Source: Pseudonocardia hierapolitana (GTDB taxonomy: Bacteria; Actinomycetota; Actinomycetes; Mycobacteriales; Pseudonocardiaceae). From it: a stretch of 64,000 nt of DNA. Location: the NCBI RefSeq assembly GCF_007994075.1, contig NZ_VIWU01000001.1, positions 1,984,001-2,048,000 on the forward strand. The letters run 5' to 3'. Numbering within the stretch: position 1 is the stretch's first letter; every line of letters starts with the position of its first letter. Under the pieces are notes generated by a model, which was given only the letters and a program-made list of their open reading frames with translations, did not search any database and was not told the origin of the DNA. This document shows, piece by piece, positions 1-64,000 of this stretch. A program made the position numbers and the translations under genes.

Positions 1-678
1 CGCGGGCCGCTGCCGATGGACGGGCCGACCACGTTCACGGCGGGCACGCTGTTCCCGAAGTCGTCGAAGAAGATGGCCCGCGGGATCAACGCCGCGAGCG
101 GCAACCGCCCGCTGGTGATCCTCGCCAACCTCTCCGGCTTCGACGGCTCCCCCGAGTCGCTGCGCCAGATGCAGCTGGAGTACGGCGCCGAGATCGGCCG
201 GGCGGTCGTCAACTTCGACGGTCCGATCGTGTTCTGCGTGGTCTCCCGCTACCACGGCGGAGCGTTCGTGGTGTTCAGCGGAACGCTCAACGACAACATG
301 GAGGTCGCCGCCGTCGAGGGCTCCTACGCCTCGGTGATCGGCGGGGCGCCTGCCGCGGCCGTCGTGTTCGCAGGCGAGGTCAACAAGCGCACCGCCGCCG
401 ACCCGCGCATCGCCGACCTGGAGGCCCGCATCGCCGAGGCCCGCCAGAACGGCGCCGAGGAGGAGGCCGCGCGGCTCACCAACGAGCTCGCGACGCTGCG
501 CCCCGGCGTGCGGGCTGAGGTGCTCGGGAAGGTGGCCGACGAGTTCGACGCCGCGCACAGCGTCGAACGCGCCCAGCGGGTGGGCTCGGTGGACGTGATC
601 GTCCCGGCCACCGGCCTGCGCCCGTACCTGGCCGACGCCGTCCGACGGGGAATGGAGAAGGCCGGCAGCCATCGCTGA
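1..678 (+). CDS. Acyl-CoA carboxylase, carboxyltransferase C-terminus (partial)
   Basis: The frame is open from base 1, so this is the 3' end of a longer gene. The 225 visible residues are the C-terminal half of a biotin-dependent carboxyltransferase domain. They include the SGFDGSPES stretch, the SRYHGGAFVVFSG segment that helps form the active-site oxyanion region, and a closing helical tail. In this family the domain moves CO2 from carboxybiotin to acetyl- or propionyl-CoA to make malonyl- or methylmalonyl-CoA in the cytosol. The ending resembles large fused actinobacterial carboxylases (biotin carboxylase, BCCP and carboxyltransferase in one chain), but the N-terminal part is outside the window, so substrate and fusion state are unproven. 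It is convergent with the hexosaminidase at 716. Confidence 0.85.
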   Translation, partial: RGPLPMDGPTTFTAGTLFPKSSKKMARGINAASGNRPLVILANLSGFDGSPESLRQMQLEYGAEIGRAVVNFDGPIVFCVVSRYHGGAFVVFSGTLNDNMEVAAVEGSYASVIGGAPAAAVVFAGEVNKRTAADPRIADLEARIAEARQNGAEEEAARLTNELATLRPGVRAEVLGKVADEFDAAHSVERAQRVGSVDVIVPATGLRPYLADAVRRGMEKAGSHR

Positions 679-715
679 CCCCGCGAGTCGCGGTGTGAGT
701 GCGGGCGAGTCGCTG

Positions 716-1840
716 TCAGGAGCAGGCGCGCTTGGCGCGAAGGACCCTCGCGACGGCGGCGTCGTTCGCGGCGGGATCCAGGCGCGCCCGCTCCAGGTGG
801 TCCAGCACCGGCGTGATGCGGCCCCCGCTGGACCAGAGCGCCATGTCGGCGCCTGCGGCCAGTGCGCGCTCGACCGCCTCGGGCAGCGTGAACTCGTCGG
901 TGACGGCGTCCATCGCGCCGAGGTCGTCGGTGAGCACCAGGCCGTCGAAGCCGATCTCGCCGCGCAGGAGCGCGTACACCTCGGGCGTGAGCGAGCTGGG
1001 CATGTCCGTGGTGAGGCCGGGGACGTCCAGGTGCCCCACGAGCACGCCCGTGCGCCCGTCGGCGAGCGGGCCCCCCGGGCCGAGCAGCGCGGCGTACGGG
1101 CGCAGGTCGTCGGCGCGCAGGTCGTCCAGCGGCGGGGTGGAGACGCGGCCCTTGTGCGAGTCGCCGTTCGCCCGCCCGTGCCCCGGGAAGTGCTTGAGCA
1201 CCGTGTAGACGCCCGCGGCCCGTTGGCCCTCGGCGAACGCGGCCGCATAGCTGCCGACGGACTCGGGGTCGTCGCCGAACGAACGGTCCCCGATGGCTGC
1301 CGACCGGCCGGTGACGTCGACGGTCGGGGCGAGGTTCATCGTGATGCCGCGCGCGAGCTGCTCCCGTCCGCGCTCCTCGCCCAGCGCGCGCACCTGCTCG
1401 GGCGTGCGGGTGCGGGCCATCGCCCGGGCGCTGGGCAGCTCACCGTCGAGGTCGTCGATGCGCTGGACGCGCCCGCCCTCGTCGTCGACGGCCACGGCGA
1501 GCGGGACGCGGGACATCGCCTGCACCCCGCGCAGCGCCTGGTCGGTGAGCAGCGCGGTGGCGTTGCCGCCGACGAAGATCCCACCCACCTGGGTGGTGCG
1601 CACGTTCTCCGCGGTCGCGCGCGGGTCGGCGGCATCGACACCGACCATGAGCCGCTGGGCCAGCTTGTCCCGCGGGGTCATCGTCGCCACCACCTCGGCG
1701 CAGCGCGGGAGCCGGTCGGGTCCCAGGTGCTCGCCGGTGAGCGGGGGCGGCGGCGCCGGCGTCGCGGCCGCCGGGACCGTCGTGAGGACCAGCCCCGCGA
1801 GGACTCCGAGCACCACTGCGAGCGACTTGCGAACCGTCAT
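716..1840 (-). CDS. Secreted glycoside hydrolase family 3 beta-N-acetylhexosaminidase
   Basis: 374 residues. An N-terminal signal peptide (MTVRKSLAVVLGVLAGL, ending in an AAA-type cleavage site near residue 26) precedes a GH3 barrel. The NagZ-type signature KHFPGHG is at about 216-222, followed by DSHKG whose His is the likely general acid. The nucleophile Asp lies in VLTDDLGAM near 304-305. This NagZ-like subfamily removes terminal GlcNAc from peptidoglycan fragments or other beta-GlcNAc glycans; the signal peptide places it outside the membrane. The ATG at 1840 was chosen over longer in-frame extensions because GGAGGAGG lies just upstream and the signal peptide begins there. The next upstream gene (1903-2901) is on the same strand, 62 nt away. 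Confidence 0.88.
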   Translation of the reverse strand: MTVRKSLAVVLGVLAGLVLTTVPAAATPAPPPPLTGEHLGPDRLPRCAEVVATMTPRDKLAQRLMVGVDAADPRATAENVRTTQVGGIFVGGNATALLTDQALRGVQAMSRVPLAVAVDDEGGRVQRIDDLDGELPSARAMARTRTPEQVRALGEERGREQLARGITMNLAPTVDVTGRSAAIGDRSFGDDPESVGSYAAAFAEGQRAAGVYTVLKHFPGHGRANGDSHKGRVSTPPLDDLRADDLRPYAALLGPGGPLADGRTGVLVGHLDVPGLTTDMPSSLTPEVYALLRGEIGFDGLVLTDDLGAMDAVTDEFTLPEAVERALAAGADMALWSSGGRITPVLDHLERARLDPAANDAAVARVLRAKRACS

Positions 1841-1902
1841 CGCGGCCCATCCTCCTCCGCCCGGGACCGCGCCCCGATCCGCCCCGTGTGGGTCGTGGTG
1901 GC

Positions 1903-2901
1903 TCAGGCGATCGCCGGCACCCGCTCCGCCTCCGGTGGCGGGCCGGGCGGGGTGCCGTCGCCGAACGGCCGCCCGCCCAGCTCCTCGCGCCCGTGCGCAG
2001 TGAGCCAGCCACGGGGATCGGGGCCGAGCGGGACGATCCCGGTCGGGTTGATCTCGGCGTGCACGCCGTAGTAGTGCTGCTTGATCTGCTCGAAGTCGAT
2101 CGTGTCGCCGAAACCGGGGGTCTGGAACAGGTCGCGCGCGTAGGCCCACAGCACCGGCATCTCGGCGAGCTTCTGCCGGTTGCACTTGAAGTGGCCGTGG
2201 TAGACGGCGTCGAACCGGACGAGCGTGGTCCACAGCCGGACGTCGGCCTCGGTGATCGTGTCCCCGACGAGGTAGCGACGGGTGGCGAGTCGCTCGGACA
2301 GCCGGTCGAGCCGCGTGAACAGCGCACGGTAGGCCTTCTCGTACGACCCCTGCCCCTTGGCGAAGCCGGCCTTGTAGACGCCGTTGTTGACGTCGTCGTA
2401 GACGGCCTCGTTGATCTCGTCGATCTCGGCCCGGTGCTGCTCCGGGTACAGGTCGGGAGCACCCTCGCGGTGGTACGCGCGCCACTGCGTCGAGAAGTCC
2501 AGCGTGAGGCACTGGAAGTTGTTGGTCACCGCCTTGCCGCTGGCGATCTCGACGACGGTCGGGACGGTGACGCCTGCGTCGAAGCCCGGGTGGGCCTTCT
2601 CGTACGCCTCGCGGAGGTACTCGATGCCGAGCACCGGGTCCCGGTTGTCGGGATCGTTGTGGAACCGCCAGCTCCGCTCGTCGTGCAGCGGTCCTGCGAT
2701 GCCCATCGACAGCACCGGCTCCAGGCCGAGCAACCGCCGGACGATCACGCTCCGGTTCGCCCACGGGCACGCCCGCGCGACCACCAGCCGGTACCGGCCG
2801 GGCTCGGCGGGCCAGTGCGACGACCCGTCGGAGGTGATCCGTTCGGTGAGCGCGACCGGCTCGCGTTCGAAGGCGTCGGTTCGGGACTGGGTGGCAGCCA
2901 T
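1903..2901 (-). CDS. Glutathionyl-hydroquinone reductase family (GST-like) protein
   Basis: 332 residues from the ATG at 2901. The thioredoxin-fold domain carries the motif ACPWANR (Cys near residue 45), the catalytic cysteine of the YqjG/ECM4 S-glutathionyl-hydroquinone reductase class. A C-terminal all-alpha GST domain follows (RRYLVGDTITEADVRLW region). Family members reductively remove a thiol from thiol-conjugated quinones. Actinobacteria mostly use mycothiol instead of glutathione, so the true thiol partner is probably mycothiol, which is an inference. The start at 2901 fits the family N-terminus; an upstream in-frame extension reaches 3015 but is low-complexity. Confidence 0.85.
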   Translation of the reverse strand: MAATQSRTDAFEREPVALTERITSDGSSHWPAEPGRYRLVVARACPWANRSVIVRRLLGLEPVLSMGIAGPLHDERSWRFHNDPDNRDPVLGIEYLREAYEKAHPGFDAGVTVPTVVEIASGKAVTNNFQCLTLDFSTQWRAYHREGAPDLYPEQHRAEIDEINEAVYDDVNNGVYKAGFAKGQGSYEKAYRALFTRLDRLSERLATRRYLVGDTITEADVRLWTTLVRFDAVYHGHFKCNRQKLAEMPVLWAYARDLFQTPGFGDTIDFEQIKQHYYGVHAEINPTGIVPLGPDPRGWLTAHGREELGGRPFGDGTPPGPPPEAERVPAIA

Positions 2902-2938
2902 GGACCCGAATCTATGCGGCCGCGGGCCGCTGCACCGG

Positions 2939-3094
2939 TCAGTCGTCGCCCTCGCCGTCGCCGTCTTCCTGCTGCGTGACGCCGGGGGCGTCGTCGCCGT
3001 CGTCGTCGCCGCCACCGCAGGAACCCGCGGTCAGGAAGAGAGCGGCGCCTGCGAGGACCGCCGCGATCGTCCGGCTCAGGCTCGTTCGTCCCAT
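2939..3094 (-). CDS. Small Asp/Gly-rich putative lipoprotein
   Basis: 51 residues: a Lys/Arg-poor n-region, a hydrophobic stretch (TIAAVLAGAALFLTAG), a cysteine at 26, then an acidic Gly/Asp tail. This is the architecture of a small exported lipoprotein, although the -3 residue is Ala, so the lipobox is imperfect. The ATG at 3094 lies inside the 3' end of the GtrA-like gene (19-nt overlap), so translation is probably coupled. No function is recognisable; the acidic tail could bind cations. Confidence 0.5.
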   Translation of the reverse strand: MGRTSLSRTIAAVLAGAALFLTAGSCGGGDDDGDDAPGVTQQEDGDGEGDD

Positions 3095-3573
3095 GCGTCC
3101 ACCGTGCCAGGTTTCGGGGCAACCGGCTGGACGGGGACATCGCTCGTGCCGAACACCCAGTAGCGCATCACGAGGAAGCGGCCGACGCCGCCGAGAACGC
3201 TCGCCGCGGCGAGCGCGACGGTCTCCTCCACCGGTGTCGGCGCATCGACGACCAGCCCGAGCAGCAGCAGGACGGCAGAGCTGTAGAACGCGTAGAACAG
3301 GACAGTGCCGCCGACCTGCACCCGGGCCCGCCACCGGTGCACGGCCGTGCCCCCGAACGTGAACCGGCCGTTCGCCTCCGTGCTCACGGCGGTGCTCACG
3401 AGCAGCGCGACGAGGCTCGCAGGCACCGCGTCCAGCCCGGCGGTGCGCAGGAGCAGGAAAGTGGCGGCGTTGACGGCCGTGCCGAGGCCGCCGACCATCA
3501 CGTAGCGGGCCACCTGCAGGAACAGCGGGTGCCGCAGCCGCGACCATGCCGGCGCGACCACCGCGCTCGCCAT
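3076..3573 (-). CDS. GtrA-like membrane protein
   Basis: 165 residues with four predicted transmembrane helices and the GtrA signature YVMVGGLGTAVNAATFLLL near the start, ending with RFLVMRYWVFG. GtrA family proteins are small flippase-like proteins linked to moving polyprenyl-linked sugars across the membrane during cell-wall or O-antigen glycosylation. The ATG at 3573 is preferred to a GTG at 3582 because GGAAGGG sits about 10 nt upstream of the ATG and too close to the GTG. It overlaps the small lipoprotein gene downstream. Confidence 0.8.
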   Translation of the reverse strand: MASAVVAPAWSRLRHPLFLQVARYVMVGGLGTAVNAATFLLLRTAGLDAVPASLVALLVSTAVSTEANGRFTFGGTAVHRWRARVQVGGTVLFYAFYSSAVLLLLGLVVDAPTPVEETVALAAASVLGGVGRFLVMRYWVFGTSDVPVQPVAPKPGTVDAWDERA

Positions 3574-3761
3574 GTCCACCACGCCCTTCCGGCCGCGTCC
3601 CTCGTCGATCCCCTCTTATCTCATCCGGACCGGGGGACGCGCTGTCGCTCACTCGTGCGAACGCTGTGAGCGGAGCGTCATTCCCGGCCTGACGGATGTC
3701 ACGGTCACGTCGTGACCGCTGTCGTGGTCGCCGCCGGCCCGCGAGACGCAGGCTCTCGGAC

Positions 3762-4397
3762 ATGACGCAGACGACCCCGCGCACCCCCGCTACCGCGGCC
3801 CCTCGTCGGGCGATGTTCCTGGGCCTGTTCCGGGACATCGGGCTCAGCCTGGCGGCGTACTACGGACTTCGCGCCGTGGGCGCCTCGCCGTCCGTCGCGC
3901 TGCTCGGCGGCACGGTGACGGCGGGCCTGCGGATCGCGTACGTGTGGCTGCGCACCCGCCGCTTCGACGGGTTCGCCGCGTTCATGCTCGCCGAGTTCGG
4001 GGTGGGGCTGGGCTTCGCGTTGCTCACCGGGGACGCCCGCTTCCTGGTGGCGAAGGAGTCGTTCAGCACCGCCGTCGCCGGGCTGATCTTCCTCGCGAGC
4101 TGCGGGTTCGGCCGGCCGATGATCTGGCACGCCGCGGCGCGCTTCCAACCGGAAGCCCGCGCCGAGCTCGATCGCCTGTGGTGCGGGTCGCCGGGGTTCC
4201 GGCGCACGTTCCGGATGCTGACCATCGGCTGGGGCGCCGGGATGCTGGCCGAGGCGGTGGCCCGCGTGGTGGTCGCGTACACCCTGCCCGTCGACGCCGC
4301 GGCCGGGCTGTCACAGCTCCTCCGCTTCGGCGCGATGGGGTTGCTCGTGCTGTGGACGCTCGCCACGGTGAAGCGCCGCCGCGCCAGCCGGTCGTAA
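3762..4397 (+). CDS. Conserved multi-pass membrane protein (VC0807-like)
   Basis: 211 residues from the ATG at 3762, with about six hydrophobic helices. The sequence resembles the VC0807 domain family of bacterial membrane proteins, whose molecular function is unknown. The stop is 9 nt before the histidine kinase, so the gene is probably co-transcribed with the two-component system and could be part of its sensing input or a target; this is context only. Confidence 0.6.
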   Translation: MTQTTPRTPATAAPRRAMFLGLFRDIGLSLAAYYGLRAVGASPSVALLGGTVTAGLRIAYVWLRTRRFDGFAAFMLAEFGVGLGFALLTGDARFLVAKESFSTAVAGLIFLASCGFGRPMIWHAAARFQPEARAELDRLWCGSPGFRRTFRMLTIGWGAGMLAEAVARVVVAYTLPVDAAAGLSQLLRFGAMGLLVLWTLATVKRRRASRS

Positions 4398-4406
4398 GGT
4401 CGGATC

Positions 4407-5522
4407 GTGAGTGCCGAGCCGGGCGTCGACCTCCGGGAATGGCCGGTCTGGCGCCCCGTGGACCCCGCGGCCACCCGCCGGGTCCGGCTGCGGAGCGTGA
4501 TCGCCTCCGCGGTGTTCCTGGCCTTCCTCGTGCGCAACGTGATCGAGGAGTGGGGCGGGTCCGCGGCCGCACTGGTCGCCGTCGCCTCGGCGTACGCAGC
4601 GAGCTACCTGCTCACGCTGTACTTCGGACCGCTGTACGGGCCGGCCGGGCGGACCCTCCTCATCGGCTGGCTGTACGTCATCGGTGCCGCGTTCGCGCTG
4701 GTGACCGGCGACCCGAGCGACCTGACGATGCTGGCTTACGCGGTGGCCGCCGGGATCATCCTGCTGCCGCTGCGGTGGGGCGCAGCGCTCGGCCTGCTCA
4801 CCACCGCCGCGGTGATGGCCGGCACGCGGGCGGTGGACGGCGCGGTCGACTGGAGCGACACGTTCGTGCTGCTCATGATGACCGCAGGCGTGGTGGCCGT
4901 GACCCAGCTGATCCGCACGGTCAACCAGCTCCGCGCCGCGCACGACCGCATCCGCGCGCTCGCCGTGGCCGACGAGCGGTCCCGCCTGGCCAGGGACCTG
5001 CACGACGTACTGGGCCACAGCCTCACCACGATCACCGTCAAGACCGGCCTGGCCCGGCGGATCCTGGAGAGCGGGGCCGATCCGGGACGGGCCCTCACCG
5101 AGCTGGGCGACGCCGAGCGGCTGTCCCGCCAGGCGCTCACGGAGATCCGCGCCACCGTGTCCGGTTACCGGCGGCCCTCGCTGGCCGCCGAGCTCGCCGG
5201 GGCCCACGAGGCGCTGCGGGCGGCCGACATCGCGGGGGATCTCCCGCAGGCCGTCGACGACGTCGCGGAGGAGCTGCGGGAGCCGTTCGCGTACGTCCTG
5301 CGCGAGGGCGTCACCAACGTGATCCGGCACAGCGGCGCCACCCGCTGCGTCGTCCGGATGGGCCCGCGCTGCCTGGAGATCCGCGACGACGGCCGGCCCA
5401 CCGACGGGGTCGAGGCCGGGAGCGGCCTCACCGGTCTCACCGAACGGATGGCCGCCGTGGGCGGCCGGCTGACCGCGGAATCGTTGCCGGCCAAGGGTTT
5501 CCGCCTGTACGCGGAGGCGTGA
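4407..5522 (+). CDS. NarL/DesK-type sensor histidine kinase
   Basis: 371 residues from GTG 4407. The N-terminal half has about five to six transmembrane helices and no obvious extracytoplasmic domain, as in DesK-like membrane-state sensors. A HisKA_3 dimerisation helix follows with the phosphoacceptor in RDLHDVLGHSL (near residue 200), then an HATPase_c domain with the N-box region EGVTNVIRHS and a GSGLTGLTERM G-box. It autophosphorylates and passes phosphate to the adjacent regulator. Its TGA overlaps the regulator's ATG by one base (TGATG), so translation is coupled. Confidence 0.92.
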   Translation: MSAEPGVDLREWPVWRPVDPAATRRVRLRSVIASAVFLAFLVRNVIEEWGGSAAALVAVASAYAASYLLTLYFGPLYGPAGRTLLIGWLYVIGAAFALVTGDPSDLTMLAYAVAAGIILLPLRWGAALGLLTTAAVMAGTRAVDGAVDWSDTFVLLMMTAGVVAVTQLIRTVNQLRAAHDRIRALAVADERSRLARDLHDVLGHSLTTITVKTGLARRILESGADPGRALTELGDAERLSRQALTEIRATVSGYRRPSLAAELAGAHEALRAADIAGDLPQAVDDVAEELREPFAYVLREGVTNVIRHSGATRCVVRMGPRCLEIRDDGRPTDGVEAGSGLTGLTERMAAVGGRLTAESLPAKGFRLYAEA

Positions 5523-6127
5523 TGATCCGGGTGCTGCTGGCCGACGACCAGGCGCTCGTCCGCGGTGCACTGGCGGCGATGCTCGACCTGGAGCCCGACA
5601 TCGAGGTGGTGGCCGACGTCGGCGACGGGGACGAGGTCGTCGAGGCCGCCCGCCGCGCTTCGCCCGACGTCGCACTGCTGGACGTGCAGATGCCCGGCAC
5701 GGACGGGCTGACCGCGGCGCAGCGGCTGCACGCCGCGCTGCCGACCTGCCGCATCGTCATGTGCACGACGTTCGGCAGGCCGGGCTACTTCGCCCGTGCC
5801 ATGGCCGCAGGCGCCGCCGGCTTCGTGGTGAAGGACTCGCCGCCGGAGCAGCTGGTGGAGGCGATCCGCAGGGTGCACGCGGGGCTGCGCGTGGTCGACC
5901 CCGGACTGGCCGCGGAATCCCTCGCCCGCGGCGTCAGCCCGTTCACCGAACGGGAGCGCGACGTGCTGCGCGCGGCCCGGGACGGCGCGAACGTCGCCGA
6001 CATCGCCCGCGCCGTGAACCTGTCGGGCGGCACCGTCCGCAACCACCTGTCCTCCGTGATCGGCAAGACGGGCGCCGCCAACCGCGCAGAGGCCGCCCGC
6101 ATCGCCGAGGAGAACGGCTGGCTGTGA
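5522..6127 (+). CDS. NarL/FixJ-family response regulator
   Basis: 201 residues. The receiver domain starts MIRVLLADDQALVRG (acidic pocket DD) with the phosphorylated Asp in ALLDVQMPGTDG near 54, Thr/Ser in MCTTF, and Lys in VVKDSPP. A LuxR-type HTH occupies about 140-198 (FTERERDVLRAARDG, GTVRNHLSSVIGKTG). It is translationally coupled to the preceding kinase. The targets are not evident; the membrane protein at 3762 is a candidate for local autoregulation. Confidence 0.92.
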   Translation: MIRVLLADDQALVRGALAAMLDLEPDIEVVADVGDGDEVVEAARRASPDVALLDVQMPGTDGLTAAQRLHAALPTCRIVMCTTFGRPGYFARAMAAGAAGFVVKDSPPEQLVEAIRRVHAGLRVVDPGLAAESLARGVSPFTERERDVLRAARDGANVADIARAVNLSGGTVRNHLSSVIGKTGAANRAEAARIAEENGWL

Positions 6128-6134
6128 GCCCGTC

Positions 6135-6527
6135 TCAGGCGACGGGGGTGATCTGGCTCAGCACGCAGAGCCAGCGACCACCGCGGTGCACGAACACGTC
6201 CGTCACCCACTCGTCGGCGTCGAACCGCCTGCCTTCGTAGTGCGCGGTGTTCGTCATGCGCGCGGTGAGGAGCGCCGTGTCACCGTGGGCCCGCACCCGG
6301 GAGTCGCCGACGCGGTCCATGGCCGAGTGGGTCAACGCCCCGGACTCGACCACGGACAGGAACTGCTCCTTGGTCGTCACGCCGGACGCGGAGACCATCA
6401 CCCAGTCGTCCGCCATGAAGCCGGCGATCCGTGCGGCGTCGTTCGAGACGATCGCGCGTGCCCACTCGTCCTCGACGGCCTCCAGCTCCGCCTCGACCGC
6501 CTGTCGTGCACCGGTCTCGTCCGACAT
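6135..6527 (-). CDS. SnoaL/NTF2-like (DUF4440-type) protein
   Basis: 130 residues with the cone-shaped NTF2/SnoaL-like pattern: an N-terminal helix (WARAIVSNDAARIAGFMADD), then beta strands with the W(V/C) pairs. Proteins of this fold bind small hydrophobic molecules or act as isomerases or cyclases, and the sequence does not say which. It lies 11 nt downstream of pcaG on the same strand, so it may be the last gene of the pob/pca operon, with no recognised role in that pathway. Confidence 0.7.
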   Translation of the reverse strand: MSDETGARQAVEAELEAVEDEWARAIVSNDAARIAGFMADDWVMVSASGVTTKEQFLSVVESGALTHSAMDRVGDSRVRAHGDTALLTARMTNTAHYEGRRFDADEWVTDVFVHRGGRWLCVLSQITPVA

Positions 6528-6538
6528 CGAGCCTCCGG

Positions 6539-7087
6539 TCAGATCTGGAGGAAGACCGTCTCCCCCTCGCCCTGCAGGCGGATGTCGAACCGCAGCTCGC
6601 CCTCGCCTGCGTGCTCGGCCACCAGGGTGGCCGCGCGTTCGGGCGGAAGCGACGACAGCAGCGGGTCGGCGGCGTTGGCCTCGGTCTCGTCCGGGAAGTA
6701 GATGCGGGTGACGAGCCGGTCGAGCAGCCCGCGCGCCAGCACCGTGACGTCGATGTGCGGCGCCTGCCCGTCCCCCAGCGCGCCCGGCTTCACCGTGACG
6801 ATCTGGTAGTGGCCCTCGCCGTCGGTCGGGCAGCGGCCGAATCCGGCGAACCCGGAGCCGGAGGCGCCCCGCGGGTCGTCGGGGTGGTCGAAGCGGCCGT
6901 CGGCGTCGGCCTGCCAGGTCTCGATCACGCCATCGGGCACCGGGGCGCCCGCGCCGTCGCGCACGATGCCGGAGATGCGGATCGCCCCCGGGCTGCCCTC
7001 GGGGACGACCAGGTGGCCGTCGGACCAGGTCAGGCCGATCGACAGGAACGGCCCGACCGTCTGCGACGGGGTGAGCAGGTCACTCAT
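6539..7087 (-). CDS. pcaG: Protocatechuate 3,4-dioxygenase alpha subunit
   Basis: 182 residues. It begins with the family signature TPSQTVGPFLSIGL and continues with the intradiol dioxygenase beta-sandwich (GVIETWQADADGRFDHP). The alpha subunit shapes the active site but lacks the full iron-ligand set. With PcaH it forms the iron(III) enzyme that opens protocatechuate to 3-carboxy-cis,cis-muconate. The gene starts 8 nt inside the end of pcaH, typical of the coupled pcaHG pair. Confidence 0.93.
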   Translation of the reverse strand: MSDLLTPSQTVGPFLSIGLTWSDGHLVVPEGSPGAIRISGIVRDGAGAPVPDGVIETWQADADGRFDHPDDPRGASGSGFAGFGRCPTDGEGHYQIVTVKPGALGDGQAPHIDVTVLARGLLDRLVTRIYFPDETEANAADPLLSSLPPERAATLVAEHAGEGELRFDIRLQGEGETVFLQI

Positions 7088-7808
7088 GGGGCTCCTCGAA
7101 GGGGGTCTGCTCGCGGCCGCGCAGCACGATGTCCCAGCGGTAGGCGAGCGCCCACTCCGGCCGGGTGGCCTCGAGGTCGAACGTCGAGATCATGCGCTCG
7201 CGGGCCTTCGGGTCCGGGACCGAGTTGAAGATCGGGTCCTGGCCGAACAGGGGGTCGTCCGGGAAGTACATCTGCGTGACGAGCCGCTGGGTGAACGCGC
7301 GACCGAAGAGCGAGAAGTGGATGTGCGCCGGGCGCCACGCGTTGTGGTGGTTGCCCCACGGGTAGGCGCCGGGCTTGATCGTGGTGAACGAGTACTCGCC
7401 CTTGTTGTTGGTGAGCACCCGCCCGCCGCCGGTGAAGTTCGGGTCGAGCGCGCCGGCCCAGTTGTCGTTCTTGTGCGGGTAGCGGCCGGACGCGTTGGCC
7501 TGCCACACCTCGACGAGCGTGTCGGGCACGGGACGCCCGTCGCTGTCGAGGACGCGGCCGAACACGACGATCCGCTGGCCGATCGGCTCGCCCGCGTGCT
7601 GGGTGGTGAGGTCGTGGTCGCTGGGGCCGATCAGGTCGCTGTGGCCCGCCGTCAGCAGCGGTCCGGTGACCTCGGTGAGCCGGTTCGGCAGCACGATCGG
7701 CGCCTGCGACGGCGCCCGCAGGGCGGTGCTCTTGTAGCCGGGGTGGTCCAGCGGCGGGTGCGTGCCCGGCGGTGGCTGCCGGTAGCCGGCGGGCTGGGCG
7801 AGCGTCAC
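7080..7808 (-). CDS. pcaH: Protocatechuate 3,4-dioxygenase beta subunit
   Basis: 242 residues from GTG 7808. The beta subunit carries the Fe(III) site: Tyr in GRYPHKND and in GAYPWG, and the His pair in the RPAHIHFSLFG region, with the core motif LVEVWQANASGRYPH. It ring-opens protocatechuate together with PcaG. GTG 7808 was chosen over GTG 7826 because AAAGGA lies 9 nt upstream of it and the longer form adds only six residues. pobA ends 49 nt upstream on the same strand, so 4-hydroxybenzoate is converted to protocatechuate and then cleaved by one operon. Confidence 0.93.
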   Translation of the reverse strand: MTLAQPAGYRQPPPGTHPPLDHPGYKSTALRAPSQAPIVLPNRLTEVTGPLLTAGHSDLIGPSDHDLTTQHAGEPIGQRIVVFGRVLDSDGRPVPDTLVEVWQANASGRYPHKNDNWAGALDPNFTGGGRVLTNNKGEYSFTTIKPGAYPWGNHHNAWRPAHIHFSLFGRAFTQRLVTQMYFPDDPLFGQDPIFNSVPDPKARERMISTFDLEATRPEWALAYRWDIVLRGREQTPFEEPHE

Positions 7809-7857
7809 GATGATCAGTCCTTTCACTGACGGTTGTCCGCCTGGCGGCGTTCAGCCG

Positions 7858-9030
7858 TCAGACATGCATGGCTCGATGAGGCAGGCCGGTGTAGTTCTCG
7901 GCGAGACTGGTGGCCGCGGCTCTCGACGTCACGGTGTAGTGCAGCTGCGAGAGCTGGAGGCGGCGGGTGAACGGGTCCCCGTCCGGGGCGTTGTGCAGCA
8001 TCGACGTCATCCACCACGAGAAGTGCTCCGCCCGCCAGACGCGGCGCAGGCACGTGTCGGAGTACGCGTCGAGACCGGCTTCGTCGCCGCCTGCGAGGTA
8101 GGCGGTGAGCGCCTCGGCCAGGACTCGCACGTCGGCGACGGCGAGGTTCATGCCCTTCGCCCCGGTGGGCGGCACGATGTGCGCCGCGTCGCCCGCGAGG
8201 AAGAGCCGCCCGTGCCGCATGGGCTCGGCCACGAAGCTGCGCATCCCCGTGACGCCCTTCTCCAGGACCGGGCCCTCGTTGAGCGTGAAGCCATCGGCGG
8301 CAAGGCGCGTGGCCAGCTCGTCCCATATCCGGTTGTCCGGCCAGTCGGCGAGGTCGGTGTCCGGCGGCACCTGCAGGTAGAGGCGGGTGATCTCCGGGCT
8401 GCGCATCGAGTAGAGCGCGAACCCGTTCGCGTGGTTGGCGTAGGCGAGCTCGTGCTGGGTGGGGGCGGCCTTGGCGAGGATCCCGAGCCACGCGTAGGGG
8501 TACTCGCGGTCGAACACCTCCGGCGAGTACGTGTCGCGGCTGATCCCGTGGAAGCCGTCGCAGCCTGCGACGATGTCGCAGCGCAGCTCGTGGCGGGTGC
8601 CGGTGGTGTCGGTGTAGGAGATCACCGGCGAGTCTGCGAGGCCGTCGAGCACCACGTCGGAGACCTCGAAACGAAGGTCGCCGCCGTCGGCGAGGCGCCG
8701 GGTGATCAGGTCCTTCACGACCTCCTGCTGCCCGTACACGGTGATCCCGCGGCCGACGAGGTCGGTGAAGTCGATGCGGTGGTCCACGCCCTCGAAGCGC
8801 AGCGAGATCCCCTCGTGCGGCATCCCCTCGCGGTCGAGCCGCTCGGCGAGCCCGACCTCGCGCAGCAGCTCCACGGTGGGGTGCTCCAGCACACCCGCCC
8901 GCACCCGCTGCTGCACGTACTCGCGGCTGCGGGTCTCGAGCACCACCGAGTCGATGCCGGAGAGGGCCAGGAGGTGCGACAGCAGCAGCCCCGCTGGTCC
9001 CGCCCCGACGATGCCGACCTGCGTGCGCAT
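7858..9030 (-). CDS. pobA: 4-hydroxybenzoate 3-monooxygenase
   Basis: 390 residues, matching the usual size of about 390 for PobA. Group A flavoprotein monooxygenase: the Rossmann motif VGIVGAGPAGLLLSHLLA at the start, the DG motif (IVAGCDGFHGISR), and the second FAD motif LAGDAAHIVPPTGAKGMNLA near 285-300. It hydroxylates 4-hydroxybenzoate to protocatechuate using NAD(P)H and O2. It heads the pobA-pcaH-pcaG operon and is divergent from an IclR regulator across a 78-nt gap. Confidence 0.95.
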   Translation of the reverse strand: MRTQVGIVGAGPAGLLLSHLLALSGIDSVVLETRSREYVQQRVRAGVLEHPTVELLREVGLAERLDREGMPHEGISLRFEGVDHRIDFTDLVGRGITVYGQQEVVKDLITRRLADGGDLRFEVSDVVLDGLADSPVISYTDTTGTRHELRCDIVAGCDGFHGISRDTYSPEVFDREYPYAWLGILAKAAPTQHELAYANHANGFALYSMRSPEITRLYLQVPPDTDLADWPDNRIWDELATRLAADGFTLNEGPVLEKGVTGMRSFVAEPMRHGRLFLAGDAAHIVPPTGAKGMNLAVADVRVLAEALTAYLAGGDEAGLDAYSDTCLRRVWRAEHFSWWMTSMLHNAPDGDPFTRRLQLSQLHYTVTSRAAATSLAENYTGLPHRAMHV

Positions 9031-9108
9031 GCCGGGAAGCCTGACGCACACCGACCGCGTCCTCGACGCGGCTTCCGGCCAGCGGAAGAGGCACGGCACA
9101 CTCACCTG

Positions 9109-9909
9109 ATGACCGAGACGGTGACGGGACGCGTGCTGCGGGTGCTCGCCGCGTTCACCGCCGAGCGCCCCGAGCTCGGGCTCACCGAGCTCTCCCGGCG
9201 CGCGAACCTGCCGCTCACCACCACCCACCGGCTCGTCGGTGAGCTCGCCGAATGGGGAGCCCTCGAACGGGGCACCGACGGGCGCTACCGGATCGGGCTG
9301 CGGCTGTGGGAGGTCGGCGCGCTCGCGCCGCGCGGGCTGGGGCTGCGGGAGTCGGCCATGCCGTTCCTCGAGGACCTCTACGAGGTCACCCGGCAGAACG
9401 TCCAGCTCGCGGTGCTCGACGGCACCGAGGTCGTGTACGTCGAGCGGATCTCGGGCCGCGGCGCCGTCAACGTGATCACGCGCGTGGGTGGCCGCCTTCC
9501 GTTGCACGCCACCGGGGTGGGCCTCGTCCTGCTGGCCAACGCCCCCGCGGAGCTGCAGGAACAGGTGCTCGCCGCACCGCTGAAGCGCTACACCGCCAAG
9601 ACGATGTGCGACCCGGGGGAGGTCCGGCGCGTGCTCGCCGAGGTCCGGCGCACCGGCGTGGCGGTGAGCGACGGGCAGATCGAGCTGATCGCGCTCTCGG
9701 TCGCCGCCCCCGTGCACGGACCCCGCGGGGACGTGGTGGCGGCGCTGTCGGTGGTGGTCCCGGCCGAGACGTCGGACGCGCGCTCGTACATTCCGGTGGT
9801 GAGAGCGGCCGCCAGAGGCATCTCGAGGACCCTCGGCGCCCCCGAACCCGGCCCGGGACGGGGTACCCGAGGTTCCGGAAAGCCACATTCCGGAACCGCA
9901 AGGCCCTGA
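9109..9909 (+). CDS. IclR-family regulator of the pob/pca operon
   Basis: 266 residues. The N-terminal winged HTH is LGLTELSRRANLPLTTTHR; the C-terminal IclR effector domain follows (about 75-245, TGVGLVLLANAP region). IclR proteins such as PcaR, PcaU and PobR control protocatechuate and 4-hydroxybenzoate catabolism, and the divergent position upstream of pobA supports the same role here. The last 17 or so residues (from GRGTRGSG) are encoded within a palindromic repeat (9871-9921) and do not look like part of the IclR domain. A shorter ancestral protein is likely. Confidence 0.9.
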   Translation: MTETVTGRVLRVLAAFTAERPELGLTELSRRANLPLTTTHRLVGELAEWGALERGTDGRYRIGLRLWEVGALAPRGLGLRESAMPFLEDLYEVTRQNVQLAVLDGTEVVYVERISGRGAVNVITRVGGRLPLHATGVGLVLLANAPAELQEQVLAAPLKRYTAKTMCDPGEVRRVLAEVRRTGVAVSDGQIELIALSVAAPVHGPRGDVVAALSVVVPAETSDARSYIPVVRAAARGISRTLGAPEPGPGRGTRGSGKPHSGTARP

Positions 9910-9921
9910 ATGTGGCTTTCC
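9871..9921. repeat. Nested palindromes at the 3' end of the IclR gene
   Basis: Two overlapping inverted repeats share bases and cannot form together. GGTTCCGGAA (9871-9880) pairs with TTCCGGAACC (9888-9897). GGAAAGCCACATTC (9877-9890) pairs with GAATGTGGCTTTCC (9908-9921) across a 17-nt loop. All arms are perfect. The second hairpin spans the IclR stop codon (9907-9909) and could work as a transcription terminator. The layout looks like an intergenic repeat unit that has become partly coding. Confidence 0.75.
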
Positions 9922-9975
9922 TGAACTCCGGCGCCGGGCTTGCGCCGGCCCTCCCCTGGGCCCACGATCTGCCGG

Positions 9976-10977
9976 GTGGACGTCCTGGAGTTCCGGCCGC
10001 AGCCCGACCAGTACGCGTGGACGTTCGGCGGTGTCGCCCCGACCCACCGGATCACGCCCGGCACGGTCTTGAAGCTCTGGACCGAGGACGCCTTCTCCGG
10101 CCGGTTGCAGCGCACGACCGACAAGCCGTCGCAGGTGCTCAACATGGCGGAGGTCAACCCGCAGACGGGGCCGTTCTTCGTCGAGGGGGCGGAGCCGGGC
10201 GACACCCTGGCCCTGCACATCGTCGACCTCACCCCGGCCCGGGACTGGGCGGCGTCCAGCACGATCCCGTTCTTCGGCGCGCTCACCGGCACCGACCGCA
10301 CCGCCCTGCTGAACGACCCGCTCCCCGAGCAGACGTGGATCTACGAGCTGGACCGCGCCCGCGGCATCGTCCGGTTCGAGGCGCAGCGCAGCTCGCTCAG
10401 CCTGGAGCTGCCGATCGCGCCGATGCTGGGCACGGTCGGGGTGGCGCCGCCGGGCCGCGAGGTCCGATCGAGCCTCGTGCCCGACACCTTCGGCGGCAAC
10501 ATGGACACCCCGGAGATGCGGGCGGGCACCACCTGCTTCCTCGGCGTGAACGTCGAGGGCGCGCTCTTCTCCGTCGGCGACGGCCACTACCGCCAGGGCG
10601 AGGGCGAGAGCTGCGGCACCGCCGTCGAGGGCGCCATGGACGTCACCCTGATCGTCGAGCTCGTCAAGGGACACGCGCCGGCGTGGCCGCGCCTCGAACA
10701 CGACGAGGACTACGTCGTGGTCGGGTCGGCGCGTCCCCTCGAGGACGCGTGGCGGGCCAGTCAGGTCGGCATGATCGCCTGGCTCGGCGAGCTGTACGGG
10801 CTCGACCGGCTCGACGCCTACCAGCTGCTCACCCAGATCAGCCGCTCTCCGCTCGCGAACGTCTGCGACACGAACTACAGCGCCGTCACGAAGATCGAGA
10901 AGTCGCTGTTGCCCGCCGCCGACGCCTTCGGCGGCATGCACCGCCACCTGCGCGAGCAGGCCACCACCCTCACCTGA
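9976..10977 (+). CDS. Acetamidase/formamidase family protein
   Basis: 333 residues from GTG 9976. It resembles the FmdA/AmdA family, with the conserved segments NPQTGPFFVEGAEPGD, MLGTVGVAP and GDGHYRQGEGE. Members hydrolyse formamide, acetamide or related short amides to the acid and ammonia; some act on other C-N bonds, so the substrate is not fixed by sequence. The stop is 10 nt from the SDR gene, so it likely starts an operon with the SDR, epoxide hydrolase and PadR genes. Confidence 0.82.
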   Translation: MDVLEFRPQPDQYAWTFGGVAPTHRITPGTVLKLWTEDAFSGRLQRTTDKPSQVLNMAEVNPQTGPFFVEGAEPGDTLALHIVDLTPARDWAASSTIPFFGALTGTDRTALLNDPLPEQTWIYELDRARGIVRFEAQRSSLSLELPIAPMLGTVGVAPPGREVRSSLVPDTFGGNMDTPEMRAGTTCFLGVNVEGALFSVGDGHYRQGEGESCGTAVEGAMDVTLIVELVKGHAPAWPRLEHDEDYVVVGSARPLEDAWRASQVGMIAWLGELYGLDRLDAYQLLTQISRSPLANVCDTNYSAVTKIEKSLLPAADAFGGMHRHLREQATTLT

Positions 10978-10987
10978 AGGAGCCCGA

Positions 10988-11746
10988 GTGGATCTGCAAC
11001 TTGCCGGGAAGGTCGCCCTCGTCACGGGTGGCACGAAGGGGATCGGGCGGGCGATCGTCGAGGCACTGGCCGCCGAGGGGGCCCGGGTGGCCTTCTGCGC
11101 CCGCACCGACGCGGACGTCAAGGCCGCGGAGGAGGCGCTGCGAGGCGCCGGGCACGACGTCGCGGGCACCGCGCTCGACGTCACCGACGGCCCGGGTCTC
11201 GTCGACTGGGTGGCGGCGACGGCCGATCGCTGGGGCGGCGTCGATGTCGCGGTCGCCAACGTCAGCGCGATCAAGGCCGGACAGGACGAGGAGAGCTGGC
11301 GCACGGAGTTCGAGGTCGACCTCATGCACACCGTGCGGCTGGTCAACGCCGCGCTGCCACATCTGGAACGAAGCGACGACGGCAACGTGATCGCGGTGTC
11401 CAGCGTGTCCGGGCGAGAGGTCGACTTCTTCGCAGGTTCGTACGGCGGGATCAAGGCCGCGCTCGTCCACTACATGGCAGGCCTCGCCCACCAGAACGCG
11501 GGCAAGGTGCGGGCCAACTCCGTCTCCCCGGGCAACGTCTACTTCGACGGCGGCGTGTGGCAGAACATCGAACGCAACAACCCGGAGTTCTTCGCGAAGG
11601 CGCTCGCGCTCAACCCGACGGGCCGCATGTGCACCGACGAGGAGGTCGCGTACGCGGTCACGATGCTCGCGAGCCCACGCGCGTCGTTCATCAGCGGCAC
11701 CAACCTCGTGGTCGACGGTGCCCTGACCAGAGGAGTGCAGTTGTAG
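10988..11746 (+). CDS. Short-chain dehydrogenase/reductase
   Basis: 252 residues from GTG 10988. It has the SDR cofactor motif TGGTKGIGRA (TGxxxGIG) near 14-23, the acidic residues after beta-2, the catalytic Ser in AVSSVSGRE, and Tyr-x3-Lys as YGGIK near 157-161. The substrate cannot be read from the sequence. GTG 10988 is supported by GGAG a few bases upstream. Its TAG overlaps the next gene's GTG by one base (TAGTG), so it is coupled to the epoxide hydrolase. Confidence 0.88.
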   Translation: MDLQLAGKVALVTGGTKGIGRAIVEALAAEGARVAFCARTDADVKAAEEALRGAGHDVAGTALDVTDGPGLVDWVAATADRWGGVDVAVANVSAIKAGQDEESWRTEFEVDLMHTVRLVNAALPHLERSDDGNVIAVSSVSGREVDFFAGSYGGIKAALVHYMAGLAHQNAGKVRANSVSPGNVYFDGGVWQNIERNNPEFFAKALALNPTGRMCTDEEVAYAVTMLASPRASFISGTNLVVDGALTRGVQL

Positions 11747-12879
11747 TGCGGGAATTCCGCATCGAGGTACCCGAGTCCGACCTGGACGACCTGCGCGAGC
11801 GCCTCGCCCGCACCCGATGGCCCGACCCCGCGACGGCGGAGGGGTGGACGCAGGGCGTGCCGCTGGACTACGCCCGCGAGCTGTGCGGCTACTGGGGCCG
11901 CAGCTACGACTGGCGGCGCTGCGAGGCCGAGCTCAACGCACTCCCCCAGTTCCGCACCGGTTTGGACGGCGGGGGCGACGACACCGTCGAGGTGCACCTG
12001 CTGCACGTCCGGTCCCGGCATCGGGGAGCGTTGCCACTGCTGCTCACCCACGGCTGGCCGGGGTCGATCGTGGAGTTCCTGGACATCGTCGCGGCGCTCA
12101 CCGATCCGCCGGACCCGGCCGACGCGTTCCACCTCGTGATCCCGTCGCTGCCCGGCTACGGGTTCAGCGGCAAGCCGACCGTTCCCGGATGGGGCGTGGA
12201 GCGGATCGCCACCGCGTGGGCCCAGCTCATGGACCGGCTCGGCTACGACCGGTACGCGGCGCACGGCGGCGACTGGGGGGCGGGGATCGCCTCCGCGCTG
12301 GGCACCGGGGCCCCCGAGAACCTCGTCGGCATCCACCTCACGATGCCGCTGGCCGCGCCTCCGCCGGACGACGAGGCGAAGCCCCTCACCGAGGCCGAGC
12401 GGAAGGGCCTCGCCGCCCGCAAGACGTTCATGAAGGTGGGGGCCGGCTACTCGCACGAGCAGTCGACCCGGCCCCAGACGCTCGGTTACGGCCTCGCCGA
12501 CTCTCCCACCGGGCAGTGCATGTGGATCGTCGAGAAGTTCTGGGACTGGACCGACTGCGCGGGCCACCCGGAGAACGTCATCTCCCGCGACCGCCTGCTC
12601 GACAACGTGATGCTCTACTGGCTCCCCGACGCAGGCGCGTCGTCGGCCCGCCTGTACTGGGAGAGCTACAAACGCAGGCGGATGGACGAGGTGCCCGTGC
12701 CCACCGGGGTCACGCTCTTCCCGCAGGAGCTGGTGCGGCTGCCGCGACACTGGATCGAGCGGCGCTACACCGACCTGCGCCACTGGAGCGAGCCCACGGT
12801 CGGCGGCCACTTCGCGGCTCTGGAGCAGCCGGACGTCCTGGTCGACGAGCTGCGCACCTTCTTCCGCAAGCTGCGCTGA
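11746..12879 (+). CDS. Epoxide hydrolase (EHN-type alpha/beta hydrolase)
   Basis: 377 residues from GTG 11746. An N-terminal epoxide hydrolase (EHN) cap (about 1-105) precedes an alpha/beta-hydrolase core with the oxyanion motif HGWPGS, the nucleophile Asp in GGDWGAG near 165, and a C-terminal His in GGHFAALEQP. This is the juvenile-hormone/microsomal epoxide hydrolase type, converting epoxides to vicinal diols. It is coupled to the SDR upstream and followed 6 nt later by a PadR regulator, suggesting a small oxidative degradation unit. Confidence 0.9.
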   Translation: MREFRIEVPESDLDDLRERLARTRWPDPATAEGWTQGVPLDYARELCGYWGRSYDWRRCEAELNALPQFRTGLDGGGDDTVEVHLLHVRSRHRGALPLLLTHGWPGSIVEFLDIVAALTDPPDPADAFHLVIPSLPGYGFSGKPTVPGWGVERIATAWAQLMDRLGYDRYAAHGGDWGAGIASALGTGAPENLVGIHLTMPLAAPPPDDEAKPLTEAERKGLAARKTFMKVGAGYSHEQSTRPQTLGYGLADSPTGQCMWIVEKFWDWTDCAGHPENVISRDRLLDNVMLYWLPDAGASSARLYWESYKRRRMDEVPVPTGVTLFPQELVRLPRHWIERRYTDLRHWSEPTVGGHFAALEQPDVLVDELRTFFRKLR

Positions 12880-12885
12880 CCCCGC

Positions 12886-13491
12886 ATGCCGCCCGCGCGA
12901 CGTGTGATCAGCAACCCGCTCGCCCTCGCGGTGCTCGCCTATCTCGCCGAGCGCCCGATGCACCCCTACGAGCTGGGGAAGCTGTTCACCGCGCGCAAGC
13001 AGCAGGAGAGCATCCGCTACCGGCACAGCTCGCTCTACATGGTGATCGAGCAGCTCCAGCGGGCCGCTTTCGTCGTCCCGGTCGAGACCCAGCGCGACTC
13101 CCGCCGCCCGGAGCGCACGATCTACGCGCTCACCGACGCGGGTCGCGCCGAGCTGCGGGACTGGATGCGGGAGCTCGTCGCCACGCCGGTCAAGGAGTAC
13201 CGGCAGTTCGAGGCCGCGCTCTCGTTGATCGTCGTCCTGCCCCCTTCCACCGTGCGGGAGCTGCTCGGTGAGCGCCTCGACGCGCTGAGCGCGGAGGCCG
13301 ACCGGATCCGAGCGCACATCGAGGCGTCCGAGGTCGACCCGCTCTTCCTCGTCGAGCACGAGTACCGGTTGGCGCTCGTGGATGCCGAACGTGAATTCGT
13401 CCGCGGGCTCGTCGTCCGCATCGAGACGGCTGAGCAGACCGGGTTCGGGCGGTTCTGGCGCGAGTTCCACGCAAAGCCCCAGAACGTCTGA
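12886..13491 (+). CDS. PadR-family transcriptional regulator
   Basis: 201 residues. The N-terminal PadR winged HTH (ALAVLAYLAERPMHPYELGK ... IRYRHSSLYMVIEQLQRAAF) is followed by a C-terminal helical dimerisation region like Vir_act_alpha_C. PadR repressors usually respond to phenolic or other small effectors. It closes the acetamidase-SDR-epoxide hydrolase run. A palindrome about 75 nt downstream (13564-13579), in front of the next gene, is a candidate operator. Confidence 0.88.
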   Translation: MPPARRVISNPLALAVLAYLAERPMHPYELGKLFTARKQQESIRYRHSSLYMVIEQLQRAAFVVPVETQRDSRRPERTIYALTDAGRAELRDWMRELVATPVKEYRQFEAALSLIVVLPPSTVRELLGERLDALSAEADRIRAHIEASEVDPLFLVEHEYRLALVDAEREFVRGLVVRIETAEQTGFGRFWREFHAKPQNV

Positions 13492-13563
13492 CGATCACCG
13501 CGACCAGGGATCCCCTCGGGGACATCCCCGATGGCCGCCGTCCGCGCCCTAGTTAGCGTCGAC

Positions 13564-13579
13564 TAGTCGATAATGACTA
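13564..13579. promoter_or_regulatory. Inverted repeat TAGTC-N6-GACTA, candidate operator
   Basis: TAGTC (13564-13568) and GACTA (13575-13579) flank GATAAT, which itself resembles a -10 hexamer. The site is 19 nt upstream of the TTG start of the membrane/reductase fusion and downstream of the padR gene. A regulator bound here would block the promoter. Assignment to PadR is an inference from position. Confidence 0.4.
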
Positions 13580-13597
13580 TCGAACGAAGAGCAGCGG

Positions 13598-15376
13598 TTG
13601 ACCACCCTCGCCCCACCGGGAGCCCGCGGCGCCCGCGCACTGCTGTTCGGCTACGGCGCAATCGCCCTCGTCATGACCCAGCTGCCGCCGCTCTTCCCAC
13701 CGAACCTGCCTGCGCTGCACGTCCCGCTCTGGTACCTGCTCGCGCTGCTCGCGTGCGGTACGGGCGCGCTGACGGCCCGACCCGCCGCTCACCGGCGGCT
13801 CACCGCCGGGCTGTGCTGGGTGCTGCTCGCCTGCACGGTCGTGCAGGCCTTCGTCGTCGCCGACCTGATCGCGATGTTCTGCAGCTGGCTCGTCGTGCCG
13901 GCCATGTCGCTGCTCGCGGGACGGCTGCCGAGACGGCAGCACAAGGCCCTCGTCGCCGCGCACGTCGTGAGCTCCGCGTCCTGGGTCGGCACCGCCGTGA
14001 CCTTCGTCGCCATGTCGGTGGTGGCCCTGACGACGGAGGACGTCCACGTCGCAGCGGTCGTCTACGAGCTCATGGCCACCTTCGACACGACGCTGCTGCC
14101 GTGGGCGAACCTCGCCACGTCGCTCAGCGGGATCGCGCTCGGGCTGACCACGGCATGGGGCCTGGTCACGTATCACTGGGTCGTGACCAAGCTGTCGATC
14201 TCGGTCGCGATCCTCGTGATGGCATTCGGGTTCCTGCACGACGCGCTGGAGTCCGCAGGCGAGCAGGCCGCTCGCCTCGCGGCGGCAGGCGGTGGGCCCG
14301 ACGGGATCGACGCGGCCGCGGACGTCGTGTTCTGGGGCTTCGGCGTCGCGTTGCTCAGCCTCGTGGCCGCGCTGCTGCTGTCGCTGTACAAGCCGGGTGG
14401 CAGGACGCGGTGGGGCCGCCGCAAGCGGACGGCACCCGGTCGCCCGGCGATCCCGGTCGTGGTCGCGGAGACGAGGACGATCGCCGCCGACACCGTCGCG
14501 CTCACCCTACGCTCCACCGGCGGTGGGCGGCTTCCCGGCTGGGAGCCCGGAGCGCACATCGACCTCGTCCTGCCCTCGGGACGGGTGCGCCAGTACTCCC
14601 TCTGCGGTGATCCCGCGGAGCTCGACGAGTACCGCGTGGCGGTGCTGCGCGAGCCGGCGGGGCGCGGCGGGTCGGCCGAGATCCACCAGCTGCGCGCCGG
14701 AGCGCGGCTCCGGATCCGCGGGCCGCGCAACCACTTCCCGCTCGAAACCGCACCGGCCCACCTCTTCATCGCAGGCGGGATCGGCATCACCCCGTTCCTG
14801 CCGATGATCCGGCGCCTCCACGCGGACGGCGCGCCGTGGCTGCTGCTCTACCGCGGGAGATCGCTGCGTTCGATGCCCTTCGCGGACGCGCTCGCCCGTC
14901 AGTACCCACACAACGTCCGGCTGGCGCCCGCGGACACGACGGCCCGCCCCGACCTGCACCGGCTGCTGGCGGAGGCACCCGCGGGTGTCGGCGTCTACTG
15001 CTGCGGGCCTGCGTCGCTGCTCGATGCCGTGGCGGGCGCGATGCCCCCGCACGGGGTCCTGCACACGGAGCGGTTCGCGGCCGCGGACCGCGGGGACCAC
15101 CGGCCGGACCTGCCCTTCGACGCCGAGCTGCGCCGCACCGGCTCGACCGTCCACGTTCCCGCCGGCCGCACCCTCCTCGCCGCCATCCACGACGTGGACC
15201 CGACCCTCGACGCGTCGTGCGAGGAGGGCGTATGCGGCAGCTGCATCACCCGCGTGCTCGCCGGCGCCCCCGACCACCGCGACAGCCTGCTCGAGGCGCA
15301 CGAGCGCGACCGCACCGACGTCATCTACCCCTGCGTCTCGCGCGCGCACGGAGGGCGGATCGTGCTGGACATCTAG
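13598..15376 (+). CDS. Fusion: multi-pass membrane domain plus FAD/NAD/2Fe-2S oxidoreductase
   Basis: 592 residues from TTG 13598. Residues 1 to about 265 form six or seven transmembrane helices of a DUF2269-like type, with His residues in or next to helices (KALVAAHVVSS, TYHWVVTK, FLHDALE) that could bind heme. After a basic linker, about 280-500 is a phthalate-dioxygenase-reductase-like module: an FMN/FAD barrel (RQYSLCGDP) and an NAD domain (FIAGGIGITPFLPMI, CCGPASLLDAV). The last 85 residues are a plant-type 2Fe-2S ferredoxin with CEEGVCGSC and a fourth Cys in YPCVSRA. It should pass electrons from NAD(P)H to a membrane acceptor. No oxygenase partner is adjacent. The TTG start is inferred and no longer frame is convincing. 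Confidence 0.8.
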   Translation: MTTLAPPGARGARALLFGYGAIALVMTQLPPLFPPNLPALHVPLWYLLALLACGTGALTARPAAHRRLTAGLCWVLLACTVVQAFVVADLIAMFCSWLVVPAMSLLAGRLPRRQHKALVAAHVVSSASWVGTAVTFVAMSVVALTTEDVHVAAVVYELMATFDTTLLPWANLATSLSGIALGLTTAWGLVTYHWVVTKLSISVAILVMAFGFLHDALESAGEQAARLAAAGGGPDGIDAAADVVFWGFGVALLSLVAALLLSLYKPGGRTRWGRRKRTAPGRPAIPVVVAETRTIAADTVALTLRSTGGGRLPGWEPGAHIDLVLPSGRVRQYSLCGDPAELDEYRVAVLREPAGRGGSAEIHQLRAGARLRIRGPRNHFPLETAPAHLFIAGGIGITPFLPMIRRLHADGAPWLLLYRGRSLRSMPFADALARQYPHNVRLAPADTTARPDLHRLLAEAPAGVGVYCCGPASLLDAVAGAMPPHGVLHTERFAAADRGDHRPDLPFDAELRRTGSTVHVPAGRTLLAAIHDVDPTLDASCEEGVCGSCITRVLAGAPDHRDSLLEAHERDRTDVIYPCVSRAHGGRIVLDI

Positions 15377-15386
15377 TGTCCTGTGC

Positions 15387-16688
<1,302 letters not shown>

Positions 16689-16695
16689 TCCGGCG

Positions 16696-17121
16696 CTATG
16701 CCGACTCGTCCGCCTCGTCGCCCCGCTGCCCGGCGGTGGCGGTGAGCCACCACCAGAGCCGCTTGACCGGTGAGCCGGCCGCCGCTGCCGGGGCACCGCT
16801 CCCTCTCGCCAGCGCGATCAGGAGCGTCGCCGACACGGCCGGGACGATCCCGACCACCGCCATCACGACCGCGTCGCCGCGGGCGAGGCCGGTGAAGACC
16901 CCGGTCGCGCCGACCAGGAACAGGCCGATGGCCGCCAGCCGCGGTGGGACGGCCCCGCTGGTCGGCGGGATCGGGATCTCGTCCTGATCGATCCGGCGAG
17001 CGATCTCGTCGAACCGGCGTTGCTCGTCACGGGTGAGCGCGAGCCCCTCCTCGTGCGGGTGCGGCGGACCCGCCCTCCCGACGGCCTTGGCGCGACCTGG
17101 CCATGCAGCCCATATCCCCAT
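16696..17121 (-). CDS. DUF3040 domain membrane protein
   Basis: 141 residues. The motif LTRDEQRRFDEIARRI is the DUF3040 hallmark, followed by two transmembrane helices (about 62-105) and a short cytoplasmic tail. Function is unknown; these proteins are common in actinobacteria. The ATG at 17121 is preceded by GGGGGAA. The first 28 residues are longer than usual for the family, so a later start is possible. Confidence 0.72.
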   Translation of the reverse strand: MGIWAAWPGRAKAVGRAGPPHPHEEGLALTRDEQRRFDEIARRIDQDEIPIPPTSGAVPPRLAAIGLFLVGATGVFTGLARGDAVVMAVVGIVPAVSATLLIALARGSGAPAAAAGSPVKRLWWWLTATAGQRGDEADESA

Positions 17122-17206
17122 GCGTTCCCCCCGGCACGCACTGCGTGCGCGCCCGACACCGACTCCCCCTCGAGATAAACGCTCCTGGGTGTCCCTGAGT
17201 TACACA

Positions 17207-17235
17207 CGGGCCCGGCCGTCGAACGGCCGGGCCCG
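17207..17235. terminator. 13-bp perfect GC hairpin
   Basis: CGGGCCCGGCCGT (17207-17219) and its exact complement (17223-17235) flank a 3-nt loop. It lies between the DUF3040 start and the broken lipoprotein gene, so it most likely ends transcription from the lipoprotein side. There is no U-tract, as is common in actinomycetes. Confidence 0.5.
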
Positions 17236-17279
17236 CGCCCCCGCCGACGTCGAGCTGCCAGAACGACCACCAGCACGAG

Positions 17280-17304
17280 GTAATTGCAATCTACTTGCAA
17301 TTAC
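17280..17304. promoter_or_regulatory. Perfect palindrome matching a Nur box (TTGCAA-N5-TTGCAA)
   Basis: GTAATTGCAA (17280-17289), TCTAC, TTGCAATTAC (17295-17304) is a perfect 25-bp palindrome that is AT-rich in GC-rich surroundings. The core TTGCAA-N5-TTGCAA equals the consensus I recall for the nickel-responsive Fur-family regulator Nur of Streptomyces, which represses the iron superoxide dismutase gene. It overlaps the stop of the broken lipoprotein gene and lies about 160 nt upstream of the DUF3040 start and about 370 nt upstream of sodA. Which promoter it serves is open. Confidence 0.6.
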
Positions 17305-17588
17305 CCGGCCCGGCCAGTGAACGGCCGCTCGACCCGGTCCGCCCGCACCGCGAGCGGCTCCTCGTCCGTGCGCAGCGCAACCGTGGAGGACATCAGGTCC
17401 GGTGCGGGTTCGGGTAGCTGCGCTGCGAGCGCGGACCCCAGCTGCCGGTCGACGCCGTGGGCCCCGGGCCTCCGCCAGTGCCATCCGCGTCTGGTCCACG
17501 CCCGCGCCGGCCGCACCCCCCGGAGCGGTCGGCGCCGAGCAGCCCGCGAGAACGAGACGCGGAGCACGAAGGCGACACGTCGGTTCAC
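17301..17588 (-). pseudogene. Frame-disrupted small lipoprotein gene
   Basis: GTG 17588 opens VNRRVAFVLR in one frame. Near 17556 the sense switches to another frame reading LVLAGCSAPTAPGG, with a textbook lipobox, then GVDQTRMALAEARG. Near 17460 it switches back to the first frame, reading GVDRQLGSALAAQLPEPAPD to a TAA at 17301. Joined, these make a plausible lipoprotein of about 95 residues; unjoined, no frame does. Two compensating indels are needed, so this is a pseudogene or sequencing error. It is divergent from sodA across a Nur-box-like site. Function unknown. Confidence 0.55.
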
Positions 17589-17607
17589 GGCCGCACGGTA
17601 GTCACAG

Positions 17608-17624
17608 TTGCGAACTACTGGCAA
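17608..17624. promoter_or_regulatory. Nur-box-like site and promoter region of sodA
   Basis: TTGCGA-ACTAC-TGGCAA matches the relaxed Nur pattern (TnGCnA-N5-TnGCnA). TTGCGA may also be the -35 element, with TAAGGA 16 nt downstream (17630-17635) as the -10. The site ends 52 nt before the sodA start and sits between sodA and the divergent lipoprotein gene, so binding could shut off both. Nickel-dependent control is inferred from Streptomyces. Confidence 0.5.
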
Positions 17625-17676
17625 GAGCGTAAGGATCGCGCCTACCTCACACGTGATCCAGAGCGAGGAAGTCCCG

Positions 17677-18279
17677 ATGATCCAGTACAGCCTCCCCGAC
17701 CTGCCCTACGACTACGGCGCCCTCGCCCCGCACATCGCAGGCGAGATCATGGAGCTGCACCACTCCAAGCACCACCAGACCTACGTCGGCGCCCTCAACC
17801 AGACCCTCGACAAGCTCGCCGAAGCCCGCGACAGAGGCGACTTCGGCGCCATCGTCGGCCTCGAGAAGACCCTCGCCTTCAACCTCGGCGGCCACGTCAA
17901 CCACTCCACCTTCTGGCAGAACCTCTCCCCCGACGGCGGCGACAAGCCCACCGGCGAACTCGCCGCCGCCCTCGACGAGCACTTCGGCTCCTTCGACGCC
18001 TTCCAGGCCCACTTCACCGCCGCCGCCACCACCATCCAGGGCTCCGGCTGGGCCATCCTCGGCTGGGACACCCTCGGCCGACGCCTGCTCATCCACCAGC
18101 TCTACGACCAGCAGGCCAACCTCCCCGCAGGCCAGATCCCCCTCGTCCTGCTCGACATGTGGGAACACGCCTTCTACCTGCAGTACCGCAACGTCAAGCC
18201 CGACTACGTCAAGGCCTGGTGGAACGTCATCAACTGGGCCGACGCGGCCGAGCGCTTCGACAAGGCCCGCGGGGCCTGA
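17677..18279 (+). CDS. sodA: Fe/Mn-family superoxide dismutase
   Basis: 200 residues. N-terminal alpha-hairpin domain with [16 protein letters not shown], then the metal site: His28, the His in [10 protein letters not shown], and Asp/His in [13 protein letters not shown]. The segment [12 protein letters not shown] and the C-terminus resemble mycobacterial SodA and streptomycete SodF, which use iron, so iron is likely. It converts superoxide to oxygen and peroxide in the cytosol. Codon choice is more strongly C-biased than in its neighbours, as expected for an abundant protein. The ATG at 17677 has GAGGAAG at good spacing. The coding region ends directly against an IS110-like element. Confidence 0.95.
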
Positions 18280-18299
18280 CGCCTGGTGATCGATCTGTG

Positions 18300-18560
18300 A
18301 GTGTGTCGGTGCGGTGCTCCTGGGTGGAGAACCGTCAGGCTCGGTGCCGGTGACCCGATGTGACTCGTGATCGATCTGGCCGCTTCGGCGTGCCCTGTCT
18401 CGGACTTGTTCCGTCGTGGTCGCCGGCACCGGCCCGGCTCACCGGTTGGCCTGATCAGAAGCCTGTCCGCCGGTTACGGCGTGACCCGTCACAGATGTGC
18501 CACGTGGTGACCCTCACCCGGGCCGGTGCCGCCTGTTGGACCCGTTCCCCGTCAGAAGGA
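18300..18560 (+). ncRNA. Candidate IS110 bridge-RNA region
   Basis: IS110-group elements encode a bridge RNA in the non-coding left end between the element border and the recombinase. This 260-nt stretch holds that position and has several short GC-rich inverted repeats, but I cannot fold it or define the target and donor loops by eye. The call rests on family knowledge and location. Confidence 0.25.
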
Positions 18561-18568
18561 CCAGGCCC

Positions 18569-19680
18569 GTGCCCATGTTGGCAGAACGTGTCGACGCCGT
18601 CGTCGGTGTCGACACCCACCGTGACACCCACGACGACACCCACGACGCAGAAATCGCCCTCCCGACCGGAGCCCCGGTCGCGACCTGCCAGGTCAGCAAT
18701 GACTCCCGCGGCTACGCCGAGCTGCTGGCCTGGATCGGCGATCACGCTCCCGGGTCGCGGGTCGCCGTCGCGATCGAGGGCACCCGCAGCTACGGCATCG
18801 GACTAGCGCGCGCAGTCAGCGGTGCCGGTGTGATGGTGATCGAGTGCGAGCAGCCCAACCGCAAGTCCCGTCGCGGTCGGGGAAAGTCCGACGCGATCGA
18901 CGCGCACCTGGCCGTGCTCACCGCGCTGCGGCTTGACGCCGACCAGCTCCCGAGCCCGCGCGCCGATGGTGACCGCGAAGCGCTGCGGATCCTGATGGAC
19001 GCCGGATCCTGATGGACGCCCGCCACGAGCTCACCGACAGCTCGACCGCTCAGACCAACCGGCTACGCGCACTGCTGCTGGGCGGCGACGACCGCGACCG
19101 TGACTTCGCCCGTGGCACGCTCACCGACACCAGGCTCGCTGCGCTGGCCCGCCACCGTCCGGCCCGCGATGCCAGCCGCGAGCAGGTCGTGCGCCAGGCC
19201 GAGATCCGGCGCCTCGCTCTCGCACTGCGAGGGTCTCACCGCGCACTACGGGCCAACAGCCGCGAACTCCAGCGCATCGTGGACGACCTCGCTCCCGGGC
19301 TGACCGACCGCCGCGGCATCGGCCCGATCATCGCCGCCCAAGCGATCATCAGCTTCTCCCACCCCGGGCGCTGCCGCAACGAGGGCGCCTTCGCCGCGCT
19401 CGCCGGCGCCAGCCCGCTCGAGGCCAGCAGCGGCCACATCAAGCGGCACCGGCTCAACCGCGGCGGTGACCGCGCCCTCAACAGCGCACTGCACACCATC
19501 GCGATGGTCCGCATGCGCAGCTGCCCCACGACCAAGGCCTACCTCGCCCGCCGCACCGCCGAAGGGAAGACCACCCGAGAGATCCGACGCTGCCTCAAGC
19601 GCTACATCGCGCGCGAGCTCTACCGCTTCCTCACCGCGACCATCACGACCACAAGCAGCAACGCGTCCTCAGCCGCTTGA
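18569..19680 (+). pseudogene. IS110-family transposase, frameshifted by a 17-bp duplication
   Basis: The first part (GTG 18569, AGAAGGA 8 nt upstream) carries the RuvC-like DEDD domain: VVGVDTHRDTHD, Glu in VAIEGTRSYG and Asp in GKSDAIDAHLA. It stops at 19012 after REALRILMDAGS. The second part reads on from DARHELTDSSTAQTNR and contains the Transposase_20 domain (RRGIGPIIAAQAI, FAALAGASPLEASSG, RGGDRALNSALHTIAM). Deleting one copy of the 17-bp repeat at 18987-19020 joins the two exactly (ILMDARHEL) into one protein of about 364 residues, the expected family size. Confidence 0.85.
18987..19020. repeat. 17-bp perfect tandem duplication
   Basis: GGATCCTGATGGACGCC occurs twice head to tail (18987-19003 and 19004-19020). 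Because 17 is not a multiple of three it shifts the transposase frame and creates the early stop. Confidence 0.95.
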
Positions 19681-19711
19681 CAGATATAGAAGCGTCCGAG
19701 ATGCAGGAACC

Positions 19712-19812
19712 GGCCCTCGCGAGGGCGCTCAACGTGGTCTCGGAACGATCAGCGCGGCATGATCGGTCCAAGCTGGGCGGCGAGGGAACTGAGCAGCACT
19801 TCGGAACGATCA
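19712..19812 (-). repeat. Two copies of a dispersed GATCGTTCCGA repeat
   Basis: On the minus strand, 19712-19751 reads TGATCGTTCCGAGACC ... GAGCGCCCTCGCGAGGGCC and 19775-19812 reads TGATCGTTCCGAAGTGC ... TCAGTTCCCTCGCCGCCC. They share the layout with copies at 40832-41017: a TGATCGTTCCGA head, a variable middle of about 12 nt, and a palindromic GCCCTCGCGAGGGC-like tail. Confidence 0.6.
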
Positions 19813-19824
19813 CGCGGGGTTTGC

Positions 19825-19888
19825 ATGATCAAGTCGACACCACGGGGGTTCGATCTCGACCCGAGCCCCGTGGTGCCGACCTGATCAT
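19825..19888. repeat. 23-bp inverted repeat with 18-nt loop
   Basis: The left arm 19825-19847 (ATGATCAAGTCGACACC...) and right arm 19866-19888 are complementary at 21 of 23 positions. It looks like an intergenic palindromic unit rather than a gene-linked terminator, since no gene ends here. Confidence 0.65.
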
Positions 19889-20416
19889 GGGATGCGCGGC
19901 TTGGGCGCGCCGTTCCCGACACCCCGCGCCGGACGCTGGTCGCGCACCTCTCCCGGCTGCCCGTGCAGCCCGCCCCGTTGCCCGCGCCACGCACCCGCCG
20001 TCGTGGCCGGGTTGGCAGAACTACCGAACCCCGTCGTTGCGTGGGCGGCCGTCCCCGACCGGAGGGCACGGCGGTTCACGACGAGCCCGTCTCCGCCGGG
20101 TGCCTACGCAACTATCCTGTGGTGCAGATCATCCCTGGTAGGACGACCACAGGCCAGTTGCCCCCGCTACTCAACCGGAACGGGCTCGCACGCAGGTGCG
20201 GGAGGCGAGGCCGCATCTCGCAGGGCGCCCACGGGATCGGTGTTCTCCAAGCCGGCCACCCGCCCGACCGCATCCGCGCAACGCGCGTCGCGCCCGCTCG
20301 AGTCCCGGTGGTGGATCCGAGAGGGCGAGCGGGGCCTGGAGATGTACATCTCCGACCGACCGACGCGAGCGGCACTCGAGAATCGCGCCAACCCACCCGA
20401 ACTCGCACCCAGCAGG

Positions 20417-21697
20417 TCAGGCCCCCCGAGCCGCCCGGAGGAGCAGGTGCATGCCCACGTCCGTGGACCGCTCCCGGATGTCCGTGCGCCCGCCGGGCAG
20501 GCGGGGGTCCCGGGCGATCACCTGCCCGTCGGCCGTGGTGACGCAGAAGCAGACGTAGCCCACGGGCTTCGCCTCGGTGCCGCCGCCCGGCCCGGCCACC
20601 CCCGTGATCCCGACGCCGACGTCGGCGCCGAACCGCTCGCGGGCGCCGTCGGCCAACGCCCGCGCCACCTCCGGCGACACGGCGCCGTGAGTGGCGATCA
20701 TCTCGGCGGGCACGCCGAGCAGGTCGGTCTTGGCCTGGTTCGAGTAGGCGACCACCCCACCCGCGACGTAGTCGGACGACCCGGCCAGATCGACCAGCCT
20801 CGCGGCGAGCATGCCGCCGGTGCACGACTCCCCGGTGGCGACGGTCCACCCGCGCTCGCGCAGGGCACGGGCCAGCAGCTCGTCGGTGCTGGTGCCGTCG
20901 GCGCTCACCAGGTGCCGGGCGTGCCGGGCGGCCAGCTCGGCGTGCACGGCCTCGGCCACCGCCTCGGCGCCCGGTTGCGGGCGCAGGTCCACCTCCAGCT
21001 CGGAGCGGCGTAGACAGGTGGTGATCTCGACGTCGGACAGGTCGCACTCCGCCTCGATCGCCCGCAGGGTGGCCGCGATCTCGGACTCCGGCAGGCCGAA
21101 GTAGCGCAACGACCGGGCGCCTGCGGCGGGCACGCGCGCCAGCAGGTCCCGCACGGGCGCCGAGGCCAGCGCGGCGGGCCACATCCCCTGCAGCTCACGA
21201 GGCGGCCCGGGCAACACCACGACGAGCGGTCCGCCGGGACGGGGCACCACGAGCCCGGGAGCCGTACCGACCGGGTCGAGCGCCACCGCGCCCCTGGGCA
21301 CCATGGCCTGTTTGCGGTTCGCCGCGTCCAGCGCGGGGCCGCCGAATCCGGTGCGGGCGGCGAAACCGGCCAGGATCTGCGCGATCCGCGCGTACATCGC
21401 CTCGTCCAGGTCGAGCGGCACGCCCGCGAACCGGGCGACGACCTCGCCGGTCAGGTCGTCGGCCGTCGGGCCGAGGCCGCCGCTGGTGACGACCAGCTCG
21501 CAGCCGTCGTCGTCGGCGCGCTCCAGGGCACGGGCGAGGTCGTCGGGCCGGTCGCCGACGAGCTGCACGTGCGCCACCTCGAAGCCGAGCGCGGCGAGCT
21601 CGCGGGCGAGCCACGGGCCGTTGCGATCGGAGATCGCCCCCGTCAGCAGCTCGCTTCCGGTGACGACGACGGCGGCCCGCGGCCGGAGAGCACCCAC
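20417..21697 (-). CDS. cinA: CinA-family protein (NMN deamidase / ADP-ribose pyrophosphatase type)
   Basis: 426 residues. The N-terminal MoCF/COG1058 domain (VVVTGSELLTGAISDRNGPW, SGGLGPTADDLT) is followed by a C-terminal CinA domain (VATGESCTGGMLAARL, VVAYSNQAKTDLLGV, GITGVAGPGGGTEAKPVG). The C-domain in other bacteria is nicotinamide mononucleotide deamidase (PncC), recycling NMN to NaMN; the N-domain can hydrolyse ADP-ribose. It starts 19 nt after the patatin gene on the same strand, so the two form an operon. The GTG at 21697 is the only start that includes the full N-terminal strand. Confidence 0.92.
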   Translation of the reverse strand: MGALRPRAAVVVTGSELLTGAISDRNGPWLARELAALGFEVAHVQLVGDRPDDLARALERADDDGCELVVTSGGLGPTADDLTGEVVARFAGVPLDLDEAMYARIAQILAGFAARTGFGGPALDAANRKQAMVPRGAVALDPVGTAPGLVVPRPGGPLVVVLPGPPRELQGMWPAALASAPVRDLLARVPAAGARSLRYFGLPESEIAATLRAIEAECDLSDVEITTCLRRSELEVDLRPQPGAEAVAEAVHAELAARHARHLVSADGTSTDELLARALRERGWTVATGESCTGGMLAARLVDLAGSSDYVAGGVVAYSNQAKTDLLGVPAEMIATHGAVSPEVARALADGARERFGADVGVGITGVAGPGGGTEAKPVGYVCFCVTTADGQVIARDPRLPGGRTDIRERSTDVGMHLLLRAARGA

Positions 21698-21716
21698 ACC
21701 GGCGACCGTATCCGGA

Positions 21717-22679
21717 TCAGGCGGCTACCGCCTCCAACGCCACGGCCGCCGACTCGTCCCCGATCTGCACCGCCTCACCCACCCGCACCGGGTCGACGCA
21801 CAGCGCGCCCATGCCGGCGGAGCGGGCCGGGCCGATCGCGGCGAGGTGGCCCGGCCCCCGCTCCGGGTGCGCGGCGTCGGTGACCAGGCGCAGGTCGGCG
21901 CCGTAGCGGCGGGAACCCTGGGCGAGCGAGCCGAGCCCGGGGACGATCCGGTCGAGCGCGCGGGCCCACAGGGAGAGCCCGGCGTCGGGGTCCCCGTGCA
22001 GGTCGTCGCTCCCCCGGCACAGCAGCACGAGCACGTGGGTGGCACCGCCGCGCAGGGCCCGCGCCATGGCGAGCGGTTCGGCGACCGACCCGTCCACCCA
22101 GCGCCGGCCGCCCCAGGAGATCGGGGGGCCGGCCAGGAGCGGGATGGCCGCGCTCGCGCGCAGCGCCCGCTGCCAGTCCTCGACCGTCTCCATGCCCTCC
22201 AGCGTGTGGGCGGTCAGGTCCGCCGCATCGGTTGCCACGATGCGCAACGGCGCGGGTGTGCGCCCCAGCTCGTGCCACGCGAGGGGCTTGCGGTCACCGA
22301 GCACGTCGTGCACGAGGTGGTCGAGGGCGACGACCGGGCGCCGGCTGCCCAGCCGGCGCATGTTGATGAACACGTCCGTGGAGAGGTCCTCGGGGTAGCT
22401 CGCTGCGCAGGCGGCGGCCTCTCCGGTGAGGAAGGCCGCCCCGCTGAACCCACCGGACGACGCCCCGTAGACCTCGTCGAAGGCGGGCACGAGGCCGGCC
22501 CGGTCGAGCGCGCGCAGCATTCCCGCCACGTACGCGCCGCGCATCCCGCCCCCGCCGATGACGAGGGCGACCCGGTGATCGTCGTCACGAGCGCCGGGCG
22601 TGGTGCGGGCTGCTTTCCGCTCGTGCAGGACCTCGATGACCTCCCGGTCACCGTGCAGGAAGGGGACGGGAGACACCAT
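21717..22679 (-). CDS. Patatin-like phospholipase
   Basis: 320 residues from ATG 22679. It has the patatin oxyanion motif GGGGMRGAY near 44-52, the nucleophile in YGASSGGFSG (GxSxG), and the catalytic-dyad Asp in WVDGSVAEP (DGS instead of the usual DGG/A). It is a serine acyl hydrolase likely acting on membrane lipids. No signal peptide is seen. The longer open frame upstream is GC noise; the family N-terminus begins at the chosen ATG. It precedes cinA. Confidence 0.87.
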   Translation of the reverse strand: MVSPVPFLHGDREVIEVLHERKAARTTPGARDDDHRVALVIGGGGMRGAYVAGMLRALDRAGLVPAFDEVYGASSGGFSGAAFLTGEAAACAASYPEDLSTDVFINMRRLGSRRPVVALDHLVHDVLGDRKPLAWHELGRTPAPLRIVATDAADLTAHTLEGMETVEDWQRALRASAAIPLLAGPPISWGGRRWVDGSVAEPLAMARALRGGATHVLVLLCRGSDDLHGDPDAGLSLWARALDRIVPGLGSLAQGSRRYGADLRLVTDAAHPERGPGHLAAIGPARSAGMGALCVDPVRVGEAVQIGDESAAVALEAVAA

Positions 22680-23135
22680 CGGCACCCGAGAAGGGTAACG
22701 GGAGCGGCGGAGTCGCCGACCTCGCAGCCACGACCGGTGCTCGGGCGATGACGACGGGCAGCGGCCATGGACGTCGTTCACCGCGGCTAGGCTGTCGATC
22801 GGCGCCGCGGGGCAGGACGCCCCGACCGCCCTCCACGGGGGACGATCCGCAGGTCCGAAGGGCTGGTGACCCGGACGGGTTCGCCGTCGCGCGGGCGGCG
22901 CAGCGGCGGGGAGCACGCGGAGTGACCGCTCGCCGTCGCGGTCGACTCAGTCGAACGAGCCGAGCGCGCCGAGGTTGCGCGCAGCATGTCAGCGCGCGCC
23001 GAGCGGCGAGCGGGACGCGCCCATTGTCGAGCAGTGGCGCCGAACGGCAATGTCGAAACGTCGAACGGTTCCCCTTGGAACGTTACTGCTATTCGGCGAC
23101 GTGCCGTCGAATTGGTCCGAGCGAGTGATTCATAA

Positions 23136-23151
23136 GGTGACTCAGATCACA
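23136..23151. promoter_or_regulatory. CRP-like binding site, operon A
   Basis: GGTGACTCAGATCACA contains GTGA-N6-TCAC, the CRP/GlxR half-site arrangement. It is 233 nt upstream of the first dehydrogenase gene and followed within 5 nt by TTGGTTAC, the same context as at operon B (31266-31281). cAMP-responsive control is an inference. Confidence 0.55.
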
Positions 23152-23284
23152 GGCTTTGGTTACAAAGAGCTGTGAAGCTCTCAGGTCCCTCACTCCACCG
23201 GCTGATCAGCCCGACAGGTACCCTGTCACCGACCTGGGGAAACCCGGGCATCCGAGTGGCTGCTTCCACCACTGTGGTTGCGCT

Positions 23285-23334
23285 GCGTAACGACGGACCT
23301 GGGCGATCGTGGACCTATCGGTTGCGAAACCATC
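23285..23334 (+). promoter_or_regulatory. Conserved leader element, operon A
   Basis: GCGTAA, CGATCGTGGA (23304-23313) and CGGTTGCGAAACCATC (23319-23334) recur at matching spacing in the operon B leader (31416-31465), each ending about 50 nt before the start codon. Leader sequence outside these blocks is not conserved between the two copies, so the blocks look selected. Confidence 0.45.
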
Positions 23335-23383
23335 GTCTGTCAGAGGCGGCCGGAACGGTCGTCAAGAATTGGAGGGGCATTCC

Positions 23384-24367
23384 ATGCAGTCGTCGAGGAT
23401 CTTCATCGTCGGATCGGGTGTCGTGGGAGCTGCAACGGGTGGCGGCCTCCGCGAGGCCGGCCACGACGTGACGTTCATCGACATCAACGAGGCGCGGGTC
23501 AAGGAGCTCACGGCACGCGGGTGGGATGCCCGCACCGAGATCGACCTGACCGACGAGCCCGAGTCGCTGATCTTCCTGACCCTGCCCACGCCGCACGAGG
23601 GGCACCGCTACGACCTGTCGGCGTTCGAGGCCGGCACCGCGTCGGTCGGACGCGCACTCAAGGGCTCCGCTGCCCGCCACACGGTCGTGGTGCGCTCCAC
23701 CGTTCCCCCGGGCACCACGGAGGGCCTGGTCAAGACCACCCTGGAGGAGAACTCCGGGATGGTGGCCAACGAGGGCTTCGGGCTGGCCTCGAACCCCGAG
23801 TTCCTGCGCGCGGTCTCGGCCGCCGAGGACTTCGCCAACCCCTGGATGACCATCATCGCCAGCCGCGACCCGCAGAACGTCGAGCGGCTGCGCGAGCTGC
23901 TGTCCCCCTTCGGTGGCGAGCTGCGCACCTTCTCCGACCCGGCCGAGGCCGAGTTCATCAAGGCCGCGCACAACATCTTCAACGCCACCAAGATCAGCTT
24001 CTGGAACGAGATGTGGCTGGTCGCCCAGAAGCTGGGCCTGGACCTCGACCCGATCGCCGCCACCGTGGCCCGCTCCGCGGAGGGCTCGATCAACCCCGAG
24101 TACGGCATCCGCGGCGGCGCCCCCTACGGCGGGGTCTGCCTGCCCAAGGACACCTGCGGCTTCCTCGGGTTCGCCAAGACCATCGACGTCGACATGCCGC
24201 TGCTCGCCGCGGTGGTTGAAACGAACGACCGCCTCGCCGCGATCGTTTCAGAAGAGGTCGACACCGCCACGCACGCCGCTACTCACGCCCAGCTGCGCAT
24301 GGCCGCCAGTGGAAAGGAGACGGCTGCTGCTGGGGCGAGCGGACAGCAGCAGCACGAGCCGGCATGA
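23384..24367 (+). CDS. UDP-glucose/GDP-mannose dehydrogenase family protein lacking the C-terminal domain (copy A)
   Basis: 327 residues from ATG 23384 (GGAGGGG upstream). The NAD-binding domain (IFIVGSGVVGAATG, GxGxxG at 10-15) and central dimerisation domain are complete, with Glu in NPEFLRAVSAAEDF, Lys193 and Asn197 in FIKAAHNIFN, and the catalytic Cys252 in GGVCLPKDT. This family oxidises UDP-glucose to UDP-glucuronate or GDP-mannose to GDP-mannuronate. The usual third domain of about 110-130 residues, which closes over the nucleotide sugar, is absent: after VVETNDR only a Gln/Ala-rich tail remains. The paralogue at 31518 ends the same way, so this is not a local frameshift. It is coupled by ATGA overlap to the glycosyltransferase and supplies its likely donor. 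Confidence 0.85.
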   Translation: MQSSRIFIVGSGVVGAATGGGLREAGHDVTFIDINEARVKELTARGWDARTEIDLTDEPESLIFLTLPTPHEGHRYDLSAFEAGTASVGRALKGSAARHTVVVRSTVPPGTTEGLVKTTLEENSGMVANEGFGLASNPEFLRAVSAAEDFANPWMTIIASRDPQNVERLRELLSPFGGELRTFSDPAEAEFIKAAHNIFNATKISFWNEMWLVAQKLGLDLDPIAATVARSAEGSINPEYGIRGGAPYGGVCLPKDTCGFLGFAKTIDVDMPLLAAVVETNDRLAAIVSEEVDTATHAATHAQLRMAASGKETAAAGASGQQQHEPA

Positions 24368-25614
24368 ATCTACCTGCGTATTACTACGTGCTGGGCACCC
24401 CGCTCGGGGTGCTCGGCCTGATCCGGTGGGCCACGTGGCTGGTCCGCCGGATCCCGGCAGTGCTCTACAAACCGGTCGTCAACAACTACCGGCTCCCCAT
24501 GAGCATCGTGGTCCCCACCTACCAGGAGGACCCCGAGATCTTCGCCATGGCGATCGAGTCCTGGTTGGCCAACGGTGTCGAGGAGGTCATCCTCGTCATC
24601 GACGCATCGGACACGACCTGCCAGGAGATCGCACGCAGGTACCCGGTCCGGATCGTGATCACCGACGTCCCGGGCAAGCGGGACGCGTTGCGCCGCGGTT
24701 GGCGCGCCGCCCGCACCGAGCTCGTCGCCCTCGTCGACTCCGACACCATCTGGGCCCCCGACGTGGCCGCCGAGGTGTGCAAGCCGTTCGCCGACCCCCG
24801 CATCGGCGGGGTCGGCACCCGGCAGAGCGTCTACGGCACCAAGGGGTTCCTGGCGCGGATCACCGACATGTTCCTCGACAACCGGTACTTCGACGAGAAC
24901 GCCAGCCAGACCCTGCTGGGTCAGGCCGTCGCGTGCCTGTCGGGCCGCACCGCGATCTACCGCCGCAGCCTGCTGCTGGAGATCGAGGCCGAGTTCATGG
25001 AGGAGTCGTTCTGGGGCATCCCCTGCCTCTCCGGGGACGACAAGCGCCTCACCACGCTCACGCTCGAGCACGGCTACCTCACCTACATGCAGCGCACCGC
25101 CGTGGTGTGGTCGACGTTCCCCGACAAGTGGGCCATCTTCTTCAAGCAGCGCGTGCGCTGGGCCCGCAACACCTGGCGCTCCGACATGCGGGCGCTGTCG
25201 AAGGCCTGGATCTGGAAGCACCCGTTCCTCGCCTACACCATGGTCGACAAGGCCCTGTCGGGCTTCACCGTCCTGCTCGGTCCGATCTTCCTGGTCACCG
25301 CGCTGATCGCGCAGGAGTGGGTCGTCGCCGGCATCCTCATCGCCTGGTGGCAGATCAGCCGCGCGGCGAAGTTCCTCCCGCACATCGTGCGACGGCCGTC
25401 GAGCTTCTTCTTCGTCCTGGGCTACGTGGTCGTCTCGTGGCTCATGGCGCTCATCAAGATCCGTGCCCTGATGACGATCCGCTACCAGAAGTGGGGCACC
25501 CGCCAGGTCGCCGTCGAGAACGGGCAGGTCGTCCGCACCGCGGGCGCCGGCGGCGGCATCGAGGACGACGCGACCATCCCCATGCGGGCGGTCGGTGTTG
25601 GGAGGGCCGCATGA
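24364..25614 (+). CDS. Membrane glycosyltransferase family 2, hyaluronan-synthase-like (copy A)
   Basis: 416 residues. One N-terminal transmembrane helix (about 5-27) precedes a cytoplasmic GT-A domain with SIVVPTYQEDP, GKRDALRRG, the metal motif DSDT (125-128), SGDDKRLT (223-230) and the processive-synthase motif QxxRW at 260-264 (KQRVRW), then about four C-terminal helices. This layout is shared by hyaluronan, Alg8-type and cellulose synthases, which polymerise and extrude the chain through the membrane. The partners argue for a uronic-acid polymer. It is linked by 4-nt overlaps to the genes on both sides. Confidence 0.88.
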   Translation: MNLPAYYYVLGTPLGVLGLIRWATWLVRRIPAVLYKPVVNNYRLPMSIVVPTYQEDPEIFAMAIESWLANGVEEVILVIDASDTTCQEIARRYPVRIVITDVPGKRDALRRGWRAARTELVALVDSDTIWAPDVAAEVCKPFADPRIGGVGTRQSVYGTKGFLARITDMFLDNRYFDENASQTLLGQAVACLSGRTAIYRRSLLLEIEAEFMEESFWGIPCLSGDDKRLTTLTLEHGYLTYMQRTAVVWSTFPDKWAIFFKQRVRWARNTWRSDMRALSKAWIWKHPFLAYTMVDKALSGFTVLLGPIFLVTALIAQEWVVAGILIAWWQISRAAKFLPHIVRRPSSFFFVLGYVVVSWLMALIKIRALMTIRYQKWGTRQVAVENGQVVRTAGAGGGIEDDATIPMRAVGVGRAA

Positions 25615-27812
25615 CCAGCTCCCGTAATCACACGCGCGGTCTCGCCAGGATCATCCTGGCGAGCCTCGCCATCGGCGCGCTCACGCTTCCCGTCACCGCG
25701 GGCTCGGCCGCGGCTGCGACCGCGGGCAACGCCGTGGCCCAGTCGACTCCGCCAGGGGGCAGCGACACCGGTGGTAGTGCCACCGACCCCGGCGGTGACG
25801 GGAGTGGCTCCGGCAGCGACCCCGGCGGCGACGGCGGCGGGAGCGGCGGCGGAAGCGACCCCGGCGACGGTGGCGGCAGCGGCGGCGGCAGCGGTGGCGG
25901 CAACACGAACCCCGACCCCGACCCACCGCGCGCCGTCACCCCGAGGCCCACCGGACCCTCCCAGCAGGAGCTCGAAGAGAAGCGCCAGCAGGAGGAGCAG
26001 CGCAAGGCGGAGGAGAAGGCCGCGAAGGAGGCGGCCGAAGCTGCCCGCAAGGCCGAGGAGAAGCGCCTCAAGGAGATCGAGCGGCAGCGGCGAGAGGCCG
26101 CCGAGCGCGCCGAGCAGGCAGCCAAGGCGCGTGCGTCGTGGGACGAGCGCGGCCGGCCCCGCCAGATGGTCACCATCCGCACGGACCGCGTCGAGGTCGT
26201 CGACAACGGGCGGCTCACCACCCTCGTCCCGCGGCGCCCCGGCTCGCTGGACCTGCAGGGGCTCGATCGCATGCTGCCGGCCGACTGGATCACCATCGAC
26301 GGCGACACCGCCACGGTGAACACGGCCATCGTCCTGACGCCGGGCGTCAACTTCGAGATCGCCGACATCCCCACCGTCAAGCTGACCGGTGGACCCGAGG
26401 TGCCGGACGCCTCCGCGATCTACACCGGCAGCGGGCGGCTGACGCTGAAGAACACCACGCTCTCGGGCGTCGACCGCGGCGGGCAGCAGCTGCCGATGGA
26501 CGCGGTCGGCCGGCCCTTCCTCGAAGCGGCGGGCGGCGGCGAGATCAACGCCACGGACGTCACCATCACCGACATGGGCGTCCCCGAGCACGGCCAGGCG
26601 ACCGCGGAACCCGCCGTGGGCTTCAACCCGGGCAGCACCGGATCGCTCGTCCGCACCACGCTGCAGCGCAACAACGTCGGCGTGGAGGTCTCGAAGGCCC
26701 AGGGCGTGCAGCTCGACGGGCTGACGGTCACCGAGTCCGAGGGCGACGGCATCGTCCTCAACGGCGACCGGGGCACCCGCATGGCCAATCTCCGCGCCGA
26801 GAAGAACGGCGGCAACGGGATGTTCGTCGGCGGGGACAACTCCGACCGGCCGATCAGCGGACTCACCACGCTGAACAACAAGCTCTACGGCCTGGTCGTG
26901 ACGGTGCAGAAGGGCACCAAGATCAGTGGCATCAGCACCGAGGCCGACGAGGCGGGCGGCCTGCGGCTGAACCAGGTGGAGAACGTCACGGTCACCGACT
27001 TCGCAGCCACCGACCAGCCGATCGGCATCTTCACCCACGTCGGCAGCACCGGCATCGTGCTCGACAACGTCCGCACGAACGGCGGGCGCCGGGGCGTGGT
27101 GGTCGAGAAGAGCACCACCAACCTGGAGCTGAAGAACTCGACCATCGAGGGTGCCCGGGTCGCCGGCGTGAACGTCGGTGGCAAGGAGATCCAGGTCAAC
27201 GGCGTGCAGATCACCGACGCCAAGGCGGGTGTGCGCGTCGAGCGCGGCGCCGCGCACGTCAAGCTCACCGGCACGACGATCGACGGCGGTCGCGACGGGG
27301 TCGTCTCCTCGCCGGGTGCGCAGGACGTCACCATCACCGACCTCACGGCCAACAACGTCGAGGACGGCGCGATCCGTCTCGGCACCCCGCACGCCGTGGT
27401 CAGCGGCGGCACGATCAACGGTGGTGCCACCGGCATCCAGGTCACCGGACCGGCCACGATCACCGCGGTGGCGATCAACGGGCCCAGCGCGGGCATGCGG
27501 GTCCGCTCGTCCGAGATGGTGCGCGCGGAGAACGTCGCGATCGAGGCCACCGACCTGGGGCTCGACGTGTCGCCCGGTAGCCAGATGGTGCTCGCCAACT
27601 CGAGCGTGCACGCGCTGGAGGCCGTCCGCGGGGTGTTCACACCGGAAGGCGCGAACAACATCAGCCTTCCCCCGCTCAACCTGCTGGCCGCCATGGGCGT
27701 GCCGCTGATCCTGCTGGCCATCGTGCTGGAGCAGGTGCACTCATTCCGCCAGCGCAAGGTGGGCGGCAACAAGAAGCGCCTGCCCCCGGCGATCCCGGTG
27801 GGTGCCGGCTAG
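25611..27812 (+). CDS. Membrane-anchored coiled-coil/beta-helix protein (copy A)
   Basis: 733 residues. It has a signal peptide (to about 38), a Gly/Ser/Asp-rich linker (about 45-105), a highly charged coiled coil (about 115-175, EEKRQQEEQRKAEEKAAKEA) and a short globular segment. A long right-handed parallel beta-helix follows (about 260-690, repeats such as GDGIVLNGDRGTRMANL). The C-terminus has one transmembrane helix (PLNLLAAMGVPLILLAIVLE) and a basic tail. The helix lacks the Y-x2-D-P-H epimerase motif. It could scaffold, bind or guide the nascent polysaccharide; no enzymatic role is visible. The ATG overlaps the GT2 stop (ATGA). Confidence 0.7.
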   Translation: MTSSRNHTRGLARIILASLAIGALTLPVTAGSAAAATAGNAVAQSTPPGGSDTGGSATDPGGDGSGSGSDPGGDGGGSGGGSDPGDGGGSGGGSGGGNTNPDPDPPRAVTPRPTGPSQQELEEKRQQEEQRKAEEKAAKEAAEAARKAEEKRLKEIERQRREAAERAEQAAKARASWDERGRPRQMVTIRTDRVEVVDNGRLTTLVPRRPGSLDLQGLDRMLPADWITIDGDTATVNTAIVLTPGVNFEIADIPTVKLTGGPEVPDASAIYTGSGRLTLKNTTLSGVDRGGQQLPMDAVGRPFLEAAGGGEINATDVTITDMGVPEHGQATAEPAVGFNPGSTGSLVRTTLQRNNVGVEVSKAQGVQLDGLTVTESEGDGIVLNGDRGTRMANLRAEKNGGNGMFVGGDNSDRPISGLTTLNNKLYGLVVTVQKGTKISGISTEADEAGGLRLNQVENVTVTDFAATDQPIGIFTHVGSTGIVLDNVRTNGGRRGVVVEKSTTNLELKNSTIEGARVAGVNVGGKEIQVNGVQITDAKAGVRVERGAAHVKLTGTTIDGGRDGVVSSPGAQDVTITDLTANNVEDGAIRLGTPHAVVSGGTINGGATGIQVTGPATITAVAINGPSAGMRVRSSEMVRAENVAIEATDLGLDVSPGSQMVLANSSVHALEAVRGVFTPEGANNISLPPLNLLAAMGVPLILLAIVLEQVHSFRQRKVGGNKKRLPPAIPVGAG

Positions 27813-27819
27813 GAACGCG

Positions 27820-28722
27820 ATGTCCAGATCTCCGTCCCGGCGCGCCGCCGCCGCGGTCCTCGGCGTCCTGCTCGTGGGCGTCGCGGGCTGCGGCGGCGGT
27901 GCGTCGTCCTCGGACGCGGAGCCCCCGGCCCCCGGTACCACCGGCAGCGGCGTCGAACCGGCGGCGTTGGAGGAGTTCCTCGGCAACGGGCTGCGCCACA
28001 CCGGGGACGGTGGGTTCGGACTGGACATCTCCCAGGTGGTGGAGGACCCGGACGCGCCGAGCGGGGAGCTGCTGCGCGCGTTCTACCCCGCCGGGTCGGC
28101 GAGCCGCGGCACCGACGGGCCCGACGGCGGGATGCAGGCGCGCATGCGACTGCCCGGACCCACCGACGTGGTCGATCTGACCTACCAGGTGCGGTTCCCG
28201 GAGGGCTTCGACTTCGTCAAGGGCGGCAAGCTGCCCGGGCTCTACGGCGGCGCGGGCAACAGCGGCGGCGAGATACCGGACGGCAGCGACGGCTTCTCCA
28301 CCCGCTACATGTGGCGGGCCGACGGCGCGGGCGAGGTGTACGCGTACCTCCCGACCTCCGAGGAGCACGGCACGTCGCTCGGGCGGGGGTGCTGGTCGTT
28401 CGCGCCCGGGTTGTGGACCACCATCCGGCAGCGGGTGCAGCTGAACACCCCTGACGAGTCCGACGGCCGGATCTCGGTCTGGCAGGACGACCGGCTCGTG
28501 CTGGACCGCGGCGACCTGCAGTTCCGCACCGGCGGCGCGCTCCGGATCGACGGGCTCTTCTTCTCCACCTTCTTCGGCGGCGGCGACTCGTCCTGGGCGA
28601 GCCCCGCGGACCAGTACGCCGACTTCGCCGAGTTCGACCTCACCGAGGGCTCGGAGCCCCCACCGGGGGAGCCGCCTGCGTCCGACGACGACAGCGACTG
28701 CGGCACCCCGGGCGCATCATGA
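27820..28722 (+). CDS. Polysaccharide lyase family 14-like lipoprotein
   Basis: 300 residues from ATG 27820. Signal peptide with a lipobox (VGVAGC), so it is likely anchored on the outer face of the membrane. The body resembles the PL14 jelly-roll lyases: GGKLPGLYGG, FSTRYMWR, a GRGCWSF segment, and LFFSTFFGGGDSSWASP near the end. PL14 enzymes cleave alginate or glucuronate-containing chains by beta-elimination. It sits 7 nt after the beta-helix gene and overlaps the epimerase gene by ATGA, so it belongs to the operon and probably trims the product during export. Operon B has no counterpart. Confidence 0.75.
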   Translation: MSRSPSRRAAAAVLGVLLVGVAGCGGGASSSDAEPPAPGTTGSGVEPAALEEFLGNGLRHTGDGGFGLDISQVVEDPDAPSGELLRAFYPAGSASRGTDGPDGGMQARMRLPGPTDVVDLTYQVRFPEGFDFVKGGKLPGLYGGAGNSGGEIPDGSDGFSTRYMWRADGAGEVYAYLPTSEEHGTSLGRGCWSFAPGLWTTIRQRVQLNTPDESDGRISVWQDDRLVLDRGDLQFRTGGALRIDGLFFSTFFGGGDSSWASPADQYADFAEFDLTEGSEPPPGEPPASDDDSDCGTPGAS

Positions 28723-30125
28723 CCACCGGCGTCACATCCGGTGCAGACCCGAGGATGACCCAGACGATGTCTCGACCGACCGCCTCCCACGCTGCCCGTC
28801 CCCGTGGCCGGACCGCCGTGCTCGGGGTACTCCTGGCCGTCGCCGCACTGCTGGCGAGCGCCTGCGGCAACCCGGCCCCCGACCCGCTCACGCGGAAGGA
28901 GGCGCCACCCAACGAGAAGGTGGACCCCGCCCAGCCGTGCGTGCGGGACGCCTCGGGCGGCGGTGGAGGCGAAGAGGGGGGTGGCGCGCCCACCGCCCGG
29001 TTCGACGCCGCCTCGAACACGATCAACCTGACCGCAGGCGAGGGGGTGACGCTGCCTGCGCTGGCCCAGCGCGTCAGCGGCAACACGCTGCGCGACACGG
29101 GCGACGGCGTGTGGGAGCTGCGCGCCGACATCGCCATCCTCAACGGGGCCTCGCTGCGGATCGCGGCGCCCGAGGTCAAGTGGCTCAAGCTGATCAGCGA
29201 GAACGGCAAGTTCGCATCGCTGAAGCCCTCCGGCGGGGGCCTGGACGTCGTCGGCTCCTGCATCACGTCGTGGGACCCGGGAGCGAACGCCGCCGACACG
29301 AACCTCGACGACGGCCGCGGCTACCTGCTCGCCCGCGACGGCGCGCGGATGGACATCGACAACGCCGAGCTCCGCTTCCTCGGCAACGGCACGGTCGAGT
29401 CCTACGGGCTCTCCTGGCGCACCGAGGGCACGACCGGGAAGATCACCAACAGCGTCGTGTCCAACAACTACTTCGGCCTCTACAGCTACGAGGTGAACGG
29501 GCTCGTCATCACCAACAACGAGTTCCACGACAACCAGCTGTACGGCATCGACCCGCACACCGGGTCACACAACATGACCATCGAGGGCAACGTCGTCCAC
29601 GACAACGGCAAGCACGGCATCATCCTCGCCGAGGACTGCACCGACAGCGTCATCCGCAACAACACCGTCTACCGCAACGCCCACCACGGGATCGTGCTCT
29701 ACCTGCGGTCGGACCGGAACACGATCGAAGGCAACGACACCTTCGCCAACGCCGCCCAGGGCATCAACATCAACGAGTCGCACGACAGCGTCATCCGGAA
29801 CAACCGCGTCTACGACAACAACGAGTCCGGCATCGGCGTCACCCAGACCTCCGAGAACAACCTCGTCGAGAACAACCAGGTCCGGGGGAACAAGCAGGAC
29901 GGTGTGCGTGTGGTGAGCGAGTCGGCCCGGAGCACGGTCCGCGCCAACACGGTGGGCGAGAACGGCCGGTACGGCGTGTACGTCGACATCGACGGCGACG
30001 TGGACATCGCGGACAACACGATCTTCGCCAACCGGTCGGGGATCATGCTGAAGGGCTCGGCCGTCGTGCCCGACGGAACGAACTCGATCTTCGACAACCA
30101 GCAGGCCCCGATCGTCAACGACTGA
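28719..30125 (+). CDS. AlgG/AlgE-like mannuronan C5-epimerase, lipoprotein (copy A)
   Basis: 468 residues from ATG 28719 (the overlap with the lyase stop supports this start; 28755 and 28767 are alternatives). Signal peptide with lipobox ending LLASAC (Cys49). A right-handed parallel beta-helix follows (about 185-460). The motif YGIDPHTGSHN places Tyr275, Asp278 and His280 exactly as Tyr149, Asp152 and His154 of AlgE4, the catalytic residues of alginate C5-epimerases. HDNGKHGIILAEDC next to it is also AlgG-like. It should convert D-uronate residues to their C5 epimers in the polymer outside the cell. The substrate (mannuronan or another uronan) is not proven. Confidence 0.82.
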   Translation: MTTGVTSGADPRMTQTMSRPTASHAARPRGRTAVLGVLLAVAALLASACGNPAPDPLTRKEAPPNEKVDPAQPCVRDASGGGGGEEGGGAPTARFDAASNTINLTAGEGVTLPALAQRVSGNTLRDTGDGVWELRADIAILNGASLRIAAPEVKWLKLISENGKFASLKPSGGGLDVVGSCITSWDPGANAADTNLDDGRGYLLARDGARMDIDNAELRFLGNGTVESYGLSWRTEGTTGKITNSVVSNNYFGLYSYEVNGLVITNNEFHDNQLYGIDPHTGSHNMTIEGNVVHDNGKHGIILAEDCTDSVIRNNTVYRNAHHGIVLYLRSDRNTIEGNDTFANAAQGININESHDSVIRNNRVYDNNESGIGVTQTSENNLVENNQVRGNKQDGVRVVSESARSTVRANTVGENGRYGVYVDIDGDVDIADNTIFANRSGIMLKGSAVVPDGTNSIFDNQQAPIVND

Positions 30126-30180
30126 GCGCGCCGAGGTTCCGCGTCATCACCTGACCGGGACCGCGTTCCACCCGAACGAG

Positions 30181-30256
30181 CCGCCCGATCACGGGCGGGG
30201 CCGGCCCGGGCACATCTAACCTGATGCGCCCGGGCCGATCTTGTGCGCCCGATCGA
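30181..30256. terminator. Two hairpins ending operon A
   Basis: CCGCCC-GATCAC-GGGCGG (30181-30198) is followed by GGCCCGGGC (30203-30211) pairing with GCCCGGGCC (30248-30256). They lie 55-130 nt after the epimerase stop and just before the PL7 gene, suggesting termination and separate expression of the PL7 lyase. Confidence 0.45.
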
Positions 30257-30276
30257 CGTCCGACCGGGAGGGTCTC

Positions 30277-31062
30277 GTGCCGCGCATCTCCCCGCTCCTC
30301 GCCGCGCTGGTCGTCGCGCTCCCACCGGTCCCGATCCCCGACCCCGGACCGGGCATCGGTCCGCTGCTGGGCCAGCTGTGGGAACGGGCGCTCAGCCCGA
30401 TCCGCGACGTGAAGTTCCCCGCGGACCTGGTCGACCTCGACAACTGGTACCTCACGCTGCCCACGGGCGAGAAGGGCGACCCGGACGACGTCTACCCGCC
30501 CGCCCTCGGTTCCTTCGTCGGCGACTGGTTCCGGCTGAACGACGCGCGCGACGGCATCGTGTTCTGCGCCCACGCAGGCGGTGCCACCACCAGGAACAGC
30601 AAGTACCCGCGCTCGGAGCTGCGGGAGATGCGGGGCGGTGCGCCGGCGAGCTGGTCGAACGAGTCCGGCACCCACACCATGAGGCTCCGGCAGGCCGTGA
30701 CGAAGCTGCCGCAGGCGAAGCCGCACGTCGTGACGGCACAGATCCACGACGAGGACGACGACGTCGTGATGGTGCGGCTCGAGGGCACGCAGCTCGAGGT
30801 CGAGTACGACGACGGCCGCAGCGAGATCGTCATCGACCCGCACTACGAGCTCGGGACCCCGTACGACCTGCGCATCGTGGCCGCCAACCGCGAGGTCGAG
30901 GTCTTCCACGACGACAGGCTGGTCGCCGACCTCCCGATCAGCGGTGACGGCTGGTACTTCAAGACCGGCAGCTACGTCCAGTCCAATCCGGAACGCGGCG
31001 AGGCTCCGGACGCCGTCGCCGAGGTCGTCCTGTACTCCCTCGAGGTCGAGCACTCTGGGTGA
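30277..31062 (+). CDS. PL7 alginate lyase
   Basis: 261 residues from GTG 30277 (GGGAGGG at good spacing). A hydrophobic N-terminus (PLLAALVVALPPVP) suggests export. The three diagnostic PL7 motifs are intact: RSELR at 112-116, QIH at 155-157 and YFKTGSYVQ at 227-235, with NWYLTLPTGEKG before them. These form the active-site groove with catalytic Arg, His and Tyr. The Ile in QIH is usually linked to guluronate-containing rather than pure mannuronate substrate. It follows operon A and reinforces an alginate-like polymer. Its role may be release or turnover of the polymer. Confidence 0.9.
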   Translation: MPRISPLLAALVVALPPVPIPDPGPGIGPLLGQLWERALSPIRDVKFPADLVDLDNWYLTLPTGEKGDPDDVYPPALGSFVGDWFRLNDARDGIVFCAHAGGATTRNSKYPRSELREMRGGAPASWSNESGTHTMRLRQAVTKLPQAKPHVVTAQIHDEDDDVVMVRLEGTQLEVEYDDGRSEIVIDPHYELGTPYDLRIVAANREVEVFHDDRLVADLPISGDGWYFKTGSYVQSNPERGEAPDAVAEVVLYSLEVEHSG

Positions 31063-31265
31063 ACGGATCCGGTGCGCCTGCGCCGCCGGCAAACGCTGCT
31101 TCCGCCGCCGGGGTGCGCCCGACCGGGCGACAGGTCGCCGAGCGGTCGCACAGGGGGTCATTTTTGCGCCGGGTGGCGACCCGCGGCCACCCGAATGGGT
31201 GTTTTCCGGATGGATACGGGTGACCCGGCAATTGCTCTGGATTCACCGGACCAGGTGTATTTTTT

Positions 31266-31281
31266 AGTGACCCACATCACA
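31266..31281. promoter_or_regulatory. CRP-like binding site, operon B
   Basis: AGTGACCCACATCACA contains GTGA-N6-TCAC, 237 nt before the gene start, and is followed by TGGTTAC like the operon A site (23136-23151). Confidence 0.55.
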
Positions 31282-31415
31282 ATCATGGTTACCCTTGGTT
31301 GAACGACATCCGTCGCCACGATCGCCCTCGAGGCGCCGGTGAGGCCCATATCTCACCCCTGAGCTGCCCCAACAGGCTACCGACCTACCAATAGCCCACA
31401 GTGCCCGGATACGAA

Positions 31416-31465
31416 GCGTAATCAGCAGTTACACGATCGTGGAGCCGCTCGATTGCGGAACCATC
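31416..31465 (+). promoter_or_regulatory. Conserved leader element, operon B
   Basis: GCGTAA, CGATCGTGGA (31434-31443) and CGATTGCGGAACCATC (31450-31465) match the blocks in the operon A leader, 52 nt before the ATG. See 23285-23334. Confidence 0.45.
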
Positions 31466-31517
31466 TCCCCTGACGCGACGGGTTCGGCCGCTCAGAAATA
31501 GGGGAAGGTGCAATTCC

Positions 31518-32465
31518 ATGCAGTCGTCGAGGATCTTCATCGTCGGTTCGGGCGTCGTGGGAACGGCGACGGGTGAGGGCTTCCTGGCGGCCGGTCACGA
31601 CGTCACGTTCATCGACATCGCACCGGAGCGGGTGCGCGAGCTGCGGGAGCGTGGCCTGGACGTGCGCACCGAGATCGACCTGACCGGCGAACCGGAGTCG
31701 CTCATCTTCCTGACCCTGCCCACACCCAACGACGGCCACCGCTACGACCTGTCCGCGTTCACCGCCGGCACCGCCGCCGTCGGCCGCGCCCTCGCCACGG
31801 CACGGGCGCACCACACCGTCGTCGTGCGCTCCACGGTGCCGCCCGGCACCACCGAGGGCCTGGTCCGCACGGTGCTCGAGGAGCAATCCGGCCGCGCCGT
31901 GGGCGAGGGCTTCGGGCTGGCGTCGAACCCCGAGTTCCTGCGCGCGGTGTCCGCGGCCGAGGACTTCGCCCACCCGTGGATGACCGTGATCGCCAGTCGC
32001 GATCCGCAGACCGTCCAGCGGCTGCGGGACCTGCTGTCGCCCTTCGGCGGTGAGCTGCGCACGTTCGCGGATCCGGCCGAGGCCGAGCTCGTCAAGTGCG
32101 CGCACAACATCTTCAACGCCACCAAGATCAGCTTCTGGAACGAGATGTGGCTGGTCGCCCGCAAGCTCGGCCTCGACCTCGACCCGATCGCCGCCACCGT
32201 GGCCCGCTCGGCCGAGGGCTCGATCAACCCGCAGTACGGAATCCGCGGCGGCGCCCCCTACGGCGGGGTGTGCCTGCCCAAGGACACCAAGGGCTTCCTC
32301 GGATTCGCCGACACGATCGGGGTGGACATGCCGCTGCTCTCCGCGGTGGTCGAGACGAACGACCGCCTCGCAGAATTCGTCGACCACGAGATCGCCAACC
32401 AGGCCGCAGCCGCCGACCAGATGCGGGCCCGCGCGATGGCGGGCTCCGACCGCGAGTCGGCATGA
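31518..32465 (+). CDS. UDP-glucose/GDP-mannose dehydrogenase family protein lacking the C-terminal domain (copy B)
   Basis: 315 residues, closely similar to the copy at 23384 along its whole length, beginning with the same MQSSRIFIVGSGVVG. The NAD motif, the Glu in NPEFLRAVSAAEDF, the Lys/Asn in KCAHNIFNATKISF and the catalytic Cys in GGVCLPKDTKGF are present. The C-terminal nucleotide-sugar domain is again missing; the protein ends about 65 residues after the catalytic cysteine. It overlaps the GT2 gene by ATGA. Sharing the truncation with copy A means it predates the duplication. Confidence 0.85.
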   Translation: MQSSRIFIVGSGVVGTATGEGFLAAGHDVTFIDIAPERVRELRERGLDVRTEIDLTGEPESLIFLTLPTPNDGHRYDLSAFTAGTAAVGRALATARAHHTVVVRSTVPPGTTEGLVRTVLEEQSGRAVGEGFGLASNPEFLRAVSAAEDFAHPWMTVIASRDPQTVQRLRDLLSPFGGELRTFADPAEAELVKCAHNIFNATKISFWNEMWLVARKLGLDLDPIAATVARSAEGSINPQYGIRGGAPYGGVCLPKDTKGFLGFADTIGVDMPLLSAVVETNDRLAEFVDHEIANQAAAADQMRARAMAGSDRESA

Positions 32466-33748
32466 ACCTTCCCGTCTACTACTACGTGCTGGGCACCCCG
32501 CTGGGGGTCCTCGGCCTGTTCCGCTGGGCCTGTTGGCTCGCCCGGCGCATCCCGGCGGTGCTCTACCGGCCCGTCCTCGCCGAGCACCGCCTGTCGATGA
32601 GCCTGGTCGTGCCGGTCTACCAGGAGGACCCGCAGATCTTCGCGGCGGCGATCGAGTCGTGGCTGGCCAACGACGTCGACGAGGTCATCCTCGTCATCGA
32701 CGCCTCGGACCGGATCTGCCAGGAGATCGCCCGCCGCTATCCGGTGACGGTCGTGGTCACCACCGTGCCCGGCAAGCGGGACGCACTGCGCCGGGGCTGG
32801 CGCAAGGCGACGACCGACCTGGTGGCGCTGGTCGACTCGGACACCGTGTGGGCCCCCGACGTCGCCATCGAGGTGTGCAAGCCGTTCGCGGACCCCCGCA
32901 TCGGCGGTGTCGGCACCCGGCAGTCCGTCTACGGCGCACGCGGGTTCCTGGCGCGGATCACCGACATGTTCCTCGACCACCGCTACTTCGACGAGAACGC
33001 CAGCCAGACCTACCTGGGCCGGTCCGTCTCGTGCCTCTCCGGGCGGACCGCGATCTACCGGCGCCACCTGCTGCTGGAGATCGAGGACGACTTCATGGAC
33101 GAGACGTTCTGGGGTGTGCCCTGCCTGTCGGGTGACGACAAGCGCCTCACGACGCTCATCCTCGAACGCGGCCACCTCACCTACATGCAGCGCACCGCCG
33201 AGGTCTGGTCCACCTTCCCGGACCAGTGGCGGATCTTCTTCCGCCAGCGGCTGCGCTGGGCGCGCAACACCTGGCGCTCGGACCTGCGTGCGCTGTCGCG
33301 GCCCTGGGTGTGGCGCCATCCGTTCCTCGCCTACACGATGGTCGACAAGGCCGTCAGCGGCTTCACGCTCCTGCTCGGCCCGATCTTCATGGTCGTCGCG
33401 CTCGTCCACCAGAACTGGATCTTCGCGGCCGTGCTCGCGCTGTGGTGGCAGATCAGCCGCTCGGCCAAGCTGCTGCCGCACATCAGGCGCAGGCCGTCCA
33501 GCTTCTTCCTGGTGCCCGGCTACGTCTTCGTCTCCTGGGTCATGGCATTGATCAAGATCCAGGCGCTTCTCACCATCCGCCGCCAGCGCTGGCTCACCCG
33601 CCAGGTCGCCGTCGAGAACGGCGAGGTGGTGCGCACGTCGCAGCCGGGCGCACACCTGCACCAGCAGCAGGAGCCAGAAGCGCAGGCGCGGGCCGAGGGC
33701 CGGGAGCAGCAGAGGCCGAGCCAGTCCCGCACGGAGGCGGCGGTATGA
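32462..33748 (+). CDS. Membrane glycosyltransferase family 2, hyaluronan-synthase-like (copy B)
   Basis: 428 residues, a full-length paralogue of the copy A synthase. It keeps DSDTVW, LSGDDKRLT and RQRLRWARNTW (QxxRW), with one N-terminal and about four C-terminal transmembrane helices. The C-terminal tail after VENGEVVR is different and Gln/Glu-rich (HQQQEPEAQARAE). It is coupled by 4-nt overlaps to the dehydrogenase upstream and the beta-helix gene downstream. Confidence 0.88.
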   Translation: MNLPVYYYVLGTPLGVLGLFRWACWLARRIPAVLYRPVLAEHRLSMSLVVPVYQEDPQIFAAAIESWLANDVDEVILVIDASDRICQEIARRYPVTVVVTTVPGKRDALRRGWRKATTDLVALVDSDTVWAPDVAIEVCKPFADPRIGGVGTRQSVYGARGFLARITDMFLDHRYFDENASQTYLGRSVSCLSGRTAIYRRHLLLEIEDDFMDETFWGVPCLSGDDKRLTTLILERGHLTYMQRTAEVWSTFPDQWRIFFRQRLRWARNTWRSDLRALSRPWVWRHPFLAYTMVDKAVSGFTLLLGPIFMVVALVHQNWIFAAVLALWWQISRSAKLLPHIRRRPSSFFLVPGYVFVSWVMALIKIQALLTIRRQRWLTRQVAVENGEVVRTSQPGAHLHQQQEPEAQARAEGREQQRPSQSRTEAAV

Positions 33749-35733
33749 CCGGGCGCCACCGGATCGGCAGGTTGGCCGCCGCCGGTGCGGTGCTCGGGAC
33801 CGTCGGCGTCCTGCTGAGCGGCGAGGTGTTCGGAGTGTTCGGCGGCGTCGCGAACGCGGCACCCGCGCCGGTCCGGGCGCCTGCAGCCGCCCCTGCCGCT
33901 GCTCCGGTCGCGGCACCGCTGCAGGCACCCCAGCCCGACCCGGAAGCCGCCGAGCGCGCCGCGGCTCAAGCGCGGGCACGGGCGCAGGCCGCGGCGCGGG
34001 CCGCCCGGGCGGCCGCCAAGCGCGCCGAAGCGGCCAGGAAGGTCCGTGTGACCTGGGAGAAGCGTGGCCGGCCGCACCGGATGGCCGTCGTGCGATCGAA
34101 CCGGATCGACGTGGTGACCGACGGCCGCCTCACCCGCCAGGTCGGCCGGGGCGGCGGCTCCATCTCGATCAACACGCTCGACCGGGCGCTGCCCAGCGAC
34201 TGGCTGGCGACGTCCGAGGGCACCGCCACGCTCAGCGCGGCGATCGTGCTCACCCCGGGGACCGCGCTCGAGGTGGGCGACCCGATCAAGCGGCTCGAGC
34301 TGATCGGCGGCGCCACCGCGCAGGACGCGGCGGCGATCTACACCGGCAGCGGCCGGGTGTCGCTGACGGGTGTCACCGTCACCTCGGCCGATCCGGCCAC
34401 CCGGCAGGCCGTGACGCCCACAGCCGCAGGCCGGCCCTTCTTCGCCGTCTCCGCGCGCGGCCGGCTCGACGCGGTCGACTCGACGATCAGCGACCTCGGC
34501 ACCCCGTCCACCGGGATCGACGGGGGCCGGGCAGGCGTGACGTTCAACCAGGGCGCCACCGGCTCGCTGGTGCGCACCACGGTGCAGCGCAACACCACGG
34601 GCGTGGAGCTGTCCCGGTCCGATGCCGTGCACCTCGAGGACGTCACGTTCACCGACTCGGTCGGGGACGGGCTCGTGCTCACCGGCGATCGCGGCACGAC
34701 GATGCGCGGCATCCGGGCCCTCGGCAACGGCGACAACGGCGTGGTGGTCGCCGGGGAGAGCACCGGCCGTCCGGTGACCGACATCACGACGAACGGCAAC
34801 GGCGGCTACGGCGTGGTGGTGGTCGGCCAGGCGCGCACCGAGCTCTCCGGGATCACCACCACGGCCGACCAGGCGGGCGGCCTGCGGATCAATCGCTCCA
34901 CCGATGTCCATGTGTCCGGCCTCAGCGCCACCGACCAGCCGGCAGGCGTGTTCGTCCACGTCGGCAGCGCGCGGATCGCGCTCGACCACGTGCGGACCTC
35001 GGGCGGCAGGCGCGGTGTGGTGGTCGAGAAGAGCACCGACGGGTTCGAGCTGCGCGACTCGACGATCGACGGCGCCCGCGTGGCCGGCGTCGGGATCGGC
35101 GGCAAGCACGTGCTGCTGAGCGGTGTGCAGATCAGCGACTCGCGCGCCGCCGTGCGGGTCGAGCGCGGCGCGGAGGGCATCCGCCTCGCGGGGCTGGTCG
35201 TGGACGGCGGGCGGGACGGCATCGTGGCCACCCCGGGCACCACCGGCGTGGTGATCGCGGACCTCGTGGCACGCAACGTGGAGTCGGACGCGGTGCGGAC
35301 CGCCAGCACGGACGCCGAGATCATCGGCGGGCGCATCACCGGCGGCACGACGGGCATCGACGTCGCGGCGGCCAGCACGATCTCCGGTGTCACGATCGAC
35401 GGCGCCGCCGAGGGCATCCACTCCCGGTCGCCCGACCTCGTGCGGGCCGACGAGATGCGCATCGACGCGCTCAGCCTCGGCGTCAACGCCGCGCCGGGGA
35501 GCTCGTTCCACCTGACCGGCTCCAGCGTGCACGCGCTCGAGGCGCTGCGCGGGCCGATCCAGCAGCACGGCACGAACGACCTCAGCCTGCCGCCGCTCAA
35601 CCTGCTCAGCGCGATCGGCGTGCCGCTGATCCTGCTGGCCATCGTGCTCGAGCAGGTGCACACCACCCGGCAGCGGCGGGCGGGCATCCGCAGGCGCCGG
35701 CTGCCGCCGGTGCCCGTCGGCGCGACGAGCTGA
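33745..35733 (+). CDS. Membrane-anchored coiled-coil/beta-helix protein (copy B)
   Basis: 662 residues. Signal peptide, then a short Ala/Pro linker in place of the long Gly/Ser linker of copy A, an Ala/Arg-rich coiled coil (about 72-115), a beta-helix (about 180-620) and the same C-terminal transmembrane helix (GVPLILLAIVLEQVHTTRQR). The most conserved stretches are the helix rungs near GGRRGVVVEKST and the membrane anchor. No catalytic motif is visible. It occupies the same operon position as the copy A protein, so it is probably a structural part of the machinery. Confidence 0.7.
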   Translation: MTGRHRIGRLAAAGAVLGTVGVLLSGEVFGVFGGVANAAPAPVRAPAAAPAAAPVAAPLQAPQPDPEAAERAAAQARARAQAAARAARAAAKRAEAARKVRVTWEKRGRPHRMAVVRSNRIDVVTDGRLTRQVGRGGGSISINTLDRALPSDWLATSEGTATLSAAIVLTPGTALEVGDPIKRLELIGGATAQDAAAIYTGSGRVSLTGVTVTSADPATRQAVTPTAAGRPFFAVSARGRLDAVDSTISDLGTPSTGIDGGRAGVTFNQGATGSLVRTTVQRNTTGVELSRSDAVHLEDVTFTDSVGDGLVLTGDRGTTMRGIRALGNGDNGVVVAGESTGRPVTDITTNGNGGYGVVVVGQARTELSGITTTADQAGGLRINRSTDVHVSGLSATDQPAGVFVHVGSARIALDHVRTSGGRRGVVVEKSTDGFELRDSTIDGARVAGVGIGGKHVLLSGVQISDSRAAVRVERGAEGIRLAGLVVDGGRDGIVATPGTTGVVIADLVARNVESDAVRTASTDAEIIGGRITGGTTGIDVAAASTISGVTIDGAAEGIHSRSPDLVRADEMRIDALSLGVNAAPGSSFHLTGSSVHALEALRGPIQQHGTNDLSLPPLNLLSAIGVPLILLAIVLEQVHTTRQRRAGIRRRRLPPVPVGATS

Positions 35734-35759
35734 CCCGCGCCGCCTGCCGAGGAGGGACC

Positions 35760-37112
35760 ATGAACACGTCACAGATACCGGCCCGGGCCGCCCTCCTCGT
35801 GGCGACGCTCGGGGTGCTCGGCAGCGCGGTCGTGCTCGCCGTGGTCGGGAGCATCCCTCCGGAGCCGCAGCAGCTGGTGCGGCACGAGGCGGCCGCCGCG
35901 GTCCAGATCGACCCGGCCCGGCCCTGCAGCCGGGAGGCGCCCGAAGGGCCGGCAGCACCGCCGCCCGCGGGCGTGCAGGCCCGCTTCGACCCGGCCCAGA
36001 ACGCCGTTGTGCTCTCGGCCGGGCAGGGCGTGACCATGCCGGCGCTCGCACAGGCCGTGGGCAACCCGGACCTCCTGCGCGAGGAGGCGCCGGGCGAGTG
36101 GCTGCTCGGCGCGGACCTCGCGGTGCTGCCCGGCACCTCCCTGCAGCTCGCCGCCCCGACCACCCGGTGGCTCAAGCTGCTCAGCACGGCGGGCCGGTAC
36201 GCCTCCGTGAAGGCCTTCGGTGGCAACGTCGACGTGAGCGGCGTCTGCATCACCTCCTGGGACCCGGCCAAGGGCACCGTCGACACCGAGCCCGCCGACG
36301 GCCGCGGCTTCCTGCTCGCCCGTGACGGCACGCAGATGACCATCGACCACGCCGAGATCCGCTACCTCGGCCACGGGGAGGTCGAGTCCTACGGCCTGTC
36401 CTGGCGCACCGAGGGCACCGGCGGGAAGATCACCGACAGCATCGTGTCGCACAACTACTTCGGCCTGTACAGCTACGAGGTGGGCGGGCTCGTCGTGGCC
36501 GACAACGAGTTCCACGACAACGTCCTCTACGGCATCGACCCGCACACGGGCTCACACAACCTCACGATCGAACGCAACGTCGTCCACGACAACGGCAAGC
36601 ACGGCATCATCCTCGCCGAGGACTGCGTCGACAACGTCATCCGCGACAACGTCGTGTACCGCAACAACCACCACGGCATCGTGGTCTACCTGCGGTCGGA
36701 CCGGAACACGGTCGAGGGCAACGACACCTTCGCCAACGCAGCGCAGGGCATCAACGTCAACGAGTCCAACGACAACGCCATCCGCGGCAACCGGGTCTAC
36801 GACAACATCGAGTCCGGGATCGGCATCACGCAGACGTCCCAGAACAACCTCGTCGAGAACAACCAGAGCCGCGGCAACCAGCAGGACGGGATCCGCGTCG
36901 TGAGCGAGGCGGCTCTCACCACGGTGCGCGCGAACACGCTCGGCGAGAACGGGCGGTACGGCGTGTACGTCGACATCGACGGCGACGTCGACATCGCCGG
37001 AAACCTGATCTTCGCCAACCGGTCGGGGATCATGCTGAAGGGCTCCGCGGTCGTTCCCGACGGCGACAACGCGATCTTCGACAACCACGAAGCGGCGATC
37101 ATCGCGGGCTGA
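35760..37112 (+). CDS. AlgG/AlgE-like mannuronan C5-epimerase, signal-anchored (copy B)
   Basis: 450 residues from ATG 35760 with GAGGAGGG upstream. The N-terminus is a hydrophobic signal or anchor (ALLVATLGVLGSAVVLAVVG) without a lipobox cysteine, unlike copy A. The beta-helix carries YGIDPHTGSHN with Tyr257, Asp260 and His262 matching the AlgE4 catalytic trio, and HDNGKHGIILAEDC after it. The reaction should be C5-epimerisation of uronate residues outside the cytoplasm. It is the last gene of operon B; no lyase gene follows. Confidence 0.82.
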   Translation: MNTSQIPARAALLVATLGVLGSAVVLAVVGSIPPEPQQLVRHEAAAAVQIDPARPCSREAPEGPAAPPPAGVQARFDPAQNAVVLSAGQGVTMPALAQAVGNPDLLREEAPGEWLLGADLAVLPGTSLQLAAPTTRWLKLLSTAGRYASVKAFGGNVDVSGVCITSWDPAKGTVDTEPADGRGFLLARDGTQMTIDHAEIRYLGHGEVESYGLSWRTEGTGGKITDSIVSHNYFGLYSYEVGGLVVADNEFHDNVLYGIDPHTGSHNLTIERNVVHDNGKHGIILAEDCVDNVIRDNVVYRNNHHGIVVYLRSDRNTVEGNDTFANAAQGINVNESNDNAIRGNRVYDNIESGIGITQTSQNNLVENNQSRGNQQDGIRVVSEAALTTVRANTLGENGRYGVYVDIDGDVDIAGNLIFANRSGIMLKGSAVVPDGDNAIFDNHEAAIIAG

Positions 37113-37242
37113 GCCGAGCCGCCCGGCGGGCGAAGGGGGGTGTTGTTGTGCGCCTCCGAGGCCGTCCGTAGGGTTGAACAGCGGCCCGCGAGGACAGACC
37201 GCCCCCCGAGTCCACGACACCCACATCGAGGAGCCGGTGCGC

Positions 37243-37641
37243 ATGAGCGGCGACATCCCCGCCGACCACGGACCCATGGACGACAGCGACGAGATCGGCG
37301 AGGTCGTACGGTTCGACGTGGTCAGCCACGGCCCCGACGCACGGGTCGTGCACGTCGTCGGGGAGATCGACACCCTCACCGCTCCGGTGCTGCGCACCCG
37401 CCTCGACGAGCAGGTCGCGGCCGTGCCGCTGCTGGTCCTCGACCTCACCGACGTCACGTTCCTCGGCTCGGCCGGCCTCGCCGTGCTCGTCGCGGCCAAG
37501 GACGAGGCCGACCGCAGGCGGCACACGCTGCGGCTCGTGCCCGGCTCGCGGATCGTCACCCGCGCCCTCGAGGCCACCGGACTGCTGGGGATCTTCGACA
37601 TCGCCGAGGGCGTGCCGCAGGCGCTCGAGCCCGCGGGCTGA
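37243..37641 (+). CDS. STAS-domain anti-sigma factor antagonist
   Basis: 132 residues from ATG 37243 (GAGGAG 9 nt upstream). The STAS fold includes VVHVVGEIDTLTAP, LVLDLTDVTFLGSAGLAVLV and GLLGIFDIAEG. The Ser in FLGSAGL is where anti-sigma kinases phosphorylate such proteins; dephosphorylation lets them capture the anti-sigma factor and free a stress sigma factor. A second STAS gene is at 45127 and a PP2C phosphatase at 46755, plausible partners. No anti-sigma kinase or sigma factor is in the window. Confidence 0.88.
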   Translation: MSGDIPADHGPMDDSDEIGEVVRFDVVSHGPDARVVHVVGEIDTLTAPVLRTRLDEQVAAVPLLVLDLTDVTFLGSAGLAVLVAAKDEADRRRHTLRLVPGSRIVTRALEATGLLGIFDIAEGVPQALEPAG

Positions 37642-37650
37642 GCGAGGTGG

Positions 37651-37693
37651 ACCGCCGGATCGACACCCCCGACCGGGGGTCTGTCCGGCGGGT
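37651..37693. terminator. Long hairpin after the STAS gene
   Basis: ACCGCCGGATCGACACCCCC (37651-37670) and GGGGGTCTGTCCGGCGGGT (37675-37693) pair across a 4-nt loop with a few mismatches. It starts 9 nt after the stop codon at 37641, a likely factor-independent terminator. Confidence 0.6.
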
Positions 37694-37732
37694 CCTCCCC
37701 ATGATCAGCGCTTTTGGTGCCATGGTTGCGCG

Positions 37733-39103
37733 ATGGACGCCCTCGACCTGACCGGGCTCACCGCCGCCGAGATCGTTGCGCGGGTGCGTGACGGGCGCAG
37801 CAGCGCGGTCGACGTCGCCCGCGCCCACCTGGCCAGGATCGCCGAGTACGACCCCGAGGTCGGTGCCTTCGCCGAGCACGACCCGGTCCGGGTGCTCGCG
37901 GAGGCCGGTGGTGTCGACGCCCGCCCCGACCGCTTCGCGCTCCCGCTCGCCGGCGTGCCGGTCGCCGTGCCGGACGACATCGACGTCGCGGGATACCCCA
38001 CCCGCCACGGGTCGGCCGCGACGTCGGCCGAGCCGGCCCGCCGCGACGACGATCTGGTGAAGCGGCTGCGCGCCGCGGGCGCCGTCGTCGTGGGGAAGGC
38101 GCGGATGCCCGAGCTCGCGGCGTGGGCGTTCACCCAGGCCACTCAAGCGGCACCGCGCAACCCCCTCGACCTCTCCCTCGACCCGGGCGGCTCCGGCGCC
38201 GCAGCGGCCGTCGCCGCCCGGATGGCGGTGCTGGCGCTCGCCACCGACGGCGGTGGCGCGGCCAGGGTCCCAGCGGCCTGCTGCGGCCTCGTCGGCCTCA
38301 AGCCCGGCCCGCACGTCGTGCCGCTTCCCCGCGGGGCCGACGAGCACTGGTGCGGGCTCGGCGCCACCGGTCCCATCGCGCGCACCGCGGAGGACGCCGC
38401 TCTGATGCTGGGCGTGCTCGCAGGCGACCCGATCGACCTCGACGTGCCGGGCCCGCGCCGCATCGCACTGTCGCTGCGCGGGCCGTGGCCGTCCCGCGGG
38501 CTGCACGCCGACCACCGGGCCGCCGCGATCGGCGCGGCCGCCCGGCTGCGCGCCGGACCCGGCGGCGCGATCGTCAGCTTCGCCGACCCGCCCTACCCCC
38601 GCGGGCTCGCCACCCAGTGGCTGCGCCGCTGGCAGGCGGGAGTGGCCCTGGACGCCGAGGCGCTCGACCTCGACATGGGCGCCGCGGAGCGGTGCACCGC
38701 CACCGTCGTGCGCAAGGGCCGCCGCATCCTGCGCGTCGCACCGCCCCGCCCGGACACCGCCACCGCGTGGCGCGAGCGCGTGCTCGGCTGGATGGACGAC
38801 GGCGGCTACGACGTGCTGCTCGGCCCGGCCACCGCCCAGCCGCCGCTCCGCGCGGGCGCGATGCTCGGGCACGGCTACACCTCGAGCCTGCTGACCACGG
38901 CCACCCGGCTCTCCTGCACCCCCGCCTGGAACCTCGCCGGCCTGCCCGCCGTGGTGGCCCCGGTCCTCATCGGCGGACGCCCCGTGGGCGTCCAGCTGGT
39001 CGGCCGCCCGGGCGCTGAGGCCGCCCTGCTGGCGGCGGCGGCGAAGCTGGAGCGCCGGGCGGTGCCGACGGCTGGCGCGGCGGCGCCCAGGGTGTACGCC
39101 TAG
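37733..39103 (+). CDS. Amidase-signature homologue lacking the catalytic residues
   Basis: 456 residues covering a complete amidase-signature fold. The Ser-cisSer-Lys triad is lost. The Lys of the usual GVPVAVKD motif is Pro80 (AGVPVAVPDD). The GGSSGGS loop is reduced to GGSGAAAA (151-158). The nucleophile Ser of the usual DGGGSIR(I/V)P is Ala175 (DGGGAARVP). The rest of the fold is well conserved (PAACCGLVGLKP, GPIARTAEDAALML, WNLAGLPAVVAP), so the gene is not decaying. It is probably a pseudoenzyme with a binding or regulatory role. It stands alone after the STAS terminator. Confidence 0.82.
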   Translation: MDALDLTGLTAAEIVARVRDGRSSAVDVARAHLARIAEYDPEVGAFAEHDPVRVLAEAGGVDARPDRFALPLAGVPVAVPDDIDVAGYPTRHGSAATSAEPARRDDDLVKRLRAAGAVVVGKARMPELAAWAFTQATQAAPRNPLDLSLDPGGSGAAAAVAARMAVLALATDGGGAARVPAACCGLVGLKPGPHVVPLPRGADEHWCGLGATGPIARTAEDAALMLGVLAGDPIDLDVPGPRRIALSLRGPWPSRGLHADHRAAAIGAAARLRAGPGGAIVSFADPPYPRGLATQWLRRWQAGVALDAEALDLDMGAAERCTATVVRKGRRILRVAPPRPDTATAWRERVLGWMDDGGYDVLLGPATAQPPLRAGAMLGHGYTSSLLTTATRLSCTPAWNLAGLPAVVAPVLIGGRPVGVQLVGRPGAEAALLAAAAKLERRAVPTAGAAAPRVYA

Positions 39104-39327
39104 TTCCGTGAACATGGTGTGCGGCCCGTTCGGCGGCGGCCGCGCCCACGAAACGGCTCGGCCCCACAGCGGCACCGGGTGCGTTCCGCGGAACAGACCA
39201 ACGCCAGCCGTGATCAGCGGCTCGACGCGAACGCAGCCGGATCCGGCCGTTCTCGCACCGATCTGCCGATCACGGCGGCATCGATCCCGAGGCCACCTGC
39301 TGCCGGCGGCGGGAAGCCCTTCGCGGG

Positions 39328-40701
39328 TCAGCGCTGGTTCCGCCACGGGCCGGTGATCGCATACATGATGCCCGGCGTCTGGATGCTCGCGAACAGCACC
39401 TTCTTGTCGTGCGAGTAGACGGGGCCGGCGAACTCGGAGTCGCCCGCCACCTGGTTGCGGGCCAGTTCGAACGCCTCGCCGCCCTCGGTGACGCCCACGA
39501 GGTGCTGAGTGCCCTCGCCGTCCTCGGCGAGGATCAGCCCTCCCCACGAGGAGACGGTGATGTTGTCCGGGCCGTCGAGCTCGCCACCCGGTGCGAACCG
39601 CAGCTTCAGGGTGAGCGTCGACCGCCTCGGGTCGTAGAACCACACCTGCCCGTCGTGCGGCACCGGGCTCTCCTCGCGGGCGAAGCTCGTGACGACGTAG
39701 GCCCCGCCGTCGCCCCACCAGGCGCCCTCGAACTTGCGCCCGCGGGTGATCTCGCCGGGGCCGAACTGGCTGCGGGTGGACGTCGTGCGCGCGTCGCGGT
39801 CCGGGACGGGGACCCATGTCACGTCGTAAGTGGTGCCGACCTCGATGCCGCGCGACAGGTCGTCCACGTGCGCCCCGGCCGCGTCGGTGCACCGCATCGC
39901 GCCGAAGTCACCGTCGGTCGGGCCGAGCGCGCGCAGCCCGCCCTTCCGACCGCGGTAGCCCCGCGGCGGTGCCCATCGGTACAGCAGCCCGTTCGGGTTC
40001 GACGCGTCCTCGGTGAGGATGATGTCGCCGCGCTGCGGGTCGACCGCCACGGCCTCGTGCGAGAACCGTCCGAGCGCCTTGATCGGCTCAGGGTCCCGGT
40101 TGGCAGCCAGGTCGAACGGGTCGACCTCGAACACGTACCCGTGGTCCTTCACCCGCCCGCCCGCTCCGGCCCGGTCCTCGGTCTCCTCGCAGGTCAGCCA
40201 GGTGTTCCAGGGGGTGATCCCGCCGGCGCAGTTCGTGGACGTCCCGGCGATCCCCACGTACTCCCGCACGCGGTTGCCGTCCCGGTCGGTCTCGACGATC
40301 GTGCAGCCGCCCGCGCTGCCCGGGTCGTAGGTGAGGCCGTCGCGGTGCGGCACCGGGAACGGGGTCGTGGCGAGGGGGTCACGGATCTCGTGGTTGTAGA
40401 CGATCGTGGTGCCGCCCGCCCGCCCCCGGAAGGCGCCCGCCCCGTCGTGGTGGCTCGGGGTGGGCTCGCCCGAGTCGAGCTTGGTGACGCCGGCCTCGGT
40501 GACGATCGAGTAGCGGAAGCCCTGCGGCAGCGCGAGACGTCCGGCCGGGTCGGGGATCAGCGGCCCGTACCCCGGGGCCGCCGGCGCGGCAGCGGCGTTG
40601 GGAGCGGTGAGCAGCACGTCGCTGGCACCGAGCAGCACGACGCCGAACCCGGCGGCGGCACTTCGGCTGAGGAACCCGCGGCGGGACAGAGCCTCGGTCA
40701 T
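39328..40701 (-). CDS. Tat-exported DUF839/PhoX-like protein 1
   Basis: 457 residues from ATG 40701 (GGAG upstream). Twin-arginine signal SRRGFLSRSAAAG. The body is the DUF839/PhoX-like beta-propeller with [40 protein letters not shown] and GPDNITVSSWGGLILAEDG, matching the metal-binding positions of the PhoX alkaline phosphatase family. A Ca/Fe-dependent phosphatase or related role is likely, but many DUF839 proteins are uncharacterised. A close paralogue is at 42497. Confidence 0.82.
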   Translation of the reverse strand: MTEALSRRGFLSRSAAAGFGVVLLGASDVLLTAPNAAAAPAAPGYGPLIPDPAGRLALPQGFRYSIVTEAGVTKLDSGEPTPSHHDGAGAFRGRAGGTTIVYNHEIRDPLATTPFPVPHRDGLTYDPGSAGGCTIVETDRDGNRVREYVGIAGTSTNCAGGITPWNTWLTCEETEDRAGAGGRVKDHGYVFEVDPFDLAANRDPEPIKALGRFSHEAVAVDPQRGDIILTEDASNPNGLLYRWAPPRGYRGRKGGLRALGPTDGDFGAMRCTDAAGAHVDDLSRGIEVGTTYDVTWVPVPDRDARTTSTRSQFGPGEITRGRKFEGAWWGDGGAYVVTSFAREESPVPHDGQVWFYDPRRSTLTLKLRFAPGGELDGPDNITVSSWGGLILAEDGEGTQHLVGVTEGGEAFELARNQVAGDSEFAGPVYSHDKKVLFASIQTPGIMYAITGPWRNQR

Positions 40702-40831
40702 GGTGGTCTCCAGTTCGGGGAGCGGCCGGTCGGGTTCACCCGACCGAGTGGTGGCCGGCGGAGATCGTGACCCGCGGTTGCGACGAACAGGTGAACGCCG
40801 CCCGTCCGGCGGCGGTCGGACCGGCGAGCGC

Positions 40832-41017
40832 TGATCGCTCCGAAATACGGCACAGCGCCCGGGAGAAGGCAATTCGGGTGAAACTGGGATCGATCAACGA
40901 GCCGTGATCGATGCGAGATGCGGCCTTACGCCCTGGCGAGGGCGGATCCACCGATCTCGGACGGATCACCGGCCCGTGATCGTTCCGAAATCGCGCTCAG
41001 CGCCCTCGCCAGGGCGG
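40832..41017. repeat. Cluster of three TGATCGTTCCGAAA repeats, two as an inverted pair
   Basis: A plus-strand copy at 40832-40870 (TGATCGCTCCGAAATAC ... GCGCCCGGGAGAAGGC). A minus-strand copy at 40929-40969 and a plus-strand copy at 40976-41017 face each other. Their 16-bp outer ends (CGCCCTGGCGAGGGCG) are identical and the inner ends (TCGGAnnGATCAC) are near identical, giving an 89-nt inverted repeat. The right copy runs into the AbiEi-like gene and supplies its last codons and stop. Confidence 0.65.
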
Positions 41018-41332
41018 CAGGCCGTAGCTGGGAACGATCAGTGCGCGGCTCGGGATGCGGCCGAGCGCCTCGGCGGGGAGGTCCAGTGGCCAGCACGACG
41101 CACCCAGCAGCTCGGCCGCGGAGAACCCGCCGAGCACGCCACGGCCGTCGACGAGCAGGTGGGCGGCACGCGAGCGCACCTCCGGAGTGACCTCGACGTC
41201 GGCGCGGACGTAGATCCCGGTGAACAGGCGGCGGAAACGCGGGCCCCTCAGGACCTTGGGCGTGACGAGCCCGGCGGCGACGGCGTCGGTCCCGCGGAAC
41301 GGCCGGCACAGATCGATCGGCATGGCCCGCAC
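40997..41332 (-). pseudogene. AbiEi/DUF559-type protein, C-terminally truncated
   Basis: 111 residues match only the N-terminal part of actinobacterial AbiEi-like/DUF559 proteins: VAAGLVTPKVLRGPRFRRLF, GIYVRADVEVTPEVRSRAAH, GVLGGFSAAELLGASCWP. Family members are about 300 residues and end in a Vsr-like nuclease domain, absent here. The last codons (GLPPWRGR-stop) are encoded by the palindromic repeat 40976-41017, so the gene was cut by, or recombined at, that repeat. Probably non-functional as a full protein. Confidence 0.65.
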
Positions 41333-41381
41333 TGACGCCGCCCGGTCCGATCCGGTTCCACCCGCAGCAATGATCGATCGA

Positions 41382-42488
41382 TCATGCCTGCGCGGGCGGC
41401 TTCCACTCCCCCGTGGCGAGGAAGTGCTCCAGCGTCGTCGTGTACGGCGTGAGGTCCATCCCCTGCCGCTGCAGCCAGGCGTCGTCGTAGTAGCTGTGCT
41501 GGTAGCGGTCGCCGCCGTCGCAGATCAGCGTGACGACGCTGCCCCGCACGCCGTCCGCCCGCATCCGCGCCACCAGCTGCCAGACGCCCCACAGGTTGGT
41601 GCCCGTCGACCCGCCCGCCCAGCGCCCGGTGACCGCGTGCAGGTGCCGGGCCGCCGCCACGCTCGCCGCGTCCGGCACGGGGACCATCAGGTCGATCACG
41701 GTGGGCACGAAGCTCGGCTCCATCCGGGGCCGGCCGATCCCCTCGATCCGCGACGGCATGCCGGTGGCGTATTCCGGGGCGTCGAGCGTCCAGCCGGGGA
41801 AGAACGCCGAGTTCTCCGGGTCGACGACGGCCAGGCGGGTGGGGTGGCGGCGGTAGCGCAGGTACCGCCCGATCGTCGCCGACGTGCCGCCGGTGCCCGC
41901 GCCCACCACGATCCACTCCGGCACCGGGAACCGCTCCATCGCCAGCTGCTCGAAGATCGATTCGGCGATGTTGTTGTTGCCCCGCCAGTCGGTGGCCCGC
42001 TCGGCGTAGGTGAACTGGTCGATGTAGTGCCCGCCGCTCTCGTCGGCGAGCCGCTGGGCCTCCGCGTACATGTCCGGCGCCCGGTCGACGAAGTGGCAGC
42101 GCCCGCCGTACCGCTCGATCAGCGCGATCTTCTCCGGGCTCGTGGTGCGCGGCATCACGGTCACGAACGGCACCCCGATCAGCTGCGCGAAGTACGCCTC
42201 GGAGACGGCCGTGGAGCCCGAGCTCGCCTCCACCACCGTGGTGCCCTCGACGATCCAGCCGCTCGTCAGCGCGTAGAGGAAGAGCGAGCGGGCGAGCCGG
42301 TGCTTGAGGCTGCCCGTGGGGTGCACGGACTCGTCCTTGAGGTACACGTCGATGCCCCACTCCGGCGGCAGCGGGAAGACGTGCAGGTGGGTGTCCGCGG
42401 AGCGGTTGGCGTCGGCCTCGACGCGCCGGATGGCCTCGGTGACCCAGGCGCGGGTGCGGTCACAGGAGCGGTCGACGGGTCCGGACAC
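41382..42488 (-). CDS. PLP-dependent cysteine synthase family protein, Cds1-like cysteine desulfhydrase
   Basis: 368 residues from GTG 42488. Fold-type II PLP enzyme: the cofactor Lys is in [11 protein letters not shown], the substrate-binding loop is [11 protein letters not shown], the phosphate-binding loop is [16 protein letters not shown], and [12 protein letters not shown] closes the C-terminus. The sequence type matches mycobacterial Cds1 (Rv3684), which degrades cysteine to pyruvate, H2S and ammonia. The start is 8 nt after the stop of DUF839 protein 2 on the same strand, so it is the second gene of that operon. Confidence 0.85.
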
Positions 42489-42496
42489 GCCACCAG

Positions 42497-43807
42497 TCAA
42501 CCCCAGGGGCCCGTGATGGCGAACATCGTGCCCGGCACCTGCACGTTGGCGAAGAGCACGCGGCCGTCCGCGCTGAAGACGGGGCCGGTGAACTCGCTGC
42601 CGCGCTCGCCGCGGGCGAGCCGGAACGTCGTGCCGTCCTCGGCGGCGCCGACGAGGTGGTTGCCCCCGTTCCCGTCCTCGGCGATGATCACGCCCCCGTG
42701 CGGGGAGACGCTGATGTTGTCCGGCCCGTCGGCACCGTCGTCCTCGCCGGTGAACAGCAGCCGCAAGGTGAACGTCGAGCGGCGCGGGTCGTAGAACCAC
42801 ACCTGCCCGCGGTGGCTGCTCGAGAAGCTCGACACGATGTACGCGCCCCCGTTGCCCCACCACGCGCCCTCCAGCTTGTGGGCCCGGGTGACGCGGCCGT
42901 CGTCGAACTGCTTGCGCACCGACTCCTCCCGGGCGTCGCGGTCCGGCACCTCCACCCATTCCACGGCGTAGATGGTGCCGGGCGAGGTGGCCCGCGACAG
43001 GTCGTCCACGTGCCTGTCTGCCTCGTCGGTGCAGCGCATGGCCGCCAGCACGCCGTCGGTGTCTCCGAGCCCGCGCAGCGCCCCACGGCCGCCCTGGAAG
43101 CCCGTGGGCGGCATCCAGCGGTAGACGAGCCCGTTCGGCCCGGAAGCGTCCTCGGTGAGGTAGATGCCGCCGGTGGCCGGGTCCACCGCGAGTGCCTCGT
43201 GGGAGTAGCGGCCCAGTGCCTTCACCGGGCGCGGGTCGACGATCGCCGCCCGGTCGAACGGGTCCACCTCGAAGACGTAGCCGTGGTCGCGGTCGTAACC
43301 GCGCTCACCGGCGCGCGCCTCGGTCTCCTCGCACGTCAGCCAGGTCTGCCAGGGCGTCACGCCGCCCGCGCAGTTGGTGGACGTGCCCGCGATCCCGACG
43401 CGCTCGGAGATCCGCCGTCCCTGCGCGTCGGTCGTGACGATCGTGCAGCCGCCCGCCGCCCCGGGGTCGTAGACCAGCCCGTCGAGGTGCGGCACGGCGA
43501 GCTCCGTGCCCGCCCCCTCGCGGATCTCGTGGTTGAGCACGAGCACCGTGCCGCCACCTGCGGCGGCGAACGCGCCCGTGCCGTCGTGGTTGCGCGGGGT
43601 GGGCTCCCCTGTCTCCAGCGCCGTCAACCCCGCCTCGGTGACGACCGCGTACGTGAACCCCTCGGGCAGCGCCAGCCGCCCCGCTGGGTCGTCGACGACC
43701 GGCCCGTACCCGGCAGGCGGTGCGGCGATCCGCAGGACGTCGGTGCTCCCGGCCAGCAGGACCCCCGCCGCCGACCGCCGGAGGAACGAACGCCGCGACA
43801 GCCCCAT
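42497..43807 (-). CDS. Tat-exported DUF839/PhoX-like protein 2
   Basis: 436 residues from ATG 43807, with the Tat motif [12 protein letters not shown]. It shares all the conserved blocks of protein 1 ([59 protein letters not shown]), so the two are paralogues separated by a repeat cluster, the AbiEi fragment and cds1. The predicted role is a secreted metal-dependent phosphatase-like beta-propeller. It is the first gene of an operon with the Cds1-like enzyme. Confidence 0.82.
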
Positions 43808-43874
43808 GGGTCCGATGAAAGCGGACGGACGGCGCGAGGCGGGCCACGACGTGCGGTCACGTACCTCCATCGGG

Positions 43875-43955
43875 GCGACTTCACCCACCCCGGCCCGGAC
43901 TTCACACGGTGCCGGCCTCGTGTGAAGTCCGCGCCGGGGTGGGTGAAGCAGTCGC
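43875..43955. repeat. Inverted repeat of about 35 bp in the phoX2 / coiled-coil gene gap
   Basis: The left arm 43875-43908 (GCGACTTCACCCACCCCGG...) and right arm 43919-43955 are complementary except for one mismatch and a 2-nt indel, with a 10-nt loop. Each arm contains GGGTGAAG and GTGAAGTCC. It lies in a 394-nt gap (43808-44201) between divergent genes, which otherwise shows only promoter-like sequence. It is too long and exact for a normal terminator and looks like an intergenic palindromic element. Confidence 0.7.
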
Positions 43956-44201
43956 TCCACCCTGGGTTAGTGCACAATCACGCTCTGAAGTCACGTCGCA
44001 CGAGCGCGCGGCGCCTCCGAAAAGCGATCTTCGCACGTCACGTGCCCCATGCGGCGGGGGCGCCGCAGGCCGCAGCTCGTCGACCGCACGCCCCGCAAGG
44101 CCGTGCGCTGCAGTGATGCCGAACACCGTCGGACGCAGGAGGACACCCGCCCGCCGACGCCATATGGAGGAACACCGGTTCGAGCGAACACACTACCGGC
44201 C

Positions 44202-44993
44202 GTGACGATCAGCACCCCCCAGAACTCCGTCCACAGCAGTGGGGGCGTCCCGTCCCCAGCAGGAGCGTCGTTCGACATCGTCCGCCGCGGCTACGACCGC
44301 GACCAGGTCGATGCGCAGGTGCGCGAGCTCCGTGATCGCATCAACGCCGCCGAGACGGCGCGCAAGGCCGCCGAGCAGCACGCGCGGGCCCTCGAGGGCG
44401 AACTGCGCACCGCCCGCGCGCAGCAGCCGGACGGGCCCATCTCCCAGGAGAGCTTCGGGTTCCGCGCGGAGAAGATCCTGCGACTCGCCGAGCACGAGGC
44501 GGCCGACGTCCGCAGCCGCGCCGCCAACGAGGCCACCGCGCTCGTGGAGCAGGCCCGTGCCGACGCCGAGCGGCACCGCCACGAGGTCGAGCAGAAGCTC
44601 ATCGCACGGTCGGCCGAGCTCGACCAGGAGGCCGCCCAGCGCAACGTGGCCATCCAGGAGCGGGAGCAGCAGGCCGCCGCCATGCTCGCGGCCGCCCGCG
44701 AGGACGCCAGCCGCATCACCGACGACGCGCGCGCCGCGGCCGACAAGGTGCTCTCCGAGGCGCAGGCCCGCGCCAAGGAGGTGCTCAACCGCAGCGACCA
44801 GGACCTCAAGCGTCGCCGTGAGGCCGCCGAGCAGGAGCTGCGGCGCATCGGCTCGCTCCACGAGGGCGTGCGCAACGAGATGGCCCGGCTCCACAAGCTC
44901 CTCGGCACCGAGCTCGGCGAGGCCCTCACGCGCACCACCACCAACACCAACAACGACTCCGCGGAACGCAACGCCGTCACCGCCCGCGCGTAG
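44202..44993 (+). CDS. DivIVA/FilP-like coiled-coil protein
   Basis: 263 residues from GTG 44202. The N-terminus has FDIVRRGYDRDQVDAQVRELRDR, the DivIVA-like motif that opens actinobacterial coiled-coil cytoskeletal proteins such as FilP and Scy. The rest is almost entirely heptad-rich coiled coil (about 45-240) with Ala/Glu/Arg repeats. Such proteins organise polar growth and hyphal structure. A strong terminator follows. The start has a weak ribosome site; no better in-frame start was found. Confidence 0.8.
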   Translation: MTISTPQNSVHSSGGVPSPAGASFDIVRRGYDRDQVDAQVRELRDRINAAETARKAAEQHARALEGELRTARAQQPDGPISQESFGFRAEKILRLAEHEAADVRSRAANEATALVEQARADAERHRHEVEQKLIARSAELDQEAAQRNVAIQEREQQAAAMLAAAREDASRITDDARAAADKVLSEAQARAKEVLNRSDQDLKRRREAAEQELRRIGSLHEGVRNEMARLHKLLGTELGEALTRTTTNTNNDSAERNAVTARA

Positions 44994-45031
44994 CCGCGGC
45001 AGCGCTGATCGTCCGTTCCGATCCGCACCCC

Positions 45032-45080
45032 GCAGACGGCCCGGACGGGTCCCTCCACCTGACCCGTCCGGGCCGTCTGC
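45032..45080. terminator. 19-bp perfect hairpin terminator
   Basis: GCAGACGGCCCGGACGGGT (45032-45050) pairs exactly with 45062-45080 across an 11-nt loop, 38 nt after the coiled-coil gene stop. Confidence 0.85.
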
Positions 45081-45126
45081 CGCTTCCGGTGGCACGGGAC
45101 GGCTCATAGCCTTACGGTTGCGACCG

Positions 45127-45540
45127 ATGTCCGAGACGCGCGAGAACCTGCAGGCTGACCCCTCGTCGATTCGACGAGGCGGCGATGCCGACGACCAAAT
45201 CACGCTGTCGACCACCCGCCCGGCCGACGGGCAGGTCGTCATCGAGGTCGGCGGCGAGGTCGACATGCTCACCTCCCCACAGCTGCGCTTCGCAGTGCTC
45301 GACCAGTTCGAGCCCGACGCCGGGGTGGAGCTCGTCGTACTCGACCTCGACGGGGTCACCTTCCTGGGCACCAGCGGCCTCGCGGTGCTCATCGAGGTGC
45401 GCGAGGCCGCCCACACCGCCGGCGTCGAGCTGCGGCTGGCCTGCACCGCCCGTCGCGTGCTCCGGCCGCTGACGATCGCAGGCCTCATTCCCCTCTTCGA
45501 CATCCACGACACCGTGGAGCGCGCGCTCGCGGCCACCTGA
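45127..45540 (+). CDS. STAS-domain anti-sigma factor antagonist
   Basis: 137 residues from ATG 45127. A disordered N-terminus (about 1-22) precedes a STAS domain with VVIEVGGEVDMLTSPQL, VVLDLDGVTFLGTSGLAVLI and GLIPLFDIHDTVE. The regulatory phosphorylation site is the Thr-Ser in FLGTSGL. It is the second STAS protein in the window and lies 1.2 kb from the LOV-GAF-PP2C phosphatase, which could dephosphorylate it. No cognate kinase is seen. Confidence 0.88.
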   Translation: MSETRENLQADPSSIRRGGDADDQITLSTTRPADGQVVIEVGGEVDMLTSPQLRFAVLDQFEPDAGVELVVLDLDGVTFLGTSGLAVLIEVREAAHTAGVELRLACTARRVLRPLTIAGLIPLFDIHDTVERALAAT

Positions 45541-45562
45541 CCAGCGGAGAAACATCGCGGCC

Positions 45563-45582
45563 GATGTGAGCTGGCTCACATC
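45563..45582. promoter_or_regulatory. Perfect CRP-type palindrome upstream of whiB
   Basis: GATGTGAGCTGGCTCACATC has 9-bp perfect arms and contains TGTGA-N6-TCACA (45565-45580), the full CRP consensus. It is 97 nt upstream of the WhiB start. CRP control of a whiB gene is known for mycobacterial whiB1. Confidence 0.65.
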
Positions 45583-45679
45583 TGGGTGGTGCGCGTTCTG
45601 ACGTGTTTGGTCGTCGATCGGCCTGGGAAGAAGCACCTCGGTCGCCCGGAACGTCGGGCACGAACGACAAGAGGTGACG

Positions 45680-45973
45680 ATGAGCGACGTTTCGCGGCTC
45701 CCCGGCCCCATGGACCACGCGTGGCAGTGGCAGCGTCTAGGGGCATGCCGGGGCATGGACAGCGGCGTCTTCTTCCACCCCGACGGGGAGCGCAACCCCT
45801 CACGCGCGCGGCGCACCGCGCAGGCCAAGGAAGTGTGCCGGCGCTGCCCGGTGATCGAGCAATGCCGTGAGTTCGCGCTCCAGACCAGGGAGCCGTTCGG
45901 CGTGTGGGGCGGTCTCGCGGAAGCCGAGCGACGGGTGATCCTCGAACAGCGCGGCATCGCGATGGCCAGTTGA
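45680..45973 (+). CDS. WhiB-family iron-sulfur regulator
   Basis: 97 residues from ATG 45680 (GAGG upstream; a GTG at 45674 is less likely). The four [4Fe-4S] ligands are Cys23, Cys53, Cys56 and Cys62 (GACRG ... CRRCPVIEQC), followed by the GVWGG turn and a basic C-terminal region. FFHPDGERNPSRARR resembles the WhiB2/WhiB4 type rather than WhiB1. WhiB proteins sense redox or NO and bind sigma factor region 4. A CRP palindrome lies upstream and a strong terminator downstream. Confidence 0.93.
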   Translation: MSDVSRLPGPMDHAWQWQRLGACRGMDSGVFFHPDGERNPSRARRTAQAKEVCRRCPVIEQCREFALQTREPFGVWGGLAEAERRVILEQRGIAMAS

Positions 45974-45985
45974 GCGGTCGAACGA

Positions 45986-46015
45986 GAAGGGCGGGTCCGA
46001 GCGGACCCGCCCTTC
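45986..46015. terminator. 13-bp perfect bidirectional hairpin
   Basis: GAAGGGCGGGTCC (45986-45998) and GGACCCGCCCTTC (46003-46015) flank GAGC. It sits between the convergent whiB and hypothetical genes and can serve both. Confidence 0.85.
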
Positions 46016-46028
46016 GTGTCCGCTCGGT

Positions 46029-46541
46029 CTACGTGACGACGGCCAGCTCCAGGCACCGGTAGCGCAGCAGCGGGACCCCGTACACCCGGGCGATCCGCTG
46101 CACCGCGCGCTCGACGACGCTGCGGGCCGGGTCTGCGGGCGCCGGAGCGGGGGCCAGGCAGTACAGGCCCGGCTCCGGGTCGAAGCCCACCAGCTCGCTC
46201 ATCGCCGCCACCAGATCGCTCTCCGCGGTGGCGGGAAGCGGGTTGGGCAGGCCGAGCCGGTGCAACGCGAGCCCGGACAGCCCGAGCCGGGATGCGCTCG
46301 CCCGCAGCTCCTCACCGACCTCGTCGAGGTCGTCCTCCGGGTCGGGCCTGCTGTCGTCGACCGCCACGAGCAGTTCGACCTGCGGGAAACCCGCGATGAG
46401 CTCGGCGAGATGCGACTCGGGGCGCAACAGCTCCATCGGGCTGACGGTGACGGCTACTGCCCGCGATGCGGGAACGGCCGAGCCGCCGGTGACGACCCCC
46501 GCCACCGGCTCGGAGACCGGCATCTCCGGAACCGCAACCAT
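46029..46541 (-). CDS. Hypothetical protein
   Basis: 170 residues from ATG 46541; an ATG at 46598 would add 19. No recognised domain. Visible features are an alternating hydrophobic core (QVELLVAVDDSRPDPEDD), a Leu-rich helix (GEELRASASRLGLSGLAL) and a Pro/Ala-rich loop (APAPAPADPARS). It is conserved-looking in composition and has normal codon use, so it is probably real. It lies downstream of the LOV phosphatase on the same strand with a 213-nt gap. Confidence 0.5.
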   Translation of the reverse strand: MVAVPEMPVSEPVAGVVTGGSAVPASRAVAVTVSPMELLRPESHLAELIAGFPQVELLVAVDDSRPDPEDDLDEVGEELRASASRLGLSGLALHRLGLPNPLPATAESDLVAAMSELVGFDPEPGLYCLAPAPAPADPARSVVERAVQRIARVYGVPLLRYRCLELAVVT

Positions 46542-46754
46542 CTGCAACGTGTCCCCCTCGAACGGTCGCCGCCCCGCCCCCGGGGACAGACGATCCACGC
46601 AGAGTCAACTCCCACGCGAGGCCCTGGCACCGCCGTACCGACGGTCCGTACGGCGAGCGGCGGTACGTGATCCGTGAGTGGCGCCTTACGGCGGGGTAGG
46701 CGGTGGAACGGCAGGTGAACGCCGTTCGGCGCTCCCACCTGCGCAGACTCCGTG

Positions 46755-48467
46755 TCAGCGATCGAGGCGGACGGCCAGCAGAGCGACGTCGTCGCGCAGG
46801 CGCCGCGGGCTGCACACCTCGAGAACCCGCTCCACGACGTCGTCCGCCGCGGCGTCGAGCGGCAGCTGTGCGAGCGTCCGCTCCAGCAGCGAGGTCCGCC
46901 CGTCCGCGTCCTCGCCCGCGACGTCTGTGAGCCCGTCGGTGTAGAGCAGGAGCAGCGTGCCGGGCAGACAGCGGCGCACCGCCTCGGCCCGGCCGGGGCC
47001 GGCGCGCCTGCCGAGCCCGCGGATCGCTCCGATCATCGGGGACCGCTGCTCGTCCAGCCGCACCAGCGTGCCGTCGGGTTCGACCAGCAACGGAGCCGGA
47101 TGGCCTGCGTTGGCGTAGCAGAGGATCCGCGCGCCGTCCGGGTCGGGCGGTTCGACACGGGCGTAGACGGCCGTGGCCATCGCCGCCATCTCCAGGCCCT
47201 GCACCAGCTGATCGCACCGGTCGAGCACGGAACCGGGGTGCCCTCCGTCCCACGCGTAGGACCGCAGCACGCCGCGCAGCTGACCCATCGCGGCGGCGGC
47301 GCGCAGATCGTGACCCGCGACGTCGCCGATGGCGAGGCCGAGCGCGCCGTCGGGCAGGTCGAGCACGTCGTACCAGTCGCCGCCGACCTGGTTGCCGTCG
47401 ACGCCGACCAGGTACCGGGCGGCCACCTGCACTCCGTCGACGTCCGACACCGCGGGCAACAGGCTGCGCTGGAGCGTGACGGCGGCGGCGTGGTCGGCCT
47501 CGTACAGCCGGGCGTTGTCGATCGCGAGCCCGGCCCGGCCGGCGATGTCCGTGGCAAGGTGCAGGTCGCGTGGGCCGTAGCGACGACCGTAGGGATGCTG
47601 GGTGAGCAGCGTGAGCGCGCCCAGCACCCGGCCACGGGCCCGCACCGGCACGACCATCACCGACCGCAGGCGCAACGTGTCGTAGACGCCCGCAGCGGCG
47701 GGGTCCTCCGGGTAGCGGTCGGCGCCGCGCTCGGGCAGGTCCGGCACGAGCACCGGACGATCGCCCGCCAGGACGTGGCCGGTGTCGCTGCCGCCGCCCA
47801 CGTGGTAGTTGCGCAGCCGCCCGAGGTCGCGCAGCCGTTCCTCGTCCACCGCGTCCCGCGCGGCGACGACGAGCCGGCGCGGCACCCCGCGTCCGGGCAC
47901 GTCGAGCACGTCCACCGCACACAGGTCGGCGAGCGCCGGTACGAGGCTGCGGGCCAGTCGCTCGCACGCGTCCACGACGCCGAGCGCGGCGGTCATCTGG
48001 GTGGTGGCCTCGGCGAGCATCCGCAGCTGCCCGCGGGCCTCCTCGGCCTCGGCCAGCGCGGCCCGCCGCTCCTGCTCGACGACGACCCGCTCGGTGACGT
48101 CGCCCTGCACACCGACGAAGTTGACGAGATCACCTGTGCTGTCGAAGACCGGGGAGATCGCGATCTCGTTCCAGAACGCCGTGCCGTCCCGGCGGTAGTT
48201 CAGCAGCACCTCGGTGATCGGGCGGTGTTGCCGCAACGCGTCCGCGACGCGCGACACAGCGACGCGGTCGGTGTTGCGGCCCTGCAGGAACCGGCAGTTA
48301 CGCCCGACCACCTCCTCCGCCGGGTAGCCGGTCAGCGCGGTGAACGACGGGTTGACCCACACCAGCGGGTTGTCGACCTGCCGCGGGTCGGTGATCGTGA
48401 ACGACCGGTGGGTGGCGATGACGGCACGTTCGCCGAGGCCCTCCAGCTGCCGTTCGCCGCGATCCAT
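46755..48467 (-). CDS. LOV-GAF-PP2C (SpoIIE-type) phosphatase, putative blue-light sensor
   Basis: 570 residues from ATG 48467 (a GTG at 48470 is possible). The N-terminal PAS/LOV domain carries the photo-adduct motif GRNCRFLQG with Cys58, plus NYRRDGTAFWNE and FVGVQGDVTERV. A GAF domain (about 155-330) follows, then a PP2C-like SpoIIE phosphatase domain with VGGDWYDVLDLPDG, AIGDVAGHDLRAAA, YANAGHPAPLLV, LYTDGLTDV and the final DDVALLAVRL. It probably dephosphorylates a STAS protein in response to blue light, switching on a stress sigma factor. The STAS genes at 45127 and 37243 are candidate substrates. Confidence 0.88.
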   Translation of the reverse strand: MDRGERQLEGLGERAVIATHRSFTITDPRQVDNPLVWVNPSFTALTGYPAEEVVGRNCRFLQGRNTDRVAVSRVADALRQHRPITEVLLNYRRDGTAFWNEIAISPVFDSTGDLVNFVGVQGDVTERVVVEQERRAALAEAEEARGQLRMLAEATTQMTAALGVVDACERLARSLVPALADLCAVDVLDVPGRGVPRRLVVAARDAVDEERLRDLGRLRNYHVGGGSDTGHVLAGDRPVLVPDLPERGADRYPEDPAAAGVYDTLRLRSVMVVPVRARGRVLGALTLLTQHPYGRRYGPRDLHLATDIAGRAGLAIDNARLYEADHAAAVTLQRSLLPAVSDVDGVQVAARYLVGVDGNQVGGDWYDVLDLPDGALGLAIGDVAGHDLRAAAAMGQLRGVLRSYAWDGGHPGSVLDRCDQLVQGLEMAAMATAVYARVEPPDPDGARILCYANAGHPAPLLVEPDGTLVRLDEQRSPMIGAIRGLGRRAGPGRAEAVRRCLPGTLLLLYTDGLTDVAGEDADGRTSLLERTLAQLPLDAAADDVVERVLEVCSPRRLRDDVALLAVRLDR

Positions 48468-48541
48468 CACGCACCCAGAGTAGGAGAATGGTCACGGGAG
48501 GCGCGCCCTTCACGCCCCGGCCACCCCTCTATGGTGGGTGG

Positions 48542-49261
48542 ATGCGCCCCGGGCGAGCCGACGTCGTGGCCGAACAGCTGCTCGACCTCGTGGTCGACGG
48601 CACGTTCCCGGTCGGCGGGCCGTTGCCGAGCGAGTCCGAGCTCGCCGCCCGGTTCGGCGTCAGCCGCCTCACGGTGCGCGAGGCGATCCGCTCGCTCGTC
48701 CCCACCCGCGTGCTCGACGTGCAGCAGGGGCGCTCCACCCTCGTGAACCCCACCAGCCTGTGGTCCCCCCTCGACGGCAGGCTGCTCCTGGCCCGCAGCC
48801 GCGCCGGCGGCGACCCGCTGCTGCTGCCGCGGCGGCTGATGGAGGCCCGCAGGGCCGTCGAGGTCGCGATCGTCGAACTCGCCGCGGTGCGCCGCCAGGA
48901 GCACCACCTGGAGCGGCTCCGGACGCTGCACCAGCAGATGCTCGACGGGCACGCCCGCGGCGACGTGGCCGCCACCGCCGACGCCGACCTCGCCTTCCAC
49001 ACCGCGCTCTTCGAGGCGGCCGACAACGTCTTCCTCGACGCGCTGTTCGAGCCGCTCACCTCCGTGCTGCGCGCGATGCGCGAGGAGACCTCCGCGGTGC
49101 CGGACTTCCGCAGCCACGCCCTCGACCGCCACGCCGCGATCCTGCGCGCGATCGAGGCGGGCGACCCCGTGCAGGCGCGGGCGGCGATGGAGGCCCACCT
49201 GCAGCAGACCGAGGAGGACGTCGAGCGCTACCTCGACCCGGCGGGCGCAGGCACTAGATGA
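48542..49261 (+). CDS. GntR/FadR-family transcriptional regulator
   Basis: 239 residues from ATG 48542. A winged HTH (GGPLPSESELAARFGVSRLTVREAIRS) is followed by a FadR-type FCD domain with metal- or ligand-binding Asp/His (DLAFHTALFEAADN, HAAILRAIEAGD). These regulators usually control carboxylate or sugar-acid genes. It is convergent with the Nramp gene (8-nt overlap of the 3' ends) and divergent from the LOV phosphatase. The tctABC transporter downstream of the Nramp gene is a possible but unproven target. Confidence 0.88.
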   Translation: MRPGRADVVAEQLLDLVVDGTFPVGGPLPSESELAARFGVSRLTVREAIRSLVPTRVLDVQQGRSTLVNPTSLWSPLDGRLLLARSRAGGDPLLLPRRLMEARRAVEVAIVELAAVRRQEHHLERLRTLHQQMLDGHARGDVAATADADLAFHTALFEAADNVFLDALFEPLTSVLRAMREETSAVPDFRSHALDRHAAILRAIEAGDPVQARAAMEAHLQQTEEDVERYLDPAGAGTR

Positions 49262-50663
49262 TCCCGACGACGTCGAGCAGCGAGTACACCCCGAGCATGG
49301 CGATCGCCACGCTGCTCACGGCGAGGCACACCGCGAACGCGCGCCCGCCGTGCAGGCGTGAGTCGGTCTCGTTCCGGCGCAGCCAGTACACGGCCCACAC
49401 CACGCCGATGAGGAAGATCCCCGTCATCACGCCGGCGATCTGCACCATGATCACCGGCGACTGGATCGTCAGGTAGATCACGCCCCACAGCAGTGGCAGC
49501 GCGACGGTGAAGATCCGGATCCACTTGAGCCGGGCGACCGGGTCCTGCCAGTCCAGCACCCCGAACGTGGCCAGCAGGTTCGTGTACATGCGCGACCAGC
49601 TGGGGATCGCCGCCCACATCGTCGACCCGAGCACCGCGATCGCGCCGAGCAGGAAGACGACGCTCGCCCACTCACCGAGGGTGTCGGTGTACATCCGGGA
49701 CAGCGTGGTGATCATCGTGTTGCCCTGGGGGGCGAGGCCCTGCGGGTGCAGCACGGCCGCGCCCATCAGGTAGAACGCGATCGTCCCGAAGGTGTAGATC
49801 ACCCAGGACACCATCGCGTCCTTGTACATCACCCGGATCCAGCCGTTCGCCCGCCGGACCCACGCCTCGCTGCCGTCGTTCGGGCCGACCCAGCGCGCGT
49901 AGCCCTTCTCCACGCACCAGTACGTGTAGAAGGTGATCTCGTCCGCGCCGACGCCGGTGATGCCGAACATCGCCAGGGCCGCGCCGAGCGCCCCGGCCGG
50001 GATCAGGAACGCGAGACCACTGCCGAGGTCGTCGAGCCCGTAGGCGAACGGGGTGGCCGGCAGGCCGAGCGCGATGAGCACCGTGATGGCCGTGAACGTC
50101 ACGACGAGCAGCGCCGCGCCGCGCTCGATCAGCGAGTAGCGGTTGGAGTAGAGCAGCGCGATGCTGGCGATGGCGAGGACCGTGGTCCAGAACAGCAGGG
50201 AGATGAATGCGAGCGGGTCGCCGCCGATCGGCAGCAGGATGCTGAACGCGACGGCCGTGCCACCGATGATCCCGCCGAGCTGCAACAGCTTGGACAGGGC
50301 CAGCACCGCCCACAGCAGGTTCACCCAGCCGATCCCGAAGATCTTCGGGGGGACCTTGGCATAGCCGGTGAGCGCGGGCTGGCCCGTGGCGATCGTCCAC
50401 CGCGCCAGCTCGATCTGGACCGCCACCTTCACCAGCGTGCTGACGATCACCAGCCAGAGCAGCACGAACCCGGCCTGGGCGCCGAGTGCGGTGGTGGCGA
50501 TCAGCTCACCGGACCCCACGATCGAGGCGCTGAGGATCAGGCCGGGGCCGAAGTACCGCATGCTCGCCCGCCAGCCGACCGGCGGCTCCTTGATCCCGTC
50601 CGCGGTGAGCGTGTACGGGTCGGTGGTCTCGATCCCCGTTGGCTTCTCGGTGCTCTCGGACAT
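49254..50663 (-). CDS. Nramp-superfamily transporter with altered metal site
   Basis: 469 residues from ATG 50663, chosen over 50687 because GAGG lies 7 nt upstream. About eleven transmembrane helices of LeuT-fold Nramp type. In helix 1 the canonical DPGN metal-binding turn is GSGE (residues 50-53 in SASIVGSGELIATT). In helix 6 the expected MPH is replaced by MFGITGVGADEI. Both sites that bind Mn or Fe in true Nramps are changed, so the ion or substrate is likely different. It is 51 nt from the tctA stop on the same strand. Confidence 0.82.
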   Translation of the reverse strand: MSESTEKPTGIETTDPYTLTADGIKEPPVGWRASMRYFGPGLILSASIVGSGELIATTALGAQAGFVLLWLVIVSTLVKVAVQIELARWTIATGQPALTGYAKVPPKIFGIGWVNLLWAVLALSKLLQLGGIIGGTAVAFSILLPIGGDPLAFISLLFWTTVLAIASIALLYSNRYSLIERGAALLVVTFTAITVLIALGLPATPFAYGLDDLGSGLAFLIPAGALGAALAMFGITGVGADEITFYTYWCVEKGYARWVGPNDGSEAWVRRANGWIRVMYKDAMVSWVIYTFGTIAFYLMGAAVLHPQGLAPQGNTMITTLSRMYTDTLGEWASVVFLLGAIAVLGSTMWAAIPSWSRMYTNLLATFGVLDWQDPVARLKWIRIFTVALPLLWGVIYLTIQSPVIMVQIAGVMTGIFLIGVVWAVYWLRRNETDSRLHGGRAFAVCLAVSSVAIAMLGVYSLLDVVGII

Positions 50664-50714
50664 CCTCGTCCTCTCAAGCTCACTCATCAGATGTCTGGGG
50701 GATCGTGGTACCCA

Positions 50715-52220
50715 TCACCCGGAAGCGTCAACCGCGGACCTGCGCCGAACGAGCCCGCGCAGCAGCGGATAGACCAGCACGAGCACGGTCAGGGCCACCA
50801 GCACCGCGCTGATCGGCCGCGTCAGGAACTGGCTGAGGTCCCAGTTGGTCTTGATCACACTTTGCATGAAGTTCTTCTCGACGATCGGCCCGAGCACGAG
50901 CCCGAGCACCACCGGCGCCAGCGGGAAGCCGGAACGCTCCAGCAGGTAGCCGAGCACCCCGAGCACGAGCATGATCACGATCTCGAGGTAGCCGTTGTTG
51001 ATCGAGAACGAGCCGACGACGCAGAACGCCACGATCACGGGCATCAGCACCGACGTCGGCACCCGCAGGAGCCACGAGCTGCCCTTGATCGCCAGGTACC
51101 CGAGCGGGATCAGCAGCAGGTTCGCCAGGATGAAGATCAGGTATATGCCGTAGAGCAGCGGTGCGTCGGTGTTGAAGAGCTCTGGACCGGGCTGGACCCC
51201 CTTCACCAGCAGCACGCCGAGCAGGATCGCGGTGATCGTGTCGCCGGGGATGCCGAACACGAGCGTCGGGACGTACGCCGACGCGAGCGCGGCGTTGTTC
51301 GCCGAACCCGCGGAGACGATCGGCTCGACGTGGCCCTCCCCCTTGCCGAAGAGGTGCCCCTCTTTGGAGGCGTTCTTCGTGGCGGCGTAGGAGACCCAGG
51401 CGGCGATGTCACCGCCCGCGCCGGGCAGCGCCCCGATCACGCTTCCGATGGCGTTCCCGCTGACCACGCCGCGCCAGTACCGGCGGAGCGTGTGCAGGGT
51501 CTCGCGGAACATCCCCTGCGTGCGCAACCGCGCGACGTGCACCGGGCCACCCGGGCGCAGCACGCCACGCAGCACCTCCGACAGCCCGAAAAGTCCGATC
51601 ATTGCGGGGATGAAGCTGATCCCCTGCAGCAGGTCGGTGCTGCCGAACGTGAACCGCGCGTAGCCCAGGGCGATGTCGATCCCGACCGTGGCCAGGAGCA
51701 GCCCGATGAGCAGCGAGATCGCCCCCTTCACCTGGGAGCCCTCGGAGATGACCACCGAGGCGGTGAGGCCGAGCACCGCCACCCAGAAGTACTCGTACGA
51801 GGTGAACTGCAGCGCGAACTCGGCGAGCAACGGGGCTGCGACCATCAGCACGACCGCGCCGACGATCCCACCGATCACCGACCCGAGCAGCGCCACGCCG
51901 AGCGCCCTCGCACCGTGGCCTGCCCGGGTCTGCAGGTAGGCGTCCTCGGTGTAGGCCGCGCTCGCCGGCGTGCCCGGCATGCGCACCAACGCCGAGGGCA
52001 GGTCGCCTGCGAAGATCGCCATCGCCGACATCGTGATGACCGCCGCCATGGCCGGCAGCGGGTCGAGGAAGAACACGAACGGCACCAGCAGTGCCGTGGC
52101 GAGGGTCGCCGAGAGCCCCGGGATGGCCCCGATGAACAGGCCGTACACCGCCGAGGCGAGCACCACGATGATGAGGGTGGGGTCGGCGAGCATCCCCAGC
52201 GCCGTCGCGAGGTCGGTCAC
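50715..52220 (-). CDS. tctA: Tripartite tricarboxylate transporter, large permease (TctA)
   Basis: 501 residues from GTG 52220. About twelve transmembrane helices with the TctA signatures GAIPGLSATLATALLVPF, MPGTPASAAYTEDAY, GALPGAGGDIAAWVSY and TLVFGIPGDTITAILLG. It is the main channel of a sodium-driven TTT system for citrate-like or other carboxylates. The GTG shares one base with the tctB stop, so the two are translationally coupled. Longer in-frame starts lie inside tctB and were rejected. Confidence 0.92.
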   Translation of the reverse strand: MTDLATALGMLADPTLIIVVLASAVYGLFIGAIPGLSATLATALLVPFVFFLDPLPAMAAVITMSAMAIFAGDLPSALVRMPGTPASAAYTEDAYLQTRAGHGARALGVALLGSVIGGIVGAVVLMVAAPLLAEFALQFTSYEYFWVAVLGLTASVVISEGSQVKGAISLLIGLLLATVGIDIALGYARFTFGSTDLLQGISFIPAMIGLFGLSEVLRGVLRPGGPVHVARLRTQGMFRETLHTLRRYWRGVVSGNAIGSVIGALPGAGGDIAAWVSYAATKNASKEGHLFGKGEGHVEPIVSAGSANNAALASAYVPTLVFGIPGDTITAILLGVLLVKGVQPGPELFNTDAPLLYGIYLIFILANLLLIPLGYLAIKGSSWLLRVPTSVLMPVIVAFCVVGSFSINNGYLEIVIMLVLGVLGYLLERSGFPLAPVVLGLVLGPIVEKNFMQSVIKTNWDLSQFLTRPISAVLVALTVLVLVYPLLRGLVRRRSAVDASG

Positions 52221-52714
52221 TACCCCAGAAACCCTTGCGGCAGCGGGACGAGCAGCAGCTCCCCGAACACCAGCAGGATGAACCCGGTGGTGGCCGCCGC
52301 GGCGAGCACCGCGACCAGCGGGCGGACCCCGAGCAGCCACATCAGCAGGAACAGCAGCACGCCCATCGTCAGGGCGAACCCGAGCGTCTCGGCCAGCAGC
52401 AGATAGCCGACGACGAGGCCGAGCACGGCGAGCGCACGCAACCGGCCCTGCACCGTGACCCCGGCGTCCGGGTCGGCCGAGACCCGGTTCCTGTCCAGCG
52501 CCCCCCGCACCACGAGCACCAGCCCGAAGAGCACGAGGAGCGAACCGACGATGCCCGGGAAGAGCGCGGGGCCGGGCTGGCCGTCCGGGAGCTCGGGGAA
52601 CGTGCGGACGTGCAACACGACAGCGGCGCCGAGGGCGGCGGCCAGCAACCCGCCGACGAGGTCGTGGCGCCAGGGGACGCCGGTGGTCGGCGCGGACGTG
52701 GGTTCGACCGTCAC
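52220..52714 (-). CDS. tctB: Tripartite tricarboxylate transporter, small permease (TctB)
   Basis: 164 residues with four transmembrane helices and the DUF1468/TctB pattern (ELPDGQPGPALFPGIVGSLL near 42-61). It is the small membrane subunit of the TTT system. It lies between tctC (74 nt upstream) and tctA (overlapping). Confidence 0.88.
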   Translation of the reverse strand: MTVEPTSAPTTGVPWRHDLVGGLLAAALGAAVVLHVRTFPELPDGQPGPALFPGIVGSLLVLFGLVLVVRGALDRNRVSADPDAGVTVQGRLRALAVLGLVVGYLLLAETLGFALTMGVLLFLLMWLLGVRPLVAVLAAAATTGFILLVFGELLLVPLPQGFLG

Positions 52715-52787
52715 GGGACCTCCTCGCTGGCGCTCGTCGGCGCCGCGACGGGCCGTGCTGTGTTGGATGGTGACCTCGCGAGCTCGG

Positions 52788-53801
52788 TCACGCCGCCAGC
52801 CCGGCGGCGCGCATGATCTCGCCCTTCTCGGCGTCCTGCTCCGCGAGGTACGCGCCGAACTCCTGCGCGTTGCGCCAGACGATGCCGAAGCCCGCCGTGC
52901 CCATGAACTCCTCGTAGGCGGGGCTGTGCACGATGGCGTCGAGGTGGCAGCTCAGCTCGCCGACCACGTCCTCGGGCAGGTCGGCCGGCCCGGTGATGCC
53001 CCGCCAGGCCGCCATCGTGAAGTCGAGGCCCTGCTCGCGCAGCGTGGGCACGTCCGGGAAGTTCGGCAGGCGCTCCTCGGCCATCACGGCGAGGGCCTTG
53101 GCCCGCCCGGCCTGGATCATCGTCTGGTTCTCCACGAGGCTCGCCGTGGAGACGTGGACGCCGCCTGCCACCAGCTCCTGCAGCGCAGGCGCCGCGCCCT
53201 CGCTGGGCACCCAGCGGATCGCGTCGGCGGGCAGCCCCGCCTCCAGCAGCATCCCGGCCCGCGCGAGGTCCCAGATCCCGCCCCGCCCGGTGCCGGACGC
53301 CGTGGTCGCCCCCGGCTGGGCGCCGGCCTCGGCGAGCAGCTGCTTCACATCGGCCCATGGCGCGTCGCTGCGCACGGTGACGCCCGCCGGGTCGGAGTTG
53401 ACCAGCCCGATCGGGGTGAGCTGCTCGTAGGTGAGCTCCGTCAGCCCCTGCCAGTGCATCATCGTGATCTCGACCGTGGCCATCCCGATCGTCGTGCCGT
53501 CGGGCCGCGCGGTGGCGATGGCGCTGTGGCCCACGACCCCGCCGCCGCCCGTCCGGTTGACGACGTTGACCTGCGTGCCGAGCCGCTCGGCCAGCTGGGT
53601 GCCGATGAACCGGGCGACGCTGTCGGTGCCACCGCCCGCTGCCCACGGCACGATCATCTCGATCGGCCTGCGCGGGAAGTCGGGAGCGGTGTCGCACGGC
53701 GACGCGGGTGCGTTCGAGCTCGCCCCACCCCCACAGGCTGCCAGCACCAGACTCAGCGCAACCGGCAGGACGGCGAGGCGGAGGCGACGGGTCAACGGCA
53801 T
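52788..53801 (-). CDS. tctC: Tripartite tricarboxylate transporter, substrate-binding lipoprotein (TctC)
   Basis: 337 residues from ATG 53801 (GGAG upstream). The lipobox SLVLAAC anchors it to the outer face of the membrane. The Bug/TctC fold shows RPIEMIVPWAAGGGTDSVAR, VVNRTGGGGVVGH and FPDVPTLREQGLDF. It binds the carboxylate and delivers it to TctAB. The ligand is unknown. The divergent 2-hydroxyacid dehydrogenase gene suggests a hydroxy-acid substrate. Two extra Cys near residues 36 and 290 could form a disulfide. Confidence 0.9.
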   Translation of the reverse strand: MPLTRRLRLAVLPVALSLVLAACGGGASSNAPASPCDTAPDFPRRPIEMIVPWAAGGGTDSVARFIGTQLAERLGTQVNVVNRTGGGGVVGHSAIATARPDGTTIGMATVEITMMHWQGLTELTYEQLTPIGLVNSDPAGVTVRSDAPWADVKQLLAEAGAQPGATTASGTGRGGIWDLARAGMLLEAGLPADAIRWVPSEGAAPALQELVAGGVHVSTASLVENQTMIQAGRAKALAVMAEERLPNFPDVPTLREQGLDFTMAAWRGITGPADLPEDVVGELSCHLDAIVHSPAYEEFMGTAGFGIVWRNAQEFGAYLAEQDAEKGEIMRAAGLAA

Positions 53802-53956
53802 GGGTGACAGCTCCAGTCCACGGTGACGGTGCGTGCCCGCATGATGGACATCCGCCGCAGACCGGGTCAATCACCATCTGCGGCTAGCAGTATTCGCGAT
53901 CCGGATAGTCCGGGCCGGTGCTGCTCCCACCGGCAGCGTTTAGGAGAGTTGCGGTC

Positions 53957-54904
53957 ATGACCCGTCCGACCGTCCTGATGCCCGCCCGCATGCACGATGT
54001 CGTCGTCGACGGCTGCGCCGAACGCTTCGAGCTCGTCCGGCTGTGGGAGGCCACCGACCCGGACGCGCTGCTCGCCGAGCGCGGCGCCGACGTGCGTGGC
54101 CTCGCCACCGGCGGCCACCACCCGGTCGACGCCGCCCTGCTCGACAAGCTGCCGAACCTGCAGATCGTCGCCAACTTCGGCGTCGGGTACGACAGCGTGG
54201 ACGTCGATGCGGCCACCGAGCGCGGCGTGGTCGTCACCAACACCCCCGGCGTGCTGGACGACGAGGTCGCCGACACCGCGCTCGCGCTGCTGCTGATGAC
54301 CGTGCGCGAGCTGGGGCAGGCCGAGCGGTACCTGCGCGCCGGGCGGTGGGCGGCCGAGGGGCACTACCCGCTCACGGATCTGACGATGACGGGCCGCAAG
54401 CTCGGGATCCTCGGGCTGGGCCGGATCGGTGAGGCGATCGCGAAGCGCGCCGAGACCTTCCGGATGACGGTGGGCTACCACAACCGCAGCGAGAAGGACG
54501 TCCCGTACCGCTACTACCCGTCGCTGCTGGAGATGGCGCGCGACGTGGACACGCTGCTGGTCGTCGTGCCGGGCAGCGCCGCCACCCGCCACCTGGTCGA
54601 CGCCGAGGTGCTCGAGGCGCTCGGCCCGGACGGCGTGCTCGTCAACATCGGGCGCGGCACGGTGGTGGACGAGGCCGCGCTCATCGGGGCGTTGAAGACG
54701 CGCACGATCCGCGCGGCGGGCCTCGACGTCTACGAGGACGAGCCGAACGTCCCACGGGAGCTGATCGACCTCGACAACGCCGTGCTGCTCCCCCACGTCG
54801 GGTCGGCGAGCAAGCCCACCCGCCGGGCCATGGGCAGGCTGGTGGTCGACAACCTGACCTCCTGGTTCACCGACGGCCGCGCCCTCACCCCGGTCAACGG
54901 CTGA
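53957..54904 (+). CDS. D-isomer-specific 2-hydroxyacid dehydrogenase
   Basis: 315 residues from ATG 53957 (AGGAGAG upstream). The NAD domain motif is LGILGLGRIGEAIAKRA near 147-163. The substrate-binding Arg is in VNIGRGTVVDE, with Glu in DVYEDEPNVP and the catalytic His in LLPHVGSAS. GVGYDSVDVDAATERGVVVTNTPG is typical of glyoxylate/hydroxypyruvate reductases. It is divergent from tctC, so it may process the imported acid. Confidence 0.9.
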   Translation: MTRPTVLMPARMHDVVVDGCAERFELVRLWEATDPDALLAERGADVRGLATGGHHPVDAALLDKLPNLQIVANFGVGYDSVDVDAATERGVVVTNTPGVLDDEVADTALALLLMTVRELGQAERYLRAGRWAAEGHYPLTDLTMTGRKLGILGLGRIGEAIAKRAETFRMTVGYHNRSEKDVPYRYYPSLLEMARDVDTLLVVVPGSAATRHLVDAEVLEALGPDGVLVNIGRGTVVDEAALIGALKTRTIRAAGLDVYEDEPNVPRELIDLDNAVLLPHVGSASKPTRRAMGRLVVDNLTSWFTDGRALTPVNG

Positions 54905-55655
54905 GCGGGACGAGCACCCGGATCGATCCCGGCGAGTACTCCTCGATCACGGGACCGGCCGCGGCGACGCCGAGGTCGTCGACCACGGCGAAGGCGGCAC
55001 GGTAGGCCATCGGCAAGCCCGCGGGGTTTCCGCGGTGCACGGCCGCCACGGCGCGACCGGTCGGCAGCCATGCCGTGTCGAGGTCGTCGCGCGGCTCGCC
55101 GGCGATCGGAGCGAACACGAACCCGCTGACCTCGTCGGACAGGTCGAGCGGGAACGTCGCACCCCACGGACCCGAGCGCTCGTGGCCGGCCCGGCGCAGC
55201 ACCGAGCGAAGGCTCGCGATCCTGCGGGTCACACCGGCTTCGAGCTCGTCGAGCGGGAGCAGGAAGGGCAGCGCGACCACCTCGCGGTCGGCGAGGCCGA
55301 CGACGTCCACCTCGTGGTCGGCGGGCGGGCTCTCGGAGAGGAGCTCGTCGAGGCCGCGCAACCGCTCCCTGCGGAGCTCGATCTCGGCCGCGACGCGCCT
55401 GCGCTCGCCTGCGAGCACGGCCGACGCGGCGGGTCCGCCCGCGAGGACGCGGCCGATCCGGTCCGGCGTGACGCCGAGCGACCGGAGCCGCGAGATCAGG
55501 ACGGCGACCGGTAGCTGATCGATCGTGTAGCGCCGGTAGCCGCTGCCCGGGTCGACGACCGCCGGAACGAGCAGCCGGATCCGGTCGTAGTACCGCAGCG
55601 TCGAGACCGGCAGCCGGCACCGGCGCGCGAACTCGCCGATCATCAGCTCGTTCAT
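54894..55655 (-). CDS. MerR-family regulator with GyrI-like C-terminus
   Basis: 253 residues. The MerR winged helix (MIGEFARRCRLPVSTLRYYDRIRLL) and dimerisation helix are followed by a C-terminal domain like the GyrI/BmrR effector-binding fold (about 110-253). There are no metal-binding cysteines, so the ligand is likely organic. The ATG overlaps the SnoaL-like gene stop (ATGA), giving a two-gene operon. The 3' end overlaps the dehydrogenase gene by 11 nt, convergently. Confidence 0.85.
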   Translation of the reverse strand: MNELMIGEFARRCRLPVSTLRYYDRIRLLVPAVVDPGSGYRRYTIDQLPVAVLISRLRSLGVTPDRIGRVLAGGPAASAVLAGERRRVAAEIELRRERLRGLDELLSESPPADHEVDVVGLADREVVALPFLLPLDELEAGVTRRIASLRSVLRRAGHERSGPWGATFPLDLSDEVSGFVFAPIAGEPRDDLDTAWLPTGRAVAAVHRGNPAGLPMAYRAAFAVVDDLGVAAAGPVIEEYSPGSIRVLVPLSR

Positions 55656-56128
55656 GCCTGCAGCATGGTGGATATCGGCATCGTCACGTCGACCGTCGGA
55701 CGGCGAGCGACGATCGCTGCGACCGCCGCCGGCCGGATGCCGAGTGCGAGGAGCGCGGCGCCCCGGTCGAAGTGCTCGCGGTAGGCGTGGCACGTCCCGT
55801 CCGCGGTCTCGAACACCGACACCCCGCTGAAGGTGAGCGTGCGCCCGGCACTCGGCGGCACCGCCGCGCTGACGGTGAAGGCGAAGGTCCACTCGCCGAT
55901 GGTGCAGTCCGGGTCCGCCACGACGCGGGTCATGGTCCACTCGTGGCGGTCGCCCTCGGCGTACATCCGCTCGAACAGCGAGCGGATCGGGTCGTGACCG
56001 GAGAACGTTCCGTAGAACAGGTCCCGGTAGGTGGCGTCCGGGGCGAAGCAGGCGAGCACCCCGTCGACGTCGCCGGCGTTGAACGCGGACGCGAATCGGT
56101 CCGCCACGGAGGTTGCTGAGGTCGGCAT
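55652..56128 (-). CDS. SnoaL-like polyketide cyclase/NTF2-fold protein
   Basis: 158 residues with a SnoaL-like fold: ADRFASAFNAGDVDGVLACFAPDATYRDLF, then a strand-rich half ending EHFDRGAALLALGI. The function is not predictable from the fold alone. It is the first gene of an operon with the MerR regulator, which may sense the compound it handles. Confidence 0.75.
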   Translation of the reverse strand: MPTSATSVADRFASAFNAGDVDGVLACFAPDATYRDLFYGTFSGHDPIRSLFERMYAEGDRHEWTMTRVVADPDCTIGEWTFAFTVSAAVPPSAGRTLTFSGVSVFETADGTCHAYREHFDRGAALLALGIRPAAVAAIVARRPTVDVTMPISTMLQA

Positions 56129-56161
56129 GACCCGAGGCTCGACCGTGAAGCCGGGTGAGGG

Positions 56162-56392
56162 TCAAGGGCCCGACGGCCCGGCGCGGCGGACGCCCCCTGC
56201 GGGCGGTGCCCCGCCCTGCCCTCCGGTGACCATCGTGGGCGCGTCCGGGGTGAGTGCCCGCTCGGTCAGCACGCCACCGGCGAACCCCAGCACGAAGATC
56301 AGGGCGGCGACCAGCGCGACCGTGAGCCTGCTGGTCCGCTTCGGCCGCTCCCACTCCAGATCCAGCAGGTCGTCATGAGATTCCATCGGCAT
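56162..56392 (-). CDS. Small single-pass membrane protein linked to the MacB-like permease
   Basis: 76 residues from ATG 56392, which shares one base with the permease stop. A charged N-terminus (HDDLLDLEWERPKRTSR) is followed by one transmembrane helix (LTVALVAALIFVLGFAGGVL) and a Gly/Pro-rich exterior tail. It is the last gene of the four-gene export operon. No family is recognised; a small accessory subunit is plausible. Confidence 0.65.
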   Translation of the reverse strand: MPMESHDDLLDLEWERPKRTSRLTVALVAALIFVLGFAGGVLTERALTPDAPTMVTGGQGGAPPAGGVRRAGPSGP

Positions 56393-57708
56393 CACTCGTA
56401 TCTGAGGGCGTGGATCGGACGCAGGTTCGCCGCCTTGTTCGCGGGATGGATGCCGAAGAACAGTCCGATCGCCACGGACACGACGAAGGCGAGCAGCACG
56501 GAGAACGGCGCGACGATGAGCTGGAACCCGCCGATCGACAGCGAGCCGACCACGACGCCGATGCCGATCCCGAGCAGGCCGCCCGCGACGGAGAGCATCG
56601 TGGCCTCGAGCAGGAACTGCCCGACGATGTCGGACTTCTGCGCGCCCACGGCTTTCCGGATGCCGATCTCGCGCGTCCGTTCCGTGACGGTAACGAGCAT
56701 GATGTTCATGACGCCGATCCCGCCCACCAGGAGCGAGATGCCGGCCACGGCTCCGAGCAGCAACGTGAAGGTCGCGTTGACCTCGGACACCGCCTCCAGG
56801 ATGGACGTCGGGCTGGAGATCGAGAAGTCCGGGACCTTCGTGCCGTGGCGCGCGGTCAGGATGGCGGTGACCTCCGCCGTGGCCGTCGGGACACCCTCCG
56901 CCGATGTGGCCTTCACCGAGATGCTGGAGAGCGGCCCGTAGCCCGTGAGGGTGTCCTGCACCGCGGTCATCGGTGCGAGCACGCGGTCGTCCTGGTCCTG
57001 CGGCCCGCTGCTGCCCTTGGCGGTCAGCAGGCCGACCACCTGGAACGCCACGCCGTTCAGCTGGATCGGCTGCCCGACGATCGCGCGCCCGTCGCCGCCG
57101 GCCAGCGCGATGGCGACCGTGGCCCCGACGAGCGCCACCCGGCTGCGCGCGAGGTAGTCGGAGTCGGTGATCGCCTCGCCCTCCTGCACCGTGTCGTCGT
57201 GGTTGGCGAGATAGCTCGGAGTCGTCCCGGTCAGCGTGGCGACCTCGTGCGACGCGCCCTGGTAGGTGGCCGTCACCGAGCTCGCGGTGACCACCGGCGC
57301 CACCGACGCGACGGTCGGGGCCAACGCCGGGTCCACGAGCGCCTCGGCGTCCTCCAGGGTCAGCTGGACCGCGCGGATCTCGGTGCCGCGGTCGTCCTCG
57401 GAGGGCTGGGCCGCGGCGCCCGGCGGCCCGACGGGGCGGGGCCCGCCACCTCCGAGGAAGCCACCGCCGATGCGGACACCGCCGCCGCGGCCACCGGAGC
57501 CCTGGCCGGTCTCGGGCGTGATCGTCAGCGTGTTGCTGCCCAGCGCGCTGATCGACGCCGTGGTGGCGGCGCTCGCGCCAGTACCCGCGGCGACGAGGAT
57601 GATCACCGCGGCGACGCCGATGACGATCCCCGACATCGTCAGCACCGAGCGCATCTTGTTCGCCAGCACCCCGGCGACGGCGAACTGCAGGCTCTGCCCG
57701 AGGTTCAC
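56392..57708 (-). CDS. MacB-like ABC transporter permease
   Basis: 438 residues. One N-terminal transmembrane helix (MRSVLTMSGIVIGVAAVIILV) is followed by a large extracytoplasmic MacB_PCD domain (about 45-290, with a Gly-rich insert GQGSGGRGGGVRIGGGF), then three C-terminal helices of the FtsX domain. The motif GIRKAVGAQKSDIVGQFLLEA links to the ATPase. It belongs to mechanotransmission-type exporters of peptides, lipids or antibiotics. It is coupled to the ATPase gene by a 4-nt overlap. Confidence 0.9.
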   Translation of the reverse strand: MNLGQSLQFAVAGVLANKMRSVLTMSGIVIGVAAVIILVAAGTGASAATTASISALGSNTLTITPETGQGSGGRGGGVRIGGGFLGGGGPRPVGPPGAAAQPSEDDRGTEIRAVQLTLEDAEALVDPALAPTVASVAPVVTASSVTATYQGASHEVATLTGTTPSYLANHDDTVQEGEAITDSDYLARSRVALVGATVAIALAGGDGRAIVGQPIQLNGVAFQVVGLLTAKGSSGPQDQDDRVLAPMTAVQDTLTGYGPLSSISVKATSAEGVPTATAEVTAILTARHGTKVPDFSISSPTSILEAVSEVNATFTLLLGAVAGISLLVGGIGVMNIMLVTVTERTREIGIRKAVGAQKSDIVGQFLLEATMLSVAGGLLGIGIGVVVGSLSIGGFQLIVAPFSVLLAFVVSVAIGLFFGIHPANKAANLRPIHALRYE

Positions 57709-58409
57709 GACGCCACCGCCGGGACCACGCGTTCATCCGAGACGATCCGGCCGTCGCGCATGTGGAGCACGCGCTTCGCACGCCGCGCCACCTGCTCCTC
57801 GTGGGTGATCACCACGAGGGTCCGGCCGTCGGAGTTGAGGTCGTCGAAGAGCGCCAGCACCTCGTCGGTGCTGCGGCTGTCGAGGGCGCCGGTCGGCTCG
57901 TCGGCCAGCAGGAGGACGGGATCGGTCGCGATCGCCCGGGCGATGGCCACCCGCTGCTGCTGCCCGCCGGACAGCTCCGACGGGCGGTGGTGGACCCGGT
58001 CGCCGAGCCCCACCTGCTCCAGCGCCCGCAACGCCCGGCTGCGCCGCTCCGCCTTGCGGACGCGGGCGTAGGCCATCGGCAGCTCGACGTTGCGCAAGGC
58101 CGTGGTGCGCGGGATCAGGTTGAACGACTGGAAGACGAACCCGATCTTCCGGTTGCGGATCAGGGCCTGCTGGCGTTCGTCGAGCCGCCGGGTGTCGACG
58201 CCGTCGAGGGCGTAGCGGCCCCGGGACGGGAGGTCCAGGCAGCCGATGATGTTCATCAGCGTCGACTTCCCGGAACCCGACGCCCCCATCACCGCGACGT
58301 AGTCGCCGCGCCCGACGACGAGGTCGACCCCGTCGACCGCCCGTACCACCGTGTCGCCGCTGCCGTAGATCTTCGCGACGTCGCGCAGCTCGATGACCGG
58401 CCGCATCAC
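57705..58409 (-). CDS. MacB-like ABC transporter ATP-binding protein
   Basis: 234 residues. Walker A is GASGSGKSTLMNI near 40-51, the Q-loop is VFQSFNLIPR, the signature is LSGGQQQRVAIARAI, Walker B is LLLADEPTGALD and the H-loop is VVITHEEQVA. LolD/MacB class. It overlaps both the adaptor and the permease genes by 4 nt, so all are one operon. Confidence 0.95.
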   Translation of the reverse strand: MMRPVIELRDVAKIYGSGDTVVRAVDGVDLVVGRGDYVAVMGASGSGKSTLMNIIGCLDLPSRGRYALDGVDTRRLDERQQALIRNRKIGFVFQSFNLIPRTTALRNVELPMAYARVRKAERRSRALRALEQVGLGDRVHHRPSELSGGQQQRVAIARAIATDPVLLLADEPTGALDSRSTDEVLALFDDLNSDGRTLVVITHEEQVARRAKRVLHMRDGRIVSDERVVPAVAS

Positions 58410-60157
58410 CCGCCACCGCCCTGCCGTGGGAAGCCCGCGCCGGAACCGCCGGTCGCGACGTTCGGCGTCGGCAGCACCAGCACGTCGCCCTCCGATACAC
58501 CGCTGATGATCTCGGTCTCGGCCGGCCCGGACACCCCGATCCGGACGGGGACGACCGTGTCGGCGCCGCCCCGGCGCACCGTCACCGTGCTCCGGTTGCC
58601 GGTCGTCGTGATCGCCTGCGTCGGCGCCTTCAGCACTGCGGTTGCGGTGCCCGTCGTGATCGACAGGTTGGCGGTTGCCCCGACGCCGACACCGAGCGGA
58701 GCCGTCGTCAGCGAGATCGTGACCGGGTAGAGCACGACGTCGTTCGACACGGTGCTCTGCGGGTCCTTCCGGGTGACCGTGCCGTTGGCGGTGGTCCCCG
58801 TCGCCGGGAACGAGATCGTCGCCTGCTGGCCGAGCTCGAGCTTCGCCGCGTCGGCCTCGGGGATGTCCGCGGTCACGGCGAGCTCGCTGACGTTGGCGAT
58901 GACGACGAAGCCGTCGCCCGCCGACGTCGCGGCGTCCGACGCCGCCGAGTCGCCGTCCCCGCCGCTGTCCCCCTCGCCGTCCGACCCGGAGTCGCCCGAG
59001 CCCTGCCCGTTCGTGAACTCGCCCACCTCGCCGTTCACGGCGAGCACGAGCCCGCCCTGCGGCGCCTTCAGCGCGGTCTCGTCCACGGCGCGGCGGGCCG
59101 TGTCGACCTCGACCTGCGCGTTGTCCACCGTGGCCTGTGCCTGGGCGATCTCCTCCGGCGACTGCGGGTGCTCGTTCTCCTCCGCGGTGAGCTTCGCCGC
59201 CGTGACGTCGCCCTCCGCCTTCGTCACCGCCTGCTTGTTGGTGTCGATCGTCGTCCCGCCCTTCAGCAGGGTGTCCGCCCTGGCCTGCTCCGCCTCCGTG
59301 ACGGCCTGCCTGCCCTGGTCGAGGGTCGCCTCCCGGGTCTGCTTCGCCGTCGTGGTCGCCTGCTTGTCGGCCAGCAGGACCGAGTCACGGGTGTTCTTCG
59401 CGTTCTTCGTGGCGAGCTTCGCCTGCGTGCAGCTGGTGGAGTCCTCGTCCGTCTCCGTGATCGAGCTCCCGCCGCCGCAGGCCGCCTGCTCTTCCGCCTC
59501 GGCCTGCTCGACGAGGGTCTTCTGGGTCTTGGTGTCGGCCTCGAGCTTCTCCTCGGCGTTCTCGATCGCCGTGGCGGTGGCCTCGTCGTCGTTCGCCAGC
59601 TGGGTCTTCGCGTTCTCGATCGCCGTCTGCGTCGCCACCCGGTCGAGCTCGAGCTGCTTCTCCGCGGCCGTGACCGCGGCACGTGCGTTGGCGAGCGCCT
59701 GCTCGGCCTGGGTGATCGCCAGCTGGTCCTGCTGCGCCTGCACGTCGGTCGCGCCGGCCCGCGCCTGGTCGAGGGCGGCCCGCGCGCCCGCGAGCTGCGC
59801 CTCTGCGGTGCGCAGCTGCGCATGGGCGTCGGCGTCGTCGATCGTGGCCAGCGTCTGGCCGAGCGTGACGGTGTCACCCGGCTCGACCGCCACGGAGGTG
59901 ACGGTGCCCGACCCCTCGAAGCTGACCGGCGTGCGCAGCGACGACTCCGCGTTGCCGCTCCCGGTGACGGTCGCCGTCACGTCGCCGCGACTGACCGTCG
60001 CCGTGCGCGCGACCGGCTGTTGGCCGCCGGGGTTCGTGATCACCAGGACCGTGGCCACGATCGCCACGACCAGCAGCAGGAGCAGCCCGAGGTTCAGCCA
60101 TCGCGCGCGCGCCCACGCCAACGCCGCCGCGAGTCTCCGGTCACCCGCTCTCGCCAT
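58406..60157 (-). CDS. HlyD/MacA-type adaptor with extended coiled-coil hairpin
   Basis: 583 residues, much longer than typical MacA (about 370). One N-terminal transmembrane helix (about 22-40), a split lipoyl/barrel domain (VTSVAVEPGDTVTLGQTLA), then a coiled-coil hairpin of about 250 residues (110-360) rich in Ala/Gln/Glu/Thr. The hairpin turns at a loop bracketed by Cys227 and Cys243 (CGGGSSITETDEDS). A Ser/Asp/Gly-rich insertion (about 384-412) interrupts the second half, followed by the beta-barrel and membrane-proximal domains. It connects the MacB-like transporter to something outside the membrane. Gram-positives have no TolC, so the partner is unknown. Confidence 0.85.
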   Translation of the reverse strand: MARAGDRRLAAALAWARARWLNLGLLLLLVVAIVATVLVITNPGGQQPVARTATVSRGDVTATVTGSGNAESSLRTPVSFEGSGTVTSVAVEPGDTVTLGQTLATIDDADAHAQLRTAEAQLAGARAALDQARAGATDVQAQQDQLAITQAEQALANARAAVTAAEKQLELDRVATQTAIENAKTQLANDDEATATAIENAEEKLEADTKTQKTLVEQAEAEEQAACGGGSSITETDEDSTSCTQAKLATKNAKNTRDSVLLADKQATTTAKQTREATLDQGRQAVTEAEQARADTLLKGGTTIDTNKQAVTKAEGDVTAAKLTAEENEHPQSPEEIAQAQATVDNAQVEVDTARRAVDETALKAPQGGLVLAVNGEVGEFTNGQGSGDSGSDGEGDSGGDGDSAASDAATSAGDGFVVIANVSELAVTADIPEADAAKLELGQQATISFPATGTTANGTVTRKDPQSTVSNDVVLYPVTISLTTAPLGVGVGATANLSITTGTATAVLKAPTQAITTTGNRSTVTVRRGGADTVVPVRIGVSGPAETEIISGVSEGDVLVLPTPNVATGGSGAGFPRQGGGG

Positions 60158-60196
60158 GATTCCCTTTCACGCAATATTGGAATGCGCTTGGAGAGA

Positions 60197-60218
60197 GCTG
60201 TGAAAACGCTATGAAAAG
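60197..60218 (-). promoter_or_regulatory. Tandem 11-bp direct repeat upstream of the export operon
   Basis: GCTGTGAAAAC (60197-60207) and GCTATGAAAAG (60208-60218) are adjacent 11-mers, one helical turn apart, 40-60 nt upstream of the adaptor start. This spacing is typical of OmpR/PhoB-type response-regulator boxes. The region around is AT-rich. No such regulator gene is nearby. Confidence 0.45.
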
Positions 60219-60285
60219 CCCCTCCGCACACATTTAGACAATGCGACGATAGCGGGGAGAAATGGGAGTGGATGACGGGGGTCAT

Positions 60286-61098
60286 TCAGAACTGTGTGCG
60301 CGCACAGAGGCCGGTCGCCCGCGCTCGCCGGCGGGAACCCGCACACACCGACCGCACCTGACACACACGTCCGGCAGTGTGTGCCAGGGCGGGGAGGTCT
60401 GTGCGACGAGTCAGGCTCGCAGGTAGGTCGACAGCCGGGCGGCGATCGGGCCGAAGTCGGAGAGTGCATCCCATCCCCGCCCGGCTGCGCGAGTCTCCGA
60501 CACTGCCGCTTCGGGCGTCGGCGAAGGCGAGGACGCGGCGGGCGTCCGGACTGCCGCGCCAGCCCGCACAATGAGCAAGCGCCGCAACCAGCGCGGCCTG
60601 CAGGGCGGCGAGGCGTTCCGGTTCGGTGAGCACCGCGTGCAATGCCGCGTCGGCCACGGCGACCGCAGGCTCGAACGCGATCGTGCGGGCGAGGTCGGTG
60701 ACAGTACGCGCGACGGACGTGACCGGGATCCCGTCGACAGCGCCCACATCCTCGGGGCGCAAGGGAGCTGTGTGGACGTGCACGTGACGGCCGCAGCGGC
60801 CCCCGCTGCGCCGCGCCCGCGTGACGTGTACGCGATCGAGCCGGATGCCCCAGGTGGGCAGGCCGTGCAGCACCGCGGCCGAGGCGTGGCTGACAACCGC
60901 GCCATCGGCGAGGTGCGCGAGCTCGGCGCGTACCGCCAACGCGTGGCGGGCCTCGCGGCTATCGGGCGTGGTGCCGAGCACGTAGGCGCCACGCCGGACC
61001 GGCGTCAGCCGGCCTGCCCGCAGGAGGCGGCGCACCTCGTCGTCGCCGTACCCCTCGAGCCGCAGGGCCTTCCGCTGAACCATCTCGGGCAGGTCCAC
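60286..61098 (-). CDS. AbiEi-like/DUF559-type protein, lacking the nuclease domain
   Basis: About 270 residues from GTG 61098; an ATG at 61083 is possible. It matches AbiEi-like proteins through LRAGRLTPVRRGAYVLG, VSHASAAVLHGLPTWG, VTSVARTVTDLARTIAFE and up to VGDSRSRAG. In full-length members that Glu/Ser-Arg segment opens a Vsr-like nuclease domain. Here the rest is an unrelated Arg-rich tail read through palindromic repeat DNA (60357-60388). A second related palindrome lies upstream of the start (61165-61237). Likely a truncated, possibly inactive copy. Confidence 0.55.
   Translation of the reverse strand: MDLPEMVQRKALRLEGYGDDEVRRLLRAGRLTPVRRGAYVLGTTPDSREARHALAVRAELAHLADGAVVSHASAAVLHGLPTWGIRLDRVHVTRARRSGGRCGRHVHVHTAPLRPEDVGAVDGIPVTSVARTVTDLARTIAFEPAVAVADAALHAVLTEPERLAALQAALVAALAHCAGWRGSPDARRVLAFADARSGSVGDSRSRAGMGCTLRLRPDRRPAVDLPASLTRRTDLPALAHTAGRVCQVRSVCAGSRRRARATGLCARTQF
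60357..60388. repeat. Palindrome CCTGACACACAC / GTGTGTGCCAGG
   Basis: 12-nt arms with one mismatch and an 8-nt loop (GTCCGGCA), inside the 3' part of the AbiEi-like gene. The core CACACAC...CCGG...GTGTGTG is shared with 61165-61237 on the other side of the gene. Confidence 0.5.
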
Positions 61099-61164
61099 GA
61101 CGAGAGCATGCGCTGGTACCCGCTCTCGGCGGGCCGGATCCGTGGATCTCGCCTGACCGATCCG

Positions 61165-61237
61165 GGCTCGCACATACCGTCCGGCTCTGGCACACACCCC
61201 GGAGATGTGTGTCGGAGCACGCGGGTGTGTGCGAGCC
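61165..61237. repeat. Palindromic repeat between AbiEi-like and dehydratase genes
   Basis: GGCTCGCACATACC (61165-61178) pairs with GGTGTGTGCGAGCC (61224-61237) with one mismatch. Inside is a second, weaker hairpin (CACACACC...ATGTGTGTC). It occupies most of the 159-nt gap after the dehydratase stop and may also terminate that operon. Confidence 0.5.
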
Positions 61238-61257
61238 GGGCGTCGCTTCGGACTCGG

Positions 61258-63045
61258 TCAGTGGTTGTCGCGTGGCAATCCCTTCGACGCCACGCGCTGG
61301 TACGCCACCGCCGGCTTCAGGACCATGCCTCCGGAGAGCTGGTCCACCATGCTGCGCTGGATCTCCTGCCACGGGGTCTGCGACGCGGGCATCGGGTAGC
61401 CGCCCGCCTCCTCCAGCCTGCGACGGCGCTCGGCCAGTTCCGCCTCGGGCACGAGCATGTCGGCGGTGCCGGCGTTGAGGTCGATGCGCACGCGGTCGCC
61501 GGTCTGCAGGATCGCGAGGCCGCCGCCGGCCGCCGCCTCGGGGGAGGCGTTGAGGATCGACGGGGAACCGGACGTGCCGGACTGGCGTCCGTCGCCGATG
61601 CACGGCAGCGCGTGCACGCCCCGCTTGATCAGCTCGGCGGGCGGCTGCATGTTCACGACCTCGGCGGCGCCGGGGTACCCGAGCGGGCCCGCGCCGCGCA
61701 TGAACAGCAGGCAGTCCTCGTCGATCTTGAGGTCGGGGTCCTCGATGCGGTGGTGGTAGTCCTCGGGGCCGTCGAAGACGACCGCGCGGCCCTCCAGGAC
61801 GTTCGGGTGCTCCGGGTCGGACAGGTAGCGCTCCCGGAACTCCTGCGAGATCACGCTCGTCTTCATGATCGCACAGTCGAAGAGGTTGCCCTTCAGCACG
61901 AGGAAGCCCGCGTCGTCCTGCAGCGCGTTGTCGAAGGTGCGGATCACGTCGCGGTCGGTGGCCACCGAGTCCCGGCAGTTCTCGCCGATCGTGCGGCCGT
62001 TGACCGTGCGGGTGCCTTCGCGGATGAGTCCGTGCTGCATCAGCTCGTGGACGACCGCGGGCACGCCGCCCGCCCGGTAGAACTCCTCGCCGAGGTACTT
62101 GCCGGCCGGCTGCAGGTCCACGATCAGCGGGACGTCGAAGCCCAGCCGCTGCCAGTCGTCCATCGGCAGTTCGACGCCCACGTGCCGGGCAACGGCCGTG
62201 ATGTGGATCGGCGCGTTGGTGGAGCCGCCGATCGCCGAGTTGACGATGATCGTGTTCTCGAAGGCCTCCCGCGTCATCACGTCCGACGGCTTGAGGTCCT
62301 CGTGCACCATCTCGACGATCCGGCGGCCGGTGAGGTAGGCGTTGCGGGCGCGGTCGCGGTGCGGCGCCGGGATCGCCGACGAGCCGGGAAGGCTCATCCC
62401 GAGCGACTCGGCGAGCGCGTTCATCGTGGACGCGGTGCCCATCGTGTTGCAGTGCCCCGGGGACGGCGCCGAGGAGGCCACCATCTCCACGAACTCGGCC
62501 TGGTCGATCTCCTCGGCGGCCAGCATCTCGCGGGCCTTCCACACGATCGTGCCGGAGCCGGTGCGCTCGCCGTTGTACCAGCCGTTGAGCATCGGCCCGC
62601 CGGACAGCACGATCGCCGGGATGTCGACGGTGGCCGCGGCCATCAGGCAGGCCGGGGTGGTCTTGTCGCAGCCGGTGGTGAGCACCACGCCGTCGAGCGG
62701 ATAGCCGTGCAGCACCTCGACCAGCCCGAGGTAGGCCAGGTTGCGGTCGATCGCAGCGGTGGGGCGCTTGCCGGTCTCCTGGATCGGGTGCACCGGGAAC
62801 TCGAACGCGATCGCGCCCATCTCGCGGATGCCCTCGCGCACCCGGTCGGCGAGCACGAGGTGGTGGCGGTTGCACGGAGAGAGGTCGGAGCCGGTCTGCG
62901 CGATCCCGATGATCGGCTTGCCGGACTGCAGCTCCTCGCGCGTCAGGCCCCAGTTCATGTACCGCTCGATGTAGAGCGAGGTCATGCCGGGGTTCTCGGG
63001 GTTGTCGAACCACGCCTGGCTGCGCAGGCGCCTCTCCTGAGTCAC
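61258..63045 (-). CDS. IlvD/Edd-family sugar-acid dehydratase
   Basis: 595 residues from GTG 63045 (AAGGA 3-8 nt upstream). The Fe-S cysteines are in [13 protein letters not shown] and [16 protein letters not shown], with GSTNAPIHI and the C-terminal [20 protein letters not shown] loop. Length and sequence type point to the arabinonate/xylonate/gluconate dehydratase branch rather than branched-chain amino-acid IlvD. It makes 2-keto-3-deoxy sugar acids. It is the last gene of an operon with an SDR and a UxaA-family gene. Confidence 0.88.
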
Positions 63046-63056
63046 GTGTCCTTCTT

Positions 63057-63818
63057 TCAGGGGGTGAGCTGGCCGCCGTTGATCTCGATCACCTGACCGG
63101 TGACGTATCCGCTCATCGCGGGATCGGCGAGGAAGAGTACGGTGCCGACGCACTCGTCGGGCGTGCCGGACCGGCCCATGGGGATGCCGGACACCATCGC
63201 CGCCATCTGCTCGTCGGGCGTGTTCCGCTCGTGGAACGGCGTGACGATGATGCCGGGCGCGATGGCGTTCACGCGGATCCCGGTCCGCGCGACCTCCTTG
63301 GCGAGGCCCCGCGTGAAGGTGCTGACGGCGCCCTTCGCGGTGGCGTACGCGACCGAACCGCCCGCGCCGCCGGTGCGCGCCGCGACCGACGTGAGGTTCA
63401 CGACCGCGCCCGCACCCTGCCGCTGCATCACCGGCACCGCCTCTCGGCAGGCGGCGAACACCGACGTCATGTTGAGGTCCATGACCCGCGTGAACTGCTC
63501 GTCGGACATCTCGGTGACGGGCATGCGCCCCAGCAGGTCACCGGCGTTGTTCACGAGCACGTCGAGCCGCCCGTGTCGCGAGACCACCTCGTGGACGAGC
63601 CGGGCGGCCGCGGCCGGCCGCGCGAGGTCCGCCGAGACGACCGACGCCTGCCCGCCCGCCTCCTGGATGGTGGCCGCGACCTTCTCGGCGCCGTCGCGAT
63701 TGTGCCCGTAGTGCACGACGACCTGCGCGCCGTGGCGGCCGAACCCCTCGGCGACGGCGGCGCCGATCCCGCTGCCGGCGCCGGTGACCAGGACGACCTG
63801 ACCGGTGAAGTCGAGCAT
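63057..63818 (-). CDS. Short-chain dehydrogenase/reductase (sugar-acid operon)
   Basis: 253 residues from ATG 63818 (a GTG at 63821 is possible). Cofactor motif [24 protein letters not shown], catalytic Ser in [10 protein letters not shown], Tyr-x3-Lys as YATAK, and the C-terminal [13 protein letters not shown]. Probably oxidises or reduces a sugar-acid intermediate. It overlaps the UxaA stop and ends 11 nt before the dehydratase start. Confidence 0.88.
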
Positions 63819-64000
63819 CACATGACCGCCCCGAGCTGCCAGGGCACGAACTCCTCCTGTCCGAAGCCCAGCTCCTCGCTGAAGGTCTTGCGCCCGGACG
63901 CGGTGTCGAGGATGAACTGGAACAGCCGCTCCCCCACCGCCTCAACGGACTCGCCCTCGGAGAGGATCACGCCGCAGTTGACGTCCATGTCGCCGGACAT
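63818..64000 (-). CDS. UxaA-family altronate/galactarate dehydratase, C-terminus (partial)
   Basis: 60 residues visible; the gene continues beyond the window. MDVNCGVILSEGESVEAVG and ASGRKTFSEELGFGQEEFVP match the C-terminal domain of UxaA/GarD-type dehydratases that act on altronate or galactarate. As the first visible gene of the operon it supports a uronate or aldarate degradation route. Confidence 0.8.
   Translation of the reverse strand: MSGDMDVNCGVILSEGESVEAVGERLFQFILDTASGRKTFSEELGFGQEEFVPWQLGAVM

Follow-up and report, generated by a model that had tools for sequence, protein, structure and literature searches.

Organization of the locus

The window analysed here is a 64,000-nt stretch of Pseudonocardia hierapolitana DNA, and its region 23384-37112 is composed of two tandem operons, A and B. 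All ten genes lie on the + strand, and each, read in its own frame, has a GC content of 0.92-0.96 at third codon positions. The two operons share the order dehydrogenase, GT2 synthase, anchored β-helix protein and AlgG-like epimerase bearing Tyr-x2-Asp-x-His, while a PL14 lyase (A4) is located inside operon A and a PL7 lyase (A6) between operons A and B. A riboswitch or other known RNA was ruled out, as no Rfam match exceeded the gathering score anywhere in the window. The original prediction described two adjacent operons, each pairing a dehydrogenase and a GT2 with a C5-epimerase; this arrangement is borne out by the matches to Pfam and NF038177, and the HMM searches proposed with it confirmed every family assignment.

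Two-domain dehydrogenases

A1 (23384..24367, 327 aa) and B1 (31518..32465, 315 aa) are two-domain nucleotide-sugar dehydrogenases, in which Pfam detected PF03721 and PF00984 and no C-terminal, NDP-binding PF03720 domain. The first two domains agree with the enzyme class predicted originally, but the absence of the third had been overlooked. A1 and B1 thus depart from the three-domain architecture of UGD and GMD and retain the catalytic Cys, Lys, Asn and Asp. The equivalents of Cys268, Lys210, Lys220, Asn225 and Asp272 are kept in 29/29 clade I dehydrogenases, counted after removal of 8 of 37 rows (seven second-clade full-length enzymes and one from L068).

A1 and B1 are GMD-like at three active-site positions. 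Arg122 and Tyr256 are present in 29/29 clade I sequences and Arg259 in 28/29, whereas the second-clade dehydrogenases (n = 7) have Lys122 in all cases and Arg259 in none, the alignment being gapped next to 256-259. Among the five GMD-specific positions given in PMC4794789, A1 and B1 agree at one only, Arg122, and their Asn217, Pro263 and Ala161 match neither GMD nor UGD. The active-site residues support neither a plain UGD nor a plain GMD, and no Pseudomonas-type AlgD was found in the cluster, as A1 and B1 lack PF03720 and four of these five residues.

Synthases of the hyaluronan synthase/NodC lineage

A2 (24364..25614, 416 aa), a processive-type GT2 synthase, and B2 (32462..33748, 428 aa) match PF13641 with E values of 2.6e-33 and 3.5e-34, respectively. 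Among the sequences compared, their nearest matches are hyaluronan synthase and NodC, and the best solved relatives are hyaluronan synthases, in line with the resemblance suggested originally. Both carry the DSD, GDD, Q-x-x-R-W and W-x-T-R motifs, to which we assign their presumed GT2 roles (3 of 45 GT2 rows were dropped before counting). A plasmid search with A2 returned 174 records, all below 60% identity and 154 of them from Rhizobium or Sinorhizobium; the identity to NodC among the plasmid matches listed was 27-30%. A full-length UGD-like enzyme was found at 7 of 12 additional GT2 loci (L117-L128), so a tie to mannose does not hold for the whole GT2 family.

Catalytic and non-catalytic β-helix proteins

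The four proteins A3, B3, A5 and B4 all match Beta_helix and NosD in Pfam. A3 (25611..27812, 733 aa), which is predicted to be exported, and B3 (33745..35733, 662 aa) each have a putative C-terminal hydrophobic anchor, read from the sequence. Both lack Y-x2-D-x-H, the motif region being replaced in the profile alignment (5 of 30 β-helix rows were dropped before counting), and therefore they are not the active epimerases. Epimerases with Y-x2-D-x-H chemistry are ruled out for A3 and B3, leaving room for some other activity, and these large proteins are epimerase relatives devoid of the catalytic motif.

The exported C5-epimerase postulated among the β-helix proteins accordingly corresponds to A5 (28719..30125, 468 aa), a putative lipoprotein, and B4 (35760..37112, 450 aa), both of which contain YGIDPHT, and not to A3 or B3. 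Against the AlgG model NF038177, A5 reaches 141.8 bits (E 2.7e-41) and B4 122.5 bits (E 1.9e-35), far under its equivalog cut-off of 700 bits. They combine a β-helix, a fold judged from the sequence only, with the Tyr-x2-Asp-x-His of mannuronan C5-epimerases. The best solved relatives of A5 are the poly(β-D-mannuronate) C5-epimerases 4nk6, 4ozy, 4ozz and 4nk8 (best E 4e-26), followed by C5-epimerase 4, 2pyg; PMC11468063 identifies 4nk6 as the P. syringae enzyme. A search of genome contigs with A5 gave four loci and one close relative, Pseudonocardia sp. CNS-004.

After 13 of 54 rows had been dropped (3 from L068 and 10 weak ones from second-clade loci or L066), Y-x2-D-x-H was kept in 38/41 epimerase-like rows, and an alignment of 29 of these rows showed no variation at Y, D and H. 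At the position of AlgG Arg345, a numbering that we assume, Glu occurs in 30/41 rows and Arg in four, all from other genera. Where the algal DPHD motif has its second D, Thr occupies 32/41 rows, and DPHD itself is present in L067 and L117. A5 and B4 have Glu and Thr at these two positions.

Lyases

The PL14-like and PL7 lyases that had been predicted in or beside operon A both stand. A4 (27820..28722, 300 aa), a putative lipoprotein with a predicted lipobox, scores 208.9 bits against PF21294 (cut-off 27) and has the Lys and Tyr-x-Tyr region of PL14, whose role we presume. Its start may also be a GTG upstream at 27802. A6 (30277..31062, 261 aa) scores 134.5 bits against PF08787 (cut-off 29.7), is related to the solved structures 5zqi (E 3e-55) and 1uai (E 2e-48), and carries all three PL7 motifs, RSELRE, QIH and YFKTGSYVQ. 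A search of the genome for PF05426, which we take to be PL5 plus PL17, found no such lyase.

Distribution, neighbourhoods and fusions

The GT2 (E <= 1e-120), the epimerase (E <= 1e-30) and PL7, counted above its cut-off, are found in an identical set of 15 of the 62 Pseudonocardia genomes, and the remaining 47 have none of the three at these cut-offs. PL7 matches number 1-6 per carrier genome, many of them outside the operon. Because the two sets are identical, one 0/1 vector served for system and PL7 in a test on a MetG tree, which covers 60 of the 62 genomes (two had no match) and is the sole stand-in for the species tree. The shared label changes six times, at least three of which are forced by supported branches; with only three supported pairs, a sign test cannot reach significance. 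PL14 is found in 12 genomes of the genus, nine of them carriers (P ~4e-5 if genomes are independent) and three without the system; it does not track the label on the MetG tree and is unsupported as a marker of the system.

Gene neighbourhoods cover all of the 5 close genomes from other genera, plus 12 of the further matches. Neighbouring genes were predicted with a codon-usage caller of our own, whose training set of 18 genes from the window included seven of the ten described here; their starts are thus approximate. Most loci of the genus were fetched via the epimerase, and only the GT2-first loci are free of this bias. The nine GT2-first loci with a GT2 of at least 56% identity, of which four are from this genome and two (L112 and L113) are near-copies, all contain a two-domain dehydrogenase and a β-helix gene; 6/9 have a Y-x2-D-x-H epimerase, 3/9 lack its motif, and 5/9 have PL7 and/or PL14. 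Synteny, the subject of a neighbourhood check suggested originally, is thus conserved across the loci examined.

Gene fusions were found at three loci from fragmented assemblies: epimerase-GT2 at L125 (~110 contigs), GT2-β-helix at L064 (~380 contigs) and epimerase-acyltransferase-SGNH at L066 (~500 contigs). The fusion at L125 recurs in its relative P0241 (63% identity), while the other two are single examples. At L111, the best model for a nucleotidyltransferase was mannose-1-phosphate guanylyltransferase; its score of 125.5 bits lies under the cut-off of 440, which makes this reading a hint and not an assignment.

A putative machinery for an epimerised polyuronate

Each operon probably specifies a machine, coupled to the membrane, that makes and exports a C5-epimerised polyuronate. 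The polymer is most likely of the alginate type (mannuronan partly converted to guluronate). A1 and B1 would supply, or help to supply, a nucleotide-linked uronic acid, which A2 and B2 would polymerise while extruding the chain. The anchored A3 and B3 may hold or guide the emerging chain beside the synthase, and A5 and B4, as lipoprotein or membrane-bound epimerases, would epimerise residues at C5 extracellularly. The two lyases, PL14 and PL7, may trim, clear or release the polymer. The proposal of a polyuronate synthesis system is supported by the synteny, the fusions and the shared distribution of synthase, epimerase and PL7 across the 62 genomes, and a polyuronate of some kind is a highly probable product.

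For mannuronate/guluronate chemistry the balance tips only slightly in favour, and the caution about polymer identity voiced originally still stands. The GMD-like residues, the PMI cupin adjoining the distant L066 operon and the link to PL7 favour the alginate type; the synthase lineage does not. Together with the full-length UGD-like dehydrogenases at 7/12 further GT2 loci (L117-L128), the proximity of the GT2 to hyaluronan synthase and NodC suits instead a glucuronan or hyaluronan-like polymer of GlcA, possibly with GlcNAc, in which the epimerase would form iduronate and both lyases would have shifted to that substrate. The PL14 enzyme vAL-1 acts on glucuronan, but A4 is nearer to PDB 5gmt (E 9e-32, 114 bits) than to vAL-1 (31 bits). 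Such a product is also opposed by R122, Y256 and R259, typical of clade I, against K122 and no R259 in the second clade (alignment gapped next to 256-259), by the PL7 linkage, by an epimerase profile nearest to AlgG structures and by the L066 cupin, and we regard it as doubtful.

It is rather unlikely that A1 and B1 make no nucleotide-uronic acid and have another oxidation or regulatory job, the precursor coming from a GMD or UGD elsewhere. The genome does encode a full GDP-mannose dehydrogenase outside the operons (455 bits to 1mfz, next 255) and two UGD-like enzymes; clade I copies span 267-336 aa in 29/29 cases, too short for a third domain (Pfam was run on four of them), and, of 2836 relatives, the 120 listed all lack PF03720. 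Against this, the five catalytic residues are kept in 29/29 copies and the genes are linked in the operon. This alternative is compatible with an alginate-type polyuronate as the polymer. That the lyases serve alginate catabolism and adjoin unrelated capsule genes by chance is very improbable: 3/4 PL7 genes of the genome lie outside both operons, and most bacteria with such alginate-lyase homologues, essentially Streptomyces, use the products as carbon source according to PMC11468063, but PL7 and synthase share the same 15/62 genomes, PL7 adjoins operons of other genera (L066, L112 and L113), and PF05426 was not found in the genome.

Comparison with known systems

The polyuronate machinery favoured here resembles the alginate system of Pseudomonas and Azotobacter in that dehydrogenase, GT2, AlgG-like C5-epimerase and lyase are grouped together. 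Set against the gene list of their alg operon, Alg44, AlgK, AlgX and AlgE had no match among the ten genes by Pfam and HMM. The present system differs in its GT2 of hyaluronan synthase/NodC lineage, its two-domain dehydrogenase, its anchored pseudo-epimerase, its PL14 and PL7 lyases in place of AlgL (PL5), and a host that lacks a Pseudomonas-type outer membrane.

With the brown-algal pathway (GMD, ManC5-E and PL41) it shares AlgG-like epimerases, which differ from ManC5-E in the prevalent T at the second D of DPHD. According to PMC11468063, the bacterial sequences nearest to brown-algal ManC5-E are actinobacterial (~30% identity); for the algal GMD, the paper finds no strong support for descent from Actinobacteria. 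A protein search with the L067 epimerase gave 203 matches among 8000 scored candidates, with no alga among the named ones of the 120 listed.

Hyaluronan synthase and NodC are likewise membrane synthases with DSD, GDD, Q-x-x-R-W and W-x-T-R, but here the operons also encode alginate-type lyases and a C5-epimerase. Second-clade GT2 operons of actinobacteria (e.g. L119, L120, L123, L127 and L128) are similar in having a GT2 (35-41% identity), large β-helix proteins, a dehydrogenase and sometimes a distant PL14, with YAN or YSN for YAY. They differ in their full-length UGD-like dehydrogenase and GT2 signature, and their β-helix proteins mostly lack Y-x2-D-x-H, with L067 and L117 as exceptions.

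Implications

Characterised routes of alginate synthesis are those of Pseudomonas, of Azotobacter and of brown algae. PMC11468063 names the same alginate-making groups, states that no alginate biosynthetic pathway is known for Streptomyces with alginate-lyase homologues, and says that a mannuronan synthase gene has yet to be validated in brown algae. Among the papers listed in literature searches, none showed an actinobacterial alginate pathway in its title or abstract opening. New relative to the original prediction are the 15/62 co-occurrence, the fusions, the missing dehydrogenase domain and the pseudo-epimerase nature of A3 and B3; that prediction had also missed published work (PMC11468063) in which the bacterial proteins closest to brown-algal epimerases are actinobacterial.

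A bolder reading, which we offer tentatively and somewhat against the odds, is a true Gram-positive actinobacterial ManA/GulA alginate pathway that evolved apart from that of Pseudomonas. A GT2 of hyaluronan synthase lineage would have been recruited as mannuronan synthase and would work with a minimal form of GDP-mannose dehydrogenase reduced to two domains. The epimerase would be physically linked to the synthase, in some lineages within one polypeptide, and a pseudo-epimerase would guide the chain. The brown-algal epimerases may stem from a bacterial source akin to this lineage or to its DPHD-bearing relatives, found in Modestobacter and its allies. The synthase-epimerase fusion would tie polymerisation to epimerisation, and the dehydrogenase without its nucleotide-binding domain is a further notable element. 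Operons A and B thus provide concrete test objects for alginate-like synthesis in actinobacteria, together with a candidate synthase lineage.

Organization and duplication of the two operons

Operon A (A1-A6, 23384-31062) and operon B (B1-B4, 31518-37112), as delimited by gene calls, comprise ten + strand genes with four-base overlaps between several adjacent ones, and the window corresponds to G000:C1:1984001-2048000 of a genome assembled as a single contig of 8.86 Mb. The dehydrogenase A1, the GT2 synthase A2, the β-helix pseudo-epimerase A3 and the C5-epimerase A5 are the counterparts of B1-B4, and A4 (PL14) and A6 (PL7) have no counterpart in operon B. Besides the window, G436, G408, G416 and G430 have the tandem pair, and G428 has both operons in pieces. 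In the GT2 tree, the A-type and B-type synthases fall into separate five-row clades (support 100/100 each), indicating that the duplication is old. Among the matches listed, the A1 relatives that carry an organism name are Pseudonocardia.

A GCG(A/G)AACCATC segment is common to the stretches upstream of A1 and B1, some 50-65 nt ahead of 23384 and 31518, and also precedes orthologous A and B operons. Also upstream of the operons, at 18497-19680, two consecutive + strand ORFs look, from their sequence, like transposase pieces.

Conservation within the genus

Using tblastn and gene calls, we compared the window with 25 genus loci (n = 26). Dehydrogenase-GT2-β-helix-epimerase operons numbered 21, in 16 of the 26 loci; this includes L049, where the stretch ends within the first dehydrogenase. 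Six loci (L046, L051, L052, L057, L060 and L063) have an epimerase with no operon within 20 kb, L064 has a GT2-β-helix fusion and an epimerase with no dehydrogenase match, and L054 and L071, which run into a contig end, are not among the 16. L068, from Pseudonocardia sp. CNS-004, has both operons as broken pieces. PL7 was found in 7/26 loci and PL14 in 6/26, one of the latter cut at a contig end; L047 retains a PL14 remnant of 35 residues. In the CNS-004 stretches (L008/L068), operons A and B lie in several frames, reflecting decay or assembly errors. The lone epimerase genes of L051 and L052, from two species, adjoin a gene of 616-617 residues (L051 10553-12406, L052 6979-8829) with the common start MRCA.HRGPDESGTW.

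The epimerase (E <= 1e-30), the GT2 (E <= 1e-120) and PL7 (above its cut-off) occupy an identical set of 15 of the 62 Pseudonocardia genomes and none of the remaining 47; G405 has a PL7 match below the cut-off. Two identical sets of 15 would arise by chance with a probability of 1e-14 if the genomes were independent, and they are related. A MetG tree, which covers 60 of the 62 genomes, has 11 carriers in a single clade together with two non-carriers (G399 and G418); the remaining four carriers (G410, G445, G434 and G447) lie outside this clade. The carrier label requires six changes, three of them on supported branches; with three supported pairs, a sign test cannot reach significance. Since the PL7 and system genome sets are identical, PL7 tracks the label by construction. 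PL14, present in 12/62 genomes, nine of them carriers, does not track the label on this tree. The own genome has one PL14 copy, in operon A, and four PL7 copies, one within the window; the other three have no adjoining system gene in the stretches fetched.

Distribution in other genera

Searches started from the GT2 gave matches of at least 56% identity in 3/394 genomes of the class outside the genus (G631, G549 and G768), in 2/396 of the phylum (G982 and G820) and at four loci of the own genome. Every one of the nine encodes a two-domain dehydrogenase and a β-helix protein, and six encode a Y-x2-D-x-H epimerase, which is absent from L111, L114 and L116. PL7 or PL14 occurs at 5/9, where the L114 PL14 call is partial and operon B, which adjoins A6, is not scored as having PL7; L112 and L113, nearly identical loci of a single genus, are not independent. 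L116 (G000:C1:2596588-2597769) is a further dehydrogenase-GT2-β-helix operon without an epimerase, with a PL7 gene about 15 kb away.

In the order (397 genomes), the search with the epimerase yielded two genomes beyond the own one: G137 (L066), with dehydrogenase, GT2, epimerase, PMI cupin and PL7, and G304 (L067), Modestobacter lapidis, with GT2, an epimerase bearing YGFDPHD, and PL14. GT2s of 36-41% identity were found in 30 further genomes in the class search. Among 12 further neighborhoods examined (L117-L128; ten from the class, two from the phylum), seven have a full-length UGD-like dehydrogenase, L125 has a two-domain one, and none was recognized in L117, L118, L121 and L126; their β-helix proteins mostly lack Y-x2-D-x-H. 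A PMI-type cupin (L126 8551-8964) lies near the second-clade GT2 gene of L126.

Epimerases and pseudo-epimerases

AlgG structures are the top matches of the epimerase profile (E 3.5e-58). Y-x2-D-x-H is kept in 38/41 epimerase-like rows, being missing in L114, one of two L115 rows and L124. At the position that we take to be AlgG Arg345, E occurs in 30/41 rows and R in 4/41, and the second Asp of DPHD is T in 32/41 and D in 4/41. Tyr275, Asp278, His280 and His299 (A5 numbers) are invariant in an alignment of 29 rows chosen among the 41. The A3/B3 profile (25 rows) matches the epimerases over 326 columns including the N-terminal part (probability 99.5, E 3e-23), with the motif region replaced in A3/B3, and it matches no solved structure at E <= 0.01. 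According to PMC11468063, the bacterial proteins nearest to brown-algal epimerases are actinobacterial and about 30% identical to them, and an actinobacterial origin of the algal GDP-mannose dehydrogenase (GMD) is not strongly supported.

Dehydrogenase residues

The identity of the sugar in the polymer is the weakest link of the proposed reading. We read residues in 29 clade I dehydrogenases (the two-domain A1/B1 type, 267-336 aa), seven second-clade and five own-genome ones, with positions mapped from the group-specific positions in PMC4794789 and an alignment of A1 with GMD. All 29 clade I proteins have R122, Y256, Ala161, Asn217 and Pro263, and the equivalents of the catalytic Glu157, Lys210, Lys220, Asn225, Cys268 and Asp272; R259 is present in 28/29 and replaced by K in one. 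Of the five GMD-specific residues listed in PMC4794789 (Arg122, His217, Ala263, Leu126 and Cys213), clade I has only Arg122. Tyr256 and Arg259 are among the key GMD active-site residues in a docking paper (PMC10619135). The second-clade dehydrogenases have K122, L217 and G263 in 7/7, as in UGD.

The own genome also encodes a full-length AlgD-like GMD at 5.08 Mb (G000:C1:5079810-5081156; L131 9810-11156; L005 523-1869), with R122, H217, A263, Y256 and R259 and 455 bits to 1mfz. This gene is located away from the operons, in a region where several genes look glycosyltransferase-like from their sequence.

Gene fusions

L125 (G843) has epimerase (YGIDPHT) and GT2 domains in a single protein of 793 residues, which carries a hydrophobic stretch at its N terminus and is encoded next to a two-domain dehydrogenase. 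The GT2 domain has the second-clade signature and is placed with that clade on a long branch of the GT2 tree. P0241 (797 aa, 63% identity, same motif) is an independent example. Other fusions are single examples: in L064, GT2 is fused to an A3-type protein, and in L066 (9672-13454), an epimerase is fused to Acyl_transf_3 (AT3 acyltransferase) and SGNH domains. The nearest NCBIfam model of the L066 acyltransferase-SGNH part is SucT, at 250 bits as compared to a cut-off of 1275; this hints at O-acylation. The system is best supported by the conservation of its operons, by the fusion of synthase with epimerase and by the matching occurrence of PL7.
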